The position numbers were made by a program, and so were the translations under genes. Positions 1 to 64,000 of a DNA stretch of 64,000 nt are shown piece by piece. The first letter of the stretch is position 1, and each line of letters starts with the position of its first letter. Location of the stretch: positions 682,001-746,000 of the forward strand of contig NZ_PCQA01000001.1 of assembly GCF_002979915.1 (NCBI RefSeq), given 5' to 3'. The DNA comes from Arthrobacter sp. MYb213. GTDB taxonomy: Bacteria; Actinomycetota; Actinomycetes; Actinomycetales; Micrococcaceae. The notes beneath the pieces were generated by a model. It worked only from the letters and a program-made list of their open reading frames with translations. It ran no database searches and was not told the origin of the DNA.

Positions 1-958
1 CAGCAATCCTACTCACAGTGCCCGAAGCGTAGGTACCTAGTTCAGTCGCCACAGCTTCGCTGATAGCAAGTGGACCACCTGCGATGATGATGTTTTCCGG
101 GCTCAACCTGGTCAGTTCGGCAGCTGAGACTTCGGGAATACTGTTCGTGTTGATGAGCAGCACCGGAGCACCAGCCGATTTTGCCAGCGCACTAACCGTC
201 AAGGCATCCGCGAAGTGATTCACGCGTGCGATGACGACTGTCGAAACATCGGTAGGAAAGTTCGCTGCGCTGATAGCAGCTGACGTGGCCACCGAGGAAG
301 GGCCAAATAGTCGCTGAGCCGTTCCTCCTCCTTCTTTACCTGCCCCATCAACCCTAGCTGCAACCTCTCCTGCTGCTTTGTTGGCAACGGTTTGATCAAC
401 AATCAGGTTACTGATGATGCGTGGTTCAGAATCGTAGACGAACCCATCGGTCTGCGTATAACTAGTCTGTGCCCCTGGCTCATCGGTGGCGTTTCCTGGT
501 GCGCGCGGTGGAGTGGCTTCCGCGTCCTGATATTCCGCGTCAAGGAGACGAGGGAAAACTTCTTGCGCTGTGCCGTATCCATCTTGGCCAGGCATGAGGT
601 TATTCCACCGCCCATCAACTGTGCGCAACCCAAATGGCAAAAGCGGAGACCCGATACAGGGGTCTCCGTCAAGGTCAAAGTGGGTTTGAGAAGGAATGTC
701 GAACGTCGCGGTTGATTTGCAGAGAGGCGACGCTTCTTCATTCGTGACCTCGTCCTCAGCATGGGCCTCAGAAATTTCAATTTGCTTGATGATGAATTCA
801 AGATCTCCTTGAGAGACGTTGAAGTCTTGACCTGGCGGCGGTGCCGCGACGGCTGCCGGGACACCTATCATCGCCCCAGAAAATACCATCGTTGCGGCTA
901 CAAGAACTGAGCCGACTTTGGCGCCCGGTGATCCGGGCATACCCCTCCTGCGTGGCAT
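1..958 (-). CDS. Secreted protein with heme-peroxidase-type leader and cell-wall-binding repeat 2 (partial)
   Basis: The frame is open from an ATG at 958 to the window edge, so the C-terminus is missing (at least 319 residues). Residues 1-39 form a signal peptide (Arg-rich start, hydrophobic core, AVAA-type end). Residues about 43-195 resemble the leader of bacterial animal-type heme peroxidases: DLEFIIKQIEISEAHA, LLPFGLRTVDGRWNNL, FPRLLDAEY and PRIISNLIVDQT. From about residue 216 the protein is instead a cell wall binding repeat 2 (PF04122): RLFG start, FADALTVSALA, APVLLIN, NIIIAGGPLAIS. A peroxidase catalytic domain does not follow the leader within the window. The role is probably a surface protein held non-covalently in the wall. 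The repeat assignment is firm; the leader assignment rests on my memory of the family. AAGATG precedes the start with no strong Shine-Dalgarno. Confidence 0.75.
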   Translation of the reverse strand, partial: MPRRRGMPGSPGAKVGSVLVAATMVFSGAMIGVPAAVAAPPPGQDFNVSQGDLEFIIKQIEISEAHAEDEVTNEEASPLCKSTATFDIPSQTHFDLDGDPCIGSPLLPFGLRTVDGRWNNLMPGQDGYGTAQEVFPRLLDAEYQDAEATPPRAPGNATDEPGAQTSYTQTDGFVYDSEPRIISNLIVDQTVANKAAGEVAARVDGAGKEGGGTAQRLFGPSSVATSAAISAANFPTDVSTVVIARVNHFADALTVSALAKSAGAPVLLINTNSIPEVSAAELTRLSPENIIIAGGPLAISEAVATELGTYASGTVSRIA

Positions 959-2604
959 CTTATTTCTCCCCAAAGAAATGGCCCCAGCGCGAGTCGCTAT
1001 TGGACCAACGAGCCCCTGATGTGATTCCCCAAGTTTTACCCCTCTTGGGATCCCACTCCCGAGTTGGCTTAACTATCATCGAAAATTCACTTTAAGTAAA
1101 TAGACAACCGATTAATTCTGTGGTTGATTCCAAAATAATTATGAAGCATTCACTAAAAGATGAACGTCTTCAACTAAATACTTCACTTGGTTACTTTACG
1201 CAACTTAGTCTGACATTACTTCTAAGAATTAAATAGCGGAAACTTTGACCAAAAACATTCCCGATGTCCGATTCGTAATTCTCTTAACAAATATTAAAGC
1301 TGTAATATCAGTGCAGACACTAATGCTTCTTGCAATATAACTTGTTCATACCCCTCGACGTGTCTAGTGAAAATATATTAACGTAAACCGACGCACTGAC
1401 ATTTCTCGGATTAAATCAACGGTGAAATATTTCACTCTAACCGAATTTATTTAGAGTATAGATGGGCACCTATGACGGGTGTCTCAAAAGTATCCTATCG
1501 CGTAAATTCTGCGGCCAAAACTATAAAATAAAATACATTTCAAACCACGCAACCGTCGACCTAATCCGTCACACTGCACATAACTAATGACGTTCTTCGC
1601 ATCATTCCGCAGAGTTTCAATCGAAATATGATCCGGTACGAACGGCTGAAAAATGAATAAATGAACGTTCGGCACGGAGCAATTGGATCTTACTCCAAGT
1701 CAAGTGACCAAACGCAAAGTCCATCGACTTCTCCGCGTCCAGACTCACCCACGTTTGCACGGCCTCCAACGTGATGACACGATTCTGCAATTCGAAATTC
1801 AGCCACACGCATTCAATGTTTTTCTAGTTGGAGGAATGAGTGATCGTTTTGGGATGCCATTTTGTGTTTACGATCAGTATGTTTTCGCATTTTTCCCATA
1901 CCCGACTTTGTACGCCGTCTCTTCCTAACCGCTACGCACCTCGCCCGCGACGAGCACCCTTGTGGCATCGTCAGCGAAAGGCGCTATCAGTATCTCCAAT
2001 TTCTATTTCACACTAAGATCATTAGGCTTTCTTAAACATTGCCGTCTGTCAGACTTCTCCAGTTTGTAAGACATTGAGTCTGGCCACGCGCGGAAGTAGA
2101 TCAAAAATTGAAGACAAACTAGATGTTGAGGGAGCCGGATAACCAGTTGTTCAGTTTGGAACAACCCAGAACTGTGCCGGTGCGAATGCACCTCTTGGCG
2201 GCTGAGAAATGACCTCGGCGACAGCTTCATGTAATTCGTAGGCATAGTGGCGGTTCAGGGTCCTGCCTGGCAGGTAGAGAGCGAACCTAGACACTGATGG
2301 TTGCAGTCCACTGCTCAGCTGCTGAAAGTGGACAGTCCTCCATCAACGAATTCCGCTACGCTTTCAGTGTAATCGTCCCGAGATTGCAAGAGCATAGCTT
2401 CAGCTGTTCCTCTTCGAGTTCATGTGGTGCGTTGGCTTTGTACCTATTTTGGAGTCGATCTGCTTCAGTAGGAGAGTTTCGAAGTTTACGTAGTTCCAAA
2501 ATTAACATTCCGGCATTACCGGCTCGCGTTTGATGCGGTGGGATTACAGCTTTTCCAGAGTCGCTCTCAAACCGTGGCCGCTGTAAAAAGCTCGATTCTT
2601 CAAG
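959..2604. other. 1.6 kb gene-poor region, AT-rich in its first half
   Basis: No convincing gene is visible. 1080-1680 is clearly AT-richer than the flanks and presumably includes the promoter of the gene starting at 958. Several short frames exist. One on the minus strand (about 1808-1617) reads LQNRVITLEAVQTWVSL and similar. Another on the minus strand (about 2590-2356) reads in a protein-like way (TRAGNAGMLILELRKLR) and stops. Further short frames follow at about 2330-2145. None matches a family I recognise. They could be remnants of a decayed gene or chance. Confidence 0.4.
2356..2508 (-). pseudogene. Possible gene remnant, unrecognised
   Basis: A 50-codon frame (ATG at 2508, TAG at 2356) with charged, helix-like composition (LELRKLRNSPTEADRLQNRY). 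The frame stays open upstream of the ATG for roughly 25 further codons. After the stop, other minus-strand frames continue with protein-like text (SRDDYTESVAEFVDGGL at about 2420-2336; NRHYAYELHEAVAEV at about 2250-2200), as if one coding region had taken frameshifts. I do not recognise the family; the reading is tentative. Confidence 0.2.
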
Positions 2605-2606
2605 CT
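2585..2606 (-). terminator. Intrinsic terminator overlapping the stop of the 2605-3243 gene
   Basis: On the minus strand AGCTTGA (2606-2600), a four-base loop and TCGAGCT (2595-2589) form a 7-bp stem with one G-T pair. The T-run follows at 2589-2585. The hairpin begins inside the TAG stop codon, so it ends the SH3/GGCT cassette transcript immediately after translation. Confidence 0.6.
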
Positions 2607-3243
2607 AGTAACCCCATGTCCAACCGCCGGTCTTTTCTGGGTCATACACAATTTGCCCTGAGCTGTAGGGCGCATCAAGCATCAGCATGCCGCGGACCTC
2701 ATCGCCGGCCCCTACCGCGATATCTATCGCATTATCTACCTCGCAAGAATAAGAAGCAACCGTGTCCAACTGATAATTTGGCTTTCGGTTTTCACCAGCA
2801 GAGACACCGAAAGTCGAGGCATCCAGTGGCATCAGAGCAATTTCTTCGTCCACTGCTTTGGCGGCCGAGGCCGCGAGGCTGGCGCTGATGTCAACCAAGA
2901 GGAATCTTCCATTCTCCGGTTTGATCTTGTCCCCAAAGCCACGCAAGGTGCACGAGTCCAGAACCTTGACACTGTGCACGGTGATTTCAAATGAAGGTTT
3001 TTTCTGACCGTCCACGGTCAGTTTGCCTGCCTCGCCCAGTGACTTAATCACCTGGGATTGGGCATCGACATAAACTCTTTCTCCGGATTCAGCATCAATT
3101 TTTGCGACGTCGGCCAGCTGGCTTTTGGTCGTCTTCGTGGTGCTCTCTGCCTGGGCTTGCAGGGAGTTGGTCAGCGCCAACCCACCAGCGCCAAGCGTGA
3201 ATGCAAGTACCGTGGCGCCTGTAAGCAATTTGGTCTTTTTCAT
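2605..3243 (-). CDS. Exported DUF4352-like small protein, copy 1
   Basis: 212 residues from ATG 3243, chosen over an upstream in-frame codon because AGGTGAGGAA lies just before it and the upstream reading would overlap the preceding gene. A signal peptide or N-terminal anchor covers residues 1-32 (KK start, hydrophobic core, LQAQAES). The mature part carries a beta-rich domain with the conserved pieces SCTLRGFG, LLVDISASLAASA, YSCEV and a C-terminal DPEKTGGWTWGY. Two cysteines (SCTL, YSCEV) could form a disulfide. The architecture is like DUF4352 / telomeric-repeat-binding-like lipoprotein domains, but there is no lipobox. It lies 14 bp downstream of the SH3/GGCT gene, so the two are co-transcribed. 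It is a close paralogue of the 7709-8356 gene. Function unknown; probably an extracytoplasmic partner of the SH3/GGCT protein. Confidence 0.85.
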   Translation of the reverse strand: MKKTKLLTGATVLAFTLGAGGLALTNSLQAQAESTTKTTKSQLADVAKIDAESGERVYVDAQSQVIKSLGEAGKLTVDGQKKPSFEITVHSVKVLDSCTLRGFGDKIKPENGRFLLVDISASLAASAAKAVDEEIALMPLDASTFGVSAGENRKPNYQLDTVASYSCEVDNAIDIAVGAGDEVRGMLMLDAPYSSGQIVYDPEKTGGWTWGY

Positions 3244-3257
3244 TGTGGGTTCCTCAC

Positions 3258-5027
3258 CTAAGAGCGCTTCAGGAAGTCGCCGGAAACTATGTAACGACCA
3301 GATCTTTTGACCACTTTCTCCGAGAAGGGTGTGGTCTTGTAGGTCCATGACTGCGACCCGTCGGTCATCCTCACCTTTTGACGGGTGTACATGACTCGTC
3401 CCTGATATTTGAGCTGACTTTCATACCGGTCCAACTTTTTCAGCATGGATGGCCCAGCTTGATCTGAATACTGGAATTGTTCAGTCGCCACGCTCCGCGA
3501 GCCATTGGTGAGAAATGTCCAGTTACGATTCCACAGTTGGTAAAGAGATGTTTTGGATATGCGCTGGTTCATTTCCTTTTGTTGAAATCCGCCCATCACG
3601 TTGTAGGCCGATTGTCCCGTGCGTAAGGTTCCGTAGACCGCAACCGAATGCGGCCCGAAGATCCGAAGGTTGTCTTTTTCCTTGACATAGCCGGACTTAG
3701 ATCCAGACTTTATTTTGACCCAGCCTCCGTCCGCTTTAGCTTGAACGGTGACTTTGATTCCCTTTTTTACGCTCCCTGCCCACCCGGCCTTGGCAGACGG
3801 TTGCTTGAGCATGGTCAGGTTTCTGGTAGCGAAGCGGCCGTAGTCGGTCACGTTGACTGTGGGCGGGATGAGCCCTTCTGGTTTTGTCCGGTTGGTGACA
3901 TCGGTCCACACCCATTTTCCGTTCACCCGGATTTCGTCACGACGGTTTTTCGAATCCCACGTTGCCCATTGCACTTTGGCCCCGGCCTTGATGGTTCCAA
4001 CCTTCTTCGCACCCGACTTACTGGCTTGGTCGTAGAGGTTACCGTTTTTCTGCGCAAATCGGTACTCGGTTTTAGGCGCCTTCCGATTGGTTGAGTTGGC
4101 CCAGACCCAACGCCCGTTCAATAGGACTTCGTCCCGACGATTTGCCGAATCCCACGTTCCCCAGCGGACTTTTGTCCCCCGGCGAATAGTGCCGGCTTGT
4201 TTTGCCTTTTTCTTCTCTGCCGAGTTATATACCCCGCCAGTGTGCTGAGCGTAGCGATATTGGCTGCTAACACTTTTGCGGTTGGTGGTATTCGCCCAAA
4301 CCCAGGAACCGTTGACTAGAATTTCATCCCGACGGTTCGCGGAGTCCCAGCGGCGATATTCGTAACGCTCACCGTGGTGGATACGACCAACTTCCCGGGA
4401 CTTACTGGCATCGAAATGCGAATAGATGGGGCCGCTCTTTTGCACATAGCGATAGGACTTCGCTGGTTGCTGAGTAGCTAGCTGATTGGTCTTAACCCAG
4501 CCATGGTAATAGCCGGTCTTGATATGTGCTGCGCTTCCACTGATTTCTAAGAGTTGGACTTGTGTGCGAAGGTTGACCGCACCAATACGACGGCTCAGTG
4601 ATGAGCTGGAGTACATGGACGCGTAGCCACGCATAAATCTCTTGGACTCGTCCTTGGTGTAAGTTCGCGTTCTCAGGTATTCAGTGGCAGACCAGCCAGT
4701 CTTGGATCCCCATTTGAGTTGGCTCCAGTTACCTTGTTTGGTTCCGGTCGGCTTCACCAGGGTCCCCTTGGGCATCACGCCAAGCGATGAGGCATTCGAT
4801 TTGGGGCTTTGACGTAGCTGAAGATTCACCGTAGTCGTGGTTTCGGTGACCTTCTTCAGGTACTTCGACGGTGGTGCATCTTCTGCCCCGTACCCAGTCT
4901 TTCGAACCGCATGCAGGGCCGCAGGTTCGACCGCGTGCCCCAACGGCATTATTGCGACAGGCGCTACCAAAGCAAGAAAACCCACGGTAGCAATAATCCG
5001 TTGACGAAGAGTTACTCGCGTGCGCAT
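3258..5027 (-). CDS. Secreted SH3-repeat protein with gamma-glutamylcyclotransferase-like C-terminal domain, copy 1
   Basis: 589 residues from ATG 5027; GGAGA sits 9 bases upstream, whereas the longer TTG reading has no site. Residues 1-34 are a signal peptide. A bacterial SH3-like domain (about 55-118; NLQLRQSP, GTLVKPTG, GWSATEYL) and a second diverged one (to about 185) follow. Three tandem 62-65-residue repeats come next (about 190-383), each with YRYAQ...G.I..G...W..WDSANRRDE....NG.WVW. Another SH3-like domain spans 390-452. Residues 460-589 are a GGCT/AIG2-like fold: YGTLRTG (465-471), TEQFQY (515-520, the Glu being the likely catalytic acid) and LDRYE (532-536). It should act outside the membrane on gamma-glutamyl or similar amide groups, with the SH3 repeats binding the wall. 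Substrate unknown. Paralogue of the 8404-10002 gene, with one repeat more. Confidence 0.88.
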   Translation of the reverse strand: MRTRVTLRQRIIATVGFLALVAPVAIMPLGHAVEPAALHAVRKTGYGAEDAPPSKYLKKVTETTTTVNLQLRQSPKSNASSLGVMPKGTLVKPTGTKQGNWSQLKWGSKTGWSATEYLRTRTYTKDESKRFMRGYASMYSSSSLSRRIGAVNLRTQVQLLEISGSAAHIKTGYYHGWVKTNQLATQQPAKSYRYVQKSGPIYSHFDASKSREVGRIHHGERYEYRRWDSANRRDEILVNGSWVWANTTNRKSVSSQYRYAQHTGGVYNSAEKKKAKQAGTIRRGTKVRWGTWDSANRRDEVLLNGRWVWANSTNRKAPKTEYRFAQKNGNLYDQASKSGAKKVGTIKAGAKVQWATWDSKNRRDEIRVNGKWVWTDVTNRTKPEGLIPPTVNVTDYGRFATRNLTMLKQPSAKAGWAGSVKKGIKVTVQAKADGGWVKIKSGSKSGYVKEKDNLRIFGPHSVAVYGTLRTGQSAYNVMGGFQQKEMNQRISKTSLYQLWNRNWTFLTNGSRSVATEQFQYSDQAGPSMLKKLDRYESQLKYQGRVMYTRQKVRMTDGSQSWTYKTTPFSEKVVKRSGRYIVSGDFLKRS

Positions 5028-5109
5028 CAGACAGGAATCTCCAGCCAAAATCTATGAGGGAGCCAAAATATTGGCTAGCGATTGCAGACAGAGAACCGCC
5101 ATAAAATTG

Positions 5110-5138
5110 AGCATAGATAGTTACGCAGTGACCGGCAA
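5110..5138 (-). promoter_or_regulatory. Sigma-70-type promoter of the first SH3/GGCT cassette
   Basis: Minus strand -35 TTGCCG (5138-5133), exactly 17-bp spacer, -10 TATGCT (5115-5110). A start near 5103 gives a leader of about 76 bases before the ATG at 5027. The second cassette has the same arrangement at 10092-10120. Confidence 0.6.
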
Positions 5139-5224
5139 GCTTTTTATCAATTATTTATATTTTGTTCATTTTTGCACCATAAATTAATTAGTCTTCGGTA
5201 AGGACTCCGTGTACTGACCGGGAT

Positions 5225-7363
5225 TTACGATGAAGCAAATAGCTTGCTGTCATCCAGTGCTTCTTTGAGTCGGCTGTCTAACGGCTTGGCTAGGTCACGG
5301 GACATAGTGCTTGAAATGTGCGAGTGGTCCCAATATGCCACCACCCCACCGATCACGCCGTAACAAGTGTCTTCACGGCAGAATTTGTCATTCATACTGA
5401 CCGAGACGATTTTAGGATCATCTAGGGCTTTGACAGCATCGAACTGTGGATCCAGAGGAATCCATTCCTCTGCCGGGCCACTGCACTTTGACAGTTCCTG
5501 CTCATGTTCGGCAACGCAGTCCGGAAGATTATCCATGGTGCTTCCGGGGAACGGGGTGTCCTTGATGACCGCTACTTGAGCACCAGTATTTTTCCAGTCA
5601 CTCAGGGTCTTCTCAAACGCTTGTTGCGCCGGTGCTTCGGATGCGGCAAAGCCCTTGCCTTCAATTGCTAAGGACTGGCGACTGGAAGAGATCACCAAAT
5701 CATAATCATTCTTATCGATCTGCTCGGTAGTCCAATCCGAGTATTCAGCGCAGGCGTCGACAGAGGCCTTCTCGTCATAGGCCTGGCGTTCACCCATCAC
5801 CGCACAACGGCTGATCAAATAGGTGTCCAGTTTCCAACCGCGATCCTCGGCGATTGCTTTCACCGCTGGCACCCACTGACCGGCGTGCGAGTTACCCACC
5901 ATCGCAACTTTGACCTTTCCATTGTCTTTGCCGTAGCTGCAGACCGGACGCTTTGCGTAGTTGTCACCTTGCTCTGAAAAACAGTCATCCGCGTAAACAC
6001 CTGGTTTGTCGTCTTTGGCCACGATAGGTGCCGGGGCTAGCTGTTTGTAGCCCTCTGGGATTCCCTGTTCTTCAACACAACGGTCCGAGAGCCCATTGGA
6101 GCCGAAGCAGTCCGTTCCAACTTGAGCATTAACGCGTTTGACCGAAGCAGTCACATCCTTTGACTCCTCCATGATGTTCCCACTCATAGTGTAGAAAGCA
6201 CCGGCAGCCAGCGCTAAGGTGGCAGAGCCAGCAAGCAAGAATCTAGGGGCAGTCAAAAGCTTTGAGACCTCAATGAATTTACGGAAACGGACCTCAACTA
6301 ATTTTTGAGTCAGTACCGAGAGAACCAAGGTCAGTGCCAATGCTCCAATTTGCGCAGTTACCCCGAATTCGGCGACCGTATAAGGGGCCAGAATGAGAAT
6401 CGGCCAGTGCCACAGGTAGATTGCGTAAGAATTGTCGCCTAAGAAGCGCATCACGCGGTTTTCAAGCAAGATTCCCGGTGAGTACTTGTGAGTGGAGTGC
6501 GAGAGGAGTATCAACGCGGTACCCAAGACCGGGACCAAGGCAATGTATCCGGGGAACGGCATTTCACCAACAAACACCAACGCACTGAAAATGAGCGCGG
6601 CTAACCCGATCCAGGCTCCTGCCAGACTCGTTAGATCTTTCTTCGCCGCATAGGCACGTTGCCCCAACGCAGCCACCAAGGCACCCGCTGCGAATTCCCA
6701 CGCACGGGTGAAGGCGGAGAAGTAGGCGGCTCCAGCATCGGTGGCCGTGGCGTAGATGGAGAACCCTAAGGACAAGGCGAAGATTGCACCCATCCCGATG
6801 AGGGCTGCGTTGCGACGCTTCCAACCAAAACGTATCGCCGCAAACAGTAATGCACCGATGAGAATCGGCCAGATAAGGTAAAACTGTTCTTCCACCGATA
6901 GTGACCAAAAGTGTTGGAAAGGACTTGGCGCATCTGCTTCGGCCAGATAATCAACTTTGGAAGTTGAGAGGTACCAGTTCTGGAAGTAGAAAGTGGCGGC
7001 AATGGCTTGGAAACCCCAGTCTTGCCACAAGGTGATGGGTGCCAGTAACCAGACTCCGAGGAGACCGGCCAGAATGACTAAGAAGGACGCTGGAAGTAAT
7101 CGTTTAACACGGCGCATCCAAAACTGCGCCACGTCTCGAATGTTCTGTGGTGGACGCTTGAGCAGGTGTGTGGTGATCAGGAATCCCGAGATCACAAAAA
7201 AGACGTCAACACCGATAAAGCCACCGGGCAATGCCTTGGGCCAGAAATGGTAAATCACCACTACGCCTACGGCAATAGCACGTAATCCCTGAATGTCGCC
7301 ACGAAAAACCGTCGGCTTGGATTTACGCGCGGTGGTGCCAGTTTCGGCCTGCTGCAAGCTCAC
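5225..7363 (-). CDS. OatA-like membrane O-acyltransferase (acyltransferase 3 plus SGNH domain)
   Basis: 712 residues from GTG 7363, preceded by AAAGGA 11 bases upstream; a GTG at 7399 adds 12 residues but lacks a site. The N-terminal half (to about 390) is an acyltransferase 3 domain with many membrane segments. It carries the family motifs RGDIQGLRAIAV, YHFWP, GGFIGVDVFFVISGFLIT and FQHFWSLSVEEQFYLIWP. The C-terminal extracytoplasmic part (from about 430) is SGNH-like: block I reads VGNSHAGQW rather than the usual GDSHA, and the closing YWDHSHIS supplies Asp and His. It contains many cysteines. Such proteins move acetyl groups across the membrane onto peptidoglycan or a surface glycan. The gene sits alone between the two SH3/GGCT cassettes on the same strand; its exact acceptor cannot be told. 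Confidence 0.9.
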   Translation of the reverse strand: MSLQQAETGTTARKSKPTVFRGDIQGLRAIAVGVVVIYHFWPKALPGGFIGVDVFFVISGFLITTHLLKRPPQNIRDVAQFWMRRVKRLLPASFLVILAGLLGVWLLAPITLWQDWGFQAIAATFYFQNWYLSTSKVDYLAEADAPSPFQHFWSLSVEEQFYLIWPILIGALLFAAIRFGWKRRNAALIGMGAIFALSLGFSIYATATDAGAAYFSAFTRAWEFAAGALVAALGQRAYAAKKDLTSLAGAWIGLAALIFSALVFVGEMPFPGYIALVPVLGTALILLSHSTHKYSPGILLENRVMRFLGDNSYAIYLWHWPILILAPYTVAEFGVTAQIGALALTLVLSVLTQKLVEVRFRKFIEVSKLLTAPRFLLAGSATLALAAGAFYTMSGNIMEESKDVTASVKRVNAQVGTDCFGSNGLSDRCVEEQGIPEGYKQLAPAPIVAKDDKPGVYADDCFSEQGDNYAKRPVCSYGKDNGKVKVAMVGNSHAGQWVPAVKAIAEDRGWKLDTYLISRCAVMGERQAYDEKASVDACAEYSDWTTEQIDKNDYDLVISSSRQSLAIEGKGFAASEAPAQQAFEKTLSDWKNTGAQVAVIKDTPFPGSTMDNLPDCVAEHEQELSKCSGPAEEWIPLDPQFDAVKALDDPKIVSVSMNDKFCREDTCYGVIGGVVAYWDHSHISSTMSRDLAKPLDSRLKEALDDSKLFASS

Positions 7364-7708
7364 GTGTGGCGGGATCCTTTGTCCGGGGAAAGATATCACG
7401 AGACAAGAGCAACGTTGCCGGTGCGGCTAGTTACCACTTGCCAACATAGGTAAAGCCTCGCGGTTAACGAGGCTCTACTTCATGTCTAGTGATTCAATCT
7501 GAACAATAACTGAAAACTCCCACAACATTTCCAGTATGGACAACAGGTCGGTCCGCTTCTCAAGTGGTCCGAACGTCGAATTATCCGTGAGTCTTCGCGG
7601 ATAACTCCCAAAAATGACTGGTTGAACTGTGATTGAATTCTCAGTGTTTTAGGATGCGCGCCTGCTGTCCCGTACGCCGAGGCGCTGCTTGAGGAGTGAG
7701 AATTTCAG
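7364..7708. other. Intergenic region between cassette 2 and the acyltransferase gene
   Basis: No gene seen. It holds a terminator-like hairpin at 7454-7474 (listed separately) and a second 7-bp inverted repeat TTATCCG/CGGATAA (7581-7587 and 7598-7604) without a T-run. The acyltransferase promoter should lie in the first 90 bases, but I see no confident -35/-10 pair. Confidence 0.5.
7454..7474 (-). terminator. Terminator-like hairpin downstream of cassette 2
   Basis: AGCCTCG (7454-7460) and CGAGGCT (7468-7474) form a perfect 7-bp stem around a 7-base loop. On the minus strand it is followed by TTTA. It would separate the 7709-8356 gene from the acyltransferase gene. Confidence 0.5.
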
Positions 7709-8356
7709 CTAATAAGACCACGTCCAACCGCCAGTCTTTTCGGGATCATAGACAACTTGGCCCGAATCGAAGGGCGAATCGAGCATGAGTTGTCCGTGCA
7801 CGGTATCGCCGGCACCTACGGCGATATCCAGTGCGTTCGGCACCTCGCAAGAGTAGGAGGCAATAGTATCCAGTTGGTAACTAACATTCTTGTTCTCCCC
7901 CGCGGATACTCCGAAGGCCGAAGCATCTAAAGGCATCAACGCAACATCAGCATCCACGGCATCCGCTGCCGAAGCGGCCAGGGTAGCGCTGACGTCTAAC
8001 AATAAGAATGACCCGTTCTCAGGTTTGATAGTTTCCCCGAAACCACGCAGTGTGCAGCTTTTGAGTACCTGCACTTTGTTAATAGTGATTTTGAATGAAG
8101 GTTCTTTTTGACCTTCTACGGTGAGTTTCCCTGCCTCGCCAAGTTCTTTCACCACTTGTGATTCCGAGTCTACGTATACTTTCATTCCGGTTTGCGGGTC
8201 GGCCGCAGCCACACCGGCTACCTGGCCCTCCTGAGTTTCTACAGCTTGGGCCGCAGGGGTTTCGTTGTGTTGATTTACCAGCACCGCAGAGGTGACGGTG
8301 CCCGCGATTACTATGACGGCGGTAGCCGTTCCGATCAGTCGCTTTTTCTGGTTCAT
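7709..8356 (-). CDS. Exported DUF4352-like small protein, copy 2
   Basis: 215 residues, ATG 8356, with AAGGGGAAGGACC just upstream. An N-terminal signal/anchor (KKR then hydrophobic, residues 1-28) is followed by a linker and the same beta-rich domain as the 2605-3243 product. Shared stretches include KVLKSCTLRGFG-type, LLLDVSATLAASA, ALMPLDASAFGVSAGEN and DPEKTGGWTW. Both cysteines are conserved. The N-terminal 60 residues differ strongly between the copies, while the last 150 are nearly superimposable. It lies 47 bp after the second SH3/GGCT gene and is probably co-transcribed. Function unknown. Confidence 0.85.
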   Translation of the reverse strand: MNQKKRLIGTATAVIVIAGTVTSAVLVNQHNETPAAQAVETQEGQVAGVAAADPQTGMKVYVDSESQVVKELGEAGKLTVEGQKEPSFKITINKVQVLKSCTLRGFGETIKPENGSFLLLDVSATLAASAADAVDADVALMPLDASAFGVSAGENKNVSYQLDTIASYSCEVPNALDIAVGAGDTVHGQLMLDSPFDSGQVVYDPEKTGGWTWSY

Positions 8357-8403
8357 GGTGGGGTCCTTCCCCTTTGGTCTCCTCGAAGACGATTTGAAGA
8401 GAG

Positions 8404-10002
8404 TTAAGAACGTTGGAGGAAATCACCGGAGGAAATATACCGGCCGGAATTCTTCACGACTTTCTCAGATTCGCTGGTGGTCTTATATGTCCACGACTCA
8501 GACCCATCAGTCATGCGGACTTTTTGCCTGGTGTACATAGGCTTACCGTTGTATTTCAACTGGCTTTCGTAGACATCAAGCTTTTGAAGCATGTTTGATC
8601 CACGAGTATCCGAATATTGGAACTGTTCGTTGACCACGGTTCCCCCACCGTTAGTGAGGAAAGTCCAGTTAGGATTCCACAACTGATACAAAGAGGAACT
8701 AGCAAAACGTTGATTCATAATCTTCTGCTGGAAACCTGCCATCAGGTTGTAGGCTGACTGTCCAGTGCGCAGGGTGCCGTATACGGCTACTGAATAGGGG
8801 CCATCACGGCGTAAATCGTAGGACTCATTGACGTAGCCGGTGTAATTGCCGTACTTAACTCGGACCCATCCACCATCAGCCTTACCGGTGATGGTGACCT
8901 TGTCTCCCTTTTTCAAGGTGACCAGAATACTGTCATATGGATCGCTGCGCGGGGTTTTACGTAAGGGAGCATTCTTTGCAGCAAAACGGCCATAAGGAGA
9001 TACCGAGATGGTCTCGGGAATCGTTCCAGCGGGCTTAGTACGGTCAGTAACACCGGTCCAAACCCAACGACCGTTTAGCAAAATCTCGTCACGGCGATTT
9101 GCCGAACTCCACGCACCCCAGCGCACCTTAGTACCACGGGTAATGGTGCCAACTTTAGTATCACTGGATTTGTCTGCACGGTTGTAGGTGCTACCGGTTT
9201 CTTGGGCATAACGGTATTCCCGGGCAACATATGGCTTTTGGGTTACGGGGCTCCACACCCACCGGCCGCCAACCAGAATCTCATCGCGTCGATTGGCCGA
9301 ATCCCAGCGCCGGTATTCATACTTTTCCGAGTGGTGGATGCGTCCAACAACTTTGGAATTGGACTTGTCCTGGTGGGAGTAGACTGAACTGCTCTTGGCC
9401 ACATAACGGTAAGCCTTAGCGGGGCGCGCCTTAGTGACCTTGGAGGAAGGCACCCAGCCGTAGTAATACGCGGTCTTGATCTGCGACCACGAGCCACTGA
9501 CATTGAGCAGGCTCACCTGGGTGCGGAAGTTCACGCCGCCCACCGCGCGATTAAAGTTGGGTTCGGCGAAGATCTGAGTAAAAGAGGTCATGTACCTGAC
9601 CGATAAGTCTTTGGTGTAAGTCCGCGTTTCCAGAAATTGACTCGCTGCCCATCCAGTTTTGGAACCCCAGGTGAGTTGGCTCCAACTGCCACTCTTCTTT
9701 CCAGTCAGCTTCACCACGGTTCCCTTGGTCATGACGCCATAGGATGTGGAACTGGTGGAAGCCTTAGCGCGAAGATTGAGATTTGCGGTGGTTCGCGTCT
9801 CGGTCACTTTGGTGATGTATTTGGATGGCGGTGCGTTCTCGTCGTCGTAGGTGCCGGTGGCGACCAGTAGGTTTTTGCCTTCCACTGCTGCGTGGGCCAG
9901 CGGCTGCGTGATGACCGGAGCGCTAAGGCCGAATGTCAGTAAAGCGCATAAGGTCACCCACGCGGTCACAGAATTGTAGGATTTTGGTTTTGAAGGTTCC
10001 AT
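8404..10002 (-). CDS. Secreted SH3-repeat protein with gamma-glutamylcyclotransferase-like C-terminal domain, copy 2
   Basis: 532 residues from ATG 10002, where AAAGGAA lies 8 bases upstream; the longer reading (10029) is less likely. Signal peptide residues 1-38 (LAHAA end). Order: SH3-like domain (about 65-130), a second diverged one, two 63-residue repeats with WDSANRRDEI and GGRWVW or NGRWVW (about 196-325), an SH3-like domain (about 335-395), then the GGCT/AIG2-like domain with YGTLRTG (408-414), NEQFQY and LDVYE. The domain and its putative catalytic Glu are intact. It has one repeat fewer than copy 1, which accounts for most of the length difference. Probable wall-bound extracellular enzyme, substrate unknown. 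Confidence 0.88.
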   Translation of the reverse strand: MEPSKPKSYNSVTAWVTLCALLTFGLSAPVITQPLAHAAVEGKNLLVATGTYDDENAPPSKYITKVTETRTTANLNLRAKASTSSTSYGVMTKGTVVKLTGKKSGSWSQLTWGSKTGWAASQFLETRTYTKDLSVRYMTSFTQIFAEPNFNRAVGGVNFRTQVSLLNVSGSWSQIKTAYYYGWVPSSKVTKARPAKAYRYVAKSSSVYSHQDKSNSKVVGRIHHSEKYEYRRWDSANRRDEILVGGRWVWSPVTQKPYVAREYRYAQETGSTYNRADKSSDTKVGTITRGTKVRWGAWSSANRRDEILLNGRWVWTGVTDRTKPAGTIPETISVSPYGRFAAKNAPLRKTPRSDPYDSILVTLKKGDKVTITGKADGGWVRVKYGNYTGYVNESYDLRRDGPYSVAVYGTLRTGQSAYNLMAGFQQKIMNQRFASSSLYQLWNPNWTFLTNGGGTVVNEQFQYSDTRGSNMLQKLDVYESQLKYNGKPMYTRQKVRMTDGSESWTYKTTSESEKVVKNSGRYISSGDFLQRS

Positions 10003-10091
10003 GGGATATTCCTTTGATCCCCGCGCCATTGCGGGAGCTCATTTTCTCCGGGCGTCAGCTGCCTGCAAAGTGACCCGGTGTGGAGCCTTTG

Positions 10092-10120
10092 ATCATAGGC
10101 TCATCTATCCATTAGTACAA
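10092..10120 (-). promoter_or_regulatory. Sigma-70-type promoter of the second SH3/GGCT cassette
   Basis: Minus strand -35 TTGTAC (10120-10115), 17-bp spacer, -10 TATGAT (10097-10092). The leader to the ATG at 10002 is about 83 bases. It lies directly downstream of the ftsY terminator, so the cassette should be transcribed independently. Confidence 0.6.
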
Positions 10121-10172
10121 CACTTATATGTTTAACTAGTTTATGGACAGGCTGGTTTCAGTTAAGCCAAAA

Positions 10173-10216
10173 GGCATCCGTGTCTGACGCCGGTTAAAGC
10201 GCCAGACACGGATGCC
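10173..10216 (-). terminator. Strong intrinsic terminator of ftsY
   Basis: GGCATCCGTGTCTG (10173-10186) pairs perfectly with CAGACACGGATGCC (10203-10216), a 14-bp stem. On the minus strand it is followed directly by TTTT. It lies 20 bases beyond the ftsY stop. Confidence 0.85.
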
Positions 10217-10235
10217 TAGTGAGAACCTCGAAGGA

Positions 10236-11426
10236 TTAGCCTTCGAGTAGTGCGTCTACGAATGCTTCAGGATCAAACGGTGCAAGATCATCTGGACCTT
10301 CGCCTAGACCAACAAGCTTCACCGGTACACCCAGCTGACGCTGGATGGCCACGACAATACCGCCCTTGGCGGTGCCATCTAGTTTGGTGAGCACGATGCC
10401 CGACACGTTGACTACCTCGGAGAACACCTTGGCCTGAGCCAAGCCGTTCTGGCCGGTAGTCGCGTCCAAGACCAACAGGACTTCATCAATGGCTGCCTTC
10501 TTCTCAACAACACGCTTGATCTTGCCCAGCTCATCCATCAGGCCGACCTTGTTCTGCAAACGTCCGGCGGTGTCGATCATGACAATGTCGACTTCCTGAT
10601 CAATACCAGCAGATACAGCTTCAAAAGCTACCGAGGCTGGGTCTGCGCCATCAATGTGAGAACGCACGGTTGGAACACCAACGCGGTCTCCCCAGGTTGC
10701 CAGCTGTTCAGCCGCTGCCGCGCGGAAGGTGTCAGCTGCACCGAGCAGCACGTCCTTGTCTTCAGCAACGAGCACACGGGCCAGTTTGCCGATGGTGGTC
10801 GTCTTACCGACACCATTAACACCAACCACCATGATGATGCTTGGACGGCCCGGGTGTGGTTCAGGCAGGTAGCTACGGTCCAGAGTTGGATCCACAAGCT
10901 TCAACAGCTCTTCGCGGAGCATTGCCTTCACCTTGAGCGGGTCCCGGCTACCTTCAATTTTCACGCGTTCACGCAGTGCGTCAACGAGTTCAAGGGCAGG
11001 CTCGGTACCGAGATCCGCCAACAGCAGCGTCTCTTCGATTTCTTCCCAGACATCCTCATCAATTGAGTCTTGGCTGAGCAGGGCCAGTAGGCCCTTGGAG
11101 AACATGTTGTTCGACTTGGTCAGGCGAGCGCGCAGACGGGCAAGGCGACCCTGGACTGGCTCTGGAACATCCAGTGCCGGTGCGGCGGGGGCCGCTGGCT
11201 CTACCGGAGGTTCTTCGGTCAGTACCGTGCCGTCTGGGGACTGCCCAGCAGCTGGGGTCTCACTCGTTTCGGTACCTGCGGCGCTAGATGGCGAATCATC
11301 TGCGTCGCGCTCGGAGGTGTACGGAGTCTTGGGCTTACGCCCCTTGGCCACAAACGCGATGACAGCAATGGCCACCACGGCAATGACCGCGACAATGATA
11401 ATGGTAAGTAATAGCGATTCGGTCAC
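10236..11426 (-). CDS. ftsY: Signal recognition particle receptor FtsY
   Basis: 396 residues from GTG 11426; GAGAG lies upstream, and this start gives the short N-terminal membrane helix (LLLTIIIVAVIAVVAIAVIAFV) typical of actinobacterial FtsY. Then come an acidic/Pro-rich linker (about 30-95), the N domain (RLARLRARLTKSNNMFSKG onward) and the SRP GTPase G domain: GVNGVGKTTTIGKLA (G1), DTFRAAAAEQL, DTAGR (G3), TKLDGTAKGG (G4), GLGEGPDDL. It is the membrane receptor that docks SRP-ribosome complexes at SecYEG. It is usually adjacent to smc in Actinobacteria; here the MFS, lysozyme and GT2 genes intervene. Confidence 0.97.
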   Translation of the reverse strand: MTESLLLTIIIVAVIAVVAIAVIAFVAKGRKPKTPYTSERDADDSPSSAAGTETSETPAAGQSPDGTVLTEEPPVEPAAPAAPALDVPEPVQGRLARLRARLTKSNNMFSKGLLALLSQDSIDEDVWEEIEETLLLADLGTEPALELVDALRERVKIEGSRDPLKVKAMLREELLKLVDPTLDRSYLPEPHPGRPSIIMVVGVNGVGKTTTIGKLARVLVAEDKDVLLGAADTFRAAAAEQLATWGDRVGVPTVRSHIDGADPASVAFEAVSAGIDQEVDIVMIDTAGRLQNKVGLMDELGKIKRVVEKKAAIDEVLLVLDATTGQNGLAQAKVFSEVVNVSGIVLTKLDGTAKGGIVVAIQRQLGVPVKLVGLGEGPDDLAPFDPEAFVDALLEG

Positions 11427-11516
11427 GAGTGAAATTCTCTCATAGTCTGCTCTGGCCAATACTGTGAGGCACCCTTCGAGTCCTCGGTCACCTGTTAAAG
11501 ACGAGTACGCCTAGAG

Positions 11517-11546
11517 AGCATAGACTTGCGTTGGCGTTCATGCCAG
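11517..11546 (-). promoter_or_regulatory. Possible ftsY promoter
   Basis: Minus strand CTGGCA (11546-11541), 18-bp spacer, TATGCT (11522-11517). It lies about 90 bases before the GTG start. The -35 is imperfect. Confidence 0.35.
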
Positions 11547-11610
11547 TAGATTTGCAGTTCTAGAGAAAGGTCCTTCCTTACCGTAATTCAGGGGTAGGGA
11601 AACGGTCATC

Positions 11611-12864
11611 ATGCAGCGTCAACGTTCGTCTAAGTCACGCCCTCCTATCCCACGCGAAATAGCAATTCTTTTGGTTGCAGCTTTCATCATTGCTCTCGGT
11701 TTTGGGCTGATTGCACCGATCCTTCCGCAATATGCAGTGAGTTTTGATGTTGGTGCCGCGGCGGCCAGCGTGATTGTCTCTATCTTTGCCTTTACTCGGC
11801 TCATCTTTGCCCCGGTGGCAGGAATCCTGGTGGGGAAACTAGGCGAACCGCGCATCTACGTCACCGGAGTACTGCTGGTGGCGGTCTCCACACTGTTATG
11901 TGCCGTGGTTCAGGACTACACACAGCTGCTCATTGCCCGTGGACTGGGTGGCTTTGGTTCCACCATGTTTACAATCTCTGCGATGGCGCTCATTGCCCGG
12001 CTGGCACCTAATGAATCACGCGGCCGCATCTCTGGCATGTATGCCGGCTCTTTCCTTTTGGGCAACGTCATTGGCCCGGTGCTTGGCAGCCTGCTGGCTC
12101 CCTTTGGCATGCGCATCCCATTCGTCATTTACGGTACCGCGTTAGTCATCGCGGCCGCGGTGGTCTATTTTGCTTTGGGACGACGGCGCGACTTGGATAA
12201 GGATCCAACGAAGTCCGGTGCAATGTCAGCGGTAGAAGTAGTGACCACTCGTGAGGCACTGAGCTCGCCGGCTTACCGTGCGGCGTTGGCCTCCGGTTTC
12301 AGCTACGGCTGGTTGGCCTTTGGTATCCGCACCAGCATGATCCCACTGTTTGCTCTTGCGGTCTTCGGTGAAGACCTCGGCCCGAAAGTCGCCGGCATCT
12401 CGTTGGCAATCTTCGCCGTGGGCAATGGCATCGCGCTGACATTCTCTGGAAAACTCACCGATTCGATTGGGCGCAAGATCCCTATCTTGGTGGGCATGGT
12501 GGTCCTTCTGGGTTCCATTGTGGCCATGGGTTACTTCACTTCGTTGACCGGGTTTATCTTCTTCTCAATTCTGGCTGGTTTTGGTGGCGGCATCTTGGGC
12601 CCTGCACAGCAGGCTGCGGTGGCAGACGTCATTGGTTCAGGACGTAATGGTGGCAAGGCATTGGCCGGCTTCCAGATGTTTACAGATCTTGGAGCAATTA
12701 TCGGCCCACTAATAGCCGGAGTGATGGCAGATGCCATCAGCTACCAGGTGGCGTTGAGTGCTTCGGGTGCGGTCTGTTTGATTGGTGTGGTCGCTTGGCT
12801 CCTGGTACCAAAAACGATTCGTCCCGTCGCAGTAGAGCCTGAGCCGACGGTCCAAGGCAAATAA
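11611..12864 (+). CDS. MFS transporter, multidrug-efflux type
   Basis: 417 residues with about 12 hydrophobic segments. The N-terminal helix carries the drug-efflux type start (LGFGLIAPILPQYA), and loop 2-3 carries the MFS motif in the form GKLGEPRIYVTG. A further conserved loop between helices 8 and 9 reads GKLTDSIGRK, and a long cytoplasmic loop (about 190-220) separates the halves. It is likely a proton-driven exporter of drugs or sugars; the substrate cannot be inferred. ATG 11611 is preceded by GTAGGGAAAC. It is divergent from ftsY and followed, with 106 bp between, by the lysozyme gene on the same strand. Confidence 0.9.
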   Translation: MQRQRSSKSRPPIPREIAILLVAAFIIALGFGLIAPILPQYAVSFDVGAAAASVIVSIFAFTRLIFAPVAGILVGKLGEPRIYVTGVLLVAVSTLLCAVVQDYTQLLIARGLGGFGSTMFTISAMALIARLAPNESRGRISGMYAGSFLLGNVIGPVLGSLLAPFGMRIPFVIYGTALVIAAAVVYFALGRRRDLDKDPTKSGAMSAVEVVTTREALSSPAYRAALASGFSYGWLAFGIRTSMIPLFALAVFGEDLGPKVAGISLAIFAVGNGIALTFSGKLTDSIGRKIPILVGMVVLLGSIVAMGYFTSLTGFIFFSILAGFGGGILGPAQQAAVADVIGSGRNGGKALAGFQMFTDLGAIIGPLIAGVMADAISYQVALSASGAVCLIGVVAWLLVPKTIRPVAVEPEPTVQGK

Positions 12865-12970
12865 CCGTTGGATCTCGTCTCCTTTCGACCACCAACGAGA
12901 CTTTCCTGACTGGCCTTTATATACTGTGAGGAATCACCGATCACACTCGCAATTCTTCACAGGAGATTTT

Positions 12971-15136
12971 ATGCCTGAAAACCGCTTTGCAGGCAGACGC
13001 CTGCTCGCGTTATCGCTCGGGGCCGCGCTGGTCCTGCCGCTGGCTGCAACCGCTCCAGCAGTAGCATCACCCACCAAGGAAACAGCTCCTAGCGTTTCAA
13101 GCTCCGCTACAGCGAGTCCGTCTCCAGCTGAGTCCAGCAAACCGGAAGCACCGCAGACTCCTGAACCAGCGAGCACGCCAAGTGTTGCCAGTTCAGCAGC
13201 AAAGGCTATTGAACAAGGACTAACTCAAAAGACGGATCTCTCGGCCAAGGAAAGAATTTCCTTGGCCGCTTTGGCGCTAGATGCTTTAGACAAAGATTTC
13301 ATTGACGCCACCATGGGCCAAGGCCAAAAGCGCATCGATGAGTCTGGAGATCCAGCTGCTCCGACACTTGCCGAACTTGCTACTCTCGCACAAGAAGTAG
13401 CCACTGACACAGAGCAGAATCTGGATCTTGCAGTACCAGGCTCACTTGAAGATCTCCGCACCTGGCGTCCACCGGGAACTTTGGGCATCGACGTTTCCCA
13501 CCATCAAGGGACCATCGATTGGAAACAGGCTTATAACAACGGTGCACGTTTTGGCTACATCAAGGCCACGCAGTCGTGGCCTACGTCCTTGTTCAAAGAT
13601 TCACAGTTCAACACAAACTACGCCGCTTCGGGTTCTGCGGGCGTAATTCGCGGTGCCTACCACTTTGCAATGCCCGCGCACTCCAGTGGAGCTACCCAAG
13701 CTAAGGAATTCCTCGCTAATGGTGGCGGGTGGACCGCGGATGGCAAGACCATGCCACCACTGCTAGATATCGAGTGGAATCCATATAAAGCGAAAGATTA
13801 CCCTCAGGGTAAAGGCGATATCTGCTACGGTCTGAGCCCGGCACAGATGGTGACCTGGATCAAGAGCTTCGGCAATACCATCAAGGCCAGCACCGGCCGC
13901 TTGCCAATGATCTATACCGCTCAGTCATGGTGGGATCAGTGCACCGGTGATTCCGAGGCCTTCAAGTACTGGCCGCTGCATGTTTCGGTCTTCCCTACTT
14001 CGGATACCTCGACCAAGAATCCGCGCGAGCTTCCCGAAGGCTGGAAGACCTTTAACGTCTGGCAGTACGCGTCAAACTCAAACCTTATTGGTAATGCAAA
14101 GAATGTCGATGCCAATGTTTGGAACGGCAATCTGACGTCGCTGAAGGATTTCGCCAAGAATACCCGCAGCACCCCATACAAGATGGTGACCTCTTATTTG
14201 GGCGACATGGACGTCTGGCCAACCCGGTTAGATCCCGTACGCCTATATGGAAACCGCTGGTTTGATACTCCTGTAGCAATTTCCAAGCGCACATTTCCTT
14301 CCACTGCTTCCACCGTGGTGATCACCTCGGGTGAACGCTTCCCCGACGCTCTGGCAGGTTCCCCTCTCGCGGCTTTGAAGAACGCACCGCTGTTACTGAC
14401 GCAGAAGAACGAACTACCTGCTTCGGTGGCAACAGAACTCAAACGCCTCAAACCCAAGAACATCATTATTCTCGGTGGCCCCATTGCCATCAGTGAATCC
14501 ACCGTCAAGACGATTAAAACCTACGGCCCGGTGACCAGGGTATGGGGTAATGATCTCTACGACACCAGCGCATTGATTTCTAAGAAATGGCAAACCTCTA
14601 ATCAGGTATTTTTGGCGACCGGTGAACGTTTTGAAGACGCGATGTCTTTGGCAGCAGTGGCTTCCGGGCGTGAAGCTCCGATGTTGCTGACTAAAAAGGC
14701 CTCCGTGCCAGCAGCAACTATTCGTGAGTTGAAGCGTTTGAAGCCAACGCGGGTTTATATGGCCGGTGGCCCACTGACTATCTCAGCTAATACTGAACGC
14801 CAGGTACGTGCCGCCGTTCCCAATGCAAAGATCATCCGCTTTGAAGGTGCTACTCGTTACGACACCAGCGCCCTGATTGCAAAGACTTTCTGGACCAAGG
14901 GTTCGCAACGTCAGTTCGTTGCTACCGCAGATGATTTCCGTGATGGTCTGACCGGCGCTGTAATCGCTTCTTACAACGATGCACCATTGTTGCTGACGAA
15001 GAAGGATTGCATGCCTTCCTCCGTGGCCGGTGCCATGCGTTCCATGAAGGGCTGGACCAATATCCTGCTCGGTGGACCGAAGGTCTTGGATGAGACCGTG
15101 GCCTATAAAACGAATGGCCAGCAGAATATCTGCTGA
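12971..15136 (+). CDS. Secreted GH25 lysozyme with three cell-wall-binding repeats
   Basis: 721 residues from ATG 12971, chosen because CAGGAG lies 7 bases upstream and a clean signal peptide follows (residues 1-34, AVA end). A Ser/Pro/Thr-rich segment (36-78) and a helical linker lead to the GH25 domain (about 169-395). It begins GIDVSHHQGTIDW and has the catalytic acidic pair LLDIEWN (D266, E268) and WQYAS. Three CW_binding_2 repeats (PF04122) follow at about 423-512, 518-608 and 617-710, each with the DxxxGERFPDAL..A / PLLLT / ILGGP pattern. It should hydrolyse the glycan strand (N-acetylmuramidase) while tethered to the wall, acting as an autolysin or an enzyme against competitors. Same repeat family as in the 1-958 gene. 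Confidence 0.95.
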   Translation: MPENRFAGRRLLALSLGAALVLPLAATAPAVASPTKETAPSVSSSATASPSPAESSKPEAPQTPEPASTPSVASSAAKAIEQGLTQKTDLSAKERISLAALALDALDKDFIDATMGQGQKRIDESGDPAAPTLAELATLAQEVATDTEQNLDLAVPGSLEDLRTWRPPGTLGIDVSHHQGTIDWKQAYNNGARFGYIKATQSWPTSLFKDSQFNTNYAASGSAGVIRGAYHFAMPAHSSGATQAKEFLANGGGWTADGKTMPPLLDIEWNPYKAKDYPQGKGDICYGLSPAQMVTWIKSFGNTIKASTGRLPMIYTAQSWWDQCTGDSEAFKYWPLHVSVFPTSDTSTKNPRELPEGWKTFNVWQYASNSNLIGNAKNVDANVWNGNLTSLKDFAKNTRSTPYKMVTSYLGDMDVWPTRLDPVRLYGNRWFDTPVAISKRTFPSTASTVVITSGERFPDALAGSPLAALKNAPLLLTQKNELPASVATELKRLKPKNIIILGGPIAISESTVKTIKTYGPVTRVWGNDLYDTSALISKKWQTSNQVFLATGERFEDAMSLAAVASGREAPMLLTKKASVPAATIRELKRLKPTRVYMAGGPLTISANTERQVRAAVPNAKIIRFEGATRYDTSALIAKTFWTKGSQRQFVATADDFRDGLTGAVIASYNDAPLLLTKKDCMPSSVAGAMRSMKGWTNILLGGPKVLDETVAYKTNGQQNIC

Positions 15137-15163
15137 CCATGCTTAGCTAAGTACTTTTGGAAG

Positions 15164-15192
15164 GCTCGGAGGGTTAGTCTCTCCGAGCTTTT
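15164..15192 (+). terminator. Terminator of the lysozyme gene
   Basis: GCTCGGAG (15164-15171), 9-base loop, CTCCGAGC (15181-15188), then TTTT (15189-15192). The stem overlaps the 3' end of the convergent glycosyltransferase gene (stop at 15174). Confidence 0.75.
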
Positions 15193-16607
15193 CGCGTATC
15201 TACACTCAGATATCCATAGGCGGTGCGGTAAGCACGCACTCCCCCGTGTACAACTTCAGCCGTATGCTCTGAGACTCCAATTCTGCGCAGATCCTTCACG
15301 GAGTAGCGCACGCGTGCATTACCCAGACGCGCAATCTTATCAATCAAGTCTGACAAAGCGAACGTCGCCACATAGGTATGTGGATCGTTACCGGCGACAA
15401 GCTCGGCCTCGACGAATTCGGCCGATTTCCGATCTTCAAAATATAAGACGCTCGGCACCACAGCGCCTGCTGGTGAGGCGATAACCAGCTCCAGCGTGGA
15501 ATTTGTGGCGGAAATACTCTGGACCACGGGATTCGCAGCAGCTTCTATTTCCGCACTTGCCAGACGTTCTAAGCCCGCCACGTCCCCATTGATGATCAGC
15601 TCCACTTTTATGAGCCGAGTTGGGTTGAAGACGCTTTGGGGTTCGGTACCGATGAACTCGTTGAGGAACTCACCGTGGTGCTCTACCCATGCCTGGCGGG
15701 CCTCCGGCTCGTAACGCATGAACCGGCGACCTTCATAGAAGGACAAAGCTTTCCGGGAAAAGAGTCCAGCTAGGAGACGGCGGGTGTATTCGGCGTCTTT
15801 GCCGGTATGAGCGCTGACTGTTTGGGCGATATGCCGCAGCGAGCCGACATAGCCAGCCGGGTCGATTAGTCCCACACTAATATTTTGTCCGTCAGAGCGC
15901 AGACGGATTTCGTAGTAATCGTAATCGGCAAGAATACTGATGCGTTCTGCAGCCACATAAGCCTGAACCATGGCCATGCCATCTTCGAGACGCACTTTAT
16001 CTTCGCGGAATCTGATGTTGTGCTTTTCCATGAGTTCACGGCGAATCATCTTCTGCGGAGAAAGTGATTCCAGCGCTAATTCCAACGAGATTTCCGGACG
16101 AGTTTTGGAGAAAAATCCGGCCTGTACCCGACGTCCGCCAATTCCCACCATACGTGGAATAAGGATATCCAGATCGTGTTTAGCTGCGTAGGACGTCATG
16201 CGCCTCAGGGCTTCGGTTCCCAACCGATCATCGGCATCACAGAAGAAGACGTATTTACCCCGAGCAGCATCCATGCCCACGTTGCGAGGTTTACCGGGCC
16301 ATCCGCTGTTCGCCTGATGAATGATGGTGAAGTTTGAATTGCGTTTGGCATACGTATCAAGAATCTCGTTGCCGTAGTCGGTGGAGCCGTCATTGACTGC
16401 AATGACTTCAAATCTATCGGCTGCCAGATCCTGAGTTTCCAACGAGTTCAGCAACTCGGTGAGGTAAGGCATGGAGTTATATACGGGGATAATCACGCTG
16501 ACCAAAGGGGCCAAGTCGCCTTTCGAGTCCGCGACCGCCGATTGCAGTTTCTCGGGGACTGGCGAAACAACATTTTTGTCCCGCTTAAGATTCTTAAAAA
16601 ACGCCAT
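15174..16607 (-). CDS. Family 2 glycosyltransferase
   Basis: 477 residues from ATG 16607; GTG 16625 and ATG 16619 are in-frame alternatives and none has a strong ribosome site. The GT-A domain occupies about residues 35-260: SVIIPVYNSMPYL, NDGSTDYGNEIL, GKYVFFCDADDRL (the DxD-type metal site) and VRLEDGMAMV. The C-terminal 200 residues form a less conserved, partly beta domain. TagE/GtfA-like enzymes of this shape add sugars to teichoic acids or other wall polymers. It lies alone between the lysozyme gene and smc, on the smc strand. An 8-bp inverted repeat ACTTGTCA/TGACAAGT (16624-16631, 16654-16661) sits just upstream and might be an operator. Confidence 0.85.
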   Translation of the reverse strand: MAFFKNLKRDKNVVSPVPEKLQSAVADSKGDLAPLVSVIIPVYNSMPYLTELLNSLETQDLAADRFEVIAVNDGSTDYGNEILDTYAKRNSNFTIIHQANSGWPGKPRNVGMDAARGKYVFFCDADDRLGTEALRRMTSYAAKHDLDILIPRMVGIGGRRVQAGFFSKTRPEISLELALESLSPQKMIRRELMEKHNIRFREDKVRLEDGMAMVQAYVAAERISILADYDYYEIRLRSDGQNISVGLIDPAGYVGSLRHIAQTVSAHTGKDAEYTRRLLAGLFSRKALSFYEGRRFMRYEPEARQAWVEHHGEFLNEFIGTEPQSVFNPTRLIKVELIINGDVAGLERLASAEIEAAANPVVQSISATNSTLELVIASPAGAVVPSVLYFEDRKSAEFVEAELVAGNDPHTYVATFALSDLIDKIARLGNARVRYSVKDLRRIGVSEHTAEVVHGGVRAYRTAYGYLSVDTRKARRD

Positions 16608-16685
16608 ATTAACCCGCATTATCACTTGTCACGAAGCTGAACTTGATAGTCCATGACAAGTATATCCAGAGCCTACGAGTAGTTG

Positions 16686-19600
16686 CTAAACAGGTTCCGG
16701 TCGCGCCAATTTCTGGCTAATAACGGTCGAAACTCCGTCGCCGCGCATGGTCACGCCATACAGCGCATCTGCAACTTCCATGGTCTTCTTCTGATGGGTG
16801 ATGACAATCAGCTGAGACGCTTCACGAAGCTCTTCAAAGATCGTGATGAGTCGGCCCAAATTCACATCATCGAGTGCCGCTTCGACCTCGTCCATCACGT
16901 AGAACGGCGAGGGGCGCGCCTTGAAGATAGCAACCAGCAATGCTACGGCCGTCAAAGAACGTTCACCGCCAGAGAGCAATGAAAGTCGTTTGATCCGTTT
17001 CCCTGCAGGACGAGCTTCGACCTCAATGCCGGTAGTCAACATATTCTCCGGATCAGTGAGGACAAGCTGTCCTTCTCCCCCAGGGAAAAGACGCTCAAAG
17101 ATTCGTTTGAACTGCACAGCGGTGTCGTTGTAAGCCTCGGTGAAAACCCGCTCCACGTGAGCGTCTACATCCTTGATGATCTGTTGCAGGTCATTACGCG
17201 ACTTCTTCAGGTCCTCCAGCTGTCCGCTGAGGAATTTGTGGCGTTCTTCTAAAGCAGCAAATTCTTCCAGCGCCAACGGGTTGACCTTGCCAAGTGCCGC
17301 TAAGTCCCGCTCCGCTTTCTTCAGACGCTTCTCTTGCTCAGCTCGGTCAAAGGGCTTGGTACCGATGAGGTTGCCCTCGTCATCAACATTCTGATGAAGT
17401 TCTGCCCACTTATCTTCTGGATCAACATCCTCAGGAATCAGTTGATCCGGACCAAAGTGTGCAATCAAATGATCTGGAGTGAATCCAAGATCTTCTAAGG
17501 ACTTCGTTTCTAGAGTTTCAATACGAAGCCTCAACTCAGCACGAGCCATCTCGTCACGGTGCACCGCGTCAGATAGGCGAGCAAGTTCTGCGGTGAGTTG
17601 TTCTGCCTGGGTACGTTGGCTCGATAGTAGCCGGTCCAGCTCACCCTGCTTGCCGGTGAGCGTCTCTCGTTCCTTTGCCGCGATATCTACGGATATTTCA
17701 ATGAAACGCAAGACCCGTTCGGCTGCCTGCTCGACACGTTGCGCGTTAACAGCCTGAGCCCGGCGATCTTCCGCCCTCCGCGCTGCGACCTCGCGGTGGG
17801 AACGTTCTGCTGCTGCGGTTCTGCGTAGGCCCTCAACACGGGAACGCAGACCGCTAACACGCTCCTCACTACTACGCAGTGCCAACCTGGCCTCCAGCTC
17901 ACGCTGTCGGGCCGCCGAGGCAGCGTCTGCCAAGGCCGCACGTCCGGCATCATCTATGGAGTCTTCATCTTGGTCCTCGGAGGCCAGTTCCATGCGCTCG
18001 GTGATTTCTTCAAGAGATTCCTGTTCAATCTCAAGTTTTTCTCCGGTCGTTTGTATCCGCTGGGCCAACGCTTCTTTGTCGGCGCGCGCGGTACGTAGCT
18101 TGTGCCCAAGTTTTGCTAAGTATGTGGAGATCTCGTCGATGGTGGCATCTGACTCTGCTAGCGCTCCTTGCGCATCCTCAAAGGCGAGCTGGGCTTGTGA
18201 GAGCAATGGTGCACGTTCGGCTAACTGGGCCTCGCATTCACTAAGTTCATTGCATGCAGTAGTTAGTTCCGCCGCGGTTTGTTCCACTAGTGCTTGTTGG
18301 GCAATGAGCGAAGCCCCGGCAGAATCTCCTACAGAACTACGTAGGGCTGAGACCGTGGCACCATCCAAGGTGGTGATTTGTGCTTTGGGATGTGCCTCTA
18401 GTAGTTCACTGGCTTCGTCTAGGTGTTGTACTACGTAGTGATTAGCAAAGATCACATCAAGTAGAGCATTCAGCATTGGGTCTGCGGAGACAACTTCGCG
18501 CGCAGATATTCCAACAACTGAGTTCGTGAGGCCGCGGGAGCTCTCTACGGACGCGTGAACAAAACTAGCATGAGTCGAATGATCATTTGCCAGTGATTTT
18601 AAGAGCTGCAACGCAGATGCTTGGTCGCGTGCAACCAGGGCTTCGGCTGATTCTCGGAGAATTGCCGAGATCGCTTGTTCATAGCCAGCGGAAACCGAAA
18701 TAAGTTCGCCTAGCCGACCCAAAATTGCTTCGGGAGCCTGAGAGATGATCTGTTCAGATTGATCATCTCGTTTGGTGTTGAGTTGCAGTGCATCGAGGCG
18801 TGCATTGAGCCCAGATATTTGGACCGAAAGTTCTCTTTCGCGAGCCGAAGTTTCAGACTGAGCTTTTGAGAGGAGCACATAGTCTGACTCTGCCCGTTCA
18901 AATTCCTCATTGAGCGTGGACTCTGTGGCCAACTTCTGTTCAAGCTCTGCAGAGAGCTCGGCATGTGATCTTGCATCAGCCTCTAAGTCCGCATCAAAGG
19001 AACGCAGCCCGTCTTGTAAGCGTGCAATTTCTGCGTGTGTCACATCAACTCGGCTTCGCGCCGAGGCCACCTGTGAGGCAAGACGCGACATGCCCTCACG
19101 TCGGTCAGCGGCTGCGCGCAGCATGGCTGCCATTCGCTGCTGTTCCGCGCGGGCTTGTTCTTCGGCATGCTCCTTGGCTTCGATAGCCTCCGCGAGAATC
19201 TCATGGCGGTCCTCTACCGACTCTTCAAGCTCTGCGAGTTCTTCGGTTAGGCGTTCAGCCTGCGCTTCGAGTCGGTCAGGGTCACGGCTGGAATCAAAGT
19301 GGGTCTGATTTCCTTCGAGAAGCTTTCCGCGTTCCCTGGCTAGGGCCGCCAGAGAACGGAAACGCTCTCCCTGCGTAGTCAGCGAGACCCAAGTTTCGTT
19401 GATCAAGCTAAGCCGGGGCGTGAGTAGCTCAATTTCTTCACTCAGCTTGCTTACGTGTGTTTTCACATGTTCAAGGCGCTGAGTGGTTTCCTGTTGACGG
19501 GCCTGGATTTTGGTCTCATCATCAATATCCTGGGCAAGCTTATTATTCAGAGAAACAAGATCGTCAGCCAAAAGCCTAGCTTTTGCATCGCGTACGTCCA

Positions 19601-20258
19601 GTTGTACGCTCTGCGCACGACGGGCAATCTTTGCTTGTCGCCCTAAGGGTGCTAATTGCCTGCGTACTTCCGAGCTCAAGTCTTCAAGACGGTCTAGATT
19701 GCCTTGCATACCTTGAAGCTTACGTAGTGTCTTTTCTTTACGCCGGCGGTGTTTGAGTACGCCGGCGGCTTCTTCGATAAACCCACGGCGGTCTTCAGCG
19801 GTGGCATGTAAAATTTTGTCGAGCTGGCCTTGACCGACAATGACATGCATTTCTCGGCCCAGTCCGGAGTCTGAGAGTAATTCCTGGATATCAAGCAGTC
19901 TGCACGACGAGCCATTGATAGCGTATTCGGATCCACCGGCACGGAACAATGTTCTAGAGATTGTCACTTCGGCATAGTCGATAGGAAGCTTTCCATCAGC
20001 ATTATCGATGGTCAACGAAACATGGGCGCGGCCTAGCGGAGCACGGCCAGAGGTACCAGCAAAAATGACATCTTCCATTTTGCCGCCACGAAGGGTCTTA
20101 GCTCCCTGCTCCCCCATAACCCAGGCGAGCGCATCCACGACATTAGATTTGCCTGAACCGTTAGGTCCTACAACGGCAGTGACGCCCGGCTCAAACTCAA
20201 ACGTGGTCGCTGAAGCAAAAGACTTGAATCCGCGAACGGTGAGAGTCTTCAGATGCAC
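16686..20258 (-). CDS. smc: Chromosome segregation protein SMC
   Basis: 1190 residues, a full-length SMC. Residues 31-38 hold Walker A (GPNGSGKS), with VTAVV before it and LRGGKMEDVIFAG after. Two long coiled coils (about 165-490 and 680-1010) surround a hinge (about 510-670; ILGRLGELISVSAGYEQAIS). Near the C-terminus come LLSGGERSLTA (ABC signature) and FYVMDEVEAALDD (Walker B). It works with ScpA/ScpB in chromosome compaction. In related genomes mutM and rnc are directly upstream; here the 20.4-26.1 kb island separates them. Start ATG 20258. Confidence 0.98.
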   Translation of the reverse strand: MHLKTLTVRGFKSFASATTFEFEPGVTAVVGPNGSGKSNVVDALAWVMGEQGAKTLRGGKMEDVIFAGTSGRAPLGRAHVSLTIDNADGKLPIDYAEVTISRTLFRAGGSEYAINGSSCRLLDIQELLSDSGLGREMHVIVGQGQLDKILHATAEDRRGFIEEAAGVLKHRRRKEKTLRKLQGMQGNLDRLEDLSSEVRRQLAPLGRQAKIARRAQSVQLDVRDAKARLLADDLVSLNNKLAQDIDDETKIQARQQETTQRLEHVKTHVSKLSEEIELLTPRLSLINETWVSLTTQGERFRSLAALARERGKLLEGNQTHFDSSRDPDRLEAQAERLTEELAELEESVEDRHEILAEAIEAKEHAEEQARAEQQRMAAMLRAAADRREGMSRLASQVASARSRVDVTHAEIARLQDGLRSFDADLEADARSHAELSAELEQKLATESTLNEEFERAESDYVLLSKAQSETSARERELSVQISGLNARLDALQLNTKRDDQSEQIISQAPEAILGRLGELISVSAGYEQAISAILRESAEALVARDQASALQLLKSLANDHSTHASFVHASVESSRGLTNSVVGISAREVVSADPMLNALLDVIFANHYVVQHLDEASELLEAHPKAQITTLDGATVSALRSSVGDSAGASLIAQQALVEQTAAELTTACNELSECEAQLAERAPLLSQAQLAFEDAQGALAESDATIDEISTYLAKLGHKLRTARADKEALAQRIQTTGEKLEIEQESLEEITERMELASEDQDEDSIDDAGRAALADAASAARQRELEARLALRSSEERVSGLRSRVEGLRRTAAAERSHREVAARRAEDRRAQAVNAQRVEQAAERVLRFIEISVDIAAKERETLTGKQGELDRLLSSQRTQAEQLTAELARLSDAVHRDEMARAELRLRIETLETKSLEDLGFTPDHLIAHFGPDQLIPEDVDPEDKWAELHQNVDDEGNLIGTKPFDRAEQEKRLKKAERDLAALGKVNPLALEEFAALEERHKFLSGQLEDLKKSRNDLQQIIKDVDAHVERVFTEAYNDTAVQFKRIFERLFPGGEGQLVLTDPENMLTTGIEVEARPAGKRIKRLSLLSGGERSLTAVALLVAIFKARPSPFYVMDEVEAALDDVNLGRLITIFEELREASQLIVITHQKKTMEVADALYGVTMRGDGVSTVISQKLARPEPV

Positions 20259-20408
20259 GGCGTAAAATTCCTATGTTTGGTCTAGTGTCGATATGGTTGA
20301 CTAGGGAAAGCTATCCAATTCCTGCTCGTAATTCTAGCGAAGCGATGCCACGATTGGGTGATTCCCGCTCGCAATCACGAGAACGAATAATGAGGGATTG
20401 GTCTAACC

Positions 20409-21221
20409 ATGAGTGTTTTAGCCCAGATTGAACAATGGCCGGTAGATAACGCGGTATCTGTAGTCATCAATGGGGACGGCGCGATAGTGGCCGAGCATGG
20501 AGATACCACGCGTGTTTACCCTCTGGCCTCAGTTACCAAACTGTTGAGCACGTACGCCTTCCTTATCGCTCTTGAAGAAGAAGCAATCACGTTAGAGGAT
20601 CCAGCGGGTCCTGAAGGTTCAACGGTCCACCATCTACTTGCGCATACGGCCGGATATGACTTTGACTCGACAACTATCCGTTTCGCGGTAGGAACTAAAC
20701 GAGGATATTCAAACACCGGTTTTGAAGTTCTAGCCGAACATCTTGAAAAAGAAACCGGAATGAGCTTCTCGGAGTATGCGCAAGAAGCCGTATTCACTCC
20801 TCTAGGTATGAGTAACACGGAGATTGCCGGTAGCTGCGCCAAAGACGGGCGATCAAACGCTTCGGACCTTGCGTTGTTTGCTGCTGAACTACTCAACCCC
20901 ACGCTAATAGCGGCAGAAACCATGCATGATGCCACCCGCGTGCATTTCGAAAATCTTGCGGGGATCTTACCTGGTTATGGGCGCCAAAACCCGAATGATT
21001 GGGGTCTAGGATTTGAGATCAGGTCAACAAAAAATCCTCATTGGACTGGTCAGAACCACCCATCAAGCACCTTTGGACACTTCGGACAGTCCGGCACCTT
21101 CCTATGGGTTGACCCGGAACATCGTCTTGCCTGCGTGACGCTCACTGATCGAAAATTCAGTAAATGGTCTTTAGCTATCTGGCCGGATTACAACAAATCA
21201 ATTTTAACAGACTATTCCTAG
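20409..21221 (+). CDS. Serine beta-lactamase-like hydrolase
   Basis: 270 residues. The penicillin-recognising fold is complete but short: SVTK (SxxK nucleophile, residues 42-45), YSNTG (YxN motif) and HFGQSG near the C-terminus in place of the KTG motif, as in class C-like esterases and EstB-type proteins. There is no signal peptide, so it is probably cytoplasmic. It could be an esterase or D-amino-acid-processing enzyme; beta-lactam resistance is not implied. It is the first plus-strand gene of the island between smc and mutM, divergent from smc. No good ribosome site precedes ATG 20409. Confidence 0.85.
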   Translation: MSVLAQIEQWPVDNAVSVVINGDGAIVAEHGDTTRVYPLASVTKLLSTYAFLIALEEEAITLEDPAGPEGSTVHHLLAHTAGYDFDSTTIRFAVGTKRGYSNTGFEVLAEHLEKETGMSFSEYAQEAVFTPLGMSNTEIAGSCAKDGRSNASDLALFAAELLNPTLIAAETMHDATRVHFENLAGILPGYGRQNPNDWGLGFEIRSTKNPHWTGQNHPSSTFGHFGQSGTFLWVDPEHRLACVTLTDRKFSKWSLAIWPDYNKSILTDYS

Positions 21222-21309
21222 CGCGAATTACATTAGTCAACATTTAGTATTATATTTAATCACAATACAATTATTCTATAACGGAATAACATAAGTCAGG
21301 GAAAACTCC

Positions 21310-22254
21310 ATGAAACCTAGCAATTATCGCCAGTGGAAAGTCCTACATTATTGGTGGGACAACATTGAGGACTTCTCAAATCGTTGGAAAGGTCTATCAG
21401 GTATTCATTCCGTAATTTTCCCGGGATCGCCCCGTCCTATAGATATCTACGTGAATGAGCATGTGCATAATGCCGAGCAAAAAGCGATTACGACGTTTTT
21501 CAGTGGAGCGATCTCAAGCCGCGGAAATAAACAGGGCCCCTTCTTTTCCGGTATTAAATTGAGTTCCCAGAATAATTTACCCATGATCAGCATCGCGGAT
21601 TCGAGTTTGGATGATGATCCAGAACTGAGTCTGGCATGGTACACCGGCGGAGCTCATGATAACTTCGAAGCTAATCTCACCACTATGCTCAACGCGATAG
21701 CGGACTCATTGAAAACTGAGTTAATTCTAGTTGGCGGTTCCGGTGGTGGATATGCTTCATTGAACTACGCTAAACGCTTGGCAAAGCCGGCGACTGTTGT
21801 AGTTTGGAATCCACAAACGGATATTTATAGCTACTACGAGCGTTTCGTCAAAGCATACTTGAAAAGTCGATTTAATTTTGCGCATTCAACGCTTGCCCAA
21901 GATAACTGGAAGCAGTATTGCAGACCACGAACGGATAAATTAGTAAGCACAAACGTTCTCGTGCCTGAGACAATCAATTCGATCCGGCGCTTGGTTTACT
22001 TACAGAATAAAACCGACTGGCATCTTCAAAAACATCTATCACCACTGTGGTCCAAAATATCAAAGCATCCCATTGAGCCAGGGGTGCATGCATATACCGA
22101 TCAGCATATTTTCGCGGTGCAAGATTTTGCAGAAGGTCACAACCCTCCAGACTCAAACCTAATAGCCTCGATTTTGCTTCAACTTTCAAATACAGACATG
22201 AAAGCAATCGATGTTCAACTCGATCTGGCACCAAATTCTGGTTCACAATACTAA
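21310..22254 (+). CDS. Alpha/beta-hydrolase-like protein of a surface-polymer island, paralogue A
   Basis: 314 residues, no signal peptide or membrane segment. I see an alpha/beta-hydrolase elbow, ILVGGSGGGYASL (GxSxGG, Ser about 143), and a late EGHNPP that could provide the catalytic His. The product resembles the 25029-26060 product in layout: N-terminal FFSG / FHAA-type segment, elbow in the middle, WNPQ or MNPR after the elbow, VYLQN or FYLQN, GH near the end. Related proteins occur in capsule and accessory secretion (Asp2-like) clusters, but I cannot name the reaction. CAGGGAA precedes ATG 21310. The asparagine-synthetase-like gene follows 73 bp later, probably in the same transcript. 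Confidence 0.7.
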   Translation: MKPSNYRQWKVLHYWWDNIEDFSNRWKGLSGIHSVIFPGSPRPIDIYVNEHVHNAEQKAITTFFSGAISSRGNKQGPFFSGIKLSSQNNLPMISIADSSLDDDPELSLAWYTGGAHDNFEANLTTMLNAIADSLKTELILVGGSGGGYASLNYAKRLAKPATVVVWNPQTDIYSYYERFVKAYLKSRFNFAHSTLAQDNWKQYCRPRTDKLVSTNVLVPETINSIRRLVYLQNKTDWHLQKHLSPLWSKISKHPIEPGVHAYTDQHIFAVQDFAEGHNPPDSNLIASILLQLSNTDMKAIDVQLDLAPNSGSQY

Positions 22255-22327
22255 CTTATTCGCAAAGTTGCCCTCCACAAACGAATTAGGATTTCACCGT
22301 TTTTATCCATAACTAAAGGATCGTCGA

Positions 22328-24148
22328 ATGACCAATACCATGTTAGTAGCACCCGTAATAGTTAGCACTCCAGCGCGCAAAAACGACCTCGAATCCGCAG
22401 CTAAAGTAATGAGCGATGAGCCGCCAGTCAGACGGGGGAATAGGGAATTCTGGCTCGACGGAAGCGTCGTAATTTCAGGAATTGCTGCACTTAGAACAGC
22501 AGATCTCGAAATCTGTATTCCGCGTTCCGCCGCAGAGTGGAAAATTCAGCAAATTGCAGATTGGTGGGCAATAAATGCTAAAAATCCTGGTGCACTTTAT
22601 ATCCACGACAATAGTGAAGGGTGGAGCGCCTGTTTACCTGATCCTTTGGGTGGTGCGCTTGCCTTTACATTACAACGAGATGGGCACGTTTTTGTAAGCA
22701 CAAGTACAACCGCGCTCGTCACCAAAGCAGCAGACCACGGAATCAAAGTCTCAAAAGACCCATTGTTTCAAATTGAACGGTTGCTACTGGGAAACGGTGG
22801 CCTCGTAAATAACAGTTTTGAGAATGTTCATAGCATTGAACCCTTTCAGTATGTATACATTTCTGATAACCAAGCGCAAAACCGTGCATATAAGTCAACG
22901 CATAGTCTAATGGCGCTCACAAACTTCGAATTGTTTCAGATGCTTCGAAACGAAGTGCTAAGTACCATTTCGGCATTAGTCAATTCTAACTCCGATCAAG
23001 TGATCTCACATTTAACCGGTGGATTCGATTCGCGTATCGTATTGTCTGCGATATTGCATCTCGGTGTTGAAGATCGCACACTACTTTTCTGTTCCGGCCC
23101 GGAGGGCTCGACAGATCGTGTCATTGCCGATGGCTTATCTCGACAGTTCGGCTTACGTCGAACGTTGGGCGCAGGCCTGACCCCTGCGCCCACGACCAAC
23201 ATGTCAGAGCGATTAATGGGACCACTATTTGCAAGTGGCGGTATCACCAATACTGGACCGTTAGGCAGAGAAGTTTCAGCGAATGTTGTAGCAATGGGGG
23301 GTGGATACGGTGAAGTGCTACGTACTTTTTATGGCAATCGCGAAATAACCTCAGAAGGTAGCCTAAGTGACGAACTAATACTTAAGCGTTATCTTCCTTT
23401 CGATTCGCAAGCGAATAAGCATATTTCTCCAGCGGCGATTAGCACTCTCGGTTCTAAGCTAATCCAAAACTTTCGACGCATAAACACGATTTACGACGAC
23501 CCCGAGTTTCTCGGGGATGCATACTATACTCACACCAGAAATCGCTACCATATTGGTCAATCCTCGCTTTTGTGGAGCAGAATTGGTTCTAGGTTCGATC
23601 CACTATATTCGCTCGCCGGTTTTGAACTCTCTCGTCGCGCTACCCAAAGTACAAGGGCAGCGAACGAAATTGGACATGATCTCATGGAGTCTTTTTCATC
23701 CAAACTTCTAGAATTTCCATTTGACTACGAGCGCTTCAGTGACGAACTTCTAAAACGGCGCAAAAAACCGGTTCAAGCATCTTGGCCAAGCACCTCCAGA
23801 AAAATTTCGTTTGAAGAATCTATTCAGCCGAAGACCGTAAGTGAAAGCAAATTTCTGAACGCTCTTTCCGGTCTCGATATCCCACAACCACAGCACACAA
23901 CTGCGCAACGTCAAGCCATGACGGCTCAGGCCAACAAGCAAGGTGTAAATTTTTGGCAAATCATGTATAAAACCACAGGTCAAGAGCTTCTTAGAAAGGC
24001 ATTCGAGACTTCGCCATCAAGTCCAGTGTATGAATACATTGATCCAAATTATATTAAGTCAATTGCAAGCAAGCCGAGCCTCAACAAGAGAGAGCTTAGA
24101 GACCTCTACTCACTTGGAAGTATTATTACCTGGTGCAGTCTCGGGTAG
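22328..24148 (+). CDS. Asparagine-synthetase-like ATP pyrophosphatase protein lacking the glutaminase cysteine
   Basis: 606 residues; AAAGGA precedes ATG 22328. The C-terminal two thirds have the Asn synthase fold: the PP-loop reads LTGGFDS (229-235, usually SGGxDS), followed by GPEGSTDRVIADGLSRQFGL and a GGGYGE motif. The N-terminal region is like the class II glutamine amidotransferase of AsnB (PLGGALAF..., FVSTSTTAL), but the protein does not begin Met-Cys, so the glutaminase nucleophile is absent. It is therefore unlikely to make asparagine from glutamine. Homologous proteins in polymer or peptide clusters form amide bonds after adenylating a carboxylate. Here it may amidate or cross-link a surface or small-molecule substrate together with the flanking hydrolases. 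Confidence 0.75.
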   Translation: MTNTMLVAPVIVSTPARKNDLESAAKVMSDEPPVRRGNREFWLDGSVVISGIAALRTADLEICIPRSAAEWKIQQIADWWAINAKNPGALYIHDNSEGWSACLPDPLGGALAFTLQRDGHVFVSTSTTALVTKAADHGIKVSKDPLFQIERLLLGNGGLVNNSFENVHSIEPFQYVYISDNQAQNRAYKSTHSLMALTNFELFQMLRNEVLSTISALVNSNSDQVISHLTGGFDSRIVLSAILHLGVEDRTLLFCSGPEGSTDRVIADGLSRQFGLRRTLGAGLTPAPTTNMSERLMGPLFASGGITNTGPLGREVSANVVAMGGGYGEVLRTFYGNREITSEGSLSDELILKRYLPFDSQANKHISPAAISTLGSKLIQNFRRINTIYDDPEFLGDAYYTHTRNRYHIGQSSLLWSRIGSRFDPLYSLAGFELSRRATQSTRAANEIGHDLMESFSSKLLEFPFDYERFSDELLKRRKKPVQASWPSTSRKISFEESIQPKTVSESKFLNALSGLDIPQPQHTTAQRQAMTAQANKQGVNFWQIMYKTTGQELLRKAFETSPSSPVYEYIDPNYIKSIASKPSLNKRELRDLYSLGSIITWCSLG

Positions 24149-24169
24149 TCGTTCATAATGGATTCTAAA

Positions 24170-24227
24170 AATTGATGTGTCTCGTATAATAAACAAAAAT
24201 TAGTTTATTAGTCTTGACACATCAATT
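24170..24227. terminator. Long nested inverted repeat between convergent genes
   Basis: AATTGATGTGTC (24170-24181) and GACACATCAATT (24216-24227) form a perfect 12-bp outer stem. Inside it, TAATAAAC (24187-24194) pairs with GTTTATTA (24203-24210). Only two weak internal loops interrupt the structure. It sits between the plus-strand gene ending at 24148 and the minus-strand gene ending at 24236. On the minus strand TTTT follows soon after. It is probably a bidirectional terminator, unusual in being AT-rich. Confidence 0.55.
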
Positions 24228-24235
24228 ATAGATAC

Positions 24236-24964
24236 TTAACTTTTATTCAATCTTTGTTGTATCTCTTTCCCTATCCATTCATACGCCCCCGCGGAGTAAT
24301 GGTATTGAGCAATGCCCCACTGATGCTGACGAGTTGTAACGGCCAGCCTTTCAGGCATATCAATAACTTCAAGGCCTGTCCTGCTGAGAATTTGAGATAG
24401 GTTTGCTATTTTTAGCGACATATCTCTCGCGGAAATACCGCGAAACACGGGAACCTCGGTGCCTTCCACAGAAGTAGCAGCCCATGGCGTATTAATGACT
24501 AGAGTTTTCTCAGAAAGACCGAGATTTTCTAAATAATTGTAGAATTTTAAAGCGGCGTTTTCCCAGAAAGAAGTATGCCTTTCTGTTCCAATCTCAATTC
24601 TTCCCGGCTTCGGACTCACCGCATTCAGCCATTCTGAACGTGAAAGCTCTACAGAACTCGTCACGAAAGAGTTATCGGGTAATTTGTGAACACCTAGTCT
24701 TTCATCAGTAAGGTCCACTAGTAACAAATCAATGTCGTCAGCGTGTTCTCTGAGTGATTTTAATAAATTAGAATCCAAATCACCGGTCAGCATCCGATTT
24801 TGAAAATTGGAATCTAAAGGTGGGCCTTTGGTCAAGGATGAAGGCCGATTCATTGCGCTTATGAGAGACTGACGGGCTACGTATCCGAGCAGGTTGCAAC
24901 TATCCGGGAGATACTGAAATGTGTCACGGCTTACGCAGCTACCGTAAATGAAGAGATTAGGCAT
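24236..24964 (-). CDS. DUF6270-type protein (SGNH-like)
   Basis: 242 residues. The start IYGSCVSRDTF is the signature I associate with DUF6270 proteins, which are found in polysaccharide and teichoic-acid regions. Further visible pieces are LLLVDLTDERLG, TLVINTPWAA and a late QYHYSAGAYEWIG (a His in the last 30 residues). A Ser in GSC near the N-terminus plus the late His suggests an SGNH-hydrolase-like fold, but that is inference. There is no signal peptide. It is transcribed divergently from the 25029 gene and converges on the asparagine-synthetase-like gene. The ATG at 24964 has a TAGTTT box 6 bases upstream and no Shine-Dalgarno, so the mRNA may be leaderless. Confidence 0.7.
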   Translation of the reverse strand: MPNLFIYGSCVSRDTFQYLPDSCNLLGYVARQSLISAMNRPSSLTKGPPLDSNFQNRMLTGDLDSNLLKSLREHADDIDLLLVDLTDERLGVHKLPDNSFVTSSVELSRSEWLNAVSPKPGRIEIGTERHTSFWENAALKFYNYLENLGLSEKTLVINTPWAATSVEGTEVPVFRGISARDMSLKIANLSQILSRTGLEVIDMPERLAVTTRQHQWGIAQYHYSAGAYEWIGKEIQQRLNKS

Positions 24965-25028
24965 ACATCTAAACTACAGCAATCTGGTGCTTCGCATTAG
25001 AGTACCACTGGATGCTAAAATTAACACT

Positions 25029-26060
25029 ATGGCTTTACGTACGAGAAACATCGAAAAATACAGGTTGAATGGCGTCCGCACTTTTACGACAATTGAAGCG
25101 CTTCTCGCGAGTCCGATTAGACCTGGTCTAAATTCAGTTAAGTCAAACAATCGATTCTTTGACTTTTTTTTCGAAGACCGAGGCTCGAATGTCACTTTGG
25201 TCGCCTTTCACGCAGCTCTAGGAACAAAAACAGAGCATTACCCTATATTCTCAGGACACAATTTTGCCAAAGAACTAGGCGTCAATCTACTTTCATTTGC
25301 AGATCCTGCATGTGGCGGCGCAGAATCGATGCTAACATTTTGGCATCAATCCACTAAACGTGTTGATTCTTCAGCTTTCATCGTAGATATTGTCAAGAAT
25401 ATTGTAAATTCTAGCTCCGGTAGAAACCTTATCTTCTTCGGCTCATCCGCAGGCGGATTTGCAGCTCTCCGTTACAGCGCTTTATTTGCTGGTTCCGTAT
25501 GTGTCGTAATGAATCCGAGAATAGAGTTAGAATCCAAACCATACAGGTTTGACTCATATTCTCGAAGAGCATTCCCTGGGTGGTTGCCTGAACAAGTAGC
25601 TAAAAGATTTCCTACCAGCATGTCGAATTATTACTCGATTCCTCGAAAAAACAAGGTTTTTTATCTCCAAAATTCGAACGATGAGCTATATTTTAATTTT
25701 CATTTTATGCCATTTAAAGTTGCAACTAAAAGTCGAGATAATATTCAATTCAAAATTGAAAATTGGGGTAAAGGTCATGTCGTTCCACCTAAAAACGAGT
25801 ATATGGATCTACTGAAGCAACTCGTCTCATCTGCACCGAACTGGTCGTCCAGGCCGGATGGATTCATCAACGGAGGAATGATTGACAATGACGGCTCTCA
25901 GCACACGCCCTCAAAATCGGTGGCAGTGATTCACCAAGAAATTGAGCGTATCCATTCACAAATCAATGATATCGACAAAAAATCAGTTGCTCCAGAACTT
26001 AGGCAAATCCTACAAGTAGCATATTCGGATTTGGAAATGCTGATTAAGGATTTGGCATAA
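25029..26060 (+). CDS. Alpha/beta-hydrolase-like protein of a surface-polymer island, paralogue B
   Basis: 343 residues from ATG 25029. An in-frame ATG at 24948 would add 27 residues but overlaps the divergent gene; a TAAAAT box (25016-25021) lies 7 bases before 25029, fitting a leaderless transcript. A nucleophile elbow FFGSSAGGFAAL, the NPR segment after it, FYLQNSNDELYF and KGHVVPP (likely catalytic His) parallel the 21310-22254 product. The last 60 residues are a helical extension absent from that product. An 8-base T run (25164-25171) lies in the coding sequence. The reaction is unknown. Confidence 0.7.
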   Translation: MALRTRNIEKYRLNGVRTFTTIEALLASPIRPGLNSVKSNNRFFDFFFEDRGSNVTLVAFHAALGTKTEHYPIFSGHNFAKELGVNLLSFADPACGGAESMLTFWHQSTKRVDSSAFIVDIVKNIVNSSSGRNLIFFGSSAGGFAALRYSALFAGSVCVVMNPRIELESKPYRFDSYSRRAFPGWLPEQVAKRFPTSMSNYYSIPRKNKVFYLQNSNDELYFNFHFMPFKVATKSRDNIQFKIENWGKGHVVPPKNEYMDLLKQLVSSAPNWSSRPDGFINGGMIDNDGSQHTPSKSVAVIHQEIERIHSQINDIDKKSVAPELRQILQVAYSDLEMLIKDLA

Positions 26061-26175
26061 CTCTTTGAGAGAACACTCCTGTTTACTCACGTGTTTAAAC
26101 GTATGCAAAAGCGTTGACTCCACATCCTCGGTTACAAAATTTATTCGTATTGAAACGAAGCGAAACGCAGCCTGA

Positions 26176-27096
26176 TCAACGCCGGGGCCGTGGCTGGCGC
26201 AATGGGCAACTGTAAGATGAACGTCCCATAAATGGGTCACGGCGGATAAGCGATTCACGGCCGTTGTCGGCGCAACGAAGACACGGCTTGCTTTCGCGAC
26301 CGTAGGCATTGAGCGACCGCGAAAAGTAACCGCTTGCACCGTTGACATTGACGTATAACGAATCAAAGCTAGTTCCGCCCGCTTCCAGCGCCCGGGTCAT
26401 TACATCGACCAGGGCTTCGTCCAGTCGTGTAACTTCTGGACGTCGCATAGTTGCTGTATTTCTCAGCCCGGAAAGACCCGCCTGCCACAACGCTTCATCG
26501 GCGTAGATGTTCCCCACCCCGGAGATAATTCCCTGGTCAAGGATGGCACGCTTTAGATCTGTGGAGCGTTTACGTAGTGCCAAGTACAGATCGTTTTGGT
26601 CTCTATGTGGATCCAAGACGTCGCGGGCGATGTGCGAAGCAGCCTGAGCAATGAACGGCTGACTACTACCTGCTCCTCCAGGGTATCCGTCTGTTGTGAG
26701 CACTAACGGGGAGAGAAACATCCCGCCGAAAATACGCTGGTCAACAAAACGCAGTTCGCTAGGCGCATCAGAGCGCTCGGCAAGAGATAGGCGCACCTTG
26801 AGATGTTTTTCATCCTCAGCATCAGGTTCTTCGACGAGTAACTGCCCGCTCATCCCTAGATGAGCTACGAGTGCTGTAGGTTCTGGCAGTCCTTCGAGAT
26901 CCATCCAGAGAAATTTGCCGCGGCGCGCTACTGATCTTAACGTGCAACCGGTGAGCGTTTCTTCAAAGTCTTGGGCGCCATCGATGTGCCGGCGAACCGA
27001 ACGCGGATCAAGTACCTGTACGGACTCAATTAAACGGGCCCTAACCCACTTGTCGAGTCCGACGCGTACTACTTCTACTTCGGGCAGCTCAGGCAT
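26176..27096 (-). CDS. mutM: Formamidopyrimidine-DNA glycosylase (Fpg/MutM)
   Basis: 306 residues. Begins MPELPEVEVV, with the catalytic Pro2 and Glu3. AHLGMSGQL, VGNIYADEALW, the H2TH region and GGTSFDSLYVNVNG are all in place. It removes oxidised purines such as 8-oxoguanine. The C-terminal zinc finger starts normally (PCLRC...) but ends YSCPLRQPRPRR, with Arg where the fourth zinc-ligand Cys is expected (CGC instead of a Cys codon). This is one transition from TGC, so it may be a real weakening of zinc binding or a sequencing error. It lies 9 bp after rnc in the DUF177-rpmF-rnc-mutM operon. Confidence 0.96.
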   Translation of the reverse strand: MPELPEVEVVRVGLDKWVRARLIESVQVLDPRSVRRHIDGAQDFEETLTGCTLRSVARRGKFLWMDLEGLPEPTALVAHLGMSGQLLVEEPDAEDEKHLKVRLSLAERSDAPSELRFVDQRIFGGMFLSPLVLTTDGYPGGAGSSQPFIAQAASHIARDVLDPHRDQNDLYLALRKRSTDLKRAILDQGIISGVGNIYADEALWQAGLSGLRNTATMRRPEVTRLDEALVDVMTRALEAGGTSFDSLYVNVNGASGYFSRSLNAYGRESKPCLRCADNGRESLIRRDPFMGRSSYSCPLRQPRPRR

Positions 27097-27105
27097 GACG
27101 CAACT

Positions 27106-27804
27106 CTAATTTGTCGGGAGGTCTTCACCGGGGTGAAGCATATTCCAGGTATTGCGCGCGGCTTCTTGTTCGGCTTCCTTCTTAGAAGGGCCAGTGCCAG
27201 TGCCATAGACCTTGTCTGCAATAAGAAGTTCAGCCACATAGGAGCGTGCATGGTCTGGGCCAGAGCCGGTGACCGCATATCGCATATCGCCATTTTTGGC
27301 GGCTGCGACTTCTTCTTGAATGACGGTTTTCCAGTCGGTGGCAGCGCCGAGCAACTGGGGATCCGAAAGAAGCGGTCCAATAAAGCGCATGACCATTTGG
27401 CGTGCTTCGTCCATGCCGTGGGACAGGTAGACAGCACCAATGAGTGCTTCCATGGTGTCGGCAAGGATGGAGGACTTATCTGCACCATTGGACTGGCTTT
27501 CGCCACGCCCTAAAAGAATATGTTTGCCGACTTCTAGCTCACGAGCAATGCTAGCCAGTGCGCGCGTGCTGACAACCGCGGCACGACGCTTCGCAAGATC
27601 ACCCTCGGCAAGATCCGGGGAGCTTTTATAGAGATGTTCTGCAACGCAGAATCCCAGAATGGAGTCGCCGAGGAACTCTAGGCGCTCATTGGTGGGTATG
27701 CCACCGTTTTCGTAGGAATACGAGCGGTGGGTCAATGAAAGATGAAGCGTCTCGGAATCAAGTTCGATTCCGAGACGCTTCAAAAGTTCTTCTTTAGAAG
27801 ACAT
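27106..27804 (-). CDS. rnc: Ribonuclease III
   Basis: 232 residues. The RNase III signature NERLEFLGDSILG lies at about residues 37-49; DTMEALIGAVYLSHG gives the second acidic cluster (Asp/Glu metal ligands). The dsRNA-binding domain is at about 155-225 (DWKTVIQEEVAA, GTGPSKKEAEQEAARN). It processes rRNA precursors and structured mRNAs. It starts 3 bp downstream of the rpmF stop, so translation is coupled; mutM follows after 9 bp. Confidence 0.97.
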   Translation of the reverse strand: MSSKEELLKRLGIELDSETLHLSLTHRSYSYENGGIPTNERLEFLGDSILGFCVAEHLYKSSPDLAEGDLAKRRAAVVSTRALASIARELEVGKHILLGRGESQSNGADKSSILADTMEALIGAVYLSHGMDEARQMVMRFIGPLLSDPQLLGAATDWKTVIQEEVAAAKNGDMRYAVTGSGPDHARSYVAELLIADKVYGTGTGPSKKEAEQEAARNTWNMLHPGEDLPTN

Positions 27805-27807
27805 GTC

Positions 27808-28011
27808 TTAGACGTCTGCTACCTTGCGGCCCTTGTATTCAAGGAACAACTCGGTACCTGCTGAGTCAGTGACAACCTTTGCCTGGTGAGGCAGGCTGTA
27901 GGTAACGCGACCGTTTTCCATGGTTTTCACCAAGCTCGGCGCGGTAGCCTTCCACTGTGCACGGCGGGCACGAGTATTCGCACGGGACATCTTCCGCTTT
28001 GGAACAGCCAC
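27808..28011 (-). CDS. rpmF: Ribosomal protein bL32
   Basis: 67 residues from GTG 28011, with GAGAAGAAG upstream. This start gives the usual bL32 N-terminus [20 protein letters not shown]; longer readings run into the DUF177 gene. There are no zinc-binding cysteines, so this is a zinc-independent form. It overlaps nothing and lies 2 bp after the DUF177 stop, the classic pairing. Confidence 0.97.
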
Positions 28012-28013
28012 GA

Positions 28014-28634
28014 CTACTTCTCTTCTCTCTCGTCTGACGTTTTGTCTGTTGCCACATCTTCTGTGGCGGCCTCGGACAACTGCGCAAGCGCTGCCCAACG
28101 AGGATCAACTACCTCGTGGTGGTGCTCAGGATCATCATTTAGGTTGGCTCCGCATTCATTGCAAAGTCCTAAACAATCGTCCCGGCATACCGGCTGAAAC
28201 GGCAGGACAGTTCCCACTGCGTTCCGCAATACCGGATCGATGTCCATGTGGTCACCGATAACCCAATACTGATCTACATCATCATCTTCTTCGAATTCAT
28301 CACTATCTTCATAGTAGAAGAGTTCCTGAATATCAGCCCCGTACTTGAACCCGATAGGATTCAGGCACCGTCCACATTCGCCAGCGATTTCCACCGTGGC
28401 GATGCCGGATACCAAAATGCCCTCGTGTACAGCTTCAAGGCGAAGATCTAAGGAAACCTCAGATCCTCCACGAATACCAATGAGTGCGTTACCCACATCT
28501 GCGGGTGCCGGGACTTGCTCGTTGAGAGTCCTCATGGATCCTGGTGCACGACCGAGCTCCATGGCTGATATAACCAATGGCGACTTGCGATCGAGTTCGC
28601 CGTGTGACGATCGATCAGAACGCTTACCGCTAAT
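28014..28634 (-). CDS. DUF177 family protein (YceD-like), probable ATT start
   Basis: About 206 residues. The family core is clear: [26 protein letters not shown], a long acidic stretch ([13 protein letters not shown]), then [15 protein letters not shown] and a C-terminal WAALAQL. The four later cysteines could bind metal. DUF177 is nearly always upstream of rpmF and is linked to 23S rRNA or ribosome accumulation. Homologous text starts upstream of the first TTG (28577) and ATG (28563): [19 protein letters not shown]. No ATG, GTG or TTG exists between 28577 and the upstream stop. TAGGAG (28645-28640) places initiation at ATT 28634, or less well at ATC 28637. TTG 28577 is the fallback. Confidence 0.85.
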
Positions 28635-28866
28635 GATGACTCCTACTTATACATAGTCCGACATTTCATCTTAGCTTGCGCGGAGCCTAGTTCCCAAACT
28701 GAAAACCGTTCCACGCACTAAGATTCATTGTTGCACTGAACACACTTTATCCCACGGACAGCAGAAGCAGGAAGTTGAACACCCCTGCACTAGGGCATGT
28801 CTTTTGGATAAACAATGGATCTCACGCATAGGATTGACTCAGCTTTCATCATCACTAAGGGTTCTC

Positions 28867-30063
28867 ATGCGTGCTTTACCAGTCTTGGCCAGTGCAGTTG
28901 GCTTCGCTAAAAAACGTCTCATAGCGCGACAACAACGCGTTCAAGTTAATCGTTATGCGAAGCATCTGTTCCATCTGCCACAAGGCGAGCAACGCTACCG
29001 AGTGGGACTGTACTTTGCAGACGACATGGTCAATGCTTATCAATTGCGTCAGTGGTACGCGCCGTTACAACAGCTGGCACAATCAGTTCCGGTAGTCGTT
29101 ATTGCTCGCCAGCCCGGGACAGCATTGGCGCTATCTGAAGAATGCCCCTTGCCGGTACATCTTGCACCAACAATCGGAGACGTCGAAGCTTTAGTTGATT
29201 CACAACGTATAGATGTTGTGTTTTACGTCAATCAGAACATCAAGAACTTCCAGATGATTCGATTCAACGAACCTGACCATGTGTTCATCTGTCATGGCGA
29301 AAGCGAAAAGGCGTACATGTGGTCAAATCAGTTGAAGTCTTATGATTATGTTTTTGGTGCTGGCACGGCAGCACGGGATCGACTAGCGAAAAATTTGCGT
29401 AACTACGACGCCACAGCGCGCACCCGTCTCGTGGGGCGTCCACAGATAGACACTGAGTATCTGGCTCCCTATTCATTGAATACCAAGCTACCCACCGTGT
29501 TGTATGCCCCTACCTGGGAGGGTGACCGTCCCTCAATGAATTATGGCTCGGTAACTAGTCACGGCGTCAAAATTATTGAATCACTGATTGCCGACGGCGG
29601 CTTCAACGTTATTTTCCGTCCGCACCCTCGTTCCGGGGTCAACGTAGAAGAATACGGTGCTGATGTTGCCCGGATTCGGCAAAAACTATCTGAAGCGAAT
29701 CCTGGTTCAGCAGGGCGACTGCTTTTTGACGACACCGCGCATTGGGGTTGGCAGTGGTCCAAGGCTGACGCGTGTATTACAGATATCTCCGCTGTTGCCT
29801 ATGACTTCCTTGCCACCGGCAAACCTATTTTTATTACTACTCCGGTGTCGCCCGAAGCAGTCGTGGCGGACTCTCCTGCGCTAGAGCAACTGCCCAGTCT
29901 GAGTTCAGTACAGGCTGAGAATGCGGCAGAGCTAATTCACCAGGCGCTGGAAATGGAAGACGCCGAACGTAACGCTCTGATTGAGCGTTACTTCGGCGAC
30001 ATCACTCCAGGAGCCAGCATGTCCAGGTTTATTTCTGAAACGCTGGACTTGCTGGAAAGCTAG
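28867..30063 (+). CDS. CDP-glycerol glycerophosphotransferase family protein (TagF/TagB-like), HGES type
   Basis: 398 residues from ATG 28867; AAGGG lies 5 bases upstream, while a TTG at 28804 would give 21 more residues without a site. The CDP-glycerol transferase domain covers most of the protein: YFADDMVNAYQL, FICHGESEKAYMW (His likely catalytic), GRPQIDTEYL, YAPTWEGDRP, FRPHPRSGV, TDISAVAYDF. There is no membrane helix; association is probably peripheral. Likely role: transfer of glycerol phosphate (or another polyol phosphate) during teichoic acid assembly. It opens the cluster, divergent from DUF177 and convergent with the 30068 gene, 4 bp apart. Similar in type to the 37991-39259 product. 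Confidence 0.88.
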   Translation: MRALPVLASAVGFAKKRLIARQQRVQVNRYAKHLFHLPQGEQRYRVGLYFADDMVNAYQLRQWYAPLQQLAQSVPVVVIARQPGTALALSEECPLPVHLAPTIGDVEALVDSQRIDVVFYVNQNIKNFQMIRFNEPDHVFICHGESEKAYMWSNQLKSYDYVFGAGTAARDRLAKNLRNYDATARTRLVGRPQIDTEYLAPYSLNTKLPTVLYAPTWEGDRPSMNYGSVTSHGVKIIESLIADGGFNVIFRPHPRSGVNVEEYGADVARIRQKLSEANPGSAGRLLFDDTAHWGWQWSKADACITDISAVAYDFLATGKPIFITTPVSPEAVVADSPALEQLPSLSSVQAENAAELIHQALEMEDAERNALIERYFGDITPGASMSRFISETLDLLES

Positions 30064-30067
30064 TTAT

Positions 30068-33000
30068 TTATTGCCCTACATGCGCGGGTTGACTCACTAG
30101 TGATTCAAACTGCCTTAGGGCTCGTTTCTGATACCTAGCAGCATCAAAGTCTCGTTCGGCTCGATAGCCTTCAAGGTGCTTTTCCATACCCTCTTTTAGC
30201 CCTGCAACGGAATTCTCTACTAGTAGTCCGTAGCCGCCAATAAGCACACTATGTGAACCTACAACGTCAGTAGAAATCGCTGGAAGGCCCAGCATCATTG
30301 CCTCAATCATGGCTAGACCCTGCCCCTCATAGTCAGATGAGAACACAAAACAATCTGCCGATTTTAAGGTAGGGAATGGGTTGGCCAGTAGTCCAGTAAT
30401 AGCGACTTTGCCTTCCAATTCCAGCTGGATGATCTGTTCTTCTAGGCTCATTCGTAGTGGGCCATCCCCGATGAGCAGCAAGCGTGTGTTCGGATGAGTT
30501 GCATGAACCTCCGCGAATGCACGCAAGAGTTTGGCTTGTCCTTTTTCTGGGGAAAGACGCGCCATATTGGCGAAGACCGTTAAGTCTTCGCCGGGGAACT
30601 CATGCACCGGTTCAGAGAGCTCTGACCATTGCGCAGGTTTGACGAGGTCCAACAGATTCTCGGAAACGGTAAACGAAGCCGGGTCGATATCAAACCGTTG
30701 ACCCAATTCTCGTTCGTTAACTTCACCAACACTATCCGTGACGGACACTAAGCGATCATAATGTGGGTAGGTGGCGAAGAGTCCGGGCATACTGCCAAAG
30801 CGTAGAAGCCACTCGCCTACCATATCGTTGTGAAGGTAAATGCACGTCTTAGTTGCGTGACTGTGAGCGGCACCAAACAGTGCGGCCCAGAACCGCGAGT
30901 ATCCTTCAAAGTTAATCGCGACATCGAATTGCGCGTCACCAAAACTGCGACGCATTTCTCTGACCATGGTGTTGAAATGAATTTTTTCTGCCTCGGGCGA
31001 GCTGAATCCACGTTGAGCATGATAGGAATCCGAAACCCAGCGTTCCTCGGCGGACATGGCAGTGGCGCCCGCGCGCGGAAGCACCTGCACATGGCCCGGT
31101 AGCGAGTTGAGAATCTCCAGCGCTGCCGGGTCAGCAGCCGTTGCATTCATGTCTACCGCCACAGTGACCAAGTACTTACTTGGGTCCAGCGAACCAATCA
31201 AGTTAACAAATGCTGTGGCAATGCCGTTGGGCTTAAACGGGCCCTGATAGAACAACAATTTGGTGCGACGGTCCAATGCAGGAACAAGCACCTGTGAAGC
31301 ATCGTCAAAGAAGAAGAACTCAATCACGCGCTTACTGGCTGCCCCATCCTCCATTGGCGCGAATTTAGCAACGTTATCCGCAAAGTTTTCATGCAATTCG
31401 GCCGCAGGAGCATCCAGCACCTGGTGCAATTCATCAACTAACTCGTGGATGCTGTCGCTGACCGGGCCTGGCCACGTTGCCCTGTCGAAATACAGTCCAC
31501 GTTCGGAATCATAAGCTTCAAAGTCCGGCGTATAGAAGAGAACTGGTTTACGGGCTGGCAAGTAGTCGTAGAAGATCGAGGAGTAATCGGTGATGAGCAC
31601 ATCAACTACAGCCAGTAGCTCATTGGTATCGATTGAAGCAGGCACAATTGTTGCGTTTAGTTCTGCATCACCAATGAGTTGCTCGGCAAAGCGGTGGGCA
31701 CGAAACAGCATGTGATGCTCGCCCTTGGCCATCTGAGCAACGTCCGAGACTAGAGAATTCACATCGTAGCTTCGGTCGTTGAGCTGGCCACGCCAGGTAG
31801 GTGCAAAAAGAACCACAGGTTCTTCACTCTGTGAATCAATTCCAAGCAGACTGAGGATCTCGTCTTTTCGTTGTTGGGTAAGATTCAGCATCGAGTCAAT
31901 TCGAGGGCTGCCAGTCAAGGCGACCTTGGCCGGGAAGATTCCATCCAAGTCATGGTCTATAGAGAGGGTCTTCAACGTGTGTTCGTTGGGCACCATCATG
32001 TGCGTGGTTTGCAGGAAATTGCGCTGCACATTCCTATGCTCGCCAACTACACCTTTAACCAGTTTGCCCATAAATTTCAGCGGCGTGCCGTGCCAGGTAT
32101 TAAGTACTTGTTGTCCCTCACGACGCGCATAATATGTGGGGAACGTTGCGTTATTTACGAGGTACTTAGCTGTACCGAGCAATCTAATGTAAGCATCCGA
32201 ATGTTGCTTGATGATTGCTACGTCGCTGTAGTCCGCCAGTTGTGCGGGAGTCTGCGTATGGTCGTTATAAACCCATGCGTAGCGAAAACCCTCAAAACGT
32301 GGATCGTTGCGCATCTGGAGGAAGATCGCCAAAGGATGACAATGAATGTTCTTACCATGGGAGGATTCAAAAACTATGAGCTTTTCGTCCAACGGCAATT
32401 GTTCGGTTGCATGAATGAATAGTGCCCCACGATGACGTCCTACACCTTTGAGCGCGTTCCCGATTCCGGCGACTGAGATTTCGTTGAAAAGTAGCATATT
32501 CTCAAAGTATTCGCAGGCCTGTTGTGGCTCACCAATTTTACTCAGAGCCTGACCGGCGCGGGCTTGCCACATACGCTGGGTGGTTGAGGTGTGCCACAAA
32601 GCGTCCTGGTATGCATTTGCGGCTTGCTGCCATTGCCCACGCTCCTCGGCGCTTTGGGCTAGTGCGATACATTCTGCGGCGCGTGGGCCAGCTATAGCTG
32701 GCACTTTGAGCGCATCAGTGAGGTATCCCCAAGCCTCTGCGGCTTGTAAATAGATATTCGTAGCTTGTTCATAGCTACCTAGCTGATGTAACGCGTGTGC
32801 ATACCGGTAAAGCGCTACAGAAATTTCTACCCGGCTCTGTTCAGGAAGTAATTCGACAAAGGTGGAGTAGGTGTTGGCAGCACTGGCATAATCTTCTGCA
32901 CGCGCATAAGCGCGCGCTTGGGCGTAGGCCGAGATGACTTGTTCTTCAATGCTCGTAGCCGTGGCCCGAGATTCGCCGAAGTGCTTAGCAGCAGCTTCTA

Positions 33001-33892
33001 GGTTGAATAATCTACTATTCACTTCGCCGGCTCGGTAATTTAATGCCTGCCGAATTTCTGGATCTCCGGATTCGTCCAGAGCTCGGCGATAGGACTGCTC
33101 CGCTCTGTTCCAGTCGCTTTCTCGCTCATGCAACCGGCCAATGCCAAGCTTTAGTATCCGCTCGTTCCCACTGGTGAACACGGCTTGTGCATCTGCGTTC
33201 CTGGAATTTTCGTAGTCTCCCAGCTCTTCGTAAGCGCGTGCTAGACCGTACCAGACCTTTGAATGCTGTGTCTCTAAGGCGGTGGCTTCTAGATAAAAGT
33301 CACGTGCTTGTTCGAAGCGCGACATGAATTGTGCCGCCTGCCCCGAGAGGAACAACCACTGTGCGTCTTGCCTGTGGACTTCAATGAAGTTGCTTCGTAC
33401 TTCGAGTTCTCTCCAACGCTGACCGGTAACCAACAGATGGTTCGCGAGGGCCTTGGAAGTTTCCGGATCTAAGGGGTACTTTGTTACCAAAGTTTCCAGG
33501 ATATTCCCGGCCAAATCTTTATTGCGCGCGGCGACCGCACATTTGGCATACCGCTGATGCCAGCGCACATTCTGGGGCTGTCCTGCACAGGCAACGGCAA
33601 ACAATTCCAGTGCACGATCGAATTTTTTCATGCGTTGCATGTTCAACGCCAACGATTGGATCCAGCCGTAGCGATGGGGCTGACGGGCAATAGCCATTTC
33701 CATGTTGGACATGGCTAGTGAGTACTTCTTTGTCTTGTATTGGCACAGTCCTAAACGGAACCGGATGTCGTCGGAACTTAGGAATTTGGCTTTCAGTACC
33801 CGTTGATAAAAAACTGTAGCGAGGCGGTACCTTCCGCGACGTTCGAGACGTCGTCCAATTCCTAAGACAACCCGGAGACTATACCTGTTCAC
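30068..33892 (-). CDS. TPR / CDP-glycerol phosphotransferase / GT4 glycosyltransferase fusion
   Basis: 1274 residues; GTG 33892 follows AAAGGGTTAAC. Residues 1-495 are TPR-like helical repeats. Residues 505-860 form a CDP-glycerol transferase: TWHGTPLKFMG (599-609), LFAPTWRG, HMLFRAHR, TDYSSIFYDY (768-777), DSERGLYFD. Residues 877-1265 form a GT-B fold family 4 glycosyltransferase: GIATAFVNL, LSPEKGQAKLL (about 1113), LLIGDGP, and an EX7E site in DYEGQGLAMIEAM (1189-1197). One protein could thus add glycerol phosphate and glycosylate the same polymer, with the TPR part as scaffold. Such triple fusions are uncommon to my knowledge. It lies downstream of the 34069 gene on the same strand, beyond a terminator. 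Confidence 0.88.
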   Translation of the reverse strand: MNRYSLRVVLGIGRRLERRGRYRLATVFYQRVLKAKFLSSDDIRFRLGLCQYKTKKYSLAMSNMEMAIARQPHRYGWIQSLALNMQRMKKFDRALELFAVACAGQPQNVRWHQRYAKCAVAARNKDLAGNILETLVTKYPLDPETSKALANHLLVTGQRWRELEVRSNFIEVHRQDAQWLFLSGQAAQFMSRFEQARDFYLEATALETQHSKVWYGLARAYEELGDYENSRNADAQAVFTSGNERILKLGIGRLHERESDWNRAEQSYRRALDESGDPEIRQALNYRAGEVNSRLFNLEAAAKHFGESRATATSIEEQVISAYAQARAYARAEDYASAANTYSTFVELLPEQSRVEISVALYRYAHALHQLGSYEQATNIYLQAAEAWGYLTDALKVPAIAGPRAAECIALAQSAEERGQWQQAANAYQDALWHTSTTQRMWQARAGQALSKIGEPQQACEYFENMLLFNEISVAGIGNALKGVGRHRGALFIHATEQLPLDEKLIVFESSHGKNIHCHPLAIFLQMRNDPRFEGFRYAWVYNDHTQTPAQLADYSDVAIIKQHSDAYIRLLGTAKYLVNNATFPTYYARREGQQVLNTWHGTPLKFMGKLVKGVVGEHRNVQRNFLQTTHMMVPNEHTLKTLSIDHDLDGIFPAKVALTGSPRIDSMLNLTQQRKDEILSLLGIDSQSEEPVVLFAPTWRGQLNDRSYDVNSLVSDVAQMAKGEHHMLFRAHRFAEQLIGDAELNATIVPASIDTNELLAVVDVLITDYSSIFYDYLPARKPVLFYTPDFEAYDSERGLYFDRATWPGPVSDSIHELVDELHQVLDAPAAELHENFADNVAKFAPMEDGAASKRVIEFFFFDDASQVLVPALDRRTKLLFYQGPFKPNGIATAFVNLIGSLDPSKYLVTVAVDMNATAADPAALEILNSLPGHVQVLPRAGATAMSAEERWVSDSYHAQRGFSSPEAEKIHFNTMVREMRRSFGDAQFDVAINFEGYSRFWAALFGAAHSHATKTCIYLHNDMVGEWLLRFGSMPGLFATYPHYDRLVSVTDSVGEVNERELGQRFDIDPASFTVSENLLDLVKPAQWSELSEPVHEFPGEDLTVFANMARLSPEKGQAKLLRAFAEVHATHPNTRLLLIGDGPLRMSLEEQIIQLELEGKVAITGLLANPFPTLKSADCFVFSSDYEGQGLAMIEAMMLGLPAISTDVVGSHSVLIGGYGLLVENSVAGLKEGMEKHLEGYRAERDFDAARYQKRALRQFESLVSQPAHVGQ

Positions 33893-34030
33893 GTTAACCC
33901 TTTGACCATCGACCTAAGACGTTCCACGGAAGCGATCATTCCGTGGTTGCATGCCCACCAGATGATTCTGCCTTATAACGCCATCCAGACTTGGTAATTA
34001 CTCCCGTGTTGGTATCAAGACGCGCGAAAA

Positions 34031-34055
34031 CCCGGCAGTCCTACGGACTGCCGGG
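34031..34055 (-). terminator. Terminator of the double-transferase gene
   Basis: CCCGGCAGTCC (34031-34041) and GGACTGCCGGG (34045-34055) form an 11-bp perfect stem with a 3-base loop. TTTT follows on the minus strand (34030-34027). It ends the transcript of the 34069-37611 gene before the fusion gene. Confidence 0.9.
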
Positions 34056-34068
34056 TTAGGAGTTGATG

Positions 34069-37000
34069 CTACTTACTCTGTGGGAAAAACTTCTGCACTA
34101 CCCGGCGCGAGGCAAAGCCATCATCTTGAGGGGCGAACCGTTTGACAAACGCTTCTCGTTCCACTCCCCCGATGTCTTTACCCTCTAGTGCATCCGCGAC
34201 GGTATCCCAAAGTTCGGCTTCGGTTTCGACAATTGGGCCAGGCATTTCATTCTGGTAATCAAGATAGAATCCACGCAAGTTATCTCGATAATTTTCCAGA
34301 TCATATGCGTAGAAGACGATAGGTCGACGAAGCAACGAGTAGTCAAAGAACACTGACGAGTAGTCGGTGATCAACACGTCTGTGGCGAGGTACAGTTCCT
34401 GAATATCTGGGTATCCAGAAACGTCCAAGATCCGTGCATTGAGTTCCTCAGGAATACTGATTGCGTTAGACACCAGTACGTGCATACGCAATAACAGGAC
34501 GGTGTCCTCGCCAAACCTACGGTCAAACTCTTCAAGGTCCATCGGTAGCTCAAACTTAAAGCGTCCATGCCCGGTTCCGGCATCATCTCGGAAGGTTGGA
34601 GCATAAAGCACCGTGCGCGTATCTGGGGCTAGCCCCAATCCTTCGCGTATAGAGACTTCCCGTGCCTGAGCATCCGGAGCCATGAGGATGTCATTGCGCG
34701 GATACCCCAGCTCGGTGGCCATTCCGGAGAACGAGTATGCCGACTTCATAATGTCGGTGGTGTATTTTGACGGTGAAATCAGATGAGACCACTGGTTGGT
34801 CGCGTTAAGAACACGTTCCACATAACCTTCATCGCGACCATGGATTTCTTCGATATCCAAAGCCATATGCTTCAACGGGGTACCGTGCCACGTCTGTAGA
34901 TAAATGCCGTTCTTCCGTCGGCGCAAGTAATGCGGGAAGCTCTGGTTAGAGACCCAGTACTTAGCCCGGGCCAAGTACCAGAAGTACTCCGGCGACAGCC
35001 GCTGAATAACAATGGTATTTGGGTCTGTGAAGCGATGCGCGCCTGAGTAAATCCAAACTTTCTTTCGAGTGTCACCACTACGTACGAGTTCCTCGTAAAT
35101 GTACCGCGGTGAGTCGCCATATTGTTTGCCCAACCCGGACTCAAATACCACGATATTCTCATCCAGTGGGGTTCGTGAGACAGTCTTGAACATCGCCCGC
35201 ATCACCGAAAAGTACCGTTTGTTCTTACGGAAGCGCCGTTTGAGCTTGTCCGGGAGCTCAGCCTTCCAACCATCCTGCGAACGCTTTCGAAGAGACGCCT
35301 GCTCAATTTCCTCGGTCACACGCTGGCTGTTGTTCTGGTCACGGTGCGACATGAAAACATCTGCGCGCTGAATATACTGTGGCTCCATGGTCTTGCCACG
35401 GTCCATGGTCTCGGCAAGATCAGTGAGGAGGCTACCGCTATCGAAGGCGATGCGGCCTGGAAGCTCAGCATCTAGGTCAAGGTGCGAACCCTTTTTCCCT
35501 AAGAATCTTGCGCGGTCAAATTGGAAATAATGCACGGGTTTATGCAAGAAGCTGAAGTCAAAAGCGACGGATGAGTAGTCAGTGACCATGACCGCCGCAG
35601 TTTTGATCAGTTCTTGGACGTCCACTTCACCTTGAACGATTAATCGCGCAGGTGTGTCTTGGAAATGCTCACGGAAGTGCTGCATGTTTGGATGAAGACT
35701 GAAAACCACTTCCAATGAGTGCTTGGCTGCCATCTGCGCTAATTCTGGAGAAGACAGCAGGTCCTTCCATTCCTGGAGGTACGCCGATTCTAAGAATGCT
35801 TCCTCATTTTGCAACCAGTCCCTCCAAGTAGGGATGATCAGAAGCATATTCTTATTCGTTGGAATGTCATTTGCCAACAGTGAATCGAAGCGTGAGAGCC
35901 CGGTGACCTTGACGTCTTCCGGTGAATACAAGAAATCAGAAACTATGTAATGTTTTTCTCGCTCCGATGAAACCATAAATAAGTCGGTGGTGAAGCCCGG
36001 CGAGTTCTTGCCGTAATTCGGCACCATCCACTTGGTTCCCATAACGCCGTGCTGTAGGAACACGCGGGTCGCGCGAGTCCTTGCCGAGAAACTCTGATGC
36101 CGAGTCGGATATAGGTAATCAGCATGATGCGTACCGACAAATCGCGAAGCACGCGTTGCTAGTTCGAAATGTTCTTTGCTTCCGTGGAAAACAACGTGAT
36201 CCATGGTGTCAAAGTTGCGCAGGTCTGGGGAATTTTCATCGATAACGTAATAAGCATCGATGTCTTGTCGGTGGGTCCGAAGATAGCGGAAAAGGTGGAG
36301 CGCGTTATCTTGCGCTTTATAAGAAAGTTCGCCAACAATCCAGATTGGTTTGCGTCCACTCTCAAGTATGGGGAAGCTCTTTGCACGAGAATCCTCCAGT
36401 ACTGCGAAGGCTTCTTTCTCGTACACCTCAAGGATCAACGATGTCGATTTTGCTTTGAAGGTGAAGTACGGCGAAATTGCCAGTGTTTGATTGCCTTTGT
36501 GGACCGCGCCGGCTTGCGTAGTAGAGCGAACAATATAAGGAGTCCTTGTTACACGAACTCGCCGTTCCTCAACGCTACCTTCGTGGGTAACCATGAGGTA
36601 GATGTCGTAATTGTCGCCTCGGTCAAATAACTCCCAATCCTGCGCAGTGAAATCCAGGTCGGCTTGCCACTTATAAGTAGCCTTACCGAAGCGACGGTCT
36701 GCGAGGTTTGAGTCAAGGGTCAACTGTATTGGTGTTTGAAACTCAGTTTGAGTACGGCGCCCAACAACACTCAATCGCGCCCCGGTCAGGCGATCAGTTT
36801 GAGTGTCTAGAATACCGGCTAGCGAGAGAATGCCACCGCGGACTTGGGTTACATCTGTCCGAATACGATAGGAGTGCGACACTTCGCGGTTGATACCAAT
36901 CGAAACCTCGGCGCGTTTGTTGACATACACCCCAGTACTGCGCTCATTGGAGCGGTACCGCGCAGCTCCGAGAAGTTCCGTCTTTTCAAAGCGCCCCATA

Positions 37001-37611
37001 ATTCGGTGAGCAATCACCGGGCTGTTTAGGGCTATTTCGCCTTCTTCAATTAGCCCTTTGACTTCTTTTCGACGAAGCATTTCGCCATTTGGTTCGAGTT
37101 GGATCCATGCGATAGCGCTTGGGAGTGCCTCGAATTCGCATTCGAAAGTGAATGCGAGCCGGACGGTTCCGGCATGAAGTCCGTTTTCGTCTTCAACCTC
37201 TTCGACCTCGGTATCGGGATGTCCTTCTTCCGATGATTCCAATTCAGCTGAGTTCGAAATCGCAAGTTCGCGATAGTCCTCCCACGAGTTCAATACTCTG
37301 TCGAGTTCTAACGTGGCTGTGGCACTGTAACGATCGGCTGACCCCTGCACTTTCGAGACCACTGGTTCAGAAAACACGATGTGACGTCCGTGAAGTACTG
37401 CTACTGAGTAAGGTGCATAGTTTAGTTCAGCATTCAGGAGTAAACGACCATCACGAGACTCTGCAGCTAGCGCATGATGCCCCGAATAATAGCGGTAGGA
37501 TTTCCGCTTCAGCCGCTGGGCTCGCAAATCGCTGACGAGCGACTGTACTAGTGCTTGCGCGGAATGCTTCTTGAATGCCACTAAGTTGTGTTCCTTAATA
37601 TTGTTCGCCAT
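34069..37611 (-). CDS. Protein with two CDP-glycerol glycerophosphotransferase domains
   Basis: 1180 residues. An N-terminal beta-rich region (about 40-400) with a very acidic patch (ESSEEGHPDTEVEEVEDE) has no family I recognise. The first transferase domain (about 420-765) carries FLQHGVMGTKWM (518-529), IIPTWRDW, FSLHPNM and TDYSSVAFDF (677-686). The second (about 815-1175) carries TWHGTPLKHMALD (907-919), LYAPTFRD, LLRMH and TDYSSVFFDY (1083-1092). The QHG and WHG types differ, as do TagB/TarB-like primases and TagF/TarF-like polymerases, so the protein might both prime and extend a poly(glycerol phosphate) chain. This is inference. It is encoded 379 bp from the 37991 gene on the same strand. 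Confidence 0.9.
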   Translation of the reverse strand: MANNIKEHNLVAFKKHSAQALVQSLVSDLRAQRLKRKSYRYYSGHHALAAESRDGRLLLNAELNYAPYSVAVLHGRHIVFSEPVVSKVQGSADRYSATATLELDRVLNSWEDYRELAISNSAELESSEEGHPDTEVEEVEDENGLHAGTVRLAFTFECEFEALPSAIAWIQLEPNGEMLRRKEVKGLIEEGEIALNSPVIAHRIMGRFEKTELLGAARYRSNERSTGVYVNKRAEVSIGINREVSHSYRIRTDVTQVRGGILSLAGILDTQTDRLTGARLSVVGRRTQTEFQTPIQLTLDSNLADRRFGKATYKWQADLDFTAQDWELFDRGDNYDIYLMVTHEGSVEERRVRVTRTPYIVRSTTQAGAVHKGNQTLAISPYFTFKAKSTSLILEVYEKEAFAVLEDSRAKSFPILESGRKPIWIVGELSYKAQDNALHLFRYLRTHRQDIDAYYVIDENSPDLRNFDTMDHVVFHGSKEHFELATRASRFVGTHHADYLYPTRHQSFSARTRATRVFLQHGVMGTKWMVPNYGKNSPGFTTDLFMVSSEREKHYIVSDFLYSPEDVKVTGLSRFDSLLANDIPTNKNMLLIIPTWRDWLQNEEAFLESAYLQEWKDLLSSPELAQMAAKHSLEVVFSLHPNMQHFREHFQDTPARLIVQGEVDVQELIKTAAVMVTDYSSVAFDFSFLHKPVHYFQFDRARFLGKKGSHLDLDAELPGRIAFDSGSLLTDLAETMDRGKTMEPQYIQRADVFMSHRDQNNSQRVTEEIEQASLRKRSQDGWKAELPDKLKRRFRKNKRYFSVMRAMFKTVSRTPLDENIVVFESGLGKQYGDSPRYIYEELVRSGDTRKKVWIYSGAHRFTDPNTIVIQRLSPEYFWYLARAKYWVSNQSFPHYLRRRKNGIYLQTWHGTPLKHMALDIEEIHGRDEGYVERVLNATNQWSHLISPSKYTTDIMKSAYSFSGMATELGYPRNDILMAPDAQAREVSIREGLGLAPDTRTVLYAPTFRDDAGTGHGRFKFELPMDLEEFDRRFGEDTVLLLRMHVLVSNAISIPEELNARILDVSGYPDIQELYLATDVLITDYSSVFFDYSLLRRPIVFYAYDLENYRDNLRGFYLDYQNEMPGPIVETEAELWDTVADALEGKDIGGVEREAFVKRFAPQDDGFASRRVVQKFFPQSK

Positions 37612-37990
37612 TTATTGCAAGCTTAGATTGAGACGCATGTTCGTGTTGCGTAAACTTCACGGATACTCAACTCATCGGCGAACATAAATGGTCAGCAAAA
37701 ATTCCTTCAGATGCTAGATAGCCAAGGGTTCATCAATGAAAGTCTTTGCGTTTCAGATTCCTAGACCAACACCGAACGTGCATATAAAGTGATTCGTTGC
37801 CTGATGACGCTAAGCAACGTAGGTGTAGTAAACGAAGGAAGTAGCTCCCCGAAACGCTCCTGATCCTCACTGAGGTTCACTTGTCCATGCATCCTCTATT
37901 TACGTTGAGTTCTACTGGTATTCTACGTAACTAAACGGCCCTAACAGCGGGTATTGAGTGCGTCGACCCCGAGTTTTAGCTGTTAATTTC
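37612..37990. other. Intergenic region within the teichoic acid cluster
   Basis: 379 bases between two same-strand genes. I see no ORF with a plausible start and ribosome site, no strong hairpin and no confident -35/-10 pair. It presumably contains the promoter for the double-transferase gene. Confidence 0.4.
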
Positions 37991-39259
37991 CTAGCTATGC
38001 CATTGACGGAAACCGATGAGCTTTTTTGCGCGCTCTTCGATGAGCTGTTCAATGATCTGTTCAAAACGGAGAGTCGACTCTCCAATGGCAAGATCACCGA
38101 AATAGAAACTGCGCATTTTCTGTCGGTCATTCACGTGCTCGTCTTCAAACAATGCTGCGTGTAGAAACTCTGAATTCAGTGCTATCGAATTCGAATCTAT
38201 GACCTGGCATGCCTGCGAAACGGGAGCATCGCGCAGTAAATTTGCCGGATTTGTGCGACGGTCCGAAAGCACGATAGGTCGTTCAGGATGAAGGTAGAGG
38301 TAGTCCAAAGCCACACTCGATACGTCGGTGATCAGTGCGTCAGTAGATGCGAACATAGCGAGAATATTTCCTTGAAGGCAAACCAAATGATTAGCCCCCA
38401 GAGCATTGGACTCATCAATTAAGTTCAAGATATTTTCATGTGCTTCCGCAACGGACGGATTGGTACTACTTTGCACGCGCGGATGAGGCTTATACACGAT
38501 TCGTATAGCTGGACTTCCAAGCAACAAATTGATGATTTGTTCCCCATAGAGGTCTATAGACGTGTAATTGTTGTCATCGTTCTCGCCCTCCCAAGTAGGC
38601 GCGTACATGACATCGAACTTGTCTGAGGCTTCCAGCTCGGGCGCAAAATCGATATCTAACTGTGGACGCCCAGTCACGAGAAGCTTACTGAAATCAAAAT
38701 CGACCAGCATCGATTCATGACGTTTGATCGCAGCCGGTCCAGCTACCAGAACTTTGTCATAGGCTTTGGCGCGATTTGAAACCATCGAGAGTTTGTCACT
38801 CTCCCCATGATTTACATGCACATGGACCAGACGAGGGTGCTCGATAGACTGAAAATTCGAATAGGAATTATTTACGTATATCACCAGACGCAGATCATTA
38901 TCGTTATACAACTTGATCAGGTCTGCGTATTTACGGATATAAATTTTGGGCAGCGACGTCAGCTTTGAAGCAGCTCTAAACGCGCTTAGAGAACGAAAAA
39001 CAAGCAAGACCTCTAGTTTCTCGTTCAGTTGTTCCAGTACAGGTAGCCACTGGGTCACTTGATATATCTTGCTCGCGGTGTCACCGAAATACATGACAAC
39101 TCTGCCAGGAACCGGCATATCAGCCATTCCGATTCCAGGACCAACAGAAGAAGCGCCGAACAGGCCGGCTACTTTCTTAACTGCTGGTCGACGCCCTAAA
39201 TTTTTAAGTACCGACTTCACATTGGACGTAAAAATCTCAGGAAAATGTTCGAATGTCAT
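37991..39259 (-). CDS. CDP-glycerol glycerophosphotransferase family protein (HGES type)
   Basis: 422 residues. The domain begins at about residue 50: MYFGDTASKIYQVTQWL, then HVHVNHGESDKLSMV (His likely catalytic), GRPQLDIDFA, MYAPTWEGEND, YKPHPRV, TDVSSVALDYL. The order of motifs matches the 28867-30063 product, so these two are one subtype, distinct from the WHG-type domains of the two large proteins. Probably part of poly(polyol phosphate) assembly. It lies 41 bp downstream of the tagD-like gene on the same strand. Confidence 0.88.
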   Translation of the reverse strand: MTFEHFPEIFTSNVKSVLKNLGRRPAVKKVAGLFGASSVGPGIGMADMPVPGRVVMYFGDTASKIYQVTQWLPVLEQLNEKLEVLLVFRSLSAFRAASKLTSLPKIYIRKYADLIKLYNDNDLRLVIYVNNSYSNFQSIEHPRLVHVHVNHGESDKLSMVSNRAKAYDKVLVAGPAAIKRHESMLVDFDFSKLLVTGRPQLDIDFAPELEASDKFDVMYAPTWEGENDDNNYTSIDLYGEQIINLLLGSPAIRIVYKPHPRVQSSTNPSVAEAHENILNLIDESNALGANHLVCLQGNILAMFASTDALITDVSSVALDYLYLHPERPIVLSDRRTNPANLLRDAPVSQACQVIDSNSIALNSEFLHAALFEDEHVNDRQKMRSFYFGDLAIGESTLRFEQIIEQLIEERAKKLIGFRQWHS

Positions 39260-39300
39260 GGAAGCTCTTCTGCGAGTGGTTAGTTGCTATGTCAAAAGAA

Positions 39301-39762
39301 CTAGCTGAGTTCTTTAACAATCTGGCTTAACGAGTCGAGGGTGTTCTTCAATGCCTCGACATGACGCTCATCAAATTCGCTCAGCACGCGTTTCATTTCG
39401 GTAGTCGAGATTCCAGCGGTACGAGGCAAGTAGACAACTTCAACTTCGTCGCCTAGATCATCAAATTTTCCCTGCCAGTCTTCGCCAATTCCGAAGACTT
39501 TAGCATCATACTTTTTGATGTCAAGACGCTTCTGTGCCCAATTTTCTTCGGGGATAGCCAGATCTACGTACTTGATGGCCTGAACGATCTCTAGTCGCTG
39601 ATCAAATGGAACAACAGGCTTTTTACCCTTGATCGCATTGAACTCATCGGTTGAGACGCCAACTACAAGACGGTCACCCTTTTCCTTGAGTCGCTTGAGA
39701 ATGTTCAGATGCCCAATATGGAACAAATCGAACGTACCGTAAGTAAGAACTGTTTTAGCCAT
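39301..39762 (-). CDS. tagD: Glycerol-3-phosphate cytidylyltransferase (TagD-like)
   Basis: 153 residues from ATG 39762, chosen for GGAGG 6 bases upstream. A compact nucleotidyltransferase: YGTFDLFHIGHLNIL (HxGH at residues 14-17), VVGVSTDEFNAIKGKKP, PFDQRLEIV and a C-terminal RTAGISTTEMK (the ISTT motif contacting CTP). It makes CDP-glycerol from CTP and glycerol 3-phosphate, the donor for the four transferase-family proteins around it. The related sugar- or ethanolamine-specific cytidylyltransferases are less likely by length and motif. Confidence 0.93.
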   Translation of the reverse strand: MAKTVLTYGTFDLFHIGHLNILKRLKEKGDRLVVGVSTDEFNAIKGKKPVVPFDQRLEIVQAIKYVDLAIPEENWAQKRLDIKKYDAKVFGIGEDWQGKFDDLGDEVEVVYLPRTAGISTTEMKRVLSEFDERHVEALKNTLDSLSQIVKELS

Positions 39763-39828
39763 GTTTACCTCCACGTCATGAAACTGATGCATAGTAATTG
39801 TGGTGAGCTCTGTAGCCCTCCAATAAGT

Positions 39829-40719
39829 TTAAAGAACTGGCGGTCGTCCTGCCATAGTCATTCTAAGCACGGTAGACCACTTCAGCTTAGGGCGAGTCTC
39901 ACGATGCCAAGGGCTACCGCTCCAGCCGGCGCGCCAACCAGCCAAATACTGACGAACCGCAGAGCGGTTTTTCCGCATTCTCAGGCACTCCACCAGTAAC
40001 CAAGAGGTTGGATAGATCCAACATAAAGGTGCTGGGAGGTTTCTTCGCGCAAGCCATACTCGGTTACGTGCATTCAGACGGTAAAACTCGTCATGGCGGC
40101 GTGGGTCAACGACCGGGTGACCAATGCGCATATCCCCCGCGTACCAAACATAATGCCCGGTATCCCATATGCGCCAAGCGAGTTCGATTCCTTCATGCGC
40201 GTACCAAAATCCTGCGGCCCAACCGCCGGTGGCATCGAAAAGCGCTCGGGGACTAACTAAGCAAGTCTCCCCCACATGAAAGACCTTGCTAGGTTCTTCG
40301 GCCGTACGCTTGTTTAACCGTGGAATCCAACGTGTGGGATCATTCTCCAACGATTTAGGATCCGTAATTCGTGGCTGTAAGAGACCCATTTTCGGATACC
40401 GCTTGAACCGTTCAACAGCAGTGATCAAAAAATCTTCATCCAGGAACCATGAATCATCATCTAGAAAGCAAAGGAATTCGCCTTGCACATGGCTCACGCC
40501 CGCATTACGGCCGGCAGGAATACCTAGGTTCTCAGGGAGGAAGTGTGTTTTGATGGACGACGGAACGTCAGTTGGATCCCAACCGTTACCCACGACGACG
40601 GCGTCAATCTGAACACTCTTCTGCGCAAGTAGAGACTCTAATGCGCGTTTCAATTCGATGGGACGGTTTCCCATGGTCAGAACAACGACGCCAATGTGCG
40701 GCATCTTTTCAGTCGACAT
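39829..40719 (-). CDS. Family 2 glycosyltransferase
   Basis: 296 residues; GGGAGGAAACC precedes ATG 40719. A rhamnosyltransferase-like GT-A fold: VVVLTMGNRPIELKRALESL, PAGRNAGVSHVQGEFLCFLDDDSW (DDD metal site), TGGWAAGFWYAHEGIELAWRIW (acceptor-site E). The C-terminal 60 residues are basic and may be membrane-associated. Likely adds a sugar to a wall polymer or linkage unit. It follows the CDP-alcohol transferase gene by 18 bp in an apparent operon with it and the next GT2. Confidence 0.88.
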   Translation of the reverse strand: MSTEKMPHIGVVVLTMGNRPIELKRALESLLAQKSVQIDAVVVGNGWDPTDVPSSIKTHFLPENLGIPAGRNAGVSHVQGEFLCFLDDDSWFLDEDFLITAVERFKRYPKMGLLQPRITDPKSLENDPTRWIPRLNKRTAEEPSKVFHVGETCLVSPRALFDATGGWAAGFWYAHEGIELAWRIWDTGHYVWYAGDMRIGHPVVDPRRHDEFYRLNARNRVWLARRNLPAPLCWIYPTSWLLVECLRMRKNRSAVRQYLAGWRAGWSGSPWHRETRPKLKWSTVLRMTMAGRPPVL

Positions 40720-40737
40720 CGGTTTCCTCCCTTCTAA

Positions 40738-41562
40738 CTAATTAGCTTTGAGCCTAGTTGAGGCCATATTTGCAATGAAATGTCCTACGTTAACTAGCAC
40801 CGTAGCTGGAAGCAAGATCCAGATCATCCATTTCTCGGCAATCCCTGGTTCTCCAACGAGAGCCGAGATGATGGCACAAGCAAGGATCACGAGGCTAAGT
40901 TCCACCGCATGCAGCATCCGGTGAAAAGGCACGAAACGCGCTAAATAACGTAAACGTCCTACCAGTGACGTCACTGGTATAGAGCGCGCTTCTGCCGTAT
41001 CAGGAAGCTTGCCCAGTCCTGCCATGCTACGGGCGGCATGCACCATCAGTGATTGCGACCTGTTGAGTACAAGCAGAACAGCCAGACATGCTCCCATAAA
41101 CAACGTTGGCCATGCCTGCGTTGCATTGTCGCTACTTCCAGAGAGCTCCATGAACACGCGGTAGCCCAGGGCAATAGGGATCAGCGCTTCGGTTGTATGG
41201 TGACCGACCATATCGATGAATATTCCGCGCGGGGACTGAGTGCCACGCCAGCGAGCCACTTCTCCATCTGAACAGTCAAAGTAGAGCTGTACCTGTGAGA
41301 GTACGACGGCCAGTAGTGGTCCCCAGATTCCAGGGATTAGCAACGCTATAGACATACACCAGCCGGCGAGGATCATCAACCCGGTGACACCGTTGGCAGA
41401 GATACGGGTTCGCACCAATACCGCTGTGAGGTAGATAGAGATGTGACGAAGGTAGAGCTCGGCGGTCCAGTGTTCTGCATTTTTTCGCGCACGGACTTCA
41501 GGTGGTTGGCAAACCGCACGAAGTTCCTGAAGCGTCGGTCGTGATGGACGTTCTGAACTCAT
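40738..41562 (-). CDS. CDP-alcohol phosphatidyltransferase family membrane protein
   Basis: 274 residues, about six membrane helices. The family motif is present as DCSDGEVARWRGTQSPRGIFIDMVGHH: the first three Asp and the Gly/Arg are kept, but the fourth Asp (general base position) is His. The enzyme class transfers a phospho-alcohol from a CDP-alcohol to an alcohol acceptor in the membrane. Here the donor may be CDP-glycerol or CDP-ribitol-like compounds or CDP-diacylglycerol; the context suggests a step in lipid-linked polymer synthesis. ATG 41562 overlaps the stop of the upstream GT2 gene by 4 bp (ATGA), so the two are translationally coupled. Confidence 0.85.
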   Translation of the reverse strand: MSSERPSRPTLQELRAVCQPPEVRARKNAEHWTAELYLRHISIYLTAVLVRTRISANGVTGLMILAGWCMSIALLIPGIWGPLLAVVLSQVQLYFDCSDGEVARWRGTQSPRGIFIDMVGHHTTEALIPIALGYRVFMELSGSSDNATQAWPTLFMGACLAVLLVLNRSQSLMVHAARSMAGLGKLPDTAEARSIPVTSLVGRLRYLARFVPFHRMLHAVELSLVILACAIISALVGEPGIAEKWMIWILLPATVLVNVGHFIANMASTRLKAN

Positions 41563-42596
41563 TTGACCCTGCCTTTATCCAAAGTACTGCCGGCGCCAGA
41601 TATACGTCCTTTAATGTAGCCGAGCGCCCATGGAAGGTGGATGGAAGGGAAAGCTACTGCGGTAAGCAGCTTTTCTTTGAGTCCCTGCCCTTTGGCGCGT
41701 ATTCCTTCTACAGCACAGATCGATGCGTAAAGCACGGGGACAATCTTGCTCAGTTTCATCAAGGAATTTACTGGGTTCGGAAGCGATGCACCAGCAAACG
41801 GCTGAACAACTGAGGAGATCATTCCCACGCCTACTCCCACAAGTAGCAGCGGAGGCAGATCATGTCGCAAGGATTTCCCCTCGGGGAATCGCCGGGCAAT
41901 TTCACCACGCCAGGTTCCAGATGCGAACGACTGTTTGATTAACGCGCGGAAGTTATCGCGCGGGTAATAACCGACTTTTAGCTCTGGATCAAACCAAACC
42001 TTATGGCCTGCCTGTCTAATTCTGAGGCAAAGCTCCCAGTCTTGAGCTCGCCACATGTTCTCGTCAAAGTATCCGACCTCGTCGAACACTTCCCGACGAA
42101 AGATTCCTAAGTAAGCAGACTCGGCTTCACCTTCGGGGGCACCTGAATGATAGGCAGGTCCACCAAAGCCAAATTTCGAGTGATAGGCAGCAGCGATTGC
42201 TTGTTGTAGTGGCGTACGGCCACGAGCGTCCATTAGGCCACCAACATCATGTGCACCAACACGATTGAGAGTCTCAATGCCACGTTTTGTGTAATTAGTA
42301 GGAAGCTCACTATGCGCGTCGACGCGAACCACAATTGGATAAGTTGAATTACGGATGGCAAGATTCAATGCAATTGGGGTTCGCCCTTGGGGGTTGTCCA
42401 CCAGAGTTATCCGTGAATCTTGAGCTGCTAGTTGCCGGGCAACAAGATTTGTTTCATCCGTGCTCGGACCCAATGCAAGCACCAGTTCCTTGTCGCCCGC
42501 GTAGTCCTGCGCGAGAATCGATGCGACTGCCTCTTCGAGGTACTCGGCTTCATTCAGCACAGGCATTACGTAAGCAACGCCTGGATTTTCAGTCAT
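41559..42596 (-). CDS. Family 2 glycosyltransferase with C-terminal membrane segments
   Basis: 345 residues; AAAGGGACGG precedes ATG 42596. The GT-A domain is at 8-230: VAYVMPVLNEAEYLEEAV, LGPSTDETN, VVRVDAHSELP (DxH in the DxD place), QDWELCLRIRQAGHKVWFDP. It is followed by about three hydrophobic segments (250-340; LLLVGVGVGMISSVVQPFAG and others). Similar to succinoglycan/ExoA-type enzymes. It presumably adds a sugar to a lipid-linked intermediate. Coupled to the CDP-alcohol transferase gene and 8 bp downstream of the exporter ATPase gene. Confidence 0.88.
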   Translation of the reverse strand: MTENPGVAYVMPVLNEAEYLEEAVASILAQDYAGDKELVLALGPSTDETNLVARQLAAQDSRITLVDNPQGRTPIALNLAIRNSTYPIVVRVDAHSELPTNYTKRGIETLNRVGAHDVGGLMDARGRTPLQQAIAAAYHSKFGFGGPAYHSGAPEGEAESAYLGIFRREVFDEVGYFDENMWRAQDWELCLRIRQAGHKVWFDPELKVGYYPRDNFRALIKQSFASGTWRGEIARRFPEGKSLRHDLPPLLLVGVGVGMISSVVQPFAGASLPNPVNSLMKLSKIVPVLYASICAVEGIRAKGQGLKEKLLTAVAFPSIHLPWALGYIKGRISGAGSTLDKGRVK

Positions 42597-42604
42597 CCGT
42601 CCCT

Positions 42605-43489
42605 TTACTTCTTCTTCAAATGAGCTTGGTAAGCCTTAATTACTGCGTCAGGGTCGCCGTCCATCTTTTGAACGCCCTTTTCGATCCAAATACAGCGATT
42701 ACAAGTTTCCTTAATTGAATTCATGGAATGCGAAACGTTGAAAATCGTTCCCGCGTGTTCTTGAATCTCTCGAATCTTAGCTTCACTCCGCTTACGGAAT
42801 TTCGCATCGCCCACGGCCAAAGCTTCGTCAATAATCAGAATATCGTGTTTTTTTGATGCTGCAATTGCAAATTTTAGACGAGCTCCCATGCCAGACGAGT
42901 AGGTACGCATCGGCAAGTCAATAAATTCTTCGAGCTCAGCGAATTTTATGATCTCTTCTCGCATCTTCTCAACTTCTTCACGGCTATAACCGAGTGCGAG
43001 ACCGCCCAGAGTAATATTCTTATCGCCTGAAAGCCCAGGGATAAGAGCAGCGCCCACGCCCAGCAGGCTAGGCCGAGATCTCGCGTAGACACTTCCAGAA
43101 GCCGGCGGGGTCAACCCAGTAATGGCTTTAAGGAGAGTTGACTTGCCTGACCCATTTGAACCAATGATCCCAATGGACTCATTCTCGTACGCAACAAACG
43201 AGATCCCTTTCAGTGCATGGACTGTACGAACGCCACGCATATTCGACTGGAGTAACCGCCTGGCGCCTGCAGCTCCGACGGCTTTACCGCTGGAAAACAC
43301 TTCGTACTTGACATGAAGATTGTCTACCATCACCACTGGTTGACGGTTAGGGTCAATTTTCAGGCTCGCGCCCTTTACATCTTCAGGAGAGACCACATCG
43401 ATAAACGACGTGTCGTCTGAAAAGATCCGCTCAGGTTCATATTCCGGATGCAATTCAGGGTTTATTAGATCATCGAAGTTAATTCTCAC
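42605..43489 (-). CDS. tagH: Teichoic acid / polysaccharide ABC exporter ATPase (TagH-like)
   Basis: 294 residues from GTG 43489; AGGAG lies 11 bases upstream and the start overlaps the permease gene by 11 bp. After about 60 residues comes VVMVDNLHVKYEVF, Walker A GSNGSGKST, the signature YSSGMGARLKF, and Walker B ILIIDEALAVGD, as in TagH/Wzt/RfbE exporters. No long C-terminal substrate-binding extension, so it is not a Wzt-type length regulator. It powers export of the finished lipid-linked polymer with the permease encoded just upstream. Confidence 0.92.
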   Translation of the reverse strand: MRINFDDLINPELHPEYEPERIFSDDTSFIDVVSPEDVKGASLKIDPNRQPVVMVDNLHVKYEVFSSGKAVGAAGARRLLQSNMRGVRTVHALKGISFVAYENESIGIIGSNGSGKSTLLKAITGLTPPASGSVYARSRPSLLGVGAALIPGLSGDKNITLGGLALGYSREEVEKMREEIIKFAELEEFIDLPMRTYSSGMGARLKFAIAASKKHDILIIDEALAVGDAKFRKRSEAKIREIQEHAGTIFNVSHSMNSIKETCNRCIWIEKGVQKMDGDPDAVIKAYQAHLKKK

Positions 43490-44327
43490 GACCGTACCGC
43501 TCCTCCGCTTTCCAGAAGTAAACAAGACCGAATGCTAGAGTTCCAAAAGCCCAGATCCCTACCACAAGCCACGCACGGGGTTCATAAACTGCATTGTCCA
43601 TGATCATCGCACGTGCAATTTGCAATGTTTGGTACAGAGGATGGTAATCAAATGCTGTAACCATCCATGGCCATTTATTTAGGATTCGATCAACGCTAAA
43701 AAGAACGCCGGATGTGTAGAACAAAACTCGCCCGATCAGCGGCAAGATATTTGTGAAGTCACGTATATGCACCGTAATTCGCGCGCAGATCAACGCAATA
43801 CCCATGTTGAAAACACTGAAGAGAAGTACAAGAGGAATGATCACAAACCAAGTCCACTTCGGTGAAGTCCCCAAGATAAGTGCGTAAAGAAACATGACGG
43901 CGAGCATCGGAACCAACGTCAGAAGATTCTGAGTTACCTGAGCAACGGGAAGCGACAAACGGGGAAATGCCAATGACTGCACTAACGCAGTATTTCCAGT
44001 GATCGACTTCGCACCACCATTCATCGACGTCGTAAAGAATTCGAATAGGAACACACCAATGACAACAAAAACGGGGAAATCCACGCCTCTACTGCCGCCC
44101 TGCAAGATCCCAAAGATGAACCCATACATAATCGCGTTGAATGTAGGTTTCAGCACCACCCAAACAGAGCCCAACCGGTTACGCTCGTTCTGCGACTGCA
44201 CGCGAGCCTTTGCTAGTTCATAAATGAACTCTCTCCGGCTCCAGGTCTGCTTCAGGTAATCGACCAATGACGGTCTTGCCCCTACTCGGTGCAAGCCGTA
44301 CTTTTCGGCTTCCTCCGCAACTGTCAT
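43479..44327 (-). CDS. tagG: Teichoic acid / polysaccharide ABC exporter permease (TagG-like)
   Basis: 282 residues; an ABC-2 type permease with six hydrophobic segments. Family features: RREFIYELAKARVQSQNERNRLGSVW at the N-terminal amphipathic part, PVFVVIGVFLFEFF, NIL PLIGRVLFYTSGVLFSV-type helix, and a cytoplasmic C-terminus. It forms the exporter with the TagH-like ATPase encoded in the overlapping next gene. Moves undecaprenyl-linked polymer to the outer face, where the LCP protein encoded 145 bp upstream could attach it to peptidoglycan. Confidence 0.92.
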   Translation of the reverse strand: MTVAEEAEKYGLHRVGARPSLVDYLKQTWSRREFIYELAKARVQSQNERNRLGSVWVVLKPTFNAIMYGFIFGILQGGSRGVDFPVFVVIGVFLFEFFTTSMNGGAKSITGNTALVQSLAFPRLSLPVAQVTQNLLTLVPMLAVMFLYALILGTSPKWTWFVIIPLVLLFSVFNMGIALICARITVHIRDFTNILPLIGRVLFYTSGVLFSVDRILNKWPWMVTAFDYHPLYQTLQIARAMIMDNAVYEPRAWLVVGIWAFGTLAFGLVYFWKAEERYGREN

Positions 44328-44471
44328 GTGGAAAATGTCCTCTTGTCGAATGCTAACTACTACTTGAATTCGTAAGCACAGATGATCAAAGTCTAGTTTA
44401 TGCGCGGGGCTATCACGTGATTTCAGGCGCTAAGCGCGCGTGCAGTTAATCCCACTCAGTGTTACAGGTGT

Positions 44472-45533
44472 TTATTGCGGTGGATTCTCCGCAAGATATT
44501 TCGCCATCATATCTGTTTGCAAAGCTTCGGAAATTTGAGCGACGGCTAGTTCGCTGGCGAGTTCAATTGATTGGCCGTCCGGACTTGTTGAACTACCAGC
44601 GGTTGGCATGGTGAACATTTCAAGCTTCTCGGTATCAACGTTTTTTAGTTGCATACCCAATCCGACCATCGTCGCAGCATCAAACTCTGAGTCAAAGGTC
44701 AGATACGGCGAGACCTTATCTACGATGTTATAAAGCTTCGTTGGATTTGTGAGCGTATCGTTTGACAACATTTGGTTCACCGCGGCCATCAAGAAGGTCC
44801 GTTGGTTCTTTACTCGCTGGTAGTCGCCATCGCTGAACGATTTGCGTTCGCGCACAAAGCGCAGAGCGCGGTCGCCTTCGAGGGTGATCTCGCCCTCTGG
44901 GTAGAAGTAGTCGGTGTCGTTTGCGGTGAAAGGTATTTCGTTGGTCACCTTCACACCGCCGAGAGCAGTGGAAAGTTCGCGGAAACCTGCGAAGTCGATC
45001 ATAGCTACGTGATCAACTTTCGTATCGAATAAGCCCTCTACCGTTTGCATCAGTAACGGGACACCCCCAAGCTCAACGGCGGCGTTTAGCTTGTTCTGTC
45101 CATAACCTGGAACATCCACCCACATGTCTCTAACTAATGACATGACATAGATCTGTTTTCGGTCCTCCGGAATATGAACCAGCATCATCGAGTCACTTCG
45201 CTGACTTACAGCGCCCTCTAGTGCCGCTGAATCTGTCTCATTCTCATCCGCGTGATCAACACCCAGCATCAGAATGTTCATCGATCCGTCATCTGGGTTT
45301 TTAACCGGACGCGAGCTCTGCTGCTCATCGGTGTAGTTGATGGCTAAGGTGTTAGATTTCGAATTGAAATTATGTTGAAGGTTAAAAACATAAAACCCAG
45401 CACCCAAGGCAGCAACAACAACAAGAGCAACAACAGTCATCAAAACGCCGCGCATGCGTCGTTTTCGCTTGCGCTCCACTCCGTAGCGGGCGCTACGAGA
45501 GGTGAAGGTTTGGCTCTTGTTTGGGATATTCAT
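44472..45533 (-). CDS. LytR-CpsA-Psr (LCP) family wall-polymer ligase
   Basis: 353 residues. Cytoplasmic basic start, one membrane helix (about 27-52), then an extracytoplasmic LCP domain (about 80-280): NILMLGVDHAD, QRSDSMMLVHI (Asp binding Mg/pyrophosphate), SLVRDMWVDVPGYGQNKLNAA (catalytic Arg), DFAGF, ALRFVRERKSFSDGDYQRVKNQR. LCP enzymes move wall teichoic acid or arabinogalactan-type polymers from the lipid carrier to peptidoglycan. The location beside TagGH supports wall teichoic acid. Closely related in sequence to the 52970-54016 product. GCAGGA precedes ATG 45533. Confidence 0.93.
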   Translation of the reverse strand: MNIPNKSQTFTSRSARYGVERKRKRRMRGVLMTVVALVVVAALGAGFYVFNLQHNFNSKSNTLAINYTDEQQSSRPVKNPDDGSMNILMLGVDHADENETDSAALEGAVSQRSDSMMLVHIPEDRKQIYVMSLVRDMWVDVPGYGQNKLNAAVELGGVPLLMQTVEGLFDTKVDHVAMIDFAGFRELSTALGGVKVTNEIPFTANDTDYFYPEGEITLEGDRALRFVRERKSFSDGDYQRVKNQRTFLMAAVNQMLSNDTLTNPTKLYNIVDKVSPYLTFDSEFDAATMVGLGMQLKNVDTEKLEMFTMPTAGSSTSPDGQSIELASELAVAQISEALQTDMMAKYLAENPPQ

Positions 45534-45608
45534 TCCTGCAGCTTCTCAAAGAAAATCTATGGTCTTCCCATGTGGCAAGTGTTTGCTCGCTACAGTGGCA
45601 ATGAAAAA

Positions 45609-45643
45609 GACTACTCAAGATAAATGTGATTATCCTGAGTAGT
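45609..45643 (-). terminator. Terminator of galU
   Basis: GACTACTCA (45609-45617) pairs with TGAGTAGTC (45635-45643); an inner GATAA/TTATC extends the stem past a mismatch. On the minus strand TTTTT follows. It lies 11 bases beyond the galU stop. Confidence 0.8.
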
Positions 45644-45653
45644 CCCTTTACGC

Positions 45654-46559
45654 CTAGTTATCTAGAGTAGCCACGAAAGTTTTGAGCCAGCTTTTCATAC
45701 CCTCACCGAGCTCTTCATTTTCTACGGCAAGCGTCACGTTTGCCTGCAGGTAGCTCAGCTTGTCTCCGGTGTCATAGCGGCGTCCTCGGAAAATAACCGC
45801 ATGGACCCCTCCGCCTTCGTTGTTGTTACCGGTAGCCAGTTCCTGAAGCGCGTCGGTTAACTGTATTTCCCCGCCCCGACCTGGGGCAGTGTGCTCCAAT
45901 ACCTCAAAGACTTGTGGATGCAACAAATAACGACCGATTATCGCTAGGTTACTTGGTGCTTCTTCAACGCTTGGCTTCTCAACGAGTGCATTGACCTTGA
46001 CGTAGTCTTCACCTTCGACTGAAGAAACATCTGCACAACCGTAAGCACTAATCTGCTCAGGCTCAACTTCCATGAGCGCAATGACGGAGCCACCTGTTTT
46101 CTGCTGCGTTTCCACCATCAACGACAACAGTTCATCACGTGAATCAATGAGATCATCGCCAAGAAGGACGGCAAACGGTTCGTTGCCTACATGTTGCTTA
46201 GCGCATAGAACTGCGTGACCGAGACCACGAGGGTCACGCTGGCGCACGTAGTGGATATCGCCCAGTTCAGTCGCTTCTTGGACCGAACGCAGTTTTTTAG
46301 TGTCGCCTTTGGCTTCCAATGATGCTTCGAGAGAAGGAACTCGATCGAAATGATCTTCGAGAGCGCGCTTACTACGACCTGTAATCATCAGGACATCATT
46401 GAGACCAGCTTTGACTGCCTCAGCAACAACATATTGGATCGCTGGCTTGTCGACAACGGGCAGCATCTCCTTGGGCATTGCCTTTGTTGCCGGCAGGAAT
46501 CTCGTTCCAAGACCCGCTGCTGGGATAACCGCTTTAGTAATTTTTGGATTTAGTGCCAC
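45654..46559 (-). CDS. galU: UTP-glucose-1-phosphate uridylyltransferase
   Basis: 301 residues; GTG 46559 start. Nucleotidyltransferase features of GalU: AVIPAAGLGTRFLPATKAMPKEMLP, KPAIQYVVAEAV, LGDDLIDS, and GEIQLTDAL near residue 240. It makes UDP-glucose for teichoic acid glycosylation, glycolipid anchors and storage sugars. It sits between the LCP gene and coaD and carries its own terminator, so it is probably a separate transcription unit. Confidence 0.96.
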   Translation of the reverse strand: MALNPKITKAVIPAAGLGTRFLPATKAMPKEMLPVVDKPAIQYVVAEAVKAGLNDVLMITGRSKRALEDHFDRVPSLEASLEAKGDTKKLRSVQEATELGDIHYVRQRDPRGLGHAVLCAKQHVGNEPFAVLLGDDLIDSRDELLSLMVETQQKTGGSVIALMEVEPEQISAYGCADVSSVEGEDYVKVNALVEKPSVEEAPSNLAIIGRYLLHPQVFEVLEHTAPGRGGEIQLTDALQELATGNNNEGGGVHAVIFRGRRYDTGDKLSYLQANVTLAVENEELGEGMKSWLKTFVATLDN

Positions 46560-46635
46560 GGTGATAGTCCCCCACCATTCTCAAATGTAAATAAAATTTT
46601 GCGAACCATTCCCTGCTCGTTACAGGAACCTGAAT

Positions 46636-47109
46636 TTAACTCTTTTTCGACAGTCGTTTAATGACCGCGCGTGGGAAGTACTCGTTAACATCCCCACCCA
46701 GTGACTGCACCTCTTTGAGCAGCGACGACGATAGGTGAGTAAATCTCGTATCGGCCTGCAGAAAGACTGTCTCCACTCCGGTGAGATGACGGTTCATCGT
46801 AGCCATAGGAATTTCATAGGCATAGTCCACTGTGCTTCGCAGCCCTTTCACTATTGCCTCTGCTCCTTGCTCCTTGCAAAAGTCCGCAAGGAGACCTTGC
46901 CCCATAGGTATGGCCGAGACACCACGAAGACCTCCCACCGTCTCTTCGACGATGGCAACCCGCTCTTCTTCAGAAAAACGATACTTCTTTGAGTAGTTTG
47001 TCGATACGGCAACAATGACCTCGTCAAAGAGACTTGCCGCTCGGGCAATGATCTCAACATGGCCATTGTGAAGGGGATCAAAAGATCCTGGGCATACAGC
47101 TCTGCGCAT
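46636..47109 (-). CDS. coaD: Phosphopantetheine adenylyltransferase
   Basis: 157 residues, usual length. CPGSFDPLHNGHVEII holds the HxGH motif; VKGLRSTVDYAYEIPMATMN and THLSSSLLKEVQSLGGDV are conserved CoaD blocks. It catalyses the penultimate step of coenzyme A synthesis. Elsewhere in Micrococcales it adjoins rsmD; here two plus-strand genes (47223-49213) intervene. The ATG at 47109 has no Shine-Dalgarno; a TAGATT box 6 bases upstream suggests a leaderless transcript. Confidence 0.97.
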   Translation of the reverse strand: MRRAVCPGSFDPLHNGHVEIIARAASLFDEVIVAVSTNYSKKYRFSEEERVAIVEETVGGLRGVSAIPMGQGLLADFCKEQGAEAIVKGLRSTVDYAYEIPMATMNRHLTGVETVFLQADTRFTHLSSSLLKEVQSLGGDVNEYFPRAVIKRLSKKS

Positions 47110-47187
47110 ATCTAGAATCTATCAACAAACCTTAGATAACACGTGATTTTGATACTACTGTCGTGTAACGATTCATGTGTGTTCGCT

Positions 47188-47216
47188 TAGACCATCCAGA
47201 GGCCACGAAGCATAAT
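47188..47216 (+). promoter_or_regulatory. Promoter of the aminotransferase gene, probably leaderless
   Basis: -35 TAGACC (47188-47193), 17-bp spacer, -10 CATAAT (47211-47216). The ATG follows after 6 bases, so transcription should start at or next to it; there is no Shine-Dalgarno. Confidence 0.5.
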
Positions 47217-47222
47217 TGAGCT

Positions 47223-48434
47223 ATGACCATTGAATCTACCCCCTGGCGACGAACTGCTCAGAGCGCAAATCTCTTGGGAGCAAACGGTGAACCCAGCGTC
47301 ACGATCTTTGAAGAAATTACCGGCCTTGCCAATAAACATCAGGCAATTAACCTAGGTCAAGGTTTCCCAGATACGGAAGGTCCACAAGAAATTCGTGAGC
47401 TTGCAGTCAAGGCTATCCACGACGGGGCCAACCAATACGCCCCTGGCAGCGGGATTCCCGTGCTACGAAATGCGATAGCAAAGCATCAACACCGGTTTTA
47501 CGGGTTGACCATTGATCCTGACACTCAGGTGGTCGTCTCCACGGGAGCAACGGAAGCAATAGCTGCGGCAGTTTTGGCTTTTGTCGAAGCTGGGGACGAG
47601 GTAGTCACCTTTGAGCCGTTCTACGATTCCTACGCCGCCATGATTGGACTGGCTAACGCAACTCACAAGGTAGTGAAATTGCGCGCTCCCGCCTTCGCGC
47701 CTGATCTTGATGAGCTTCGTAATGCCGTTACGAGTAAAACTCGGATGATTATTGTCAATAATCCCCATAACCCTACTGGGACCATCTTTGACACTGAGGT
47801 CTTAGACGAAATCATTGCTCTTGCGCACAAGCACGATTGCATTATCCTTTCGGATGAAGTGTACGAACATCTCACTTTCGCTTCCGTACATGTTCCCATC
47901 GCTAGCCGCACCGGCGGCTTTGAACGAACCATTACGCTTTCCTCCGCAGGCAAATCCTTTTCCTTTACAGGTTGGAAAGTCGGCTGGGCAACCGGGCCAC
48001 GAGAGCTAATAACTGCTCTGCGCACAGTCAAACAGTTCCTTTCATACTCTTCTGGGCCTGCCTTCCAGCCTGCCGTAGCGCAGGCATTAGAACTACCCGA
48101 TACATTCTTTGAAGGTTTTGCCGCAGATCTTGGTGCTCGTGGCGATCAACTTGCCAAAGGACTTGAAGACGTTGGTATTCAAGTGATTAGGCCCAAGGGT
48201 ACGTATTTTTTGGTTGCAGATTTACAGGGCCTGGGCAATAACAGCGCGTTGGACGTTGCGAAACTGATGCCGGAGCGTATCGGTGTAGCTGCGATTCCAA
48301 TGTCCGTATTCGCTCTTCAAGAAAACCAGAAGGACCATTCCTCCTTGCTGCGGTTTGCTTTCTGCAAAAGACCTGAAGTTATCAGCGAAGCGGTAGAGCG
48401 GCTCCAACATCTTCCTAAGGTACTAGCAAAATGA
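47223..48434 (+). CDS. PLP-dependent class I/II aminotransferase (DapC / kynurenine aminotransferase-like)
   Basis: 403 residues. INLGQGFPDTEGP, YAPGSG, STGATEAIAAAVLAFVEAGDEV, NNPHNPTG (substrate carboxylate site), SDEVYEHL, and the PLP-lysine motif SAGKSFSFTGWKVGW. In Actinobacteria the closest relatives are annotated N-succinyldiaminopimelate aminotransferase (lysine/peptidoglycan precursor) or kynurenine-type aminotransferase; the sequence alone does not decide. The stop overlaps the start of the next gene by 4 bp (ATGA). Confidence 0.9.
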   Translation: MTIESTPWRRTAQSANLLGANGEPSVTIFEEITGLANKHQAINLGQGFPDTEGPQEIRELAVKAIHDGANQYAPGSGIPVLRNAIAKHQHRFYGLTIDPDTQVVVSTGATEAIAAAVLAFVEAGDEVVTFEPFYDSYAAMIGLANATHKVVKLRAPAFAPDLDELRNAVTSKTRMIIVNNPHNPTGTIFDTEVLDEIIALAHKHDCIILSDEVYEHLTFASVHVPIASRTGGFERTITLSSAGKSFSFTGWKVGWATGPRELITALRTVKQFLSYSSGPAFQPAVAQALELPDTFFEGFAADLGARGDQLAKGLEDVGIQVIRPKGTYFLVADLQGLGNNSALDVAKLMPERIGVAAIPMSVFALQENQKDHSSLLRFAFCKRPEVISEAVERLQHLPKVLAK

Positions 48435-49213
48435 GTATGAAACCGCTGAAACGCTGGCTTGGTGGGATCCAAGAACACGCAAGTATTTATCCTGATGATC
48501 TCGTTCCAGGAGCGATGATCTTAGCGATTGGTGGCGCCGAACAGTCACACGTTAATCTGACTCACCCAGAGGAAATCTTCTACGAATACCTCGCGCGGAT
48601 TGCGAATCACCTCGACGTGCTACGCCCACAGCCTGACCCGCTCAAATTCTTGCATTTGGGCGCAGGTGCCCTGACCTTGGCCAGGTGGGCTGCATTACGG
48701 TACCCCGAGAGCCAACATGTGGCTGTTGATATTGAGCGTGAGCTACTTGATTTTGTTTTGACTCATCTGCCTTTGCCAGAACAATGCAATTTGCAGACAC
48801 TGGTGGCGGATGCCCGAGCAGTCTTGAAAGAAGAATTGCTGGAAGAGAAACATGACGTAATCGTCTTAGATATTTTCAGCGGCCCGGAAGCACCAGAGCA
48901 TCTGACTAGACCCGAATACTATGAAGAACTGGCTCAGGCGCTAGTACCTGAGGGTTTGCTCTTCGTAAATATTGGTGACGACCCACCACTGGCGTTTACG
49001 GACCGCCAAGTTCAAGCCGCGCAATCTGTGTTCGACTATGTCCTGCTAAGTTCAACCCCGGAAATGTTTACGCGCAAATTCCCTGGCAACTTGATACTTA
49101 CCGCTTCAAAGAAGCAAATCGACCAAGTAACTATTCAAGCTTGCGAGGCTGCTGGTCCGTACCCATCAGAGGTCAAACACTCTTTAGCTCTGGACCGGTT
49201 CGGCAAACCATAA
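48431..49213 (+). CDS. Spermidine-synthase-like methyltransferase-fold protein
   Basis: 260 residues. Rossmann-fold SAM-type motifs: FLHLGAGALTLARWAA (motif I), HVAVDIERELLDF, VADARAVL, HDVIVLDIFSG. The layout is that of spermidine-synthase-like proteins without the membrane part found in many fused actinobacterial relatives. Whether it makes polyamines is unknown. Translationally coupled to the aminotransferase gene. Its last 30 bases overlap the 3' end of rsmD on the other strand. Confidence 0.85.
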   Translation: MSMKPLKRWLGGIQEHASIYPDDLVPGAMILAIGGAEQSHVNLTHPEEIFYEYLARIANHLDVLRPQPDPLKFLHLGAGALTLARWAALRYPESQHVAVDIERELLDFVLTHLPLPEQCNLQTLVADARAVLKEELLEEKHDVIVLDIFSGPEAPEHLTRPEYYEELAQALVPEGLLFVNIGDDPPLAFTDRQVQAAQSVFDYVLLSSTPEMFTRKFPGNLILTASKKQIDQVTIQACEAAGPYPSEVKHSLALDRFGKP

Positions 49214-49774
49214 TCTCGTTTCGCCGTATTTTTTGTCAGCGATCTTTTCCAAGTTTGCGGGCCATATCGGTTCTGGCGAACGGCTTGAACGCTCGACAAT
49301 GACCGTTGCGTCTTCTGCCAAAACTCTAGAAACTTTGTCGAGGGTGACAGCGAGTTCCTGATCAGTCAATGGATATGGAGGATCCATGAAGATTAGGTCA
49401 AAGGTTCTTTTTGGAGCATTCGTCTCTTCGTCGAAAAAGCTGGAGAGAACCGTATCAACTTTTCCTCGTTGGACCGAGACAACTTCACTCTTCAGCGCCT
49501 CATTGATTTTGGTGGCGTTGTGCTGACAGACGCTCACCGCTTTAGGAGCTAGCTCAACGAGCAATACCTGGCGTGCTCCACGACTTGCGGTCTCTAGCCC
49601 TAGGGAGCCAGAACCAGCAAAGAGATCCAATACACGGGCCGACGAAATGACGTTCCAGCTTTCGAGGCGAGAAAACAGTGCTTCTTTGACTCGGTCGGTA
49701 GTCGGTCTTGTTGCATCTCCGGGTACTGATTTCAGGCTAGTGCCCCCGGCAATTCCGGAGATAATACGGCTCAT
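49184..49774 (-). CDS. rsmD: 16S rRNA (guanine966-N2)-methyltransferase
   Basis: 196 residues. Begins RIISGIAGG and has PTTDRVKEALFSRL, VLDLFAGSGSLGLETASRGA (SAM site) and DLIFMDPPYPL (catalytic DPPY). Methylates G966 of 16S rRNA. It lies 29 bp downstream of recG. Convergent with, and overlapping by 30 bp, the spermidine-synthase-like gene. Confidence 0.95.
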   Translation of the reverse strand: MSRIISGIAGGTSLKSVPGDATRPTTDRVKEALFSRLESWNVISSARVLDLFAGSGSLGLETASRGARQVLLVELAPKAVSVCQHNATKINEALKSEVVSVQRGKVDTVLSSFFDEETNAPKRTFDLIFMDPPYPLTDQELAVTLDKVSRVLAEDATVIVERSSRSPEPIWPANLEKIADKKYGETRLWFAEPVQS

Positions 49775-49803
49775 GTCTTGTTACTACTTTCCAAGTGTCA
49801 ACG

Positions 49804-51993
49804 TTAGTTCTTATTCAGAAATTCTCTAGTGGACTGGTCTATCCATGATTCAGCGACGACGAAGAGTTCTGGATACTTGGTAGCCCAGGCACCATCTTTG
49901 ATGAGTCCCTGCACGTCTTCTCGTGCAGACTCTATGAGCCCACGGTCTTTGATAATACTTAGTTCTCGTAGCGTTGAGCGACTACCAGACTGCTGTATTC
50001 CAAGGATATTGCCCTCCTTGCGTTCGGCTAGGTCCGCCTCGGCTAATTCAAACCCATCAAGGGTTGATTCAATGGTGCGTAACCTATTGACTGATTGATG
50101 ATCCGCATCCAACCATGTGGTGAGTAAGCAAGTACCGGGTAAACCGCCACGGCCCACTCGACCTCGTAACTGGTGAAGCTGCGAGATGCCGAATCTTTCG
50201 GCATCCATGATTACCATCAACGTTGCGTTGTGAACGTCCACGCCAACTTCAATCACAGTGGTAGAGACCAAAACATCTATCTGCCCATCAGCAAACTCAT
50301 CCATGATTTCTTGTTTATCTTGGGAATCAAGTTGCGAATGCAAGGCTTCAATACGCACACTGTCAAAAGATTGCATCGAGGAAAGCAACTCAAACATTGA
50401 TTCAACGCTCATGGTCTGGTTGGCGCCGTCTTCAGCGGTGGCCACCAAAATTCCTTGTTCGGCAGCGGTCTCCGAAATTCGTGGACACACCACATAAACT
50501 TGATGCCCCTTGGTCACTTCTTCACGGATCCGTGAGAATAGCCTGTCCCGGTAACCGGTCAACTGCATCGGGACAATATGTGTTGAAATCGGGGCACGCC
50601 CTGCTGGCAGCTTTTTAATTGTCGAAGTATCTAGGTCTCCAAAAACCGTCATTGCAACGGTACGTGGAATTGGTGTGGCCGTCATGACCAACGTATGCGG
50701 TACGTTTTCTTCGCCCTTAGCACGCAACGCGTCTCGTTGCTCCACGCCGAAACGATGCTGCTCATCGATTACCACGAGGCCAAGCTCCGCGAAGCGCACA
50801 TGATCGCCCAAAAGCGCATGCGTTCCAATGATCAGTCCAATTTCCCCGCTGGCAATACCCAGAAGCGCTTGACGGCGCTGCGCCGTCTTTGCCGACCCGG
50901 TGAGCAGGGCTACCCCGGTGCCTTCACCCTCACCAAATAAGCCGGGTTCGGCCAAGTCTCCCAGCATCTTCTTGATGGAGGAATGGTGCTGGGCTGCAAG
51001 AACTTCAGTGGGCGCAAGTAACGCGGCTTGTCCACCGGAATCGATGACCTGCAAAATAGCTCGCAAAGCGACAACGGTTTTACCTGAGCCGACTTCACCT
51101 TGGAGAAGGCGGTGCATCGGATGCTCATTGAGCAGATCTGCCGAGATCTCTTTGCCAACCTCTATTTGATCTTCGGTGAGTGTAAAAGGCAGTCTTGAAT
51201 CAAACTTTTCGGCTAACCCGCCTTTGACCGGTTTGCGCGCAATGGCTGGCTGGTTTCCTACGGCACGGTTTCGTTCTGCCAGTGAGAGTTGCAGCATGAA
51301 GGCTTCTTCGAAGGCAAAACGCTGGCGGGCAATATAGGCATGTTTGATTTCACGCGGGTGGTGTCTGTCTAGGTAGGCCTTGGCCCTAGGCGGGTAGTGA
51401 TGCTTTGCCAGGAGTTGTTCTGGCAGAAATTCGGGAAGTTGTTCCTCTGTCATTTCATCCATGAGCAGTGAGAGTAAGTCTCGAATTTTCTTATTTGGCA
51501 TTTTTGCCGAGGCCGGATAGATCGGTATGGGCCGCGGATCAGCCTCGGCTACCGTGTCTAAGATGGCGTAATCGGGTTGGCTAAGCTGCAGGTGGTCCTG
51601 ATACCAGCCAACTTTGCCGCTGAACATCGCAATGGTTCCGACTTGTAAGTCTTGACGCGCTTGATAGCCGTTGAAAAAGGTCATCTTCAGTTCTTGGCTA
51701 TTCTGGTCAAGTTCGTCACTGACTGTCACTTCAAAGATGAAGCCACGACGTGAGTGCATTTGCCGCTGGCTCACGTTAGTCACTTGGGCTACGACGGTGA
51801 CGTGCTCGTCAAAAGGTAATTCTGCAATGGGGGTCAGCTCCCCCACATCGACGTAGCGCCGAGGAAAATGCCAGAGGAATTGACCAACAGTGGTGTATCC
51901 AAAGGCCTTTTCTAGGGCACCAGCATTCTTGGCCCCGAGCACGAGCGAAAGTTCAGCTTGCTCCAAAGATACCGCTTTGGTCTCATCCATCAT
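49804..51993 (-). CDS. recG: ATP-dependent DNA helicase RecG
   Basis: 729 residues. Wedge/OB domain at the N-terminus (LWHFPRRYVDVGEL), helicase motifs I LQGEVGSGKTVVA, Ia LAPTEVLAAQH, II VIDEQHRFGV, III MTATPIPRT, and the C-terminal half with TTVIEVGVDVHNA and QLRGRVGRGG. Remodels stalled replication forks and Holliday junctions. The start overlaps the DAK2 gene by 11 bp; the ATGATG allows either of two starts. Confidence 0.98.
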   Translation of the reverse strand: MMDETKAVSLEQAELSLVLGAKNAGALEKAFGYTTVGQFLWHFPRRYVDVGELTPIAELPFDEHVTVVAQVTNVSQRQMHSRRGFIFEVTVSDELDQNSQELKMTFFNGYQARQDLQVGTIAMFSGKVGWYQDHLQLSQPDYAILDTVAEADPRPIPIYPASAKMPNKKIRDLLSLLMDEMTEEQLPEFLPEQLLAKHHYPPRAKAYLDRHHPREIKHAYIARQRFAFEEAFMLQLSLAERNRAVGNQPAIARKPVKGGLAEKFDSRLPFTLTEDQIEVGKEISADLLNEHPMHRLLQGEVGSGKTVVALRAILQVIDSGGQAALLAPTEVLAAQHHSSIKKMLGDLAEPGLFGEGEGTGVALLTGSAKTAQRRQALLGIASGEIGLIIGTHALLGDHVRFAELGLVVIDEQHRFGVEQRDALRAKGEENVPHTLVMTATPIPRTVAMTVFGDLDTSTIKKLPAGRAPISTHIVPMQLTGYRDRLFSRIREEVTKGHQVYVVCPRISETAAEQGILVATAEDGANQTMSVESMFELLSSMQSFDSVRIEALHSQLDSQDKQEIMDEFADGQIDVLVSTTVIEVGVDVHNATLMVIMDAERFGISQLHQLRGRVGRGGLPGTCLLTTWLDADHQSVNRLRTIESTLDGFELAEADLAERKEGNILGIQQSGSRSTLRELSIIKDRGLIESAREDVQGLIKDGAWATKYPELFVVAESWIDQSTREFLNKN

Positions 51994-52948
51994 GAGTACA
52001 CAAGTCGGTGATGCTGATGTTCACCGGCTCCCCCTGCTGACGGATAAGTTCTAATGCCATGTCCGCCTCGGCCACGTGCACGTGGACCCTCCACCGGTAA
52101 ACTTCTTCGCCGGTGGGATTGACCGGGGACATGATCACCGAGTCACCCACTCGATCCAGTTGCCCGCGCAGTGTGGCTGCTCCCAGCGCATCAAGGGTAA
52201 TGGTGCACATGACTTCGACGCCCTGAGCATCATTTTGGATCAAATGTACATGTGGATCTTGTACTTGGTATCCGTTGAACCCTTCATAGGATTCAAAGTC
52301 TGTTTCGGTACCACGAACCGCAGCGCAGAGCTCGTCTAAAATCACCAGCATTCCTACGGCACCGGCATCAACTACGCCAGCATTTTCAAGGCTAGGTAAT
52401 TCGTTTTCGGTACCGCGTACAGCCATCCGCGAGGCCTGAGCCACTTGATGAAGCACGGTATCCAGGGCTGCGCGGCTCTCCACATCTGTTTTAATATGAG
52501 CCAAAGTTGAACCGGCAGCCAACGCTGCAGCACTGATGACCGAAAGCATGGTGCCTTCTACCGGCTCACTCAGCGCAGACCAAGAACGGACCTTTGCCCG
52601 TTCAAGGCCTTTGGAGAGCAGGCTCGCGGTCAGCCGGTCGTGGCCCCGCCATGGTTCTGCGAGGCCACTGAGGAACACCGCCAGCAGGGTTCCTGAGTTG
52701 CCGCGCGCTGACTCCATGGACGCGCGAGCGGCAACTTCTAAGAACCCACCGATGTCATCACTTTCCAGCTTGCTGACTGCGTCATGTCCGGCCCGAGCGG
52801 TGAGATATAGGTTAGTTCCTGTATCCCCATCGGCAACCGGAAATACATTGATGGCATTGAGCCTATCTGAATGATTCCCGAGACTCTTCACACTCCGTTG
52901 CAACCATTCACGAATGGCGCGCACGGAGGTATCGAGTTTTTGTGTCAT
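51983..52948 (-). CDS. DAK2 domain protein, short FakA/YloV-like form
   Basis: 321 residues. The N-terminal DAK2 domain has VFPVADGDTGTNLYLT (Asp-rich ATP-Mg site), RGNSGTLLAVFLSG, PVEGTMLSVISAA and GVVDAGAVGMLVILDEL. A middle domain of about 90 residues follows, and the protein then ends (SITDLCTHDG). The C-terminal EDD/DegV-like domain that brings full FakA proteins to about 550 residues is absent, as in many actinobacterial homologues beside recG. FakA-type enzymes phosphorylate fatty acids bound to FakB; whether this short form does so is unclear. Starts ATG 52948, 22 bp from the LCP gene, and overlaps recG by 11 bp. Confidence 0.88.
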   Translation of the reverse strand: MTQKLDTSVRAIREWLQRSVKSLGNHSDRLNAINVFPVADGDTGTNLYLTARAGHDAVSKLESDDIGGFLEVAARASMESARGNSGTLLAVFLSGLAEPWRGHDRLTASLLSKGLERAKVRSWSALSEPVEGTMLSVISAAALAAGSTLAHIKTDVESRAALDTVLHQVAQASRMAVRGTENELPSLENAGVVDAGAVGMLVILDELCAAVRGTETDFESYEGFNGYQVQDPHVHLIQNDAQGVEVMCTITLDALGAATLRGQLDRVGDSVIMSPVNPTGEEVYRWRVHVHVAEADMALELIRQQGEPVNISITDLCTHDG

Positions 52949-52969
52949 GGGAAATCGGGTCTTTCAGTT

Positions 52970-54016
52970 TTATTTGGAAACGTCCGTGGTTGCCACGAAC
53001 TCATCCATTTTGTCTTCCTGCAACGCCTTACCAAACTTATCAATAGTTTCCATGTCAGGTATGACTATCGACTGGCCGTCTGCGGAACGCCCTGGTCCCT
53101 TATTTGGCAAGGTAAAGAAGGTCATGTCGCTTGGACGCACGTTAATCATTGAGGCTGCATAGCCGGCGACTTTGGACGCATCCAATGTTTCATCCACGGC
53201 AATAAATGGCGCAATCTCGGTGACAACATTGTTAAGCTTACCCGGGTTGGTCAGGGTGTCTTTGGACATGATTTGTCCAAGCATTGCCTTGACGAAGAGC
53301 TGCTGGTTCTTCACACGTCCATAGTCACTACCTGGGAACGACTTACGCTCACGTACAAAGGCTAGTGCTTGTTCGCCATCTAGTGTCTGCACGCCGGCAG
53401 GGAAATACATGCCGTTAGTAATCGACTGGCGGAAAGCCTGAGGGTTGTTTACCGTCACTCCTCCGAGCGCGTCGGTCAAACCTTTGAAGCCTTCAAAGTC
53501 TACGGAGGCTACGTGGTTGATACGAACTCCGAAGAGTCCTTCCAAGGTTTCTACGGCCTTAGGAACGCCACCGCTAGCGAATGCGCGATTGATCTTCGCA
53601 GTTCCAACACCCGGAATATCCAACCAGGTATCACGCATCACCGAGGTGACGTACATGCCCTTACGGTCAGCTGGGATATGTACCAGCATCATGGTGTCCG
53701 AGCGGCCACCGTTTGGAAGGGTTCCGAACTCCTCACTTGATTCGTCTGTTTCGCGAGTGGCGCGGGTATCACTACCAAGAAGCAGGATGTTCACTGCATC
53801 TTTAGATTCTTCTTTAACCTCTGGGCGATTTTCTTCGGCAGGGAATGCCTCGGCAATCTTGTCACTCTTCGAGTCGAAGGTGCGACCAAGATTCCAAACG
53901 TACCCGCCGGCCACGAGGCCGGCAATCACTACTAGCGCCAGAATGCCAATGAGGATTCCACGACCAGTGCGTTTTTTCTTCGCACGTGGACGTACGGGCT
54001 GTTCTTCGAAGGACAT
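52970..54016 (-). CDS. LytR-CpsA-Psr (LCP) family wall-polymer ligase, second copy
   Basis: 348 residues. Basic N-terminus, membrane helix (about 22-45), then the LCP domain: NILLLGSDTRATRE, GRSDTMMLVHIPAD, SVMRDTWLDIPGVGTAKINRAF (catalytic Arg), DFEGFKGL, ALAFVRERKSFPGSDYGRVKNQQ. All key Asp/Arg residues are intact. Clearly homologous along its length to the 44472-45533 product. Divergent from the DUF3515 gene, with about 66 bp between starts. It occupies the place where thiL often lies in related genomes. Confidence 0.93.
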   Translation of the reverse strand: MSFEEQPVRPRAKKKRTGRGILIGILALVVIAGLVAGGYVWNLGRTFDSKSDKIAEAFPAEENRPEVKEESKDAVNILLLGSDTRATRETDESSEEFGTLPNGGRSDTMMLVHIPADRKGMYVTSVMRDTWLDIPGVGTAKINRAFASGGVPKAVETLEGLFGVRINHVASVDFEGFKGLTDALGGVTVNNPQAFRQSITNGMYFPAGVQTLDGEQALAFVRERKSFPGSDYGRVKNQQLFVKAMLGQIMSKDTLTNPGKLNNVVTEIAPFIAVDETLDASKVAGYAASMINVRPSDMTFFTLPNKGPGRSADGQSIVIPDMETIDKFGKALQEDKMDEFVATTDVSK

Positions 54017-54082
54017 ATGCTACCTTTCACAGTTTCATCTTTTTACATCTTATCTTTCAGAAACGAACGGTACGCTGTTAAA

Positions 54083-54604
54083 GTGTCCGTTTTCAGTAAT
54101 AAGAGTCAAGAGTCATCAAAACTTAATCTAAAGATTAGGCGTACGGCTACTTTAGCCGTAGCCGCCATGGTGATCACACCCACACTTGCAGCTTGCGCTT
54201 CCTTAGCAGCCGTAGAGCCAGCAAGTGATGCCGGAAATCCAGTCTGCGCCGAGATGATGGTGATTCTCCCGCAGTTCATTGGTGATGCTGAGCGCCGTAG
54301 TACTAACTCTCAGGCTACCGCCGCGTGGGGTGACCCATCTCAGGTTGTCCTACGGTGTGGGGTTCAAGTCCCCGGCCCAACGACAGATCCCTGTGTCTCA
54401 GTGAACGAGGTAGATTGGATTGCTCACGAAGGTGAGGATGGTGTGTGGACGTTAACCACCTACGGCCGTACCCCGGCTACCGAAGTCGTTTTAGACCCGC
54501 AGGTAATTCCGTCTAGTACTGTGCTCGCTTCGCTATCTCAGGCCGCCTCACGCATTCCCGCGGAAGGTGCTTGCGTCAGCGTCGAGAAGAACGTAGACCT
54601 CTAA
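54083..54604 (+). CDS. DUF3515 family lipoprotein
   Basis: 173 residues from GTG 54083; the longer ORF from 54017 has a non-signal-like extension overlapping the divergent LCP gene region. Basic IRR, hydrophobic stretch and lipobox LAAC mark a lipoprotein signal. The mature domain has VCAEMMVILPQ, AAWGDPSQVVLRCGV, DPCVSVNEVDWIAHE and YGRTPATEVVLDP, typical of DUF3515. Function unknown; in Actinobacteria it is regularly placed next to ddl, as here (convergent, 86 bp). Confidence 0.88.
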   Translation: MSVFSNKSQESSKLNLKIRRTATLAVAAMVITPTLAACASLAAVEPASDAGNPVCAEMMVILPQFIGDAERRSTNSQATAAWGDPSQVVLRCGVQVPGPTTDPCVSVNEVDWIAHEGEDGVWTLTTYGRTPATEVVLDPQVIPSSTVLASLSQAASRIPAEGACVSVEKNVDL

Positions 54605-54636
54605 GCCAGCCTGGCCAACGCCAAAGCCGTTCAAAC

Positions 54637-54677
54637 ATGAGGACCGTCATAGATCAGAGATCTTTGACGGTCCTCAT
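54637..54677. terminator. Bidirectional terminator between DUF3515 gene and ddl
   Basis: ATGAGGACCGTCA (54637-54649) pairs with TGACGGTCCTCAT (54665-54677), a perfect 13-bp stem, and the inner AGATC/GATCT continues it. It lies between convergent genes, 33 bases past one stop and 14 past the other. Confidence 0.8.
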
Positions 54678-54690
54678 CAGTTAAATTTCT

Positions 54691-55803
54691 TTAGCGTAAA
54701 CCAATTTTTCGTTCGCATGCTAATGCGATGAGCTCATTGATTAGTTCGCTGTAGCCGATACCCGTCTTGGCCCACATTTGTGGATACATACTCGAGGGCG
54801 TGAAGCCCGGCATGGTGTTGATCTCATTGATAATCCACTCGCCATCTGCGGTGTAGAAGAAATCAACCCGAGATAGCCCTTCAGCATCAATGGCGTCGAA
54901 TGCTTTCACTGCCAACTCGCGAATGGCCGAGGTCGCCTCATCGCTGAGGACAGCCGGGCAGCTGAGCTTTGCCGCTGCACCATCAACGTATTTTGCCTCA
55001 AAATCGTAGAAGGTATGGTCGTTTCCGGCTACTGCAATCTCGCCGGGCATAGACGCCCGGGACTCTAGCGAGCCATGGCCTTCCAGGACACCACATTCGA
55101 TTTCTCGCCCGCTGATCCCCTGTTCCACGATGACCTTTGGGTCTTCTTCGCGTGCTAGCTCAATGGCTGCCTGCAGCTGCGTGGGTTCATCAACCTTGGT
55201 GATACCAACTGAGGAACCTGCACGAGCGGGTTTAACGAACAACGGGTACTGCAAAGACTTGCATCGATCCAACGCGACAGCACTGTCACGCAGCCACTGT
55301 TTATTAGTGATGACCTGGTACGGGCCCACGTTAAATCCGGCATTTTCGAAGACGACCTTCATGAAATGCTTGTCCATACCCATGGCGCTAGCTGCGATGC
55401 CCGAACCGACATAGGAAACGCCAGACATTTCCAGCATTCCCTGAATCGAGCCATCTTCACCAAAAGGACCGTGCAGCAATGGGAAGACCACATCAATGGG
55501 ACCTAGATCAGTGATTTCCGAGCCAGAATACTGCAAGAGGCAAGTTCGCTGACCATCATTGGACAGGTGCACGGGCTTATCAGCCACCGATATTTCTGGA
55601 CGAGCACCCGAACTCAAAGTCCAATCTGAAGAGTCCTGATCAACCAGGGTCCAAGCCCCAGCGCGAGTAATTCCCACGGGAATGACTTCAAAGCGATTTT
55701 TGTCGATTTCCTGCATCACACCGGCGGCGGTCACACAGGAAACAGAATGTTCTGAGGAACGACCGCCAAAGAGCAGGAGGACTCGTGGTTTTGGCTCGCT
55801 CAT
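54691..55803 (-). CDS. ddl: D-alanine-D-alanine ligase
   Basis: 370 residues. VLLLFGGRSSEHSVSC, PLLHGPFGEDGSIQGMLEM (Ser for D-Ala), ATP-grasp core PLFVKPARAGSSVGITKV, EQGISGREIECGVL, RVDFFYTADGEWIINEINTMPGFT. Makes the D-Ala-D-Ala dipeptide for peptidoglycan. The ATG overlaps the gpsA stop (ATGA), so the two are coupled. Confidence 0.97.
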   Translation of the reverse strand: MSEPKPRVLLLFGGRSSEHSVSCVTAAGVMQEIDKNRFEVIPVGITRAGAWTLVDQDSSDWTLSSGARPEISVADKPVHLSNDGQRTCLLQYSGSEITDLGPIDVVFPLLHGPFGEDGSIQGMLEMSGVSYVGSGIAASAMGMDKHFMKVVFENAGFNVGPYQVITNKQWLRDSAVALDRCKSLQYPLFVKPARAGSSVGITKVDEPTQLQAAIELAREEDPKVIVEQGISGREIECGVLEGHGSLESRASMPGEIAVAGNDHTFYDFEAKYVDGAAAKLSCPAVLSDEATSAIRELAVKAFDAIDAEGLSRVDFFYTADGEWIINEINTMPGFTPSSMYPQMWAKTGIGYSELINELIALACERKIGLR

Positions 55804-56837
55804 TTTTGCAGCTCTCCTTCAGATTTCAGTTCTCGCGACAACAGGCGCTCCGCCATATTCTCAACGCTCAATTTGCCTTCCAGGACCATAACCACCGACT
55901 CGGTAATTGGCATGTCCACCTGATGGCTTACCGACAGGTCTAATACGGCGCGCGCCGATTTGATACCTTCGGCGGTTTGGGACATACGATCGTTTACTTC
56001 TTCAAGGAAAAGTCCCTGTCCAAGCAAGCGTCCGGCAGTATTATTTCGTGACAGCGACGAGGAACAGGTAGCAACCAGGTCGCCGAGCCCCGAAAGGCCG
56101 GACAAGGTCTCCAATCGGCCACCAAGAGCAAGTACCAAACGCGTGGTTTCCGCCAATCCACGAGTGATGACGGTGGATTTGGTGTTATCGCCCATTCCCA
56201 TGCCATCACACATTCCGACGGCCAAAGCGATAATGTTTTTGACGATTCCGCCAAGTTCAACACCCAGTACATCGTCATTGGTATACGGACGGAAGTACGG
56301 TGCGGAGCACAACTGCGCAATCCAATGCGCAGTCTGCGCGTCGGAGCAGGCCACCACCGAGGCCGTTGGTTGCTCACGGGCAATTTCCATGGCCAAGTTT
56401 GGTCCGGAGAGGACCGCGATGCGATCAGCTGGAATACCAGTGACCTCGGCCATTACTTCGCTCATCCGAAGATCGGTGCCGCGCTCAAGGCCCTTCATCA
56501 ATGACAACAAAACAACATCTTGTTCAAAGTACTGAACAAATTTGGCCAGTTCTTCACTTAAGGACTGGGCGGGGATAGCCAAGACCACAAGGTCCGCGCC
56601 AGTTAATACTTCAGCAATCTGAGCCGAGGCGGAAATGTTGGCAGGAAGTTTCGTATCGCGCAAATAGCGCGAGTTGGTGTGACGCTCGTTGATCTCACGA
56701 GCAGCTTCTTCACGACGGGCCCAGATCTGTACCGGAATGTCCTGGTCAGAAACTGCGTCCGCCAGAACCTTCGCAAAGGTGGTTCCCCAGCTTCCGGCCC
56801 CCATGACGGCGATCTTACGTGGTAGCGGCTTACTCAA
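55800..56837 (-). CDS. gpsA: NAD(P)-dependent glycerol-3-phosphate dehydrogenase
   Basis: 345 residues; TTG start 56837 with AGGAAAAGCC in front. GAGSWGTTFAKVLADA (dinucleotide site), SLMKGLE, LSGPNLAMEIA, ELGGIVKNIIALAVGMCDGM (catalytic Lys), GLGDLVATCSSSLSRN. Reduces dihydroxyacetone phosphate to sn-glycerol 3-phosphate, the precursor of phospholipids and of the CDP-glycerol made by the TagD-like enzyme in this window. Confidence 0.97.
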   Translation of the reverse strand: MSKPLPRKIAVMGAGSWGTTFAKVLADAVSDQDIPVQIWARREEAAREINERHTNSRYLRDTKLPANISASAQIAEVLTGADLVVLAIPAQSLSEELAKFVQYFEQDVVLLSLMKGLERGTDLRMSEVMAEVTGIPADRIAVLSGPNLAMEIAREQPTASVVACSDAQTAHWIAQLCSAPYFRPYTNDDVLGVELGGIVKNIIALAVGMCDGMGMGDNTKSTVITRGLAETTRLVLALGGRLETLSGLSGLGDLVATCSSSLSRNNTAGRLLGQGLFLEEVNDRMSQTAEGIKSARAVLDLSVSHQVDMPITESVVMVLEGKLSVENMAERLLSRELKSEGELQK

Positions 56838-56864
56838 GGCTTTTCCTTCGCTAGGTGATCAGAC

Positions 56865-57638
56865 TTAGTCGTTTGGTTGTTTCGGGGAATCAAAATCTCG
56901 ACCCGTAGTTGCTTGTCCATGCTCACTCGGGTTCCACGGTGTCTGTGGTGCAGTCTCTTGGCGCAGTTCAGCTTCTAGCTCGGTAATGGAGGCCATGATT
57001 CGTGCCGTGGCTTCTTGCAGTACCGTGCGGGTACGTGGCCCGACACGTAAATCATCGAGTTGTACTTGTTCCCCCACAGACAAGGTCACGTGTTTACGAG
57101 GGAATGGATACATTTTCTTGGAATACCTGGGAAATAATTCTTGATCTCCCCAGTGAGCCATTGGCACCACCGGTGCCCCTGTTTGCAAAGCTAGACGTGC
57201 GGCACCGGTACGGCCAACCATTGGCCAAAGATTAGGATCACGAGTCAGCGTGCCTTCAGGGTAAATAACAATCACACCCCCTGCTTCAAGGACCTTTTTC
57301 GCAGCTTCCAGAGATTCAGCGGCACTTGAAGTTTTACGAGAAACCGGAATTTGTCCGGTTGCACGTAATGCTGATCCAAGAACTGGAACTTTAAATAAGG
57401 AGTCCTTGGTCAGCCAACGTGGCAAACGTCCACTACTATATACCGCGTGGCCAACGACCAAAGGATCAATTTCGGTCAGGTGGTTAGGGCAAAGAATAAA
57501 CCCGCCGGCAGGAAGCCTGTCAAAGTTTTGCCAGGTCCTGCCTATCAAGGCATTCATAACCGGACGAACTATACCGGCCAGAATTGCAAAGACGGTTTTA
57601 CTTTTGACGGTTTCCCGATGCACTGAGTTATCTGTCAC
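56865..57638 (-). CDS. plsC: 1-acyl-sn-glycerol-3-phosphate acyltransferase (PlsC-like)
   Basis: 257 residues; GTG 57638 with GGGGAG 9 bases upstream. Family motifs NHLTEIDPL (NHx4D, residues 52-58), FKVPVLGSALRATGQIPVSR, YPEGTLTRDPNLW and ARLALQTGAPVVPMAHWG. A single N-terminal hydrophobic segment. Adds the second acyl chain to lysophosphatidic acid. The C-terminal 40 residues are polar and variable. 28 bp before gpsA, 14 bp after murA: one operon. Confidence 0.93.
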   Translation of the reverse strand: MTDNSVHRETVKSKTVFAILAGIVRPVMNALIGRTWQNFDRLPAGGFILCPNHLTEIDPLVVGHAVYSSGRLPRWLTKDSLFKVPVLGSALRATGQIPVSRKTSSAAESLEAAKKVLEAGGVIVIYPEGTLTRDPNLWPMVGRTGAARLALQTGAPVVPMAHWGDQELFPRYSKKMYPFPRKHVTLSVGEQVQLDDLRVGPRTRTVLQEATARIMASITELEAELRQETAPQTPWNPSEHGQATTGRDFDSPKQPND

Positions 57639-57652
57639 GAACTAACGCTCCC

Positions 57653-58972
57653 CTAGTTGCTCAATTCAACGTTTGCACCTAGTGCGGTGAGCTTTTCCAT
57701 GAAGTGCTCGTAGCCTCGGTTGATAATCTCAATACCGGTAACCTTGCTGGTGCCTTCGGCGGCCAGTGCGGCAATCATATGTGAGAATCCGCCACGCAAA
57801 TCAGGAACGTCAATGTTTGCGCCCTTCAACTTTGCTGGGCCAAGAACTACCGCTGAGTGCTTAAAGTTACGCTGACCGAAGCGGCAAGGAGTGGAACCCA
57901 GGCAGTCGGTATGCACCTGGACGGTAGCTCCCATACGCACCAAAGCGTCGGTGAAGCCGAAGCGGTTTTCATAAACGGTTTCATGGATAACAGACACGCC
58001 GCTAGCCTGCGTCAATGCGACCACAAGAGGTTGCTGCCAGTCGGTCATGAAGCCTGGGTGCACATCGGTTTCAAGGATCAGCGGGTTCAGCTCTCCACCC
58101 GGGTGGTAGAAGCGAATACCGTTCTGCTTCACTTCGAACTCTCCACCAATCTGACGGTAGACGTGAAGGAAGGCGGTGAGGTCACGCTGCTGTGCTTCTT
58201 CAACGAAGATATCGCCCTTGGTAACCAGTGCCGCAGAGGCCCAGGAGGCAGCTTCGTTTCGATCCGGCAAGGCGTAGTGGTCATAACCTCGGAGTTCATC
58301 AACACCTTGGATACGGATGACTCGGTCACGGTGCACCGAGATAATGGCACCCATTTTCTGCAGCAAAGAAATCAGATCCAGGATTTCCGGCTCAATCGCC
58401 GCGTTGCTCACCTCGGTGACTCCCTTTGCGCGCACTGCGGAAAGTAGAACCTGCTCGGTAGTGCCAACACTTGGGTACTGAAGTGCTAGTTTCGCTCCGG
58501 TTAGTCCCAATGGAGCGGAGATACGGATGCCAGCGGCTTCTTTATCTACTATAGCGCCAAATTCGCGTAAGACTTCCAAATGGAAGTCGATAGGACGGTC
58601 ACCAATACGGCAGCCACCTAGGTCTGGGATGAAAGCTTCCCCGAGAGAGTGGATCAGTGGTCCACAGAAGAGAATGGGGATACGTGAGTCGCCTGCGTGA
58701 GCATCAATGGCCTGATTTGAGGCGCTCTTCGCGGCGGATGGATCCATGGTGAGGTCACCGGTCTCGGGGTCTTGAGAAACCTTAACCCCGTGGATCTCTA
58801 AAAGGCTACGCACGACTGCGACGTCTTTGATCTCCGGTACGTTGCGTAGTACCGAAGGAGAGTTTCCGAGCAGTGCCGCAACCATAGCCTTTGGAACCAG
58901 GTTCTTAGCGCCGCCTACTCGAACGGTTCCCTTCAAAGGGACACCGCCATGGACCGTTAGAATCTTACCCAT
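57653..58972 (-). CDS. murA: UDP-N-acetylglucosamine 1-carboxyvinyltransferase
   Basis: 439 residues. VGGAKNLVPKAMVAALL (Lys-Asn pair), DLGGCRIGDRPIDFHLEVL (catalytic Cys that attacks PEP and binds fosfomycin), FMTDWQQPLVVALTQASG and DLRGGFSHMIAALAAEG. It makes the first committed cytoplasmic peptidoglycan precursor. ATG 58972 is preceded by GAGG. First gene of the murA-plsC-gpsA-ddl operon. Confidence 0.97.
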   Translation of the reverse strand: MGKILTVHGGVPLKGTVRVGGAKNLVPKAMVAALLGNSPSVLRNVPEIKDVAVVRSLLEIHGVKVSQDPETGDLTMDPSAAKSASNQAIDAHAGDSRIPILFCGPLIHSLGEAFIPDLGGCRIGDRPIDFHLEVLREFGAIVDKEAAGIRISAPLGLTGAKLALQYPSVGTTEQVLLSAVRAKGVTEVSNAAIEPEILDLISLLQKMGAIISVHRDRVIRIQGVDELRGYDHYALPDRNEAASWASAALVTKGDIFVEEAQQRDLTAFLHVYRQIGGEFEVKQNGIRFYHPGGELNPLILETDVHPGFMTDWQQPLVVALTQASGVSVIHETVYENRFGFTDALVRMGATVQVHTDCLGSTPCRFGQRNFKHSAVVLGPAKLKGANIDVPDLRGGFSHMIAALAAEGTSKVTGIEIINRGYEHFMEKLTALGANVELSN

Positions 58973-59165
58973 GTATGAATAAACCTCATCGCGTAGTCGT
59001 TTTCTCCTGCCCGGGCCGGTAGGCCAATAAAACAGGCAGGACTAAGCAAGCATACCGTCATTGCCGGGGCACTTCGGAGCAGTTCTGCCCGTGGCGCACA
59101 CATTGTGAGGATGCTTTCAGGGAAGACCTGCAGATGGTGAGGCAGTTGTTTGTCATAAAGAAGGA

Positions 59166-59209
59166 AGGCCCCGTTCGAATACACCTACTGGTGAGTACGA
59201 ACGGGGCCT
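59166..59209 (-). terminator. Terminator downstream of leuD
   Basis: AGGCCCCGTTCG (59166-59177) and CGAACGGGGCCT (59198-59209) make a 12-bp perfect stem, with CACC/GGTG pairing inside. On the minus strand it is followed by a T-rich tail. It lies 11 bases past the leuD stop and isolates leuCD from murA. Confidence 0.8.
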
Positions 59210-59219
59210 GCCTATCAAC

Positions 59220-59825
59220 TTAGTCAGCAGTTCTGGCCGGCAAAGTCTGAGGCTTAAATGCTGGGCGCGTAGCTTCAAAGGACGTAATGTCAGCTTCTTG
59301 CTTCAGCGTCAACCCAATATCATCTAGGCCTTCCATCAGACGCCATCGGGTGTAGTCATCAATCTGGAACGGGGCAACGATTGATCCGCACTGCACGGTA
59401 CGTGCATCCAGGTTGACCGTGACTTCAGTGCCTGGATTATTTTCGAGTTCTTTCCAGATCAGTTCAATGTCGCTCTGTGCAACCTCTGCAGCAACTAATC
59501 CCTGCTTACCAGAGTTTCCGCGGAAGATATCGGCAAAGCGGGCCGAGATAACAGCTTTGAACCCATAATCTTTCAGGGCCCAGACCGCGTGCTCACGCGA
59601 AGATCCCGTACCAAAATCCGGACCTGCAACCAAGACCGAACCCTTATTATATGGCTCAGTATTCAAGATGAAGTTCTCGTCTCGGCGCCAGCCAGCGAAC
59701 AGCGCATCTTCAAAGCCTGTGCGTGTAATCCGCTTCAAGTAGACCGCAGGAATGATCTGGTCAGTATCGATGTTGCTCTGACGCAGCGGGACACCAATTC
59801 CAGTGTGGGTAACAACTTTTTCCAT
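59220..59825 (-). CDS. leuD: 3-isopropylmalate dehydratase small subunit
   Basis: 201 residues, usual length. [72 protein letters not shown]. With LeuC it isomerises 2- to 3-isopropylmalate in leucine synthesis. TAGGAAGGAAC precedes ATG 59825. It lies 14 bp after leuC. Confidence 0.97.
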
Positions 59826-59839
59826 GATGGTGTTCCTTC

Positions 59840-61288
59840 CTAGGCCGAAACCGGAGTGTTGGCGATATCCGAAGGTGATGCGAGAGTGCCACGAATAGCC
59901 GTAGCCGCAGCTACCAGTGGCGAGACCAGGTGGGTACGCCCGCCCTTACCCTGACGGCCTTCAAAGTTTCGGTTAGAGGTAGAAGCGCAACGCTCCCCTT
60001 CCGCAAGTTGGTCTGGGTTCATTCCCAGACACATGGAACAACCAGCAAAGCGCCACTCGGCACCGAAGTCCTTGAAAATCCTATCCAGTCCCTCGGCTTC
60101 CGCTTCGAGGCGAACTCGGGCGGAGCCTGGCACCACAATCATGCGGATCTGCGGGTCCTTTTCACGGCCCTTCACGATTTCGGCCGCCGCGCGTAGGTCT
60201 TCCATCCGTGAGTTGGTGCAAGAACCTAAGAACACGGTGTCCACACGGATTTCCTTCATAGGGGTTCCGCCGGTCAGGCCCATATATGTCAACGCACGTT
60301 CGCAGGCCTTGCGATCATTTTCGTCTTCAAAATCTTCGGGGACCGGTACGTTGGATGACAGTGAGACACCCTGACCAGGGTTGGTTCCCCAGGTGACGAA
60401 TGGTTCAAGTTCGTCAGCATTCAGGAACACTTCGTTATCGAAGCGTGCGCCTTCGTCACTTTGCAAGGTCTTCCAGTAGTCAACGGCAGCGTCCCAGTCA
60501 TCACCTTCAGGTGCGTGGGGGCGGCCCTTGACGTATTCAAAGGTCGTTTCATCCGGTGCAATCATGCCGGCGCGAGCGCCGGCTTCAATGGACATGTTGC
60601 AGATAGTCATGCGCGCATCCATAGACAATGCGCGAATTGCGGATCCGCGGTATTCCAGAACATAGCCTTGTCCACCGCCGGTGCCAATCTTTGCAATAAC
60701 TGCCAAGATAATATCTTTTGCGGTCACACCTGACTTCAGTGTTCCTTCAACGTTGATTGACATCGTCTTGAAAGGCTTCAGACTCAAAGACTGAGTGGCC
60801 ATGACATGTTCAACCTCAGAAGTTCCGATACCAAAAGCCAGAGCACCGAAGGCGCCGTGGGTTGAAGTATGGGAGTCACCGCAGACAACGGTCATACCTG
60901 GCTGGGTCAGACCCAGCTGGGGGCCGACTACGTGAACAATTCCTTGTTCCTTGTCCCCCAGTGAGTGCAGGCGGACGCCAAATTCCTTGCAATTATCTCG
61001 TAAGGTGAAGATCTGTGTCCGGCTCGTCAAATCTGCAATGGGCTTGTCAATATCAAGCGTCGGGGTGTTGTGATCCTCGGTCGCGATAGTGAGATCTGGG
61101 CGGCGAAGTTTGCGCCCTGCCAGACGCAAGCCCTCGAAGGCTTGCGGTGAGGTGACCTCGTGTAGCAGGTGAAGGTCAATGTAGATCAAATCGGGTTGGC
61201 GAGCTTCGCCTTCCCCTTCTCCATGGCGCACTACGTGCGCATTCCAGACCTTTTCTGCCAGGGTCTGGGGCGACTGCATGGTGGACAT
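59840..61288 (-). CDS. leuC: 3-isopropylmalate dehydratase large subunit
   Basis: 482 residues from ATG 61288, chosen for GAGGAG 8 bases upstream. Aconitase family: [33 protein letters not shown], the [4Fe-4S] cysteines in [16 protein letters not shown] and [15 protein letters not shown], and [20 protein letters not shown]. Forms the dehydratase with LeuD. Divergent from the IclR regulator at 61402, 113 bp apart, which probably controls it. Confidence 0.97.
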
Positions 61289-61352
61289 GCGACACACTCC
61301 TCAAGCTACGAACTATCAACACCTTTACTTTGACACTTCTTAGAACACCATT

Positions 61353-61365
61353 TCCAGTATCTGGA
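61353..61365. promoter_or_regulatory. Palindromic candidate operator 1 (leuC-iclR intergenic)
   Basis: TCCAG-TAT-CTGGA, a perfect palindrome immediately upstream of the predicted iclR -35. A candidate site for an IclR-type dimer; palindromes of this length also arise by chance. Confidence 0.35.
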
Positions 61366-61366
61366 C

Positions 61367-61395
61367 TTGAATCTCAAATACTGAGACGCAATAAT
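61367..61395 (+). promoter_or_regulatory. Promoter of the iclR gene, leaderless
   Basis: -35 TTGAAT (61367-61372), 17-bp spacer, -10 AATAAT (61390-61395). The ATG at 61402 follows after 6 bases, so the mRNA should have no leader. The spacer holds the palindrome at 61372-61386. Confidence 0.6.
61372..61386. promoter_or_regulatory. Palindromic candidate operator 2 in the iclR promoter spacer
   Basis: TCTCA-N5-TGAGA lies between the -35 and -10 of the iclR promoter. A regulator bound here would block its own gene and sit about 85 bases from the leuC start. This fits autoregulation by the LtbR/NdgR-type protein. Confidence 0.5.
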
Positions 61396-61401
61396 GGTTT
61401 T

Positions 61402-62124
61402 ATGACTACAGGTAGCGGTGTTGGTGTCCTCGATAAGGCAGCAGCCATTCTTAACGCATTAGAAAATGGCCCGACCACCCTTTCACAGCTGGTCGAGGTC
61501 ACCCAGATCTCCCGCCCCACGGTGCACCGCATCGCTCAGTCACTGGTTCATCATGGGTTGGTGGGGCGAGATCTACATGGCCGCTTTGAGCTTGGAGGGC
61601 GCCTGGTAGAACTAGCCAGCGCTGCGGGAGAAGACAGGCTAGTGAGTACCGCAGGGCCGGTACTCATGAAATTGCGGGATCTCACCGGCGAAAGTACTCA
61701 GGTATTCCGCAAACAAGGTGATTTCCGTGTGTGTATCGCCAGTGCCGAACGACCTGTTGGATTGCGCGACACTATTCCGGTGGGTACCCAACTATCCATG
61801 AAGGCCGGCTCCGCGGCCCAAGTTCTCTTAGCTTGGGAAGACAATGAACGCATGATTGATGGCCTACATCACGCGCGCTTTACCCCGACCATTTTGGCCG
61901 GGGTTCGGCGCCGCGGATGGGCTCAGTCACTGGGCGAACGTGAACCCGGAGTTGCCTCGGTCTCTGCCCCAATTCGGGGGCAGTCCGGACGGGTGATTGC
62001 AGCGCTGTCCATGTCTGGACCCATTGAGCGTTTGACTCGCCAACCAGGAAAGATTCATCACGAGTCGGTAGTGAACGCTGGACGGGAATTGTCAGACTTG
62101 TTACGTATTCAGTCCGAGGGCTAA
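61402..62124 (+). CDS. IclR family regulator (LtbR/NdgR-like) of leucine genes
   Basis: 240 residues from ATG 61402, supported by the promoter placed 6 bases upstream; an upstream in-frame start at 61330 would begin inside the promoter. N-terminal winged helix: LDKAAAILNALENGPTTLSQLVEVTQISRPTVHRIAQSL. Effector domain (about 80-235) with FRVCIASAE, GTQLSMKAGSAAQVLLAW, RRRGWAQSLGEREPGVASVSAPI. Divergent from leuCD exactly as the leucine/tryptophan regulator LtbR of Corynebacterium and NdgR of Streptomyces, so it likely represses or tunes leuCD. Confidence 0.93.
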   Translation: MTTGSGVGVLDKAAAILNALENGPTTLSQLVEVTQISRPTVHRIAQSLVHHGLVGRDLHGRFELGGRLVELASAAGEDRLVSTAGPVLMKLRDLTGESTQVFRKQGDFRVCIASAERPVGLRDTIPVGTQLSMKAGSAAQVLLAWEDNERMIDGLHHARFTPTILAGVRRRGWAQSLGEREPGVASVSAPIRGQSGRVIAALSMSGPIERLTRQPGKIHHESVVNAGRELSDLLRIQSEG

Positions 62125-62138
62125 AATCCAGTAAAGCT

Positions 62139-63155
62139 CTAACCGAAGTGATCAAAACCGTTTCGGTAATCCAGCTGTTGTCCATCGAGACGAATTGTTG
62201 AACGTCGGCCGGTGGTGCGTAGGACCTTTCCAACAACAGTAAATTCCTCAGGAATTTCGGCCTCGGCGGGGAATGTTGCGAGCAGACCAAAGTCTTCTCC
62301 GCCGCGCAACACCCACTCCATGGGGTCTGTTTTCAAGAGCGTTGTGGCAGGTTCCAAACGCTGAGCGAAAACCTCAAGTGCCTGCCGGTCTAAGTCGAGA
62401 CTGACGCAGCTGGCCTTTGCCAGTCTTCCAGCATCTCGGAGCAATCCGTCTGAAATGTCCATCATTGCGCTTGCCCCTGCTTGTGCCGCACGCGGACCAG
62501 ATTCCAAAGGTGGTACCGGCTTGCACTGTGCCTCAACTAAACGAAGTACCGCGCGGTTCCAACTAGTTGAATCGTGGAGCGCATCCAGAAGGGCCAATCC
62601 CGCACCAGCGGAGCCTAGCCTGCCTGCAACTGCCAGCAGATCCCCCGGCTTCGCTCCAGTACGCAGGACTTTACCGTGCTCACATTCGCCCAGAACGGTA
62701 GTGGTCACAGAAATTTCGGAAGATTTGCTTAAATCTCCGCCTAAGATCGCCAAGCGATCAGCGCCAAGCGACGTAATCGCTCCTGCGATTCCCCGGGCAA
62801 ATTCTTTTGCCCATGACAAAGTGACGTCTGTAGGCATGGACAGCGACACGACTGCTCCGGTGGGCACACCGCCCATGGCGTTAATGTCTGAAACATTTTG
62901 CGCAATGGACTTCCAGCCAATGTCATAAGCTTTATGTTCGTGACCACTGGGCCAAACTAAACGGAAATCTTGGTCTTGGACAATAGTGTCTACCGAGACG
63001 ACTACTTCGCCCCCGGCCACGCGAAGCGCTCCAGCATCATCCCCTGGGCCGAGCCCGGCGTCCTTGGCATCTAACAGTGGAAGAATCTCGTTAAGAATCC
63101 CCTGTTCGCCAATGTCGCCTACGGTCAAGTTTTTCTCTGTCTGTTGATTAGTCAA
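62139..63155 (-). CDS. thiL: Thiamine-monophosphate kinase
   Basis: 338 residues; TTG start 63155, 6 bp after the upstream gene. GDDAGALRVAGGEVVVSVDTIVQDQDFRL (metal-binding Asp), KSIAQNVSDINAMGG, LAILGGDLSKS, MMDISDGLLRDAGRLA and VLRGGEDFGLL. Makes thiamine pyrophosphate from thiamine monophosphate. In relatives it is often found near DUF3515 and the DAK2 gene; here it is separated from them by the leu-mur-ddl block. Converges on the iclR gene with 14 bp between. Confidence 0.95.
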   Translation of the reverse strand: MTNQQTEKNLTVGDIGEQGILNEILPLLDAKDAGLGPGDDAGALRVAGGEVVVSVDTIVQDQDFRLVWPSGHEHKAYDIGWKSIAQNVSDINAMGGVPTGAVVSLSMPTDVTLSWAKEFARGIAGAITSLGADRLAILGGDLSKSSEISVTTTVLGECEHGKVLRTGAKPGDLLAVAGRLGSAGAGLALLDALHDSTSWNRAVLRLVEAQCKPVPPLESGPRAAQAGASAMMDISDGLLRDAGRLAKASCVSLDLDRQALEVFAQRLEPATTLLKTDPMEWVLRGGEDFGLLATFPAEAEIPEEFTVVGKVLRTTGRRSTIRLDGQQLDYRNGFDHFG

Positions 63156-63161
63156 AGGCTG

Positions 63162-64000
63162 CTATTCGACTTTCTTCGCCGCACTGGTAATCAGCGACGC
63201 ATAACTGTTGTATTGCTCTAAATGGTGTGATGTTGGATCTACGATAAATCGCCGAACCACTGAACCCACTGAATTTTGAAGATTTTTTAGTGCTTTCCTT
63301 CGCTTCAGTCTAGCGACCATTTTATTTATAAATGACCCGAAGATTCCTAATACTATGCCCAGCAGTACGCCCACGAAGACCATCAAGGTTGGAATCGCGA
63401 ATCCTTCCACGCGCGGAGTCTCTGGAAGATTAAATTGGAAGTAAGCAGCTAAGGCGATTCCTCCCAGCCATAACGCACCGACGAGCGCCACCACGACTCC
63501 AAGCCACTGAACAAATTTTGTCGCCGGCCACCACCAAGACTTCTTTTCGACTCCGAGGGGGCAACTAGCTATGGCAATATCAATTTCGTTTGCTAGTTCT
63601 GTTTTCTGCTCGTGGATGCCGTTCTTGAGTGACTGGGACCAACGTGGCGACAGATCTTCTGTTGCAGTGTTCAGATACTTCACGGCTGCTTGGTCAACAG
63701 CAGCGTTCTCTGCAACTGATAGTTCTGGACGTGACGTGAGCGAAATTTCAGGATTTTCAATTCCGCGGCCAAGATTCATTCGTTTAAGTGGGTCATTACG
63801 CAACCTGGTCAGCCAGCTAGTCAACGGCCACCCGGTGTTAGTCGAAGCACGCAACTTGTACGAGGTCTGGACCGCATCAGCGATTCGGTGGGTACCATGC
63901 GCTTTGGCAATGCTGCGCTCTAGCTCACTCTGTTCCATAATCCCGGGAGGACGAACCTTGGGCACAGCTAGTTCACCGTCCAGCACGCGCAACAATCCAT
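63162..64000 (-). CDS. C-terminal part of a membrane protein, probably YfjP-type GTPase (partial)
   Basis: The frame is open to the window edge, so the N-terminus is missing (at least 279 residues present). I see a basic WPLTSWLTRLRNDPLKRM segment, a polar helical stretch, then two hydrophobic segments (about FVQWLGVVVALVGALWLGGI and PTLMVFVGVLLGIVLGIFG) separated by a short loop, and a basic helical tail ending YNSYASLITSAAKKVE. This resembles the membrane end of actinobacterial dynamin/YfjP-like GTPases, whose GTP-binding part would lie beyond the edge. Assignment is tentative. thiL starts 6 bp downstream. Confidence 0.55.
   Translation of the reverse strand, partial: GLLRVLDGELAVPKVRPPGIMEQSELERSIAKAHGTHRIADAVQTSYKLRASTNTGWPLTSWLTRLRNDPLKRMNLGRGIENPEISLTSRPELSVAENAAVDQAAVKYLNTATEDLSPRWSQSLKNGIHEQKTELANEIDIAIASCPLGVEKKSWWWPATKFVQWLGVVVALVGALWLGGIALAAYFQFNLPETPRVEGFAIPTLMVFVGVLLGIVLGIFGSFINKMVARLKRRKALKNLQNSVGSVVRRFIVDPTSHHLEQYNSYASLITSAAKKVE

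Follow-up and report, generated by a model that had tools for sequence, protein, structure and literature searches.

Gamma-glutamyl cyclotransferases are known from the cytosol, where they act in glutathione and gamma-glutamyl metabolism, and the locus described here raises the question of what a domain of this kind does when it is exported and carried on wall-binding repeats. The locus lies in a window of 64,000 nucleotides (contig 1:682001-746000), the whole stretch of DNA that we analyzed, within a 3.79 Mb genome that we take as a member of the Glutamicibacter group. A sequence-only reading of this DNA had proposed two minus-strand copies of a module, each an SH3-repeat protein with a GGCT-like domain and a small exported protein, and open reading frames and Pfam matches confirmed both. 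The modules lie on the minus strand downstream of a gene that we take, from its own sequence, to be FtsY-like, in the order SH3-GGACT copy 2, partner, acyltransferase, SH3-GGACT copy 1, partner.

The copy 2 large protein (8404..10029, minus strand, 541 aa) carries a signal-peptide-like N-terminus (AHA-A, by eye), PF08239 repeats and a C-terminal GGACT domain (8407..8826) with its YGTLR loop at aa 417 and predicted catalytic Glu488 (codon 8566-8568). Its partner, an exported MPT63/DUF4352-like beta protein of 215 aa with two conserved cysteines, starts 47 bp further on (7709..8356, minus). The acyltransferase between the copies (5225..7399, minus) has 724 aa. The copy 1 large protein (3258..5027, minus), likewise exported with SH3 repeats and a C-terminal GGACT domain, lies in an open reading frame of 596 aa if counted from a TTG (3258-5048), with an ATG at 5027; its domain spans 3261..3680 (minus), with predicted catalytic Glu543 in the TTG numbering (codon 3420-3422). 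The copy 1 partner has a longest frame of 247 aa (2605-3348) and a likely ATG at 3243, 14 bp after copy 1, giving 2605..3243 (minus). The extent first given for the locus, 2605 to 10002, agrees at the 2605 end; position 10002 falls on an ATG inside the large gene, whose open reading frame extends to 10029. Elsewhere in the window, a GH25 muramidase with three cell-wall-binding type 2 (CWB2) repeats is encoded near the module (12926-15136). A stretch of lower GC (20001-26060, 0.42-0.47 per 2 kb), flanked by an SMC-like and a formamidopyrimidine-DNA-glycosylase-like gene as judged by eye, encodes a DUF6270 protein, an alpha/beta-hydrolase-like protein and a 606-aa protein without a Pfam match, and is perhaps an acquired island.

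The assignment of the C-terminal domain as GGCT-like held. Copies 1 and 2 scored 44.3 and 40.7 bits against PF06094 (cut-off 22.8), the predicted structure has the GGCT/GGACT fold, and profile alignment placed a glutamate of the domain on the Glu of mouse GGACT that we take to be catalytic. Across 21 domains, with identity to the first as low as 24%, Glu87, Asp84, Gly17, Arg20, Tyr98 and Asp135 were invariant; in the YGTL loop, Gly was present in all 21, and Tyr, Thr and Leu each in at least 90%. Pfam reported only SH3-type and GGACT domains above cut-off in the two window copies, with SH3_3 repeats in both and none of the known catalytic domains of wall hydrolases (NlpC/P60, CHAP, amidase, M23). 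Both proteins have a hydrophobic signal-like core close to the N-terminus, which together with the wall-type modules bears out the proposed placement outside the membrane. Among the matches in the VIA-align lists, where a family's absence does not exclude it, the structural neighbors of the last SH3 domain included SH3 domains of wall enzymes. The characterized members of this AIG2-like PF06094 family, among them human GGACT (3jub/3juc), are known to be cytosolic, whereas the present type is exported on SH3, SLH or FG-GAP modules and further differs in its linked partner gene and a GDFLKR-type C-terminal tail. It is thus a known kind of enzyme in a new place; searches of a library of open-licence papers showed no description of a secreted GGACT.

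The partner was correctly called beta-rich: its predicted fold resembles MPT63 and DUF4352-type surface proteins (1lmi, YjhA, YcdA, YxkC), from which it differs in its two conserved cysteines, a GGW(S/T)W tail and its tie to GGACT genes. Neither small window protein reached a Pfam cut-off, and PF11611 matched just one of 21 partners (E 0.03), the window copy being without a family. A wider and weaker set of relatives extended to 69 of 295 family genomes at E 1e-5, and the four weak relatives inspected were lipoprotein-like and had no GGACT gene. In G127, a genome of the same genus without a GGACT match, a VanY D,D-carboxypeptidase gene is followed by a gene for a lipoprotein-like weak relative (L080:4030-4950, 5111-5749). 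For another weak relative, the adjoining gene, on the opposite strand, encodes a LysM-NlpC/P60 wall peptidase (L085:3417-4361 and 4628-5308). We set aside PMC10090944 as the source of a YxkC-DacA entry, both names being absent from its main text.

The pair proved to be conserved side by side in other genomes. When 295 genomes of the family were searched with the GGACT domain profile, 33 had a match of E 1e-6 or better. Four of these, from genus g3, have weak stand-alone GGACT domains (frames of 173-174 aa, E 1.8e-8 to 6.1e-7) with no partner match and were excluded from the count, leaving 29 genomes with 33 domains. All 33 domains had a partner match on the same strand, 32 of them downstream (14-209 bp between matches); the one upstream case is Micrococcus terreus, whose enzyme has SLH repeats. 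Conversely, of the 29 genomes whose partner match reached E 1e-15 or better, 28 had the enzyme; the exception (G051) kept the partner beside the acyltransferase and had no enzyme match. A recurrence of 33 in 33 means that the two genes co-occur more than by chance. Of the signs that the sequence-only reading had named against itself (no GGCT fold, no catalytic Glu, an unconserved pair), we found none. GGACT proteins of this type were present in 15/15 Paeniglutamicibacter and 9/18 Glutamicibacter genomes, four of the nine broken, and double pairs also occurred in G156, G168 and G200.

In G238, a VanY D,D-carboxypeptidase (L067:5832-7145) carries three RYAQ...NRRD repeats seen by eye and unlabeled by Pfam, 51% identical to those of the SH3-GGACT proteins over query positions 201-335. 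This protein differs in its catalytic domain and has no gene of the partner cluster within the surrounding 12 kb. Since a D,D-carboxypeptidase has RYAQ-type repeats in common with the enzyme, peptidoglycan is supported as the target of those repeats.

Beyond the family, the type was rare. In a sample of the order, 8 of 396 genomes matched the profile: the window genome, one other genome of its family and six from three other families. The six all had their domains in long frames, with a signal-like core computed in five and seen by eye in the sixth (L118). FG-GAP modules scored above cut-off in three, one of which also has SLH, and below cut-off in L118; L116 and L120 had no labeled Pfam module. 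A partner gene directly followed the domain in three, one of them with two partner genes in tandem behind an SLH-FG-GAP-GGACT protein (L117:6948-8246 and 7982-8866), and L120 had no partner match. In L115, the C-terminal stretch of the same protein aligned with the partner profile, both cysteines included (probability 92, E 7.3e-7); the corresponding stretch of L119 reached probability 53 (E 1.4e-4), and the two stretches jointly reached 94 (E 1.4e-7). A partner-related domain is therefore fused to GGACT in one genome of another family and, suggestively, in a second. Within the order, secreted-type GGACT proteins and their partners form a conserved module, which is a stronger result than the sequence-only reading had stated.

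At class level (345 genomes), the search added 25 genomes, 24 of them from a single genus, g144 (6-11 Mb, probably Streptomyces). No partner match lay within about 1.5 kb at the 26 class-level loci, 9 of which had frames of at most 185 aa. The phylum sample added five weak matches in 296 genomes, and among the class- and phylum-level matches that were resolved, none was shown to belong to the secreted type. A tree of 56 domains, built without short or weak-match domains (including L076 and L146) and without a row for G254, separated 30 secreted-type domains from 26 others by a branch with support 98/95; its finer details are unsure given several long branches. "Stand-alone" is our own label in this tree, and in L122, L124 and L139 the open frame upstream includes a hydrophobic stretch. 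The g144 GGACT and phage AIG2-like proteins belong to the same domain family, the g144 forms lying on the other side of the tree and lacking a nearby partner. We also considered and rejected a mobile or phage origin: plasmids gave no match to the large protein, 17 phage records matched the L115 domain query at 27-35% identity, and viral contigs gave two weak GGACT matches and no partner. PMC5513430 lists an Arthrobacter phage AIG2-like gene (cluster AL, Laroye, Salgado) alongside genes of neighboring numbers for an amidoligase and a GTPase-domain protein.

The two window copies are 48% identical in the large proteins (480 positions) and 61.5% in the small ones (213 positions), so the duplication is not recent. 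In the tree, copy 2 grouped with G095 (100/97), and copy 1 was not its sister. Beyond its own acyltransferase, G095 retains what is left of a second module, and the duplication may therefore precede the split between this genome and the window genome. Copies were visibly interrupted in G169, G220, G254, G246 and G219 and partial in G022; with 6 of 33 interrupted or partial, the module is dispensable. At L057, L059, L061, L062 and L104, the large gene is interrupted at apparently differing places, which suggests repeated independent loss.

The sequence-only reading had rightly placed an acyltransferase, which it called OatA-like, between the copies. The protein has AT3 (PF01757) and SGNH (PF19040) domains, and its score against the NCBIfam SucT equivalog was below cut-off (295.6 against 1275 bits). 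A role as a functional third member of the module was rejected. The gene occurs at 10 Glutamicibacter loci, including one that kept the partner with no GGACT match (L068), and within the cluster at none of the non-Glutamicibacter loci examined. We therefore treat it as a genus-level neighbor outside the conserved pair.

What the exported enzyme might act on is constrained by its chemistry. For cyclization, the GGCT/GGACT family requires that the alpha-amine of the gamma-glutamyl residue be free, and its known enzymes prefer L-Glu. The D-Glu amine of an intact stem is tied up in its bond to L-Ala, so an intact gamma-D-Glu bond, offered earlier as an example target, is a poor fit. Host-made poly-gamma-glutamate was also rejected as a substrate: CapC (PF14102) was found in 0/18 Glutamicibacter and 0/15 Paeniglutamicibacter genomes, with a positive B. 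subtilis control. The wall bridge of Glutamicibacter and Paeniglutamicibacter, by contrast with the stem, ends in glutamate, and in Glutamicibacter-type A4alpha walls it is Lys-Ala-Glu. In un-crosslinked strands, the amine of this glutamate is free, making it a candidate substrate only if it is gamma-linked; gamma-Glu-Ala is a classic GGCT-type substrate and gamma-Glu-epsilon-Lys that of GGACT. The distribution fits the bridge idea in the two named genera, Paeniglutamicibacter and Glutamicibacter. Glutamic acid in the Glutamicibacter interpeptide bridge is mentioned in passing in PMC10300444.

The explanation we tentatively favor, at somewhat less than an even chance, is that the module is a wall-bound extracellular gamma-glutamyl cyclotransferase that trims the bridge glutamate, together with an exported MPT63-like accessory protein. 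Its computed basis is the signal-like N-termini, the wall-type repeats, the modeled GGACT fold with its conserved Glu and the strict gene pair. The SH3 and RYAQ repeats would hold the enzyme on peptidoglycan, with the partner probably binding the GGACT domain or positioning it on the wall. Assisted by the active-site Glu, a gamma-linked glutamate with a free alpha-amine would use that amine to attack its own gamma-carbonyl, yielding 5-oxoproline and a shortened amine and consuming no water, ATP or cofactor. The likeliest substrate would be the glutamate that ends un-crosslinked Lys-(Ala/Gly)-Glu interpeptide bridges in A4alpha peptidoglycan. Its removal would end the strand's use as a normal cross-link acceptor, comparable to the trimming of donors by D,D-carboxypeptidases.

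Four other explanations were weighed against bridge trimming. Human GGACT and GGCT act on gamma-glutamyl compounds, and the enzyme could scavenge such compounds from the environment (glutathione, gamma-glutamyl peptides or amines) at the surface as nutrients. The patchy distribution and repeated breakage suit a niche trait, and the Glutamicibacter relatives have an ammonium transporter in the wider neighborhood. However, scavenging has no need of many wall-binding repeats, SLH alternatives or a strict partner, and outside Glutamicibacter no transporter cluster constantly accompanied the pair in the loci examined; we regard it as unlikely. Somewhat less likely still is action on gamma-D-Glu-L-Lys peptides once another wall enzyme has severed the L-Ala-D-Glu bond, clearing or recycling turnover fragments. 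The chemistry is possible when the D-Glu amine is freed, and both the GH25-CWB2 protein nearby (12926-15136) and the wall-enzyme SH3 domains among the structural neighbors agree with such a role. Gamma-D-Glu stems are to our knowledge near-universal, which contrasts with so narrow a type (8/396 order genomes); the family's preference for L-Glu and the lack of a peptidase gene constantly adjoining the pair in the loci examined also speak against turnover.

It is improbable that the GGACT domain is a non-catalytic, ligand-binding surface domain. In the profile alignment, E. coli YtfP, a structural relative, has no Glu at the catalytic position, so the fold is possible without it, and the loop beside YGTLR was modeled with poor quality; against this, the six residues listed above, Glu87 among them, are invariant in 21 diverse domains. 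Least probable, and very much so, is a secreted lysin-like antagonist of other bacteria with the partner as its immunity or delivery protein: SH3 repeats, a catalytic domain and a small exported neighbor do resemble bacteriolysin layouts, but the partner-like fusion in one genome (suggestively two) is more in keeping with an accessory subunit than with an inhibitor, the four weaker partner relatives are lipoprotein-like without a GGACT gene, and Pfam found no wall-hydrolase or toxin domain among the scanned proteins, the VanY neighbor apart.

Bridge trimming may extend to a new form of peptidoglycan editing, in which the cyclotransferase and its partner remove the glutamate of un-crosslinked bridges as 5-oxoproline and so set the number of acceptor strands that remain; we consider this possible but doubtful. 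If true, the secreted GGACT clade and the partner family would each receive a first function. A secreted, wall-anchored GGACT with a strict partner would bring cytosolic-type chemistry to the bacterial surface. If glutamate bridges are trimmed in this way, cross-linking would have a control step that belongs to neither the hydrolase nor the carboxypeptidase families, and the MPT63-like group would gain a testable role.
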